25,318 nucleotides of DNA from IMG/VR virus record IMGVR_UViG_3300032093_000771, positions 1 through 25,318 of that record; one strand, 5' to 3'. Positions 1-25,318 of this stretch are shown here, piece after piece. The stretch's first letter is position 1. The number at the start of each line of letters is the position of its first letter. Both the position numbers and the translations under genes were made by a program. The notes under the pieces are model-generated. The model did not search any database, had not been told where the DNA came from, and saw only the letters and a list, made by a program, of their open reading frames with translations. This DNA is from a virus.

Positions 1-1639
1 GCAAATCTTTAATATTTTCTTTATACCTTAAAGCAGACGTCTCAACAATACTCTGTGCAGTTAAAGTTGTACTAATACTTGCAGATCCTGTAATAATCAA
101 GCTACCGCTAATAATAGCCGATCCTGTGAATGGAAATATTGTTTCTGCCCTAGATGCTGAAGTAGCAAATGAGCTAGATACTGCGTTTAGGATATATGAG
201 GCTGTAGTTGCATTACTTGCAGTTGTTGCTGTACTAGCATTTCCTAATAGAGATCCTGTAAAGCCTCCTGTAGCACTTATACTTCCGTTTACGATTTGAT
301 CACCGTTGAATGTATTGGATCCGGTCGTAGCTAACGCATTAAAATCATCTATAACAAGTAAACTCGAACTTGTACCTAAATTAATACTGCCGGAAATAGT
401 GTAAGGGCCTAAAATTAATGCATTTGTATTATCGGGTATGTTTACATCTCCAAGTAAAGTTTGGGGATTCATGTAAACGCTTGAGAGAATGGTTACAGGC
501 GAGCCTGTTACAAAAAGACTGCCGGTCAATTGTAAACTACCGCTCATTATAGCCGAGCCTGTAAACGGAAATATTGTTTCTGCTCTAGCTGTTAATGTTG
601 CGTAAGATGCAGTACCGAATAAAGATCCGGTTGCTGCTATATTACCCGTTGTTGACGAATAGTCGAATGTTTTTACTGTTGATACTGTTGTAGTTGCTGC
701 ATATTCTTCTGTGCATGCTACTGCGGATGGGGCCATTCCGCCAAAAGCAAGTGCACAAGAGTTTGAATCTCCAGTTCCGGCTAGATATTGTCTTGCAGTA
801 ATCATAGCACCGCCTACCGTCCATGAGGTTCCACTATATTCTTCTGTACAGCTAACTCTTGTGTTGGTATACCCTCCAAAAGCTAGACCAGCGTTTTGCG
901 TACCTGCTCCTGCTAATCTGAATCTGGTTGTTATTAAAGCACCGCCTGACGACCATGATGTTCCGTTATACTCTTCGGTGCAGGATACTTGAATGTACCC
1001 TGAATTCATACCTCCGAAAGCAAGTGCTTCGTTTTGCGTACCTGCACCTCCTAGTGCGAATCTAGCAGTACTTAAAGCACCGCCTGCTGACCATGAAGTA
1101 CCGTCATATTCTTCTGTACAAGATTGTACACCAAAAATGGTAACTCCACCGATGGCTAAGCCTGCATTTTGCGTACCTGCACCTGCTAGCTCATATCTAG
1201 CTGTTGATAAAGCACCGCCAACGGTCCACGAAGCTCCATCGTATTCTTCTGTGCATGCTACCCCGCCCGTTGGACTTCCTCCAAAAGCAAGAGCTGCATT
1301 TTGTATTCCTGCTCCTGCTAATGTCCGTCTAGCAGTAATCATTGTACCGCCGGCAGTCCAAGATGAGCCATTATACTCTTCTGTACAAGCTCTAACTGCA
1401 GGGGCGAAATATCCACCAAATGCAAGACCTGCATTTTGCGTACCTGCTCCTGCTAGGAAGGATCTAGCAGTGATCATAGCTCCTCCTGCCGACCAAGCTG
1501 CAGCTCCTGCTACTAGTGTATTGTAAGCAAATCCAACGCTTCCTGTCACACCTAGTGATCCGGTTGCCTGTAAAGAACCGGACATTTGAGAATTATCGCG
1601 GGATACTAATCCGCACCTGGTTACAAACTCGTTAGCCAT
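1..1639 (-). CDS. Tail-fibre-like protein with six kelch-like repeats, 3' end beyond window
   Basis: The frame is open from ATG at 1639 to the left edge (546 codons, no stop). In order: an N-terminal segment beginning MANEFVTRCG; TGSL repeats (about 19-34); six 44-46-residue kelch-like units (49-313); then TGSL and TASYA repeats that include FPFTGSAI twice. Each unit has W, a GG doublet, TAR, LAGAGTQ, LAFGG and CTEEY, matching the kelch pattern of GG followed by Y and W, so a beta-propeller is likely. The last visible residues, ALRYKENIKDL, look like the start of a peptidase S74 intramolecular chaperone domain, which in known fibres trimerises and cleaves itself off. Role: probably a receptor- or glycan-binding fibre or appendage at the virion surface. 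The start has no Shine-Dalgarno and follows a hairpin leader. The fibre-like nature is well supported; position on the virion is inferred. Confidence 0.8.
   Translation of the reverse strand, partial: MANEFVTRCGLVSRDNSQMSGSLQATGSLGVTGSVGFAYNTLVAGAAAWSAGGAMITARSFLAGAGTQNAGLAFGGYFAPAVRACTEEYNGSSWTAGGTMITARRTLAGAGIQNAALAFGGSPTGGVACTEEYDGASWTVGGALSTARYELAGAGTQNAGLAIGGVTIFGVQSCTEEYDGTSWSAGGALSTARFALGGAGTQNEALAFGGMNSGYIQVSCTEEYNGTSWSSGGALITTRFRLAGAGTQNAGLAFGGYTNTRVSCTEEYSGTSWTVGGAMITARQYLAGTGDSNSCALAFGGMAPSAVACTEEYAATTTVSTVKTFDYSSTTGNIAATGSLFGTASYATLTARAETIFPFTGSAIMSGSLQLTGSLFVTGSPVTILSSVYMNPQTLLGDVNIPDNTNALILGPYTISGSINLGTSSSLLVIDDFNALATTGSNTFNGDQIVNGSISATGGFTGSLLGNASTATTASNATTASYILNAVSSSFATSASRAETIFPFTGSAIISGSLIITGSASISTTLTAQSIVETSALRYKENIKDL
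102..168 (-). repeat. Direct repeat copy A within the fibre gene (FPFTGSAI block)
   Basis: This stretch is a diverged direct repeat of 537-603 in the same gene; both encode ETIFPFTGSAI followed by a GSL unit. A third, more diverged copy is in the 450-aa fibre gene near 8317-8375. Such blocks could support recombination between fibre genes. Confidence 0.6.
537..603 (-). repeat. Direct repeat copy B within the fibre gene (FPFTGSAI block)
   Basis: This is the partner of the copy at 102-168, offset by 435 bases. The shared bases include GGAAATATTGTTTCTGC on the plus strand, and both copies translate as ETIFPFTGSAI. Confidence 0.6.
701..1495 (-). repeat. Six tandem kelch-like protein repeats (about 135 bases each)
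   Basis: Six units lie in tandem inside the fibre gene. Their conserved tryptophans fall at residues 49, 94, 138, 183, 229 and 273, a spacing of 44-46. The unit carries W-x-x-GG, TAR, two variable residues, LAGAGTQNAGLAFGG, a variable 5-9-residue loop, and CTEEY. The sixth unit is the most diverged (LAGTGDSNSCALAFGG). The same repeats generate proline/alanine-rich shadow frames on the plus strand. Confidence 0.85.
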
Positions 1640-1647
1640 ATTATATC

Positions 1648-1671
1648 ATCTCAGTTCACTTTCCCTGAGAT
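1648..1671 (-). promoter_or_regulatory. Hairpin in the leader of the kelch fibre gene
   Basis: An inverted repeat, ATCTCAG and CTGAGAT (7 bp, 10-base loop), lies between the upstream TATTTAT motif and the ATG at 1639. There is no U-run after it, so it is not an evident terminator; it may affect mRNA stability or translation. Weak evidence. Confidence 0.35.
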
Positions 1672-1683
1672 AGGGGTTTTGTA

Positions 1684-1692
1684 TATAAATAG
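1684..1692 (-). promoter_or_regulatory. Candidate late-promoter motif CTATTTATA
   Basis: The sense strand reads AACTATTTATATAC, directly after the stop of the 57-aa gene and 46 bases before the fibre ATG. It is one of about ten intergenic copies in the window, all in the same orientation to their genes. Confidence 0.5.
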
Positions 1693-1866
1693 TTATACCT
1701 CTACAACTCTATACTTTCTATTGGTTGGATCGGCACTTTCTAACTCAAATGCTTTTGCTTCTGCTTCCATAAGGGTCGGGTATTCATATACCGGATCGTT
1801 TGGATTGAGACGTGCTACCCAAATTTGATCATTACCTGGAATAAATTCCATTTGTACTTGATACAT
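1693..1866 (-). CDS. Small protein of unknown function (57 aa)
   Basis: I do not recognise this gene. The start chosen is ATG at 1866, 5 bases after the stop of the 1292-aa fibre gene; the open frame reaches 1905, but that start would overlap the fibre gene by 34 bases. The product begins MYQVQMEFIPGNDQIWVARL, is mostly polar and acidic, has no membrane segment or signal peptide, and reads as a compact alpha/beta domain (IWVARL, EYPTLMEAEAKAFELE, RKYRVVEV). The aromatic-rich start followed by a helix and a final strand resembles small accessory proteins often found between phage fibre genes, but no function can be assigned. It is probably co-transcribed with the fibre gene upstream of it. Confidence 0.6.
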   Translation of the reverse strand: MYQVQMEFIPGNDQIWVARLNPNDPVYEYPTLMEAEAKAFELESADPTNRKYRVVEV

Positions 1867-1871
1867 AAGCT

Positions 1872-4800
1872 TTATATTAATCTGTAGGTTGTTTTCACCG
1901 TCCAAGCAGATGTCGTTGTTGTAGCTACTAGCTGGGCGTTAGCACCTCCTACTTCTACCTTCAACGTAATATCAGAAGTACCTCCAATATCAAGTGTTGA
2001 ATTATCTGTATATTGAACGCTTGCACCATTCCACACCGACATTACTGTACCGGCCCTAGCATTTGATCCTGATGATACTGTGTAATCAAAGAATGCAGCT
2101 GTATATGACCCTGTATTCAGGGTTATGATAGCTGTTTCTGCCCCGGCCGGTGCTGTTCTTGCTCCTGCAGAGTATAGTGAAGATGAGATGTTAAATACGG
2201 TAGCATAGCTTGCTGTAGCAGCATAGGATGCCGAAGTGACACTTAGTGAACTTGTAGATTGATAGAATAATTGACCGGTAGACGTATTATAGCCTACGAT
2301 ATTAGTTTGATCAACATTAGTCAGGCTTGCGGCCAGAGATCCAGTAATAGATACCGATCCTGTAAACTGCTGTGTATCACTTAACTGATTACCGAACCTG
2401 TTACTACCTGAAGAATAAACGATTGAAGAAGTGACAGTCTGTACAACGAGGGTCTGTGCCGTAATTGTACCTGTAATAAGTGCATTAGAGGCGGTAACGT
2501 TTTGAGTGATTGCTGCAGATCCTGTAAATTGATGGATATTACCGTCAAACTTATAATTACCGTTACTGTAATAGTAGCTGTTTACACCAGGATCATAGAG
2601 TGCGATTGATTGATCGCTGTTAGCGCTATAAAGACCTGCTTCTCCTGCAGTTATTCCAGCTCTAGCACCTAAATAAACGCCGTCTACGCCTAATGGATTA
2701 ACTTGTATCTGTCCGGAAGCAGCACCTCCGTTGATTGTTAATTGATTTGAGGTGTAATTCCAAGTAAAATCATTTGACCCAGTTACTGCGCTTCCTGATT
2801 TATACAATATCCTTTGATCACTTATTGAAGGTACAAAGAAGTTATTTCTAATAGTAAAGTTATCTGCTGAAGAGGCTGTAGCTGCATAAGATGCAGATAT
2901 AGACTGTAATACATAAGAAGCTGTTGCTGAACTAATTGCTCTAGATGCAGAAGTGGCGAAGGAGGCACTACCTACGCTTAATCCGCTGGATCCGGTACGG
3001 TAGAGTTGGCCGACAGCTGAATCCCAGATCAATACATCTGTAGACGGAGATCCTTCTGCTAGGTTCGGGAAATATACCTTAGCTTCACCGCGCAAGTCTA
3101 CTTGTGCTCTTACGTCCCCGAGAACATCCAGACTGTAAGAAGGTGCGTTAGTAAATAAACCTACGTAGTTATTGTTATTTGGGTCTTGATAAAAAGCACT
3201 ACGGCTTAATGCTGTATTTGTTTTCCAAAGAGCTACGTAATTTGTTGTACCTCCAGTTACACTTGATGCAGAAGTCGCATTCAAGGCATAAGAGCTTGAA
3301 AGGGCATAAGACGCACTAGTTGCAAACGATGCCGATACTGCGTTTAGTACGTAGGAAGCAGTTGTTGCTGTAGCTGCATTTCCTGAAATAGAAGCACTGA
3401 TAAAGGATGCGTTAATCCATTTTGCTTGAGTTGTACTGTAAACTAGAGGTTGGTAATCAGTTGGTCCAGATATGTTAACGTCAGACAGGCCGGATAGTGT
3501 TTGTGTTACTACTGATCCTCCGCCTCCAGATCCTCCTACTTGCCTAAATAGGCCTCCGGGGTAGATTGTAAAAGTACTAGGGTTTGTAAATACACCGCTA
3601 CCGTTAATTACAATAGCTCCAAGGTAAATAGCATTAGCTGCTGTATTTGGTGCTTCAACAAACGATTCAAACGGGATGTTTGCAAGAGCATCATTTTCAG
3701 TAGCATAAATGGCGTTACCGTAGTAAACCACTATTGCTTTAGTTACACTATTAGGGAACCAGAACACTCTTTGAACAGACCAGTTACCGGCGCCTACGTT
3801 TGTTAAAACACCATTATTAGAATATTGAGTTGGATCTACAGTTGTAAAACCAGCACCAGCATTTGTATTATAAACCCAGCTAGATCCTGATTGATAGTAT
3901 CTAAATATTTTAGATATATTAGTACCAGAGTCAACTGTATAATAAGGTTCATTTGGATCTATTGTGTAATTAGACCCAGGTGCATAAGCAGTACCGCTTC
4001 CTACTATTAAACTTCCTGTACTTGATCCACTAGGAGATAAAGTATAACCAGATAATTTTAATGGTCCAAATGCTCTATTAAATACATTTTGTGATTGTTC
4101 AAAACCATATGCTACAGAAGGTTGTGTTTTAAAACCATTAATTGTAGATCCGTTTTGGAATAGTACGTTACCAATGTTTATTACAGTATCAAATTGGCCG
4201 TTAGAGAAAGGTGTTCCTTGAGCAAAAATGTTGTTTGTTGAATCAATACCAACAAATGCTTGGTCATAAGATGCTGTAAAAGGAGCAATACTAGCTGAAA
4301 GATTAGGCCAGTTTAAGTATTGGACTGTAGGGTATGGATTATCATTTAAACTTGCGTTTAAATTAACTATAATACCGCTACCACTTGATATCTGGTAAAC
4401 TGTGGATGATTGTGAGGTAATTACACCGCCGTTTAATAAACCTGTGTATAAATTACCTTCTAACCAACGTAAACGAGTTGTATTACTATATCCAGCTCCA
4501 TTTTGAGAGAAATATAAGTCATTTGTAGTTCCACTTACATAAATGTAAGAGGCAGATATTGATGTGTTTATATTTGTTGTTACTGGAAGGAATCTAGTAT
4601 AACCTGTCTGCTCTATGTCACCAAAAATATTAATAGTTGGTGTTGAGGCGCCTTGAGATCCTGATATAGTCAGGCTTCCAGATAGCGATGTATTACCTAC
4701 TAGGTTGTTATTACCTACTTGAGTAGTAGATCCAGTAATATTTAAACTACCGGTTAATGTTGTAGATCCAATTAATGTATTTGATCCGCTAGTAAATAAA

Positions 4801-5750
4801 CTACCAGTTACTGTTTGGTTACCAATAAAGACATTTGAACCGCTTGTACTTAACGAACCTGTTAATGTGTAGGAGCCGGTAAGTTGTTTTGAATTAATCC
4901 AAACACTACCGCTCTTAATAAGTAAATCGCCGTATGAAGATGTTGTTGTGTTATCTACTACATCGTGAAGTTCTCCTATTTCATACCCATTATCGACCTT
5001 AACGAAAATTGATCCTACTGTTGCACTAACTCTTTCTACGTATCCTAGTCTTACACTATGGCTTGGGGCAGTGGGAGGTGTCTGAGTGTAGTCCCCTGGG
5101 GTAGAACTGAGGAAAACGAGCTTTCCTGCTGTCAATCCTAGGGTGTTTAGCTTTCTTAAAGGACCTTCAGTAATTACCCATCCTGTACCTCCTGCAGCAA
5201 TAGTTTCGGCAACTAACCCTAATGTTCCTGCAGAAGAAGGATCTCCGGAATCGTTTGCTAATTTGACGGCAACCCTGTTTCCTTGTGATCCGGAAATATA
5301 GACTGCCTGTCCTTTTGTCAGAGTGGTTGCTTCTGCATTATATACATATGCATAAAGCGTTTCACCGACAGAGTACTGTACGGTTCCGCCAGCTAAACCT
5401 AATTGTAATGTTCCATCTCCACTATCCCATCCTAGCCTTCCTTCTGCAAGTGTGTAGCTAGCTGTAGTATCGAAATCAATATAGTCTACATTTTGTATAG
5501 CTCCTGATACTGTAATATTTACGGCATAAGAAGCAGTCTGTGCGTAAGAAGCACTCAATACGCTACTTGCTCCATAAGGGCCATATACGTTGGATGCAGT
5601 AACAAAAGAGGCAGTAGTAGCGTTTAACGCCCAGCTAGAAGTACCAAACAGTGATCCTGTAAAGGACTGGGCATTGACGTTTGTAGCTACTACGAGAGAA
5701 TTCAGTGATGCATCTGATCCACTGACAATGAGTTTTTTCCAATTTGGCAT
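1872..5750 (-). CDS. Large repeat-rich tail-fibre-like structural protein (1292 aa)
   Basis: The N-terminus MPNWKKLIVSGS is paralogous to that of the 456-aa fibre gene at 7460. Segments in order: an N-terminal cap and TGSLFGTSSWALNA/TASYA repeats (1-90); a globular module (about 95-265) with TKGQAVYISG, GTLGLVAETI and IFVKVDNGYEIGELHDV, a module I recognise from many phage structural proteins; a TGSL/SGSN ladder likely to form beta-helix (about 290-367); a large AT-richer module (about 370-740) with FGPLKLSGYTLSPSG and YYGNAIYATENDAL; a glycine hinge and LSDVNISG linker (about 740-775); more TASYA repeats; and a beta-rich C-terminus ending TTSAWTVKTTYRLI. No S74 motif is seen. Likely a trimeric fibre or baseplate appendage; host-contact role inferred. 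The ATG at 5750 is preceded by an A/T-rich leader without Shine-Dalgarno. Confidence 0.8.
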   Translation of the reverse strand: MPNWKKLIVSGSDASLNSLVVATNVNAQSFTGSLFGTSSWALNATTASFVTASNVYGPYGASSVLSASYAQTASYAVNITVSGAIQNVDYIDFDTTASYTLAEGRLGWDSGDGTLQLGLAGGTVQYSVGETLYAYVYNAEATTLTKGQAVYISGSQGNRVAVKLANDSGDPSSAGTLGLVAETIAAGGTGWVITEGPLRKLNTLGLTAGKLVFLSSTPGDYTQTPPTAPSHSVRLGYVERVSATVGSIFVKVDNGYEIGELHDVVDNTTTSSYGDLLIKSGSVWINSKQLTGSYTLTGSLSTSGSNVFIGNQTVTGSLFTSGSNTLIGSTTLTGSLNITGSTTQVGNNNLVGNTSLSGSLTISGSQGASTPTINIFGDIEQTGYTRFLPVTTNINTSISASYIYVSGTTNDLYFSQNGAGYSNTTRLRWLEGNLYTGLLNGGVITSQSSTVYQISSGSGIIVNLNASLNDNPYPTVQYLNWPNLSASIAPFTASYDQAFVGIDSTNNIFAQGTPFSNGQFDTVINIGNVLFQNGSTINGFKTQPSVAYGFEQSQNVFNRAFGPLKLSGYTLSPSGSSTGSLIVGSGTAYAPGSNYTIDPNEPYYTVDSGTNISKIFRYYQSGSSWVYNTNAGAGFTTVDPTQYSNNGVLTNVGAGNWSVQRVFWFPNSVTKAIVVYYGNAIYATENDALANIPFESFVEAPNTAANAIYLGAIVINGSGVFTNPSTFTIYPGGLFRQVGGSGGGGSVVTQTLSGLSDVNISGPTDYQPLVYSTTQAKWINASFISASISGNAATATTASYVLNAVSASFATSASYALSSSYALNATSASSVTGGTTNYVALWKTNTALSRSAFYQDPNNNNYVGLFTNAPSYSLDVLGDVRAQVDLRGEAKVYFPNLAEGSPSTDVLIWDSAVGQLYRTGSSGLSVGSASFATSASRAISSATASYVLQSISASYAATASSADNFTIRNNFFVPSISDQRILYKSGSAVTGSNDFTWNYTSNQLTINGGAASGQIQVNPLGVDGVYLGARAGITAGEAGLYSANSDQSIALYDPGVNSYYYSNGNYKFDGNIHQFTGSAAITQNVTASNALITGTITAQTLVVQTVTSSIVYSSGSNRFGNQLSDTQQFTGSVSITGSLAASLTNVDQTNIVGYNTSTGQLFYQSTSSLSVTSASYAATASYATVFNISSSLYSAGARTAPAGAETAIITLNTGSYTAAFFDYTVSSGSNARAGTVMSVWNGASVQYTDNSTLDIGGTSDITLKVEVGGANAQLVATTTTSAWTVKTTYRLI

Positions 5751-5844
5751 ACTATATTGTGACAGTTTCTTCTGCGGTTAGATACATACACTTATGCCGT
5801 GTATACGCCTACTTCCCTTACCGGGCCAACAGTGCTGTCCTTAA

Positions 5845-5853
5845 TATAAATAG
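5845..5853 (-). promoter_or_regulatory. Candidate late-promoter motif CTATTTATA
   Basis: The sense strand reads TGCTATTTATATTAAGG, just after the stop of the small gene at 5861 and 96 bases before the ATG at 5750, the longest leader of the set. The leader also contains a weak 6-bp hairpin (5786-5804). Confidence 0.45.
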
Positions 5854-5860
5854 CAGAGAA

Positions 5861-6067
5861 TCAGGGAAGCTTAATATAGTAATCCTGTAGTTTTAACACG
5901 AGTTCAAAGATTTTTTGAACGTGTTCTCCTTTAAAATGAGATTCTCGAACGAGATTCAAAAGATGCTCAACTTCGTCTTTTTTTAAATTTAAAACAGGTA
6001 AAGGAGCCGGTTTGGGCTCCTCTACGCTGTTGTTATTTACAGTTAGATTTCTTGCGTTAAACCCCAT
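5861..6067 (-). CDS. Small helical protein of unknown function (68 aa)
   Basis: The start chosen is ATG at 6067 (MGFNARNLTVNN), which sits 22 bases after the stop of the fibre gene at 6090. The open frame extends to 6115 (84 aa), but that start would overlap the fibre gene by 26 bases. After a short polar, proline-rich N-terminus (EEPKPAPLPVLNL), the rest is predicted helical: DEVEHLLNLVRESHFKGEHVQKIFELVLKLQDYY. The FKGEHV and LVLKLQ pattern resembles small proteins I associate with fibre regions of large aquatic phages, but I cannot name a function. No signal peptide or membrane segment is seen. It lies between two fibre paralogues and may be an assembly helper; that is inference. Confidence 0.6.
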   Translation of the reverse strand: MGFNARNLTVNNNSVEEPKPAPLPVLNLKKDEVEHLLNLVRESHFKGEHVQKIFELVLKLQDYYIKLP

Positions 6068-6089
6068 AACTATCTTTTTTAAAAACCTA

Positions 6090-7460
6090 TTAAGAATAAA
6101 TCCAAATTGTTTCATCGCTTCCTACGAATATATTACCTTTTGCTACATACTTAGCAGGTGCTGTGGTTGGATCTCCGCTAGCTCCCTCTACTACTGCTGC
6201 CATGAATGCATCAGGTGTGAAAGATGAAAGAGAAGCGTTGAATGATCCTGTTACAGCCCATCTTTGGGTTCCGTTATCGAATCCGAATAGCTCTCCTACG
6301 TCTTGAGTTGCTTGCTGTACAACTAAACCTCCATCGCCGGGCGTATTTGAACCAGAAGCTAAGAGGATGAATCTATCTTTGATCTCTAAGTTAGTTGTAT
6401 TTTGGAAGCTAGCAGTACCAAGTACAACTAAGTTGTTATTAACAGTTAGGTCGGTTACTTCAACATATCCAGGTAGTCCGATAGTTACTGTTTGTGCAGA
6501 AGCAGTAACGTTGATCTCATTGAGTGTACCTGCAATTGTTAATCCTTGGTTGAGGAGATCAACAGTGGTAAAGGTTGAAGGTTCTGTAGAATAAGAACCG
6601 GTAATCTTCAAGGTCGTTACTAGTCCGGTCAACTGAGATCCGTCGCCTTTGAATGATCCGGTAAATGAACCGGTTAGGCTTGAATTAGTTCCGGTCAATT
6701 GAATTGAACTAGCACCGCTGACTACTGTTCCGTTATCAGAAAGACTGGTATTTGCAAATGCATCACCGGTCCATTTTGTAATCTTATCAGTTGTTAAGCT
6801 AGAGGCTCCAGATACTGCTACAGTAGCAGTTGCACCACCGTCATAAGTAAAGGCTGTAATACCAGTACCTTGAGTTAAATCAGGTAGGTTGGTAACTCCT
6901 ACGAATTCGCCGGCAAATGAACCTGTAAACGAACCTGTGAGCTGTGTTTCTGTACCTGTAAATCTCAGGCTAGTGCTACCGTAAACGTAAGTACCGTTAT
7001 CAAATACACTAGAATTCACAAACTTACCATCTGTAGAATCCCATTTTGTAATTTGATTGTTATTTAATTGAGCAGCACCGCTTACTTCGATTTGCACGTT
7101 TGTACTACCGTCAAAGCTAAATGGTGCAATACCTCTACTTGCTACTTGAGAAAGACTTCCAGTAGTTCTTAGAGCAAGAGATGCAGTAAGTGCTTGTGAA
7201 GCGCTAGCAATGCTATTCATTCCTAGAGGACCATCAACACCAGAGCTTAGGATATAAGAAGCAGTAGTTGCAGTAAATGAACCGGTTCCTTGATAGAAGA
7301 ACTGGCCAGTTGCTGTATCGTAAGAAACGATGTTAGCTTGGTTTGAATTACTCAGACCAGCTTTCACCGATCCGGTTACTACTAGCCCGTTATTTGCTAT
7401 TCTGAGACTATCTAGTTCGGCTGCACTACCCGATACTACGACTTTTTTCCAATTTGCCAT
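6090..7460 (-). CDS. Tail-fibre-like structural protein (456 aa)
   Basis: The product starts MANWKKVVVSGSAAEL, closely matching the N-terminus of the 1292-aa fibre gene; the two probably share an attachment cap. Two similar ladders follow (about 105-165 and 190-260), each with the pattern of a TASA/GIAPF- or GITAF-type segment, ITKWT/D, NG, then LTGSFTGSF; this is an internal duplication. The centre holds an LTVNNNLVVLGTASF beta-helix rung, and the C-terminus (about 360-456) is a globular domain with DGGLVVQQATQDVGELFG, RWAVTGSF, PDAFMAAVVEGASG and a terminal GSDETIWIYS. It is a fibre or appendage component, with host contact inferred. The ATG at 7460 is preceded by AAATCAAA, no Shine-Dalgarno. 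The stop lies 22 bases before the preferred start of the 68-aa gene. Confidence 0.78.
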   Translation of the reverse strand: MANWKKVVVSGSAAELDSLRIANNGLVVTGSVKAGLSNSNQANIVSYDTATGQFFYQGTGSFTATTASYILSSGVDGPLGMNSIASASQALTASLALRTTGSLSQVASRGIAPFSFDGSTNVQIEVSGAAQLNNNQITKWDSTDGKFVNSSVFDNGTYVYGSTSLRFTGTETQLTGSFTGSFAGEFVGVTNLPDLTQGTGITAFTYDGGATATVAVSGASSLTTDKITKWTGDAFANTSLSDNGTVVSGASSIQLTGTNSSLTGSFTGSFKGDGSQLTGLVTTLKITGSYSTEPSTFTTVDLLNQGLTIAGTLNEINVTASAQTVTIGLPGYVEVTDLTVNNNLVVLGTASFQNTTNLEIKDRFILLASGSNTPGDGGLVVQQATQDVGELFGFDNGTQRWAVTGSFNASLSSFTPDAFMAAVVEGASGDPTTAPAKYVAKGNIFVGSDETIWIYS

Positions 7461-7481
7461 TTTGATTTAAGGTTTTACGGT

Positions 7482-7490
7482 AATAAATAG
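7482..7490 (-). promoter_or_regulatory. Candidate late-promoter motif CTATTTATT
   Basis: The sense strand reads AACTATTTATTACCG, 23 bases upstream of the ATG at 7460 and just after the stop of the 450-aa fibre gene. Confidence 0.5.
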
Positions 7491-7496
7491 TTATTT

Positions 7497-8849
7497 TTAG
7501 TCCAGACCTACGTAGAAACTCGTAGAAGTAAAATATAATCCCCCATTTGGTGCTGTACCGGCTGGTGCTACTGAATGAGTTGCTATTTGAACTATACTCT
7601 GACTTACAGTTAATACAGGTTGCTGTGTAGTTTGGTTACGTACATTAAACAGATTGCTATATATGTCGAAAAAACTAGCTGTATTTATTGTTAAGTAGTT
7701 AGCACTACCTGATCTTACAGTTACAATATTGGTTTCTCCTTGTATTGCATTGAAAATCGTAGAGCCGGTTACGAGAAAATTACTGCCTGTAAATATCAGA
7801 TTTACAGAAGCGGAGGCTGCGTTGGTAGATCCGTCTGATAAAATCACTCTACCTGGACCTGGATTGGCAATAGTATCAAAGCCTACACCTGGTGAACCTA
7901 CAGGAATGAATGCGAATTGATCGCCATCATTAGGATCATTACCTGCTGATGTTAACTGCGATACTCCGTATGTTTCGTAGCCGGTTTCAGGTGGAGTAGT
8001 GCTAGTAATTTGTAATAACTTGTAAGTACCGCCTTCGGTAAGGCTAACGAGTTTAATTATAGTACCTACAGTAAGATTATCTAAGTAGCCAGAGAAACTA
8101 ACACTTGGATTATAGGCAAAATTATCAAAAGATGCTGAATTCGGTGATGAGGACCATACTGCATTGAGTCTAAAGTAGCCGGGGCCAGGATCTACTCCTG
8201 TTAAGAGACTTGAAGTGTATCGCCATATAGCTAACTGTGCGCCAGTATCAGCACCGACTAGTAATCCGTTAACGAATAACGAACCGGTAACATTTGCGCT
8301 ACCTGTTACACTTAAACTGCTGCTAATTATAGCTGAACCAGTGAAAGGAAATATTTGAGCATACGAAGCGGTAGCTGCAAATAACGAATATGAAGCACTT
8401 AATGCATAAGAAGCGGAAATTGCGTTTGAAATTGAACCGCTAAAGTATGAAGCAGTACCAGCATTGAGGGCATATGATGCTGTGTTTGGAACTAACGTTG
8501 ATAAGTTAATTAAGAAAGTAGTTCCGTTTCCTTTTGTAAAAGTAATAGAAGGGTTGGTGAAAGAAGCGGTTAAGAGAAGGGATCCGGTGTCGCTTCCTGC
8601 AGCGTTGAGTGCGTAAGATGCTGTTATAGCGTTGAGAGCCCAGCTAGAAGTACCAAATAAAGATCCAGTTGCGCCTGCAAAAAACACTACAGAACTAGAA
8701 AACTCGGCCGATCCGGTAACCCCTAGGCTGCCGGACATTATAATGTCGCTACCACTTACTCCGTTCAACGCATATATAACCCTTTGGAGCTGATCGGCTT
8801 CAATTATTTGGCCGGGTGATATACCCGCGAGTGAAATAGTATTGGCCAC
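7497..8849 (-). CDS. Tail-fibre-like structural protein (450 aa), GTG start
   Basis: The start is GTG at 8849 (product MANTISLAGISPGQ). The N-terminus (residues 1-35) includes GQIIEADQLQRVIYALNG, unlike the NWKK cap of its two paralogues, so it may dock elsewhere. It continues with TGSLFGTSSWALNA and TASYALNA repeats, of which GCCCAGCTAGAAGTACCAAA (plus strand) is identical to DNA in the 1292-aa gene; an FPFTGSAI block shared with the kelch fibre; a mid-protein domain (about 205-330) with VSFSGYLDNLTVGTIIKLVS; and a beta-rich C-terminus ending FTSTSFYVGLD. It is the first fibre gene after the neck genes. Role as fibre or appendage is inferred from repeats and position; ligand unknown. Confidence 0.75.
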   Translation of the reverse strand: MANTISLAGISPGQIIEADQLQRVIYALNGVSGSDIIMSGSLGVTGSAEFSSSVVFFAGATGSLFGTSSWALNAITASYALNAAGSDTGSLLLTASFTNPSITFTKGNGTTFLINLSTLVPNTASYALNAGTASYFSGSISNAISASYALSASYSLFAATASYAQIFPFTGSAIISSSLSVTGSANVTGSLFVNGLLVGADTGAQLAIWRYTSSLLTGVDPGPGYFRLNAVWSSSPNSASFDNFAYNPSVSFSGYLDNLTVGTIIKLVSLTEGGTYKLLQITSTTPPETGYETYGVSQLTSAGNDPNDGDQFAFIPVGSPGVGFDTIANPGPGRVILSDGSTNAASASVNLIFTGSNFLVTGSTIFNAIQGETNIVTVRSGSANYLTINTASFFDIYSNLFNVRNQTTQQPVLTVSQSIVQIATHSVAPAGTAPNGGLYFTSTSFYVGLD

Positions 8850-8865
8850 GCCTAAGAAATTTGTT

Positions 8866-8874
8866 TATAAATAG
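8866..8874 (-). promoter_or_regulatory. Candidate late-promoter motif CTATTTATA
   Basis: The sense strand reads AACTATTTATAAACA, 18 bases upstream of the GTG start at 8849 in the 54-base gap after the gp15-like gene. It would start a separate fibre transcript. Confidence 0.5.
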
Positions 8875-8903
8875 TTAATTCCGCAACAATAAACAACCTG
8901 GCG

Positions 8904-9764
8904 TTACTGGACCTGCTCGGTGGTAAACACTATTTTACAGATATTGTAGGTCTTTCCAGATAGCTGTGCGAGATATGCATTCAGTGAATCCGGAATCAAA
9001 TAACCGTTTACAGTGAGATCAAATTCAGTTCTTACAAGTCTATCCTCACCTTGCTCGTAGACTTGGGCGTCATTAAACGTTTCAGTCTTAGCGAGAAACT
9101 GAAAAGAATCGGGGTCTCCCCAGTAAGAATTAGAAGCAAAGTTAACTGCTTCAATTAATTTGTTCATTTGTTCTACAAAGTTAGTCCACATTATAACAGT
9201 ATAATTTACAGTGACATAGTCAGGAGTTACTACTACTGTATATTCTCTCTGCGGCTTTTGATTTTGTAGAACATTAAAGTTATCGTATATATTCTTTCTA
9301 GAAAAAGGCTTTTCGTAGAGCTGTACATTTTTTGCAGCATTACCGTCAATCTTATTTCCTAGAGTACGGTTTTGAACTACTGAAGATCTTTTAAAGACAA
9401 GCAGAGGAGACATGATTCTTGCAGCATTATCGCGATAATATCCATCCTTTTGAATTGATTTCCATTTTTCAGGAGATCCGTAAATGATCGGAACCAGTAC
9501 CGTAGAATTGTTTTGAAATACCGTAAGCTTAAGAACGTTTGTAAAATGGTACATTATTGATAAATCAATATCCTCAAGTCCTATTGAGTATTTTTTGTCT
9601 GCTATAGGTTCAAATGCAGTCTCGTATGCTCTATTGAATTCAGGCTGTCCGGGCTTAAATGGCTCAGAAAATACGAGATTAGGATTTCCATACTGAGGAT
9701 CAGCCGGAACAATGAGCTTATCCATAAACTCTCTCCTATTCTGCGGTCGTACAATCTGCGACAT
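8904..9764 (-). CDS. gp15-like tail completion / sheath-stabiliser protein
   Basis: The product is 286 aa. T4 gp15 forms a hexamer that caps the tail tube and sheath and joins the tail to the neck. Features seen that match gp15 in the same order: VLVPIIYGSPEKW (about 89-101; T4 has a VPITYASKEHF segment), MSPLLVFKRSSV (118-129), a helix after VNYTVIMWTNFVEQMNKLIE (about 187-206), and EDRLVRTEFDLTVNGYLIP near the C-terminus (about 240-258; T4 has LTFEVNGWMYP). Length is close to T4 gp15 (272 aa). The start at 9764 lies 1 base after the gp14-like gene, and the three neck genes run 13-14-15 as in T4. Assigned by remembered motif order and synteny, not by a search. It points to a contractile tail. 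Confidence 0.75.
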   Translation of the reverse strand: MSQIVRPQNRREFMDKLIVPADPQYGNPNLVFSEPFKPGQPEFNRAYETAFEPIADKKYSIGLEDIDLSIMYHFTNVLKLTVFQNNSTVLVPIIYGSPEKWKSIQKDGYYRDNAARIMSPLLVFKRSSVVQNRTLGNKIDGNAAKNVQLYEKPFSRKNIYDNFNVLQNQKPQREYTVVVTPDYVTVNYTVIMWTNFVEQMNKLIEAVNFASNSYWGDPDSFQFLAKTETFNDAQVYEQGEDRLVRTEFDLTVNGYLIPDSLNAYLAQLSGKTYNICKIVFTTEQVQ

Positions 9765-9765
9765 A

Positions 9766-10260
9766 TTAGAGTCTCTGTTGTGTTATACCCAATCTTTCTG
9801 GTGAAGTCATATGGGTGTTAAGAATAATTGAGAAGCTACCGCCGAAGTTGTTTAATCCTGCTGAATACGAGTAATCAGGGTTCTTTCCGAGGAATAGCTG
9901 ATTTTCGTTTGTATTATCTACTTCGTAGTAGAGTTCGTTATACATTATAATGTCTCCTGTTTCAGGCACTACGTTAGCTGCTTCAAGATCTGGTTTTAAA
10001 AAGCGGAAATCTACTTCTCGTCTACTATCAGGACCAAAATTATTATCAGTAACAGTTGTAAAGTCTCCTCTCACTATCAAACAGTTCAAGAGTACTGGCC
10101 CTATATACTGCTTGACGAATGCTTCACCATACATATTTGGCGGAGTTGCAGGGAGAACTACCTTATAATACCCTATTTGCTGGGTGACTACGTTATTTAC
10201 AAATTCGGCTGCTACACCAAATTGCATATTTGCATCTCTGACTGTTCCAAATAATGCCAT
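9766..10260 (-). CDS. gp14-like neck protein
   Basis: The product is 164 aa, shorter than T4 gp14 (256 aa), with the C-terminal part of the T4 protein missing. In T4, gp14 acts with gp13 at the portal vertex to form the neck that connects head and tail. Supporting motifs: AEFVNNVVTQQIGYYKVV near the N-terminus, NCLIVRGDF and REVDFRFLKPDL in the middle, and a conserved-looking turn PETGDIIMYNELYYEVDN (about 107-124), comparable to the EGDLIYFPMDNSLFEI region of T4 gp14. Its position between gp13-like and gp15-like genes, with gaps of 1-2 bases, strengthens the call. ATG at 10260 follows GGATAACT. Family assignment moderately sure. Confidence 0.65.
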   Translation of the reverse strand: MALFGTVRDANMQFGVAAEFVNNVVTQQIGYYKVVLPATPPNMYGEAFVKQYIGPVLLNCLIVRGDFTTVTDNNFGPDSRREVDFRFLKPDLEAANVVPETGDIIMYNELYYEVDNTNENQLFLGKNPDYSYSAGLNNFGGSFSIILNTHMTSPERLGITQQRL

Positions 10261-10262
10261 AG

Positions 10263-11456
10263 TTATCCTATATAAACCATCAACGGTATATTATTCAATG
10301 TATCACTCAAAGAATTGTTCTCTGACTGTTTTCTTTCAAGTTGCTTTTGTCTAGACATATCCTCAAGATCAGTCCTCAATTTTTCACGCAAAGCCACTTG
10401 CATCTCTTTACCGCGTGTGATTAAGTCGTTGTAGTTGAGTGTAGCTTCAGCACCGGGAATCAAAACAGTCTGGTATTTTCCACGTATCAAGCCTAATAAT
10501 TCAGATGTTAGGGCAGCAGTATACTCCTTGATCCATTGCTTACCTGGTTGATTGATATCTGAGTAGGTAATAAGGCCGTATGGTGCTAATGCAGGATTTG
10601 CTACTAGCCCCTGATTACTACCGTATGGACTGTTTTCAGTAAGGGACATTAAGTCTGACTGGAATGCATACTGGATAGATACACACTGTCTGTAACCTCC
10701 ATAGTTGCCTCCTAAAGGTACAGGTGTTATTCTCAAGTTAGTACCGATCAATTCAAAAGACCATTCAGGTAGACGTACGTCGTTTGACATTTCTAGCTCT
10801 TGAATTCTCTGAATATCCCAAAATACAGGGTAGTAAGTTACACTATTATTTCCTCCATATCCCATACCGCCATATCCGCCCCAATCGCCAGGCCATGCAC
10901 CCGATCCTCCAAGCTGTGGGTAGTAGGCGCCATACCCGTACCCGTAAATAGCAGGAGGAGCTTGGTACATTATTCTCTGAATGATAATTCTATCTCCTGG
11001 ATCCATGCTCTGTGATGCAACAGCCCAATCATACACGTTATAGTTTTGCTGTCCAGGTAGAAGATCTAAAGAACCGCTTTTCCAACTTACAAATCCTCCC
11101 ACTCCTGCTACCTGTCCGTAGGTTTCTGCTATGTTAACCATGTTGGTTAAGTTAGGAGATACTACAGTGTTATTTAAAAGTGAAGCAGTAGGCTGTCCTT
11201 CAAGAGTTAGGTAGTTATCTTTTATCTTAAGTTGATAAAGCTCTTCAGCATAGATTGATACTGCCTCTTCAAAACATGCGTAAATGTTGAGATCGTCAAG
11301 TTCGACATCTAGTACTGGGTAGCCTAATTTTCGTGCACAGTAGTTAGCAACTTTTGGACCGTCGTTCTGATATTCCGGATCGTTATCGTAAAAGCCAAAT
11401 GGTGTACTACCTGATATTGGCCCTGGTGATCCGTCGTAAATAATAGGGTTTGCCAT
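10263..11456 (-). CDS. gp13-like neck protein
   Basis: The product is 397 aa, longer than T4 gp13 (309 aa). An N-terminal segment (about 34-72) reads KVANYCARKLGYPVLDVELDDLNIYACFEEAVSIY, the helix-turn arrangement I know from gp13-like neck proteins of T4-like cyanophages. A glycine/tyrosine/proline-rich insert (about 165-205, including GYGYGAYYPQLGG and GGYGGMGYGG) is unusual and probably a flexible loop. The C-terminus (about 305-375) has WIKEYTAALTSELLGLIRGKY, PGAEATLNYNDLITRG and a charged helix, also as in that family. It forms part of the head-to-tail connector with gp14. It starts 5 bases after the PhoH-like stop, with an A-rich leader. Confidence 0.7.
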   Translation of the reverse strand: MANPIIYDGSPGPISGSTPFGFYDNDPEYQNDGPKVANYCARKLGYPVLDVELDDLNIYACFEEAVSIYAEELYQLKIKDNYLTLEGQPTASLLNNTVVSPNLTNMVNIAETYGQVAGVGGFVSWKSGSLDLLPGQQNYNVYDWAVASQSMDPGDRIIIQRIMYQAPPAIYGYGYGAYYPQLGGSGAWPGDWGGYGGMGYGGNNSVTYYPVFWDIQRIQELEMSNDVRLPEWSFELIGTNLRITPVPLGGNYGGYRQCVSIQYAFQSDLMSLTENSPYGSNQGLVANPALAPYGLITYSDINQPGKQWIKEYTAALTSELLGLIRGKYQTVLIPGAEATLNYNDLITRGKEMQVALREKLRTDLEDMSRQKQLERKQSENNSLSDTLNNIPLMVYIG

Positions 11457-11461
11457 GTTTT

Positions 11462-12136
11462 TTAGTCTCTATGATCGATGTAAATTTTTAAGATATCCTC
11501 TACAATCGGATCACGGTGATTAGTCTTTAATGTTACTACTTCAAAACCAGGAACACTTGTCAAGTTGTTACATATAAAATTAAAACCTGATAGTTTTTTA
11601 TCTTTTAAGTCAATTTGAGCAACATCTCCACAGACAACCATTTTACTTCCTTCACATATTCTTCCAAGTATCAACTCCATTTGTCGATGCGTTATATTCT
11701 GTCCCTCATCTACTACTACACAGCAGTTTGTTAGGTTTCTACCCCTCATAAACGCCACCGGAATTACCTCAATTCTCCCTTCTATAATCTCTTTATCGAT
11801 CTTCTCCTTACTGTAGAGCCTATACATGTTATCGTATATGGCTGCCGTGTAGGGAGCGAGTTTTGCGTCCTTATCTCCAGGCATAAAACCTAACTCTTCA
11901 CCAGCAGTTACGGCAGGTCTTGTTAGAATAACCTTCTCGACCTGTCTAGTAAATAGTAAATCTAGGGCTGCTTGTGCGGCTACCATCGATTTACCCGATC
12001 CGGCACCTCCTCTCAGAACTGTTATCTTGTTCCTGAGAATCGTTGCTTTAGCTAATTTCTGCTCTTCATTGAGCGTAACCTGAAATTTGATAGGATTCTT
12101 GAGTTTTTTCTTTTTTGTAACTATTGAGTCAACCAT
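11462..12136 (-). CDS. phoH: PhoH-like ATPase
   Basis: The start chosen is ATG at 12136 (224 aa); an in-frame GTG at 12142 would add two residues. P-loop NTPase of the PhoH family: Walker A GGAGSGKS, the PhoH segment LTRPAVTAGEELGFMPGD with KLAPYTAAIYDN, Walker B VVVDEGQN, and motif III-like CGDVAQIDL, in the expected order. It consists only of the ATPase core, with no KH or PIN domain. PhoH-like proteins are frequent in marine and freshwater phages; a phosphate-stress role is named in the literature but the molecular role in phages is not settled. Odd context: it sits between the capsid terminator and the neck genes, with its own candidate promoter 17 bases upstream, so it may be expressed differently from the capsid genes. 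NTPase activity is well supported; substrate is not. Confidence 0.9.
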   Translation of the reverse strand: MVDSIVTKKKKLKNPIKFQVTLNEEQKLAKATILRNKITVLRGGAGSGKSMVAAQAALDLLFTRQVEKVILTRPAVTAGEELGFMPGDKDAKLAPYTAAIYDNMYRLYSKEKIDKEIIEGRIEVIPVAFMRGRNLTNCCVVVDEGQNITHRQMELILGRICEGSKMVVCGDVAQIDLKDKKLSGFNFICNNLTSVPGFEVVTLKTNHRDPIVEDILKIYIDHRD

Positions 12137-12151
12137 GCACACTTCATTTGA

Positions 12152-12160
12152 TATAAATAG
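12152..12160 (-). promoter_or_regulatory. Candidate late-promoter motif CTATTTATA
   Basis: The sense strand reads AACTATTTATATCAAATG, 17 bases before the ATG at 12136. It lies downstream of the capsid-gene terminator, so transcription of phoH and the neck genes must restart here or read through. Confidence 0.55.
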
Positions 12161-12220
12161 TTAGGCTCCTTAAATAAAATCTAGAGATAGTGAGACTATA
12201 ACTTATTGATATAGATACAA

Positions 12221-12247
12221 TAAAAAACCGGCCTTACGGGGCCGGTC
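12221..12247 (-). terminator. Intrinsic terminator after the major capsid gene
   Basis: On the sense strand a 7-bp GC-rich stem, ACCGGCC and GGCCGGT, closes a 6-base loop (CCGTAA) and is followed by TTTTTTATT. The stem starts about 26 bases after the capsid stop. The A-run on the other side also makes it potentially bidirectional. Clear hairpin-plus-U-run structure. Confidence 0.88.
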
Positions 12248-12272
12248 TTTATTTTTAAACTAGTCTAAGTTA

Positions 12273-13988
12273 TTAGCTAGCTTGAGCTACCTGAAGGTCA
12301 GATACATATACCTTACCATAGTACTCAGGACGGATCATCTTCTTAGCGTAACGAGTCATGATACCTTTACGTGGTGTGAAGGTATTTGGATCGTACACTA
12401 GAGGTGTCATGATCAATGGTACATATGGAGCATAAACTGCACCACACTCAAGGAATTGGTTACCACGGAAGCCCATTAAGATTGTGTTCTCAGTCATGTA
12501 TGGGTTTTTGTAAACCTTGTAACGACTGTTAAGAGCACCGATCTTTTGAACACCGAAGGCATACTTCATAGTGTCTGCAGCTCCGTCTGTGTCAGCAGCA
12601 AATCCTGGGATAGACTCAAGAATTGTAGCTACAGTTGGAGAACATACTAGGAAGTTAGCACCACCACGTAAAGTCAACTGATGGATCTTGTTAGATACAG
12701 CCTGAAGCTTGATACCCAAAGTTTGGAACCAAGACATTTGGTTGTAATAAGCACCGGCAGTATTGCTTACATAAGCAGTACCAGCAGCGTTGATTTGCTG
12801 GCCGATTTGAGCAGACCAGTTAGCAACTGTCTGTGCATTCTCAATCAACATGTCAAGGATTTCGAGGTCGATCTCAAGAGAGATGTACTCAGAAAGCATA
12901 CCAGTCAATTCAGCTTCAGCGTCAAGACTATGGTAAGCATTCAAATCCTGCGCGAATTCAGGAGTCCACTGTGCTTTCAACTTACGAGTCTTAGCAGAGA
13001 TGGTCTCAGACTTCATCTGCACGTTGATCTCAGGGATAACGATAGAGGCAGAAGCAGCTGCGTTCGGGTTAGAGAATGGAGTAGGTGTATCTTGAGGAGC
13101 ATCCTCGAAGTCACCACGAGTTGCGAAGTTAGTAGACTTGTTATAGAACAATACTACACCAGGTACGGCGTTATCGGCACCAGAACCAGAAAGTGAAGTT
13201 TGTACTGTAGCAAGTGTTGAACCGCTAACAAAGAATACCAAGTTAGCACCGCTAATAACTGTGAAGTCATTGATAAGAGTGCTAGGAGAGATAGACGTAT
13301 TGTTGCTACCGGAGATTTCGAAAGCACGAACTCCGTTAGTATCGATCACCAAAGAACCAGTGTTGATGCTGATTTTGATCATCTTGTTGTCTACTACAGA
13401 CTGAGAGTAAGCTGTATTAAAGTTTACATCTTGGAAAGTAGCAAGAGTAGCAGTAGCTGAACCGGAAAAATAAGAAGCAGAGAATTGGTTAATTGAATAA
13501 CCAAAGCGGCCCTGGCCATAAAGACCTCCGGAAGCTAAGTTACCGAATCCGCTGTTAGGAGTTTGGTTCAAAGTACCATACACGGATTGTCCTTTTTGGA
13601 ACGGTGTAGGGATATTGTTACCATACTGGAAGTCTAGATAGAATACTAGACCGGCAGGAAGGTTCATTGGTTGAACACTAACGAACTCTTTAGAAGCGAT
13701 TTGTCCGAAGATCTTACGAACAAGAGGTAGAGCTACACCAGCCCACTGCTCACCATTACCAGGAGTAAAGGTAGCACCGTTGGTTACACCACCACCAGTT
13801 GAAGATTGCTCGAGTACGAGTTGCTTGGCTTGGTTCTCAAGAATAACGGCCATATTTGTGCGGTCGTAATCCTTCAAACCCTCAAGAAGACCAGATTTGG
13901 CCCATTTCTTGGCAAGCTTTTGGCTAACACCCATTTGATCGTTGTATGGGTTAGCACTTTCTAAAAGGGATTGCACTAAGTTTGACAT
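12273..13988 (-). CDS. Major capsid protein, T4 gp23-like
   Basis: The product is 571 aa (T4 gp23 is 521). gp23 forms the hexamers of the head shell, with an HK97 fold, and is trimmed by the gp21 protease. Seen: a helical N-terminal propeptide with AVILENQAKQLVLEQ (47-61), aligning with the ENQ region of gp23; cleavage after E60 (V-L-E) or E51 (I-L-E) would leave a mature arm with GATFTPGNGEQ (71-81); then VRKIFGQIASKEFVSVQPMNLPAG (90-113); an enlarged low-complexity insert (about 160-315); and the family core SETISAKTRKLKAQWTPEFAQDLNAYHSLDAEAEL (327-361), with ISLEIDLEILDML following. It follows the scaffold gene by 33 bases, and its A-rich leader AAACATTTCTAAAAA has no Shine-Dalgarno. No promoter motif lies just upstream, so it is probably read with the scaffold gene. 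Confidence 0.93.
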   Translation of the reverse strand: MSNLVQSLLESANPYNDQMGVSQKLAKKWAKSGLLEGLKDYDRTNMAVILENQAKQLVLEQSSTGGGVTNGATFTPGNGEQWAGVALPLVRKIFGQIASKEFVSVQPMNLPAGLVFYLDFQYGNNIPTPFQKGQSVYGTLNQTPNSGFGNLASGGLYGQGRFGYSINQFSASYFSGSATATLATFQDVNFNTAYSQSVVDNKMIKISINTGSLVIDTNGVRAFEISGSNNTSISPSTLINDFTVISGANLVFFVSGSTLATVQTSLSGSGADNAVPGVVLFYNKSTNFATRGDFEDAPQDTPTPFSNPNAAASASIVIPEINVQMKSETISAKTRKLKAQWTPEFAQDLNAYHSLDAEAELTGMLSEYISLEIDLEILDMLIENAQTVANWSAQIGQQINAAGTAYVSNTAGAYYNQMSWFQTLGIKLQAVSNKIHQLTLRGGANFLVCSPTVATILESIPGFAADTDGAADTMKYAFGVQKIGALNSRYKVYKNPYMTENTILMGFRGNQFLECGAVYAPYVPLIMTPLVYDPNTFTPRKGIMTRYAKKMIRPEYYGKVYVSDLQVAQAS

Positions 13989-14021
13989 TTTTTAGAAATG
14001 TTTAGTTTTGAAAAAAATTGT

Positions 14022-15218
14022 TTATTTAATTCCAGCAAGCTGTTGCCATCTTGATACGAAGGCATCGGCTTCAACAATCGGACGAGCTGGAGCGCTACCG
14101 ATTGGTTTTGATGCAAAACCTACAGACTCTTTAAGTGATGATTTTTTAGTATCAGCACTGATAGATTCAAGTAAGGTTTTGTAAGTGTTCTCAACCTCTT
14201 TAACAGATGTTGCTCTGTCAAATGCGTTGATAACTTTTGTTTTTTGTGATTCAGAAAGGTTCTTTGCCTTGAAAATTTTGTTAACGTAAAGAAGTTTTGC
14301 GCTAAACAAATTGATTTCGTTCAACTCGGTCTTCAGAGCCTTGATAGTCTTAACGGCTTCGTTAAGTTCTTTCTTCATCTCTTCTACTTTGTAAACGTCT
14401 CCGGCTTTGGAATCGATCTGACCGCCAGGAATTTCTCCAGCAGCAGCTCCTTCTTCAACCTTCTCTTCTTTTTCAAGTTCGGCAAGAATTTCATCAAGAG
14501 AAATTTCTTCTTCTCCTGCTTCGATTTCTTCACCACCGCCTAAATCGGCTGCAAGATCAGTACCGCCATCTAGTGGGGCTTCAGGAGCCATTCCACCGCC
14601 CTGTAATTGCATGAATACATCACGAATGATGTCTTTCAATTCTCCTACAGTGATGTCAACTACTTCTTGCTCTTCACCACCTTCAGCTGCTTCGACGTCT
14701 TTAGTCAGGTCCTCACCAGCCTCTTCGGCTCCGTGATCTTCCTTTTCTTTTTCATCATCTTCTTCAGCTTCGTGAATGGAGCTTTTTGCCTTTTCAGGAT
14801 ACCCGGTACCGCCTTTAGAGGTATGGGCTTTTTCATCGTAACCAGTTTTCTTTTTTTCAGTAGCGCTACCAGTGTAGCCGTCTCCTTTAACATGAGCATC
14901 CTCTTCTAGATCAGCCTCTTCTTCTACTTTCTCTTCAGAAAGGGCGTCTAGCTCGGCTAGGATCTCATCTAGTGTAGACTCTTCCATTTCGGTAGCTTCT
15001 TTATGCATTTCATCTTTTTTATGATGCATTGCAGCTTCCTCCATTTCAGTAGCCTCTTCCATGGTATCGTCCTCTTCTTTAGTGAGTTCCTTTTCCATGG
15101 TCTCCTTGATAAAAGGCTCAAAATGTTCAGCGAGAGTAGTTCTGGCGGCAGCCATTGCAGTCTCACGAACAGCCTTTGCGTCAAGGATTGCTTGCTTAAA
15201 CAATTCTTGATTTTCCAT
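14022..15218 (-). CDS. Prohead core scaffolding protein, T4 gp22-like
   Basis: The product is 398 aa and strongly acidic. gp22 builds the transient core inside the prohead and is then destroyed by the gp21 protease. The N-terminal helix (1-45) is followed by a Glu-rich, probably disordered part with a duplicated block LDEILAEL...EEKVEE (83-100 and 241-256), then a coiled coil (about 276-305) and a conserved-looking helical end (LFSAKLLYVNKIFKAKNL, 304-321; VENTYKTLLES, 342-352). Candidate L/I-x-E protease sites include LAE in both copies of the block, LLE at 349-351 and LKE at 362-364. It ends SRWQQLAGIK, sharing Q-x-L-A-G-I with three small proteins. The protease is upstream and the capsid gene downstream, the T4 order 21-22-23. 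ATG at 15218 follows GAAACAAATTTAAG. Confidence 0.88.
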   Translation of the reverse strand: MENQELFKQAILDAKAVRETAMAAARTTLAEHFEPFIKETMEKELTKEEDDTMEEATEMEEAAMHHKKDEMHKEATEMEESTLDEILAELDALSEEKVEEEADLEEDAHVKGDGYTGSATEKKKTGYDEKAHTSKGGTGYPEKAKSSIHEAEEDDEKEKEDHGAEEAGEDLTKDVEAAEGGEEQEVVDITVGELKDIIRDVFMQLQGGGMAPEAPLDGGTDLAADLGGGEEIEAGEEEISLDEILAELEKEEKVEEGAAAGEIPGGQIDSKAGDVYKVEEMKKELNEAVKTIKALKTELNEINLFSAKLLYVNKIFKAKNLSESQKTKVINAFDRATSVKEVENTYKTLLESISADTKKSSLKESVGFASKPIGSAPARPIVEADAFVSRWQQLAGIK

Positions 15219-15281
15219 CTTAAATTTGTTTCGGGGATTGCTAATTAGAGTGTAGCAATATAAGGGTGTATAGAATACAAA

Positions 15282-15301
15282 ATGCCATATTAGGATGGCA
15301 T
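15282..15301 (-). promoter_or_regulatory. Hairpin in the scaffold-capsid leader
   Basis: The sense strand has ATGCCAT, a 6-base loop and ATGGCAT (7 bp), then TTTTGTATT. It lies between the TATTTAT motif (15307) and the scaffold ATG (15218). The short T-run is compatible with partial termination or attenuation, or the hairpin may stabilise this abundant mRNA. No test is possible from sequence. Confidence 0.45.
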
Positions 15302-15306
15302 ACTAT

Positions 15307-15315
15307 CATAAATAT
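15307..15315 (-). promoter_or_regulatory. Candidate late-promoter motif ATATTTATG
   Basis: The sense strand reads GGGATATTTATGATAG, 90 bases upstream of the scaffold ATG. It would drive the scaffold and capsid genes as one transcript ending at the terminator at 12221-12247. Confidence 0.5.
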
Positions 15316-15358
15316 CCCTGCCTGTACGGAAAACCTTGATTCTTAGTAAAAAAGTTTT

Positions 15359-15988
15359 TTACTTAATGCAACACACACCGCTTTGGGTGCAAATAATATC
15401 AGAAATAAGTTTATTTATACTACTTTTTCTACCTTCTCCGCCATTTGGGTCGTAAGATTCGTTTAATCCTCCAACCGGTCTTACGTAAGCACCGTACGTA
15501 GATGGAGTTGATACAAAGTCCCAGCAGATTAATTCTAAGTCATCTTCTACCTGAACAAGGCCTTCACCAATTGGTGTTACCGATCCCATAGCACGAGAAG
15601 AAACTCCTACTGTTATATTGTTCATAAACAATTCACGTAAGATATTTCCTGATGGAGTATCTAAAATTTCGAATTCACCCATTAAATTTTTTCCCTCCCA
15701 CCAAAGACGTGTAATGTTATGACAAACGTTCTTGAGGTTGATAACTGAAGATTCAGGGTGATCGAGTTCGCCAAGTGCTCTTCTTTCCTTTATAGGCCCG
15801 TCAATATAGAGTTGAACTTGCTTTGCAAGAGTATCAAAATCGTAAATACGTCTGTTAGCATTAGGTTTGTCGGCAGCCTGTACAAGACCGGCTACAATAA
15901 GAGGTGCTTTAGGATTCATTCTAGCCTCATGTAGCTGTCTAGGTAGAGGCGTGAATGGTAAATATTCTATAAGGACTTGCTTATTCAT
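15359..15988 (-). CDS. Prohead core protease, T4 gp21-like
   Basis: The product is 209 aa (T4 gp21 is 212). This serine protease is packed in the prohead core and cuts capsid, scaffold and internal proteins after L/I-x-E. Seen: VAGLVQAADKPNANRRIYDF (32-51), typical of the family; the catalytic His in GELDHPES (His77); the catalytic Ser in TVGVSSRAMG (Ser130/131); and a following WDFVSTPS strand (156-163). The C-terminal tail ends SGVCCIK with three Cys in the last ten residues, which is odd for this family. Its ATG at 15988 overlaps the stop of the 490-aa gene by 4 bases (ATGA), suggesting coupled translation. An AT-only palindrome spans its stop codon. Confidence 0.93.
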   Translation of the reverse strand: MNKQVLIEYLPFTPLPRQLHEARMNPKAPLIVAGLVQAADKPNANRRIYDFDTLAKQVQLYIDGPIKERRALGELDHPESSVINLKNVCHNITRLWWEGKNLMGEFEILDTPSGNILRELFMNNITVGVSSRAMGSVTPIGEGLVQVEDDLELICWDFVSTPSTYGAYVRPVGGLNESYDPNGGEGRKSSINKLISDIICTQSGVCCIK

Positions 15989-17457
15989 TGTGCTTTTGTA
16001 AATACTTGATTGAACTGTGGATCTTTTATAGCTGGATCATTCTGCTGAAAGGATTGCACTTTACCTGTTTTCTTATCTCTAAATAAGAGCTCTTTTACAG
16101 TCTTCATTAACTTATCCTTAAGACTAGCCTTTTTATCTTCTTTTTTTATAAGAGTGTCGCGCATTTCTTTCTCCTGGTCAGGATCGCCAGCAGCTTGCTG
16201 TCCTACAGGATCTTCGTTTACTTTTTCTTCGTTATTACTCCACTTAACCATTGTACGAGGCTTCATCTCACTAGAAGGAAGCTCCATAGTAGTCTTTTCA
16301 GGCTTGATTTTTGTAAGGACGTTTTTCTGCAGGTCTTCTTTGTGACCATCCTGCCACTGAACTGTAGCTGTATGTCCGTCGAATTCGATTACCGATCCCG
16401 GGGTACCGTCACCTTTTTTTTTATAAACCTCCATCCCCTTGTGAAATTCCTCATGATGAGGGTTCTGGGTAGTCATTTCATCGAGAATATGTTCTTTGAG
16501 TGCCATTACCTTCTCCTTACCGGGGGTAGCAAATGCTTCAAGCTTACCTTTAGGAGTTTGGGTCATGTGTTGAAGACCTTTACCGTTCTTGGCTTTTCTC
16601 TTTTCTTTCTTTTCGAGAGTATCTTGTGTGTTAGGCTTAGCATCTTTAGCTACGACCTTCATCTCGTTAGGCTTATCGGTCAGGTTGTTTTTCTTTACAT
16701 CTTTCATTTCAAGATCCTTATCCATTTCCTTTACAGCCTTAAAGTTTGCAAGCTGTAATTGTTTGTAAGCATCAGGATCTTTTAAAATAGTGTCAACGAC
16801 TTTCTTTCTAGCTTTAACGTAATTCTCGTCAGTAATTTCCGGCATCTTTGCAAGTTCATATTGAATGCCATGATAAACCTGATAGTAGTTCAAATGATCA
16901 ATACCTCTATAGGTATCGTTTTCGGCGTTTGGATTATGACCGTAAACGCCTTCAGGCTTTTTTGCTTCGTTTAATCCCAGTGTTCCAAACCTTACTTGCC
17001 CTTTTTTACGATCTCGACGTATTTTAGGGATGCCTATCTTAATATCTTCAAGAGCATAATGTAGATTTTCCCACCAAGCTTTGTTGGTTAAGTATTTAAT
17101 AGCAATACTTTTATCGATTTTATTTCTTTCGACATACTGTTCTACGAGATTTCTGATCATATCTTCTTCTTCTTCTGGATCAGGAGAACCGTTTTGAACA
17201 GTGAAATTATACATTGCATGATCAAGATCATGTGATATTTCCTGGGCAACTGTATAAGGAGCAAGTTTTCTAATTGATTCTGCAGTGTTTGTATTTTCAC
17301 TTAAAATACGCTTACCTTTTAGGATTCTTACAGAATCATCGAAAGACGTAGTAGGTGATACGTGTTGGGGAAATTGCATACGTACATTACGCATGAAATT
17401 ACTTTTGGACATTTTACCCTCTAACAGGTCTTGGTATTGAGCTTGAATATTCTTCAT
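15985..17457 (-). CDS. Highly charged protein of unknown function, probable head/core component (490 aa)
   Basis: I do not recognise a named family. The N-terminus has AQYQDLLEGKMSKSNFMRNVR (6-26) followed by HVSPTTSFDDSVRILKGK (32-49), a pattern I associate with late-region proteins of large aquatic phages; LLE at 11-13 is a possible protease site. A helical region with paired aromatics (KAWWENLHYALEDI, 126-139) precedes a long Lys/Glu-rich, low-complexity part (about 210-335). Residues about 340-386 read like a small SH3/KOW-type barrel (GSVIEFDGHTATVQWQDGHKEDL). The C-terminus is again charged. It lies directly before the protease gene with a 4-base overlap, and where T4 keeps core genes 67/68. 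A core or internal-protein role is inferred. ATG at 17457 is only 5 bases from a TATTTAT motif. Confidence 0.75.
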   Translation of the reverse strand: MKNIQAQYQDLLEGKMSKSNFMRNVRMQFPQHVSPTTSFDDSVRILKGKRILSENTNTAESIRKLAPYTVAQEISHDLDHAMYNFTVQNGSPDPEEEEDMIRNLVEQYVERNKIDKSIAIKYLTNKAWWENLHYALEDIKIGIPKIRRDRKKGQVRFGTLGLNEAKKPEGVYGHNPNAENDTYRGIDHLNYYQVYHGIQYELAKMPEITDENYVKARKKVVDTILKDPDAYKQLQLANFKAVKEMDKDLEMKDVKKNNLTDKPNEMKVVAKDAKPNTQDTLEKKEKRKAKNGKGLQHMTQTPKGKLEAFATPGKEKVMALKEHILDEMTTQNPHHEEFHKGMEVYKKKGDGTPGSVIEFDGHTATVQWQDGHKEDLQKNVLTKIKPEKTTMELPSSEMKPRTMVKWSNNEEKVNEDPVGQQAAGDPDQEKEMRDTLIKKEDKKASLKDKLMKTVKELLFRDKKTGKVQSFQQNDPAIKDPQFNQVFTKAQ

Positions 17458-17460
17458 AGT

Positions 17461-17469
17461 AATAAATAT
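17461..17469 (-). promoter_or_regulatory. Candidate late-promoter motif ATATTTATT
   Basis: The sense strand reads AAGATATTTATTACTATG, only 5 bases from the ATG at 17457. If it is a promoter, the transcript of the 490-aa gene is nearly leaderless; otherwise translation starts further inside. Confidence 0.42.
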
Positions 17470-17471
17470 CT

Positions 17472-17603
17472 TTAGGGTCTCCTTCCTTGCCCGCGGTATT
17501 TCTTAGGCCGCGGACTATGTTTGTTGAAACTCTTTTGTGCAGAACCTGTTTTTCTTTTTCCGAAAGTGATCTTTCTAGATTCACCGCCTTTTCCTTTTGC
17601 CAT
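17472..17603 (-). CDS. Very small, very basic protein (43 aa)
   Basis: This frame falls under usual length cut-offs. It opens with ATG at 17603 (MAKGKGGESRKITFGKRKTG) and ends ...YRGQGRRP with TAA at 17472. It contains 15 Lys/Arg and a single Glu in 43 residues, no hydrophobic segment, and Gly/Pro turns, so it is probably unfolded until it binds nucleic acid or an acidic partner. It fits tightly in the operon: 10 bases after the stop of the 118-aa gene and 14 bases before the next ATG, and it fills an otherwise empty gap. The pattern TFGKRKTGSAQKSFNKH is one I associate with small basic proteins of large phages. Plausible roles are DNA condensation in the head or binding the acidic scaffold; both are inference. 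Confidence 0.72.
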   Translation of the reverse strand: MAKGKGGESRKITFGKRKTGSAQKSFNKHSPRPKKYRGQGRRP

Positions 17604-17613
17604 ATACTTTATT

Positions 17614-17970
17614 TTAATTTCTTATCAATTCTAATTCATCTTCAGGCCACCAGAACATATAATCTCCATCTTCTTCCGTATTTACAGGTTCAATTAAATA
17701 CCAAGGATTAAACATATTTTCCTCCTCTAAATTATACTCTGTATTTTTCATTATATATTCCGGATCGTTTGGGTCTTCTTCAACTGCTTTCCAGCTAGGT
17801 CTTCTATCTAGTATTTTATGTACAATATTCTCCCCGTAAGATTCTACTGTTTGACCTATTTTGAATTTATAATCAACTTGAAGATTTCCTTGATCGTCTA
17901 CACTCATATCTTCATTGATGATGCCAGCAAGCTTCTGTATTCTTTTTATTTCGTCTAGTCGCTGTTTCAT
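17614..17970 (-). CDS. Small protein with candidate capsid-targeting N-terminus (118 aa)
   Basis: The start MKQRLDEIKRIQKLAGIINE shares its first 20 residues, position for position, with the 119-aa and 126-aa proteins of this window and ends in I-N-E, a fit to the L/I-x-E cut site of gp21-type proteases. The rest looks like a small beta-barrel: DYKFKIGQTVESYGENIVHKI (33-53), then FNPWYLIEPV and DYMFWWPEDELELI near the end, with several Trp. The body does not resemble the bodies of the other two proteins, so the N-terminus behaves like a portable tag. It sits in the head-gene operon between portal and protease genes. ATG at 17970 follows AAATTTAAA. Packaging into the head is an inference; the body's function is unknown. 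Confidence 0.72.
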   Translation of the reverse strand: MKQRLDEIKRIQKLAGIINEDMSVDDQGNLQVDYKFKIGQTVESYGENIVHKILDRRPSWKAVEEDPNDPEYIMKNTEYNLEEENMFNPWYLIEPVNTEEDGDYMFWWPEDELELIRN

Positions 17971-17987
17971 TTTAAATTTAGATAGAT

Positions 17988-18347
17988 TTACATCTGTTTC
18001 TGATTGCTATTTTCTTTATAGTCTCTAATATTATCAGCAATATCATCAAGTTCCCCTACACGATAGTTGAATAAGAGTCTTTTTAGTTTAGGGTACGGAG
18101 TATCTTTTATTTCATCATCAAAACTCTTAATAGCCTGTAATAGATCGTTGTACTCACTAGATTTTTTACCAGTTTCAGTCCATCGCATGATATCATCGTA
18201 ATGTTTTAATAATATATCTCTATTAACAACAATATATTTAACAAATTTTTCTTTATTATCATCAATATCAAAACTCATGCCTTCATTTTCTTTTAAAATG
18301 CCAGCTATACGCTGCATTCTTTTTATTTCGTTAAGCTGTAATTTCAT
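17988..18347 (-). CDS. Small helical protein with candidate capsid-targeting N-terminus (119 aa)
   Basis: The N-terminus MKLQLNEIKRMQRIAGILKE is the best example of the shared tag; L-K-E at 18-20 fits the gp21-type cut site. The body is helical and charged (KEKFVKYIVVNRDILLKHYD, then SSEYNDLLQAIKSFDDEI and VGELDDIADNIRDYKENS), without Cys or membrane segments. Its ATG overlaps the stop of the 299-aa gene by 4 bases (ATGA), and the next gene starts 17 bases after its stop, so it is in the same operon as the core-region genes. I do not recognise the body. An internal head protein is the favoured guess; a plain unknown cytoplasmic protein remains possible. Confidence 0.72.
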   Translation of the reverse strand: MKLQLNEIKRMQRIAGILKENEGMSFDIDDNKEKFVKYIVVNRDILLKHYDDIMRWTETGKKSSEYNDLLQAIKSFDDEIKDTPYPKLKRLLFNYRVGELDDIADNIRDYKENSNQKQM

Positions 18348-19243
18348 TTTAAATCTCTAGTTTTTGTATATACTTCTACTACTTTAGAATTGATTTTTTC
18401 GAAGATCTTTTTAGTGTTATGCTTGTATTCGAGAGTATTTTCACCCTCAGATAACTCAGTTCTCATTTGCTGAGCGAATTCTACGAGCTTGGATACTTCT
18501 TCTAGTTTCTTATGAATCATTTTTACTGCTTCGTGCATTTGCTCGTCCTTTGATCTAACGGCTGTCTGTTTTTTGAACTGAGAATAAGCTCGTGATTCGT
18601 TGATATATTCCCGAAGGGCTTCACCATATCCGGCAGTACAAGTTTCCAGGTCCTGCGGGTTAACGATTAATCCTTGCTCATAGCAACCTTTCATGTACTC
18701 TACGTAATCGTTTCCGTAGCCGTAATGTTTGGCTAGTTTTAGCACGTACTCTTTTACTTGATCCCAGGCAGGAGTTTGCCCTTCTTTCCAGAGCATCTTA
18801 ACCTGTACTCCTTTAATATTTTTTCCAGCCTCTTCTGCACTTGGTGCTTTAGTAAAACCAAAATTTTTATATGCAGTTAAATTTTTAGTTCCCTGTTTAT
18901 TAGTTTTCGCAGGATTTCCAGCAAGACGAGGGGCATCTTCTCTTACCTTCTTCTTTCGTGTACCGGCAGCATATTGCTCTCCCGTTCCGGGTGTAAATGT
19001 GGCTCCAGCTGTTGATCCGCCTCCTGTTGTACTACCTCCGCCTCCTGCAGGTGCTGCAGCAGCGCCGTCTTCGTCTAGTTTGAAGCCCTTAATAATGTCT
19101 TGTACCATTGCTAATGCCTCAATCCGGGTTAAACCGAAAGACATAGCCTTTTCGATCATAGCCTCGATATCAAAAGGTAGTTCTTCGTGAGATAAATCGT
19201 CGAGATCTTCAAGTAAAAACTGTGTAGCGAATTGATTATTCAT
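18344..19243 (-). CDS. Unknown probable head/core protein with a GATFTPG motif (299 aa)
   Basis: The N-terminal region (1-58) is acidic and helical (MNNQFATQFLLEDLDDLSHE, then MIEKAMSFGLTRIEALAMVQDIIKGF); LLE at 10-12 is a possible protease site. A Gly/Ala/Ser/Thr linker (61-79) leads into AGATFTPGTGEQYA (79-92), nearly the same as a motif in the capsid protein's mature N-arm, and then a basic patch (TRKKKVRED). The middle has QVKMLWKEGQTPAWDQVKEYVLKLAKHYGYGNDYVEYMKGCYEQGL (about 147-192). The C-terminal third is long helices, probably coiled coil. It overlaps the preceding gene by 1 base (TAATG). I know no function for it; the shared motif and position suggest a head interior or shell-binding protein. 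Confidence 0.75.
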   Translation of the reverse strand: MNNQFATQFLLEDLDDLSHEELPFDIEAMIEKAMSFGLTRIEALAMVQDIIKGFKLDEDGAAAAPAGGGGSTTGGGSTAGATFTPGTGEQYAAGTRKKKVREDAPRLAGNPAKTNKQGTKNLTAYKNFGFTKAPSAEEAGKNIKGVQVKMLWKEGQTPAWDQVKEYVLKLAKHYGYGNDYVEYMKGCYEQGLIVNPQDLETCTAGYGEALREYINESRAYSQFKKQTAVRSKDEQMHEAVKMIHKKLEEVSKLVEFAQQMRTELSEGENTLEYKHNTKKIFEKINSKVVEVYTKTRDLK

Positions 19244-20094
19244 TATTTGACGGCTTTGAGCTCACTGATCAATTGATAGTACTGCATTAAGCCAATCAAT
19301 ACCTCGTCCTTTATAGAATCATTTGGACCGAGGGGCTTAATAAAATTCAAAACCTCATTTAATTTAATTTTAAGAACCTTATCTCCGACGTTAGACTTTA
19401 AGTCTACGAGCTCGCTTTTAACCTCGAGTAGTTTTGTATTGAGATAGGTTCTTAGTCTCTTAGTATCAGAGACGTTGTTAATATATTCTTTTAATAAATC
19501 CTTTTGCTCTGGGGAGAGACTTGAGTATTTGTCGTTAAACTTTTCAACCAATATCTTATAGGCAAGAATTCTGATCTCCTTGTCCTCTTTCATAAATTCT
19601 TCTACTACTTTAGAGGCGACTTTCTTTTCAGTTAAAGACTCTTTAGTAATGTGCTCAAGGAGAGTGAGCTTATTTGTAACAATCTGTTTAGTATCAGAGA
19701 ACTTTTTAGTAAGTTGATTCTCAATAAGTGTATATACCGAAGCATAGATCTTATAATTGTTTATTTTGGCCTTAAAAAAATCATCTAAATCGTAATGTTT
19801 TTTTACTTCCCTAATAAGATTATACTTTTCTCTATCTAATTTGACTCTATCAAGCTTTTTTGCTTGCTCAACAATAGTGTTTATTAAAATTTCAGCTTTA
19901 GATTCTGTTAGTTTTGGTGCACTAGCTACAGTATTGTACAGGCTATATTCTTTACCTAACTCCGTGTTTGTGAAGTATTTCTTGAAAATTTTAACGGCTT
20001 TAGTATCCTTGTTAGACATTAAATCTGCTGTAGACTGACGTACTAAAAGCTCAAATAAAATACCGGTATTCTTGTATTTGCTATGTTTTATCAT
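19243..20094 (-). CDS. Helical protein of unknown function next to the portal gene (283 aa)
   Basis: The product starts MIKHSKYKNTGILFELLVRQ, a start I associate with late-region proteins of large aquatic phages, but I cannot name a function. It is almost entirely Lys/Leu/Glu-rich helix, with segments such as KAEILINTIVEQAKKLDRVK (about 68-87), KHYDLDDFFKAKINNYKIYASVYTLIENQL and LSPEQKDLLKEYINNVSDTKRL, and no Cys, Trp or membrane segment. It is encoded directly after the portal gene (32-base gap) and joined to the 299-aa gene by a TAATG overlap. In T4 the corresponding place is held by prohead core genes 67 and 68; this protein is much larger, so it may be a functional substitute, not a homologue. 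Confidence 0.75.
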   Translation of the reverse strand: MIKHSKYKNTGILFELLVRQSTADLMSNKDTKAVKIFKKYFTNTELGKEYSLYNTVASAPKLTESKAEILINTIVEQAKKLDRVKLDREKYNLIREVKKHYDLDDFFKAKINNYKIYASVYTLIENQLTKKFSDTKQIVTNKLTLLEHITKESLTEKKVASKVVEEFMKEDKEIRILAYKILVEKFNDKYSSLSPEQKDLLKEYINNVSDTKRLRTYLNTKLLEVKSELVDLKSNVGDKVLKIKLNEVLNFIKPLGPNDSIKDEVLIGLMQYYQLISELKAVK

Positions 20095-20110
20095 CGATGA
20101 TAAGCTTACT

Positions 20111-20119
20111 AATAAATAT
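20111..20119 (-). promoter_or_regulatory. Candidate late-promoter motif ATATTTATT
   Basis: The sense strand reads TCGATATTTATTAGTAAG, 18 bases before the ATG at 20094, in the 32-base gap after the portal gene. Confidence 0.5.
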
Positions 20120-20126
20120 CGACGTA

Positions 20127-22082
20127 TCAGATTAAATCTGAATCAGGTCTAATGCGTGATTCGTCGAGCAATTCACTGGTTTTATCGTTTTCGTAAATGT
20201 TAACTCTCTTATTTTTCTTGAAAGATTCTAATGCAGCCTTATTAGTTAAGTAAGCGGCTACAGTAGTATTCTTATTTTCTCTTAATGATAACGGACTGCC
20301 GCCGGTAAACTTGGCTCTTAGCCCGTCTTCACCAGAATTTGATTTAGATTTCAAATCGTAAACACCCATTCTATCTCTACCTAGAGGATCGTCTGAGGTG
20401 TTAATTAAAGATACTTTATTTGCAGGGCGTCCTGGTAGCTTAACAGGTTCTCCAGGATTCGTTTCGTCGTAACCCTGCGGAACGTTTTGACCAGATAGAG
20501 GTGCTGTTCCATATCCGCCATACATAGAAGCGATTTGATGGGGTGTACCGTATGCTTGTCCGCTTTCTGCAGGATCGTTACCCTCCTCTTCGATTTGTTT
20601 TATACGGAACATTCTCTTCTTATCCTCAATTATTAAGTCACGGTATTCATCAAACTCTTCTTCAGAGAAGTGGAATAGTTTATCGTAAATCCAGTCCGTC
20701 GGTAAGAAGCTTGCTTCCATCATTTGTGAGGCAAGGTCCATTTTCTCCTTCATAAGTGCAATTCTCTCTTGCTCGTAAATAATAGAAGGAGTAGTGAGTG
20801 TTAAATCGAAATTAGTTAACGACTCATCATCGTATCCGTGGGCATAAAGATGAACGAGAGCGATCTTAGTTAACTCAGAAAGAACAATACGTTGGATTCT
20901 TTCAATAGTACGTGCAAAGCGAATATCTTCTGCAGCCAATGTTGCTTTACCTGTTAAATCCTTTTCATATCCAAGGAATGCTTTAGGTATCTTGAGTGCT
21001 GCAAATAATTTATTAAGTAAGTAGTTAATATCTTCTATACCGTTATACTCGAGAGGTGGTGCATTATCAATACGTGTAGAAGAATCGTTACCGCGTACAG
21101 GAATAAAGAAGTCTTCAAGCATGTTCTGAACGTTATAGTTCAGATTATATTGACCTGTTCTTTGATCAACAAGTGGAGTTTTCTTCATCTTGTTAATCAT
21201 ACGTTGCATGTAGTTCTCAACCTCATTTGGAGGAATGGCTCCAACGTTTACATAGAAGATACGGCGCTGTGGTGCACGTGTAAGACGATGAATCATCATC
21301 GCATCCTCCATTAATACATACTGCTTGTAAAGCCTACGTCCTGGCTCTAAATATGAACGTCCGTAAGGTAGGTAGTTAACATCACCAATTAGTCTCAGGT
21401 GTGCCATTTCATAATTATAGAACGTAATACCTAAGTCGGTGTTCTGATATGAGGTAGAATAACCTGCAGTAGCACCTAGTGCAGCAGTTGGATCATACTT
21501 AAAGATTACCTCTGATGGATTAGACGGGTTTGTGCCTTCAAGGCGTACAATATTGTAAGCAGAGAATGGAATTACATTATAAACTCCGTATTTCTCGGCG
21601 ACCTCTAGCTTAAGGAAAAAATCACCATACTTACACATATTTCTAATCCAGAACCACAAATTAAACTCAATGTTGAGTATGTCATAGAAAAGGCTGTAAA
21701 GTATCTTTTGAATGTTTTCATCTGATGAACGGATTTGAATTACGTCTCCTTGTGCGTTTTTTAAAGTACATTCGTCGGCAATAATATCTAATGCAGAAGC
21801 AATAATAGGATCAGTATCCATAGCCTCATAGTCGGCGTAAATCTGTACTCTCGCACTCTGATAGTTTTGTGAAAGGTTTAAATTCACCCCATAAGAGGTA
21901 GAGGTAGTATAAATACGGTTAAAACGGTCGACTAGGGCGTTAGTTTGAAGTACGCCATCGACTTGGATCTGATTTACATCGACAGTTCTTAACGTTCCTC
22001 CATCGTTTCTGATGATAACATCAGTGGAAAACAAGCGTTTAAGTGTCGAAAATAGGTTCCTTTGTGGTTGCTGATCTGCCAT
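20127..22082 (-). CDS. Portal vertex protein, T4 gp20-like
   Basis: The product is 651 aa (T4 gp20 is 524). The portal is a dodecamer at one head vertex; it starts prohead assembly, docks the terminase and conducts DNA. Supporting segments: ARVQIYADYEAMDTDPIIASALDIIADECT (about 79-108), typical of the gp20 start region; FWIRNMCKYGDFFLKLEVAE; PYGRSYLEPGRRLYKQ; EDAMMIHRLTRAPQRRIFYVNVG, the family's strongest signature; KTPLVDQRTGQYN; MLEDFFIPVRG; and LFAALKIPKAFLGYEKDLTGKATLAAEDIRFARTIERIQ. The extra length is mainly a polar Gly/Pro-rich C-terminus (after about 520). The ATG at 22082 lies 15 bases after the terminase stop and 6 bases from a TATTTAT motif. T4's tail sheath and tube genes, which lie between 17 and 20, are absent here. 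Confidence 0.92.
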   Translation of the reverse strand: MADQQPQRNLFSTLKRLFSTDVIIRNDGGTLRTVDVNQIQVDGVLQTNALVDRFNRIYTTSTSYGVNLNLSQNYQSARVQIYADYEAMDTDPIIASALDIIADECTLKNAQGDVIQIRSSDENIQKILYSLFYDILNIEFNLWFWIRNMCKYGDFFLKLEVAEKYGVYNVIPFSAYNIVRLEGTNPSNPSEVIFKYDPTAALGATAGYSTSYQNTDLGITFYNYEMAHLRLIGDVNYLPYGRSYLEPGRRLYKQYVLMEDAMMIHRLTRAPQRRIFYVNVGAIPPNEVENYMQRMINKMKKTPLVDQRTGQYNLNYNVQNMLEDFFIPVRGNDSSTRIDNAPPLEYNGIEDINYLLNKLFAALKIPKAFLGYEKDLTGKATLAAEDIRFARTIERIQRIVLSELTKIALVHLYAHGYDDESLTNFDLTLTTPSIIYEQERIALMKEKMDLASQMMEASFLPTDWIYDKLFHFSEEEFDEYRDLIIEDKKRMFRIKQIEEEGNDPAESGQAYGTPHQIASMYGGYGTAPLSGQNVPQGYDETNPGEPVKLPGRPANKVSLINTSDDPLGRDRMGVYDLKSKSNSGEDGLRAKFTGGSPLSLRENKNTTVAAYLTNKAALESFKKNKRVNIYENDKTSELLDESRIRPDSDLI

Positions 22083-22086
22083 ATCT

Positions 22087-22095
22087 AATAAATAT
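22087..22095 (-). promoter_or_regulatory. Candidate late-promoter motif ATATTTATT
   Basis: The sense strand reads AAGATATTTATTAGATATG, directly after the terminase stop and 6 bases before the portal ATG at 22082. As at 17461, the transcript would be almost leaderless. Confidence 0.42.
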
Positions 22096-22097
22096 CT

Positions 22098-23687
22098 TTA
22101 TCCCAGCAGCCAAGTTATATCGTCCTGCTGTCCGTTTACTGGCATTTGCCAGGGATTTTGTTGATTTGAACCGTTATTGGGGGTGTAAACTTGGAAGTTT
22201 TGTTCAGTTTTAGTGTATCCGTTGAGGCTAGCGTAAGTCAAATCCATAGCTGTTTGACGGAATCGAAGTGCAGTATCTCGTAAGAAAAGTCCAATGCTAT
22301 ACGGCATAACTAAGTCGTCATTATACCCTTGCAAGGCTTGAGGCTTACCATGCTTCCAAATAAACACTCGCCACTCGTCAAGAAGTCTTTGTGAACGAAT
22401 TAAAGCACTCTTTTCCTCCATAAATGACCTTGCTTTTTCGATAACGAGAGGTCTTGTTCTCTGATTCATACTGAATCCAGGTACCATTCCATCGCCTCTA
22501 TCAAACTTTGTAACGTATAGATCAATTTGTGTACCTACAATTTCAGACTTAGGTGCATAATAGAGATTAGGATAACCCATCTCTTGAATTGTAGTAACGA
22601 CATCCCATCCAATACTTGCATTCTCTACAATGAGCATTGCATTATTCCACTCGATAGCCTTAGATACGAGCATGCGTGCAAAGTCCTTGGTAGGAATTTG
22701 GTCTTTATACTCAGCTACCTGATCAACCGTCAATGTATCTATGACGTGGAAGGTAGAAAAGTCTTTACCGTCACCTCTTGCTACGTCAGCGACAATCATA
22801 TACGTCTTCATTGGGTCAGGATAATTCCAAACCCAATAAGCATGGTTAGGTCCGCTCCTCTCTACAGGCTCTTGTACAGTTGTTTCCTGGTAAAAATTTA
22901 AAATCCCTGGTTCGATCACAGTGTCTCCTGATGTAGAAAAGTCGCAATCACATTCTTGAGCAGCATTACGAGGCCCTAGTTGAGCTGTTTGTTCATCACG
23001 CCATGCTTGATTTCTCTCAGGGTGAACTGTCCATGGAAGACTAATGGGTGTAAATTTATTTTCACCAAGTTGGGCACGTGTAAACTCCTTATGAAACCAG
23101 TTACCGACACCGTTTGGTGTAGATAAGGCAATACATCTACCGCCGGTAGCAAGTGTTTGTTGGGCGGCTGTAAAAATATCTTCGATCCTATCAATAAAGG
23201 CGGCCTCGTCAATTACAAGTAAGGATACTGCTTCTGAACGTGCACTATCGGTAGCAGCTGATACAGCTTTAATTTGTGATCCGTTTTTTAAACGTAGACT
23301 TAAACGGTTATGTTCCAGGACTGGCATTTGCATCCACTGAGGTAAATTATCATAAGCAAATCTTACCTTCGTTACCATGTTTTTTGCAGTAGCTTGAGTA
23401 GTAGCTAGAACAAGAACGTTCTTATCTTGCTCAAACAGCATCATCCACAATGCAAACGCAGAGGTTAGAGTAGAGATACCTAACTGCCTTGACTTGTTTA
23501 TTATAGAATAATCATGTCTTTGTAAGAGTTTAAGTACTTTCTCTTGGAAGGGATAGAGGTTGAAGGTCATTCTCCCCTTAGTTGGGTGCTGGATCGTATA
23601 ATACTTCTTCATGAAGTATACTGGATCCTGTTTACACCTTATAAGTTCTTGCCTTATAGCATCGCTTATAGCTGCGCGTTGACTCAT
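22098..23687 (-). CDS. Terminase large subunit, T4 gp17-like
   Basis: The product is 529 aa (T4 gp17 is 610). It is the packaging motor: an N-terminal ATPase drives DNA through the portal and a C-terminal RNase H-fold nuclease cuts the concatemer. ATPase motifs: INKSRQLGISTLT (63-75), a Walker A variant; LLVIDEAAF (156-164), Walker B with the catalytic Glu161; ALSTPNG (187-193), the coupling motif. Nuclease acids: Asp301 in IVADVARGDG, Glu355 in LIVENASIG, and Asp457/458 in GYNDDLVM. The small-terminase-like N-terminal acidic extension of T4 gp17 is short here. No small terminase subunit (gp16) is recognisable in the window; the 156-aa gene upstream is a candidate only by position. The ATG at 23687 has an upstream TATTTAT motif 30 bases away. 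Confidence 0.95.
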   Translation of the reverse strand: MSQRAAISDAIRQELIRCKQDPVYFMKKYYTIQHPTKGRMTFNLYPFQEKVLKLLQRHDYSIINKSRQLGISTLTSAFALWMMLFEQDKNVLVLATTQATAKNMVTKVRFAYDNLPQWMQMPVLEHNRLSLRLKNGSQIKAVSAATDSARSEAVSLLVIDEAAFIDRIEDIFTAAQQTLATGGRCIALSTPNGVGNWFHKEFTRAQLGENKFTPISLPWTVHPERNQAWRDEQTAQLGPRNAAQECDCDFSTSGDTVIEPGILNFYQETTVQEPVERSGPNHAYWVWNYPDPMKTYMIVADVARGDGKDFSTFHVIDTLTVDQVAEYKDQIPTKDFARMLVSKAIEWNNAMLIVENASIGWDVVTTIQEMGYPNLYYAPKSEIVGTQIDLYVTKFDRGDGMVPGFSMNQRTRPLVIEKARSFMEEKSALIRSQRLLDEWRVFIWKHGKPQALQGYNDDLVMPYSIGLFLRDTALRFRQTAMDLTYASLNGYTKTEQNFQVYTPNNGSNQQNPWQMPVNGQQDDITWLLG

Positions 23688-23715
23688 TTGTACATTTTTA
23701 CAACCTTTTTACCTT

Positions 23716-23724
23716 AATAAATAG
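23716..23724 (-). promoter_or_regulatory. Candidate late-promoter motif CTATTTATT
   Basis: The sense strand reads AAACTATTTATTAAGG, 30 bases before the terminase ATG and immediately after the stop of the 82-aa gene. Confidence 0.5.
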
Positions 23725-23728
23725 TTTG

Positions 23729-23977
23729 CTATTGAAAATCAATAGGAATCTCAAGGGAAACCAGGGGTTTTCGCTGTGAAAGCCGTTCTTTCCATTCGGC
23801 TTTTGAGTATTTAATCCCGTAGAGGTAGTATTCGGGTGCTTTGCTATCTGCATCTGCATAGATTAGAGCAGGTCCATCTACCGAATGCATTCTATTAGGC
23901 TGTCCTTCGGTCTGTAAAAAAGTAATAGTTTTTCCGCAAACGGTATTAAGTGTCTTTACTATAGTTCGTGTTCTCAT
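23729..23977 (-). CDS. Small DGPA-motif protein of unknown function (82 aa)
   Basis: The ATG at 23977 opens MRTRTIVKTLNTVCGKTITF. The middle, NRMHSVDGPALIYAD (28-42) followed by EYYLYGIKYSKAEW (49-62), fits a short repeat type seen in phage and giant-virus proteins, where an H-x-x-DGPA turn is followed by a strand, a Y/W and a G-x-x-(H/Y) turn. Only one unit is present. No catalytic residues are evident. It is a stand-alone gene between the terminator at 24021-24050 and the terminase promoter motif; its own start codon overlaps a TATTTATGA sequence, so its promoter and exact start are uncertain. Function unknown. Confidence 0.6.
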   Translation of the reverse strand: MRTRTIVKTLNTVCGKTITFLQTEGQPNRMHSVDGPALIYADADSKAPEYYLYGIKYSKAEWKERLSQRKPLVSLEIPIDFQ

Positions 23978-24020
23978 AAATACGATTTCTAATATATTAC
24001 TGAAAAGCTTTTAAACTACC

Positions 24021-24050
24021 AACAAAAAACCCGGTTTTTTTAACCGGGCT
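24021..24050 (-). terminator. Intrinsic terminator after the 156-aa gene
   Basis: On the sense strand CCCGGTT and AACCGGG form a 7-bp stem with a 5-base loop of A, followed by TTTTTTGTT. It begins 8 bases past the stop codon at 24056 and separates the lysin-side genes from the terminase side. Strong structure, likely efficient. Confidence 0.88.
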
Positions 24051-24055
24051 TTATA

Positions 24056-24526
24056 TTAGGCTTCTGTTTCTTCTGCTTCTGCCTCCTCTGGTGGTGTTTC
24101 TTCTACACCTTCTTCTGGCTCACCAGCTACTTGCTCTTCTCCTTCGGGACCCTTTGTCTCAATAGGATTACCAACAGCTAATAGACGTGCAATAGCATTG
24201 GTAGCTCTTTCTCTTTCACCAATTGTCTGCAGGTAAAACTTCTTTCCCCCTACTGTAGCCTCGTAAGCCTTACCTAAGAAAGTAAGCATAAAGCTTTGTC
24301 CGTTATGCAAAACGATTCTAAAAGTAGTAGGCTTAGGTGCAATAATGTAAATACCTGTAATGTAGTCCTTGAAAGCCGGAGACATTAACATCTCCAAAGT
24401 CTTACGGAGGGTAGGATACTTTTGCAGGATAAAGTTAATAGGATCATCTTCAAAAGATTGAACTTTTGGTTCCATCCTCTCTATTTCGTTAAGTATTAAT
24501 CTTCTTATTATTTCTCTGTTTGTCAT
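24056..24526 (-). CDS. Unknown late-region protein with acidic C-terminal tail (156 aa)
   Basis: The start chosen is ATG at 24526 (MTNREIIRRLILNEIERMEP); a TTG at 24538 would add four residues. Residues about 20-125 form a folded domain: a helical part with DDPINFILQKYPTLRKTLEMLM, then a beta-rich part with ITGIYIIAPKPTTFRIVLHNGQSFMLTFLGKAYEATVGGKKFYLQTIGERERATNAIARLL. The last 25 residues are nearly all Glu/Pro/Ala/Thr and probably disordered. The N-terminal LNEIERM resembles part of the tag on three other small proteins but lacks the AGI-L/I-x-E core. I recall relatives near terminase genes of aquatic phages, without a known function. Its place just upstream of the large terminase makes a packaging or head role possible. 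It ends at a strong terminator. Confidence 0.7.
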   Translation of the reverse strand: MTNREIIRRLILNEIERMEPKVQSFEDDPINFILQKYPTLRKTLEMLMSPAFKDYITGIYIIAPKPTTFRIVLHNGQSFMLTFLGKAYEATVGGKKFYLQTIGERERATNAIARLLAVGNPIETKGPEGEEQVAGEPEEGVEETPPEEAEAEETEA

Positions 24527-24551
24527 ATTCAAATACAATCTTTATTTAAAT

Positions 24552-24932
24552 TCAAGCTATTATTGAATCAAAAATATCATGGTAAGCTTGAGTCTCGACA
24601 GCAGTATCTTTAAACCATTCTTTAAAGTCTTCTACGTCAATATCTCCATGTCCTTTAGCGTGTCCAAGTGCATTTTCCCAGTATCTACGATAAGCTAAAT
24701 TACTCTTAGGATTAACTTGCTTTGCCTGCAAAAGAGCCTTAAATTCATCTTCTGCTTGAAGTATGCTTTCTACGTCATCTCCTAATTCTCCGTCTTCGTA
24801 CATAAGCTCCGGTGTCATCTGGTAGGCGTAGTTAATTGCATCGTCGTAGATAGAAGTAACATCTACATCTTCTTTTAAAATACCTGCAATCTTTTGCAGT
24901 TGACGTACTTCGTTGATTAGATTCTTTTTCAT
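24552..24932 (-). CDS. Small acidic protein with candidate capsid-targeting N-terminus (126 aa)
   Basis: The N-terminus MKKNLINEVRQLQKIAGILK, followed by E21, is the third copy of the shared tag and ends in L-K-E. The body is acidic and helical (TSIYDDAINYAYQMTPELMY, then LGDDVESILQAEDEFKALLQAK and DVEDFKEWFKDTAVETQAYHDIFDSI) and unlike the bodies of the two other tagged proteins. It lies between the endolysin and the 156-aa gene, more than 6 kb from the other two, so the tag is not simply a local gene duplication. ATG at 24932 follows TTAAAAAAAACA, with no Shine-Dalgarno. Function of the body unknown; an internal head protein is the favoured inference. Confidence 0.7.
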   Translation of the reverse strand: MKKNLINEVRQLQKIAGILKEDVDVTSIYDDAINYAYQMTPELMYEDGELGDDVESILQAEDEFKALLQAKQVNPKSNLAYRRYWENALGHAKGHGDIDVEDFKEWFKDTAVETQAYHDIFDSIIA

Positions 24933-24940
24933 TGTTTTTT

Positions 24941-25318
24941 TTAAGATAGTAAATGATGAAACTCTTTAAAATGTTTTATACGATCGGCAAGGCCAATGGT
25001 ACCTCCGTTAACAAGTTTGGTTGCTTTAGTAACTACTGCATCAGTTGCACCTTGATCGGCTACAGCATTTAGCTTACGGCTATTCCAATACCAGGCTGCA
25101 GATAGTAATGGATATTTAGTAGCTACAAGATCTGGATTTGCTAAAATATCAACACCGATTGCTTTACCGAATGCTGTATAGTTATCTTTTCCTGTTAATT
25201 GAATATAACCTCTTCCTCTGTGCTTCCATCCATCCCCTGATGCTTCAGGTCCGTTACCCATTCTACCTCCGTAAATTAAGTTAGCGATTTTTTCTGGTTT
25301 ACGCTCGTATAATTTTGC
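24941..25318 (-). CDS. GH19 chitinase-like endolysin, 5' end beyond window
   Basis: The frame is open to the right edge; 125 codons plus the stop are visible, so the ATG at 25261 is internal. The visible part reads YERKPEKIANLIYGGRMGNG, then EASGDGWKHRGRGYIQLTGK and NYTAFGKAIGVDIL, followed by AAWYWNSRKLN, the AD pair, and TKLVNGGTIGLADR. This is the C-terminal half of the GH19 lysozyme/chitinase fold found in many phage endolysins, which cut the glycan backbone of peptidoglycan. The first catalytic Glu would lie in the missing N-terminal part. No cell-wall-binding domain follows; the protein stops shortly after the GH19 end at HFKEFHHLLS. It is the only lysis gene in the window; no holin is seen. 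The 126-aa gene follows after 8 bases. Confidence 0.88.
   Translation of the reverse strand, partial: AKLYERKPEKIANLIYGGRMGNGPEASGDGWKHRGRGYIQLTGKDNYTAFGKAIGVDILANPDLVATKYPLLSAAWYWNSRKLNAVADQGATDAVVTKATKLVNGGTIGLADRIKHFKEFHHLLS

Follow-up and report, generated by a model that had tools for sequence, protein, structure and literature searches.

A candidate capsid-targeting tag on unrelated small proteins of T4-like phages matches the C-terminal tail of their scaffold

The window, i.e., the whole stretch of 25,318 nucleotides that was analysed (IMG/VR record IMGVR_UViG_3300032093_000771), contains head genes in the order portal, 283 aa, 299 aa, 119 aa, 118 aa, 490 aa, S77 protease, 398 aa and major capsid protein (MCP); the coordinates from the 119-aa gene onwards are compiled in Table 1. 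The sequence-only reading, made from the letters of the window without database searches, had assigned two of three small tagged genes to the slot of the T4 core genes 67 and 68, with a gp21-type protease nearby. Both assignments hold: the two genes lie between portal and protease, and the latter is a Peptidase_S77. By none of the tools used could homology of the tagged proteins of the window to gp67 or gp68 be detected.

All three tagged proteins carry R-(M/W)-Q-K-L-A-G-I near their N-terminus. The longer pattern proposed in the sequence-only reading is correct as to its final Glu (residues 20, 20 and 21), while its beginning, K-x-x-L-x-E, has to be amended for the third protein, which reads K-x-x-I-x-E. 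An AF2 model of the 119-aa protein shows a helix from residue 2 to 22, a linker and further helices; its confidence is low (pLDDT 55), and it is usable for the N-terminal helix only.

Table 1. Positions of the head genes, tagged genes and candidate cleavage sites in the window
Feature	Position	Strand	Remark
Major capsid protein (MCP, gp23 type)	12273..13988	-	phrog_138 E 1.1e-70; candidate receptor of tail/tag
V58-L-E60, candidate MCP maturation site	13809..13817	-	Glu in 100% of 109 relatives, as [VLI]-x-E
398-aa acidic scaffold-slot protein (gp22 position)	14022..15218	-	between S77 protease and MCP
Scaffold C-terminal tail, residues 384-398, ADAFVSRWQQLAGIK	14025..14069	-	same motif as cargo tags
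I381-V-E383, candidate prohead-protease site directly before scaffold tail	14070..14078	-	E column conserved in 73% of scaffolds
L362-K-E364, second candidate protease site, flexible C-terminal linker of scaffold	14127..14135	-	E364 invariant
Prohead protease, Peptidase_S77 (gp21 type)	15359..15988	-	Pfam E 1.8e-24; phrog_207 E 4.2e-46
490-aa core-slot protein	15985..17457	-	relatives L056, L059, L064, L069 with tag replacing usual N-terminal module
118-aa tagged protein	17614..17970	-	no known domain; relatives only in near-identical contigs
N-terminal tag of 118-aa protein, MKQRLDEIKRIQKLAGIINE	17911..17970	-	candidate cut after E20; motif profile
119-aa tagged protein	17988..18347	-	no known domain
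N-terminal tag of 119-aa protein, MKLQLNEIKRMQRIAGILKE	18288..18347	-	E is residue 20
126-aa tagged protein	24552..24932	-	no known domain
N-terminal tag of 126-aa protein, MKKNLINEVRQLQKIAGILKE	24870..24932	-	E is residue 21; on different body in L404-L407

When all six frames of the window were searched with a loose pattern, four places were found, the three N-termini and the C-terminal end of the 398-aa ORF (match 'SAPARPIVEADAFVSRWQQLAGIK-stop'), which reads ...PIVE-ADAFVSRWQQLAGIK-stop. This copy had been missed in the earlier note; it is the key to the finding and suggests what the role of the tag may be. The ORF is considered as the scaffold because of its position between the S77 protease and a gp23-type MCP, its acidic and helical composition, and a weak profile similarity to gp22 (hhalign E 6e-5, probability 65, against S-WAM2 gp22; E 4.7e-4, probability 32, against T4 gp22); hhalign gave no match to the gp22 of P-TIM68 and KVP40. 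In an AF2 model built on an alignment of 69 sequences, with two rows from named phages left out, the C-terminus forms an isolated helix (386-394; mean pLDDT of the last block, 81), and the disordered linker before it contains both L-K-E364 and I-V-E383.

How common this arrangement is was judged from 80 IMG/VR contigs that were fetched by their MCP alone, the motif not being used. Together with the window and the two nearest isolates, these contigs contain 81 matches to the loose motif, every one of them terminal: 35 are within the first 40 residues of an ORF and 46 within the last 8. At the MCP-selected loci the motif ends 72 of the 76 readable ORFs in the scaffold slot, or 51 of 54 distinct C-termini. 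IMG/VR was also scanned, without any constraint on position, for DNA encoding the heptapeptide MQKLAGI. Among the in-frame matches listed, 59/78 end 1-4 residues before the stop, 13/78 start 7-12 residues after ATG and 6/78 are found elsewhere; by chance, these end zones are expected to hold about 11% of positions. A second, N-terminus-biased scan led to an enlarged set of at least 161 distinct N-tagged and at least 173 C-tagged proteins. Among the C-tagged matches listed, 164/173 are encoded directly upstream of MCP, 111 of those with S77 adjacent as well; the remainder comprises 5 at contig edges and 4 other small proteins.

With the G of A-G numbered 0 and figures given as tags/scaffold tails, the columns common to the two sets are, among the matches listed, a hydrophobic residue at -8, R at -6 (84/94%), M at -5 (78/77%), Q at -4 (94/96%), K at -3, L at -2 (89/93%), then A, G, I at +1 and I at +2; W occupies -5 in 20% of the scaffolds listed. 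The frequencies in tags and scaffold tails are nearly equal, also for R at -6, a position outside the search pattern. The enlarged sets were partly selected by pattern, and conservation from -5 to +1 is therefore not independent evidence in them. Independent of the pattern are R at -6, the flanking Glu positions, the terminal placement and the MCP-selected set.

Among the matches listed, tags have [IL] at +2 and E at +4 (80%), scaffolds have I at -15 (69%) and E at -13 (73%), so that in both a candidate protease site flanks the motif on its inner side. Among the 140 tags listed, 133 (95%) have [ILV]xE within 9 residues after the tag, compared to 10% in the bodies of the same proteins and 13% at residues 17-25 of ORFs without the tag; with the stricter [IL]xE the count is 126/140 over a background of 7-13%. 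Near or before the scaffold tail the site is seen in 91 of the 111 listed (82%), against a background of 36%. About 5% of the tags and 18% of the scaffolds listed thus lack a nearby [ILV]xE. When the register is lost, the site mostly shifts, as in LAGI-KSLNE, LAGI-QLNE and LAGI-NE; in relatives of the 119-aa protein the tag reads ...GILKINE (LAGI-LKINE), the [IL]-x-E being retained but moved by two residues. Its persistence despite such shifts favours a cut site over a rigid helix cap. The 109 MCP sequences show the same protease consensus at their [VLI]-x-E site, which by position we take to be the equivalent of the T4 cleavage site at E65. Of course, the tag might direct its cargo to scaffold or core without being cleaved, the proteins then leaving or staying intact with the core, and it is indeed the motif itself, not the Glu, that is most strictly common to scaffold and cargo. 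We consider this unlikely, since in scaffolds and tagged proteins alike [ILV]xE occurs on the inner side much more often than in the background, and matches both the conserved MCP site of the clade and T4 practice (PMC9026906).

Not every copy fits a simple N-terminal leader. Some tags seem to continue into a second helix (IITESEYKEK), and a number of motif copies are internal. The latter occur in acidic small proteins (L258, L266, L327, L213, L205, L133, L136), mostly with x-N-E before and I-(T/S)-E after the motif (MNESFLKMQKLAGIITEAQY), as if they could be excised from both sides. A C-terminal motif is also present on small proteins other than scaffolds, at L129:10376-10609, L200:9121-9978, L266:4005-4724 and L307:4451-5032.

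The IITESEY type of tag resembles the distal half of the Pfam family SHOCT (PF09851), a short terminal helical element, with which some tags share the string G-I-I-T-E-x-E-(F/Y). The tag could then be a small oligomerisation or docking helix for other proteins of phage or host, a SHOCT-like hairpin unrelated to head packaging, in which the Glu is just a helix cap. A composite peptide indeed yields E 0.042, and one of 136 proteins E 0.0098. These scores, however, are far under the Pfam cut-off (14 bits, 14.1 for the composite, versus a gathering score of 27), and membership in the family was rejected. Moreover, the scaffold copy ends before the second helix, [ILV]xE is retained while its distance from the helix varies, and the same peptide ends the protein beside MCP at nearly all MCP-selected loci. 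This explanation appears quite improbable.

The sequence-only reading had also conceded that the motif might be due to chance. As a control, an 11-residue, position-specific profile of the motif was run over whole genomes. Each genome of the clade contains one scaffold C-terminus and 0-4 N-terminal tags (G001 4, immuto 2, G002 0, G003 3, G004 2, G005 1, G048 3, G037 0, Mel-JY01 0), and only two other matches were seen, both internal and of low score. The profile had no match in the T4 and S-WAM2 genomes, and the reversed motif likewise had none. Terminal tags in the clade and none in these controls are more than chance would produce.

S77 is present in 30 of 50 motif-bearing records. Among the 20 without it, 14 also lack MCP, and 13 of these are no longer than 63 kb and evidently partial; the last, G025 (94 kb), has a chance match in a tape-measure gene. 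In the other six, the contig stops at or near MCP, so that the protease would fall outside it. S77 is thus encoded by every tagged record that is complete enough to judge. A motif found equally in phages without a gp21-type protease had been named beforehand as an observation that would speak against the idea; the 50 records checked do not offer it. The tape-measure match, in L153, was dismissed as due to chance, its record containing neither S77 nor MCP.

The presence of S77 alone, in turn, does not predict the tag, since the tag differs from the T4 sequence. A scaffold with a matching tail is the better predictor. In three genomes with such a tail, G002, G037 and Mel-JY01, no tagged cargo was found, and the tag is therefore not essential.

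The tag-bearing phages are a large clade of T4-like phages, mostly uncultured and common in aquatic metagenomes, with very few isolates. In Flavobacterium phage immuto the scaffold (gp067) carries the tail (...IISEVSEQVSRWQKLAGIIK), and two proteins are tagged. In immuto_2-6A these are KNV73_gp083 (record 111675-112139), which starts with MKKQILSEQFRRMQKLAGIITE followed by SQ, and the product of 25061-25456; its scaffold shows IISE directly before the tail VSEQVSRWQKLAGIIK. The scaffold of Microcystis phage Mel-JY01 ends in ...ILNESNNVVERMKKLAGIVK, a LAGI tail, and the profile detected no tagged protein in that genome. Copies of the scaffold's own C-terminus elsewhere in the same genome were likewise not found in T4, S-WAM2 or Mel-JY01. 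A tblastn search of INPHARED with short peptides returned the Flavobacterium immuto phages only, plus a weak match to the Mel-JY01 scaffold. Because such short queries are insensitive, five full T4-like genomes were scanned with a DNA pattern for MQ(K/Q)LAGI, again without a match. In Mel-JY01 a gene for the ribosomal protein bS21 (rpsU; L003:22183-22410) lies within the head operon between prohead protease and scaffold.

The bodies behind the tag are extremely diverse. That one N-terminus precedes unrelated bodies, as a profile search over the genome and its relatives had been expected to reveal, is borne out: a BLAST comparison of at least 140 dereplicated tagged proteins gave at least 113 unrelated clusters (113 among the 140 listed). 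In L404-L407 the counterpart of the 126-aa gene has 58/60 upstream bases and 60/66 bases of the tag region in common with it, and an unchanged tag peptide; behind the tag the body is wholly replaced by that of an 84-aa protein (20/66 bases alike), and a further tagged gene follows, the locus being situated behind the lysin gene. In L290 two tandem genes have tag DNA that is 97% identical and unrelated bodies. Such exchanges right at the end of a tag that is conserved in its DNA, as is the region upstream, could, like these tandem genes, also be read as the work of a recombination platform, a DNA segment promoting gene shuffling, with the peptide as a mere by-product. Yet the choice of synonymous codons in the motif is about as variable across the clade as in the background, which implies that the peptide, not the DNA, is conserved; the six DNA differences between the tags of the 126-aa gene and L404-L407 leave the peptide unchanged; and at the scaffold tail, the C-terminus of a conserved head gene, there is no exchange of bodies. 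We therefore regard a recombination platform as very improbable. Pfam and PHROGs searches on 136 cargo proteins gave scattered weak matches and no usable function; function can thus not be called upon as support. In the window, a conserved gene (24056-24538; MTNREIIRRLILNEIERMEPK...) and a glycoside hydrolase 19 lysin (24941-25261, truncated by the edge of the window) lie on either side of a hot spot at which close relatives gain, lose and swap tagged genes.

The tag is also placed on a head-core protein, as judged from four contigs (L056, L059, L064 and L069) in which it replaces the usual N-terminal module of the 490-aa protein. This module reads KFLYE-VRRD in many relatives and HFIAE-ARM in immuto, and resembles the EFIAEA leader of the T4 internal proteins. 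Possibly, the module and the tag are two alternative targeting leaders.

A common motif, its terminal placement, an adjacent [ILV]-x-E, modular bodies and the co-occurrence with scaffold, protease and MCP are all directly visible in these genomes. The core idea of the sequence-only reading, a portable N-terminal capsid-targeting signal with a candidate gp21-type cut site, is thereby strongly supported by comparative evidence: by the body swaps, by an [IL]-x-E that is kept through register shifts, by the joint occurrence with S77 and MCP and, most of all, by a motif that is identical to the tail in which the scaffold itself ends. The N-terminal peptide is most probably a capsid-targeting sequence that imitates this tail and is removed by the S77 prohead protease. 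We infer from the sequences the following course of binding, packaging and cleavage. The scaffold would end in a short helix, [VFI]-x-R-(M/W)-Q-K-L-A-G-I, on a flexible linker, and this helix would dock the scaffold to the inner face of the forming shell, most likely to MCP, or to the core itself. Unrelated cargo bearing the same helix at its N-terminus would join the core during prohead assembly. The S77 protease would then cut after [ILV]-x-E, directly ahead of the helix in the scaffold and directly behind it in cargo proteins, which would free the scaffold for removal and the cargo bodies within the head. Some of these bodies may finally enter the host with the DNA, which is speculative. 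The most far-reaching version is that the whole clade uses one portable address, a copy of the scaffold's detachable tail, to load more than 100 fast-changing unrelated head proteins, that the same protease releases both, and that the cargo is probably injected; we are evenly divided about it.

Capsid-targeting sequences as a functional class are already known. In T4 a short N-terminal peptide (CTS) is found on IPI-III and Alt, and gp21 cuts it after L/I-x-E (PMC9026906). The present tags have the sequence features of this class: a short N-terminal peptide shared by unrelated small proteins, an L/I-x-E at its end and an S77-encoding, T4-like phage. Their sequence, however, is unlike the MKTYQEFIAEA with which the T4 internal proteins start, and the tag profile finds nothing in the T4 genome, so that homology is not indicated. 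Further differences are the far larger number of cargo families, the occasional C-terminal and internal copies and a motif that copies the scaffold C-terminus, which was not seen in T4 or S-WAM2.

The herpesviruses offer another parallel. In UL26/UL26.5 the scaffold C-terminus binds MCP and is removed by the maturational protease at the nearby M-site, and this C-terminal segment, common to the scaffold and another head protein, brings the latter in (PMC12474303). There, however, what is carried in is the protease, as a fusion with the scaffold, whereas here the passengers would be many unrelated proteins with the segment at their N-terminus. The likeness is one of layout without any claim of sequence relation, and MCP binding is here only predicted. 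A scaffold segment of phage P22 is used to load cargo into engineered capsids (for a review, see PMC9962691). There, too, the cargo enters via a scaffold-derived coat-binding element, yet as an engineered fusion and without a protease, while the tag of this clade is natural and widespread.

A text search of the literature for the tag peptide found no paper. As far as the literature was searched, the tag sequence, its identity with the scaffold C-terminus, the number of cargo families and the body swaps are not described. To our knowledge, the binding partner of the T4 targeting peptide has stayed open; a cargo peptide equal to the scaffold's own tail names a concrete candidate for the docking element. 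If the reading is true, this would be a natural instance of scaffold mimicry used for loading cargo, with a layout like that of the herpesvirus scaffold tail, and phage head cargo could be listed from sequence alone: the search becomes a text search, in which a protein starting with the tag is a candidate for head packaging and possibly for injection. T4 IPI is such an injected internal protein; it blocks host restriction. A short natural address with its cut site could also serve to load proteins into phage capsids.

At 1872-8849 the window contains three adjacent long proteins with abundant SGS/TGS repeats, which probably belong to fibres or appendages; the N-termini of two of them are near-identical (MPNWKKLIVSGSDASLNSL, MANWKKVVVSGSAAELDSL).
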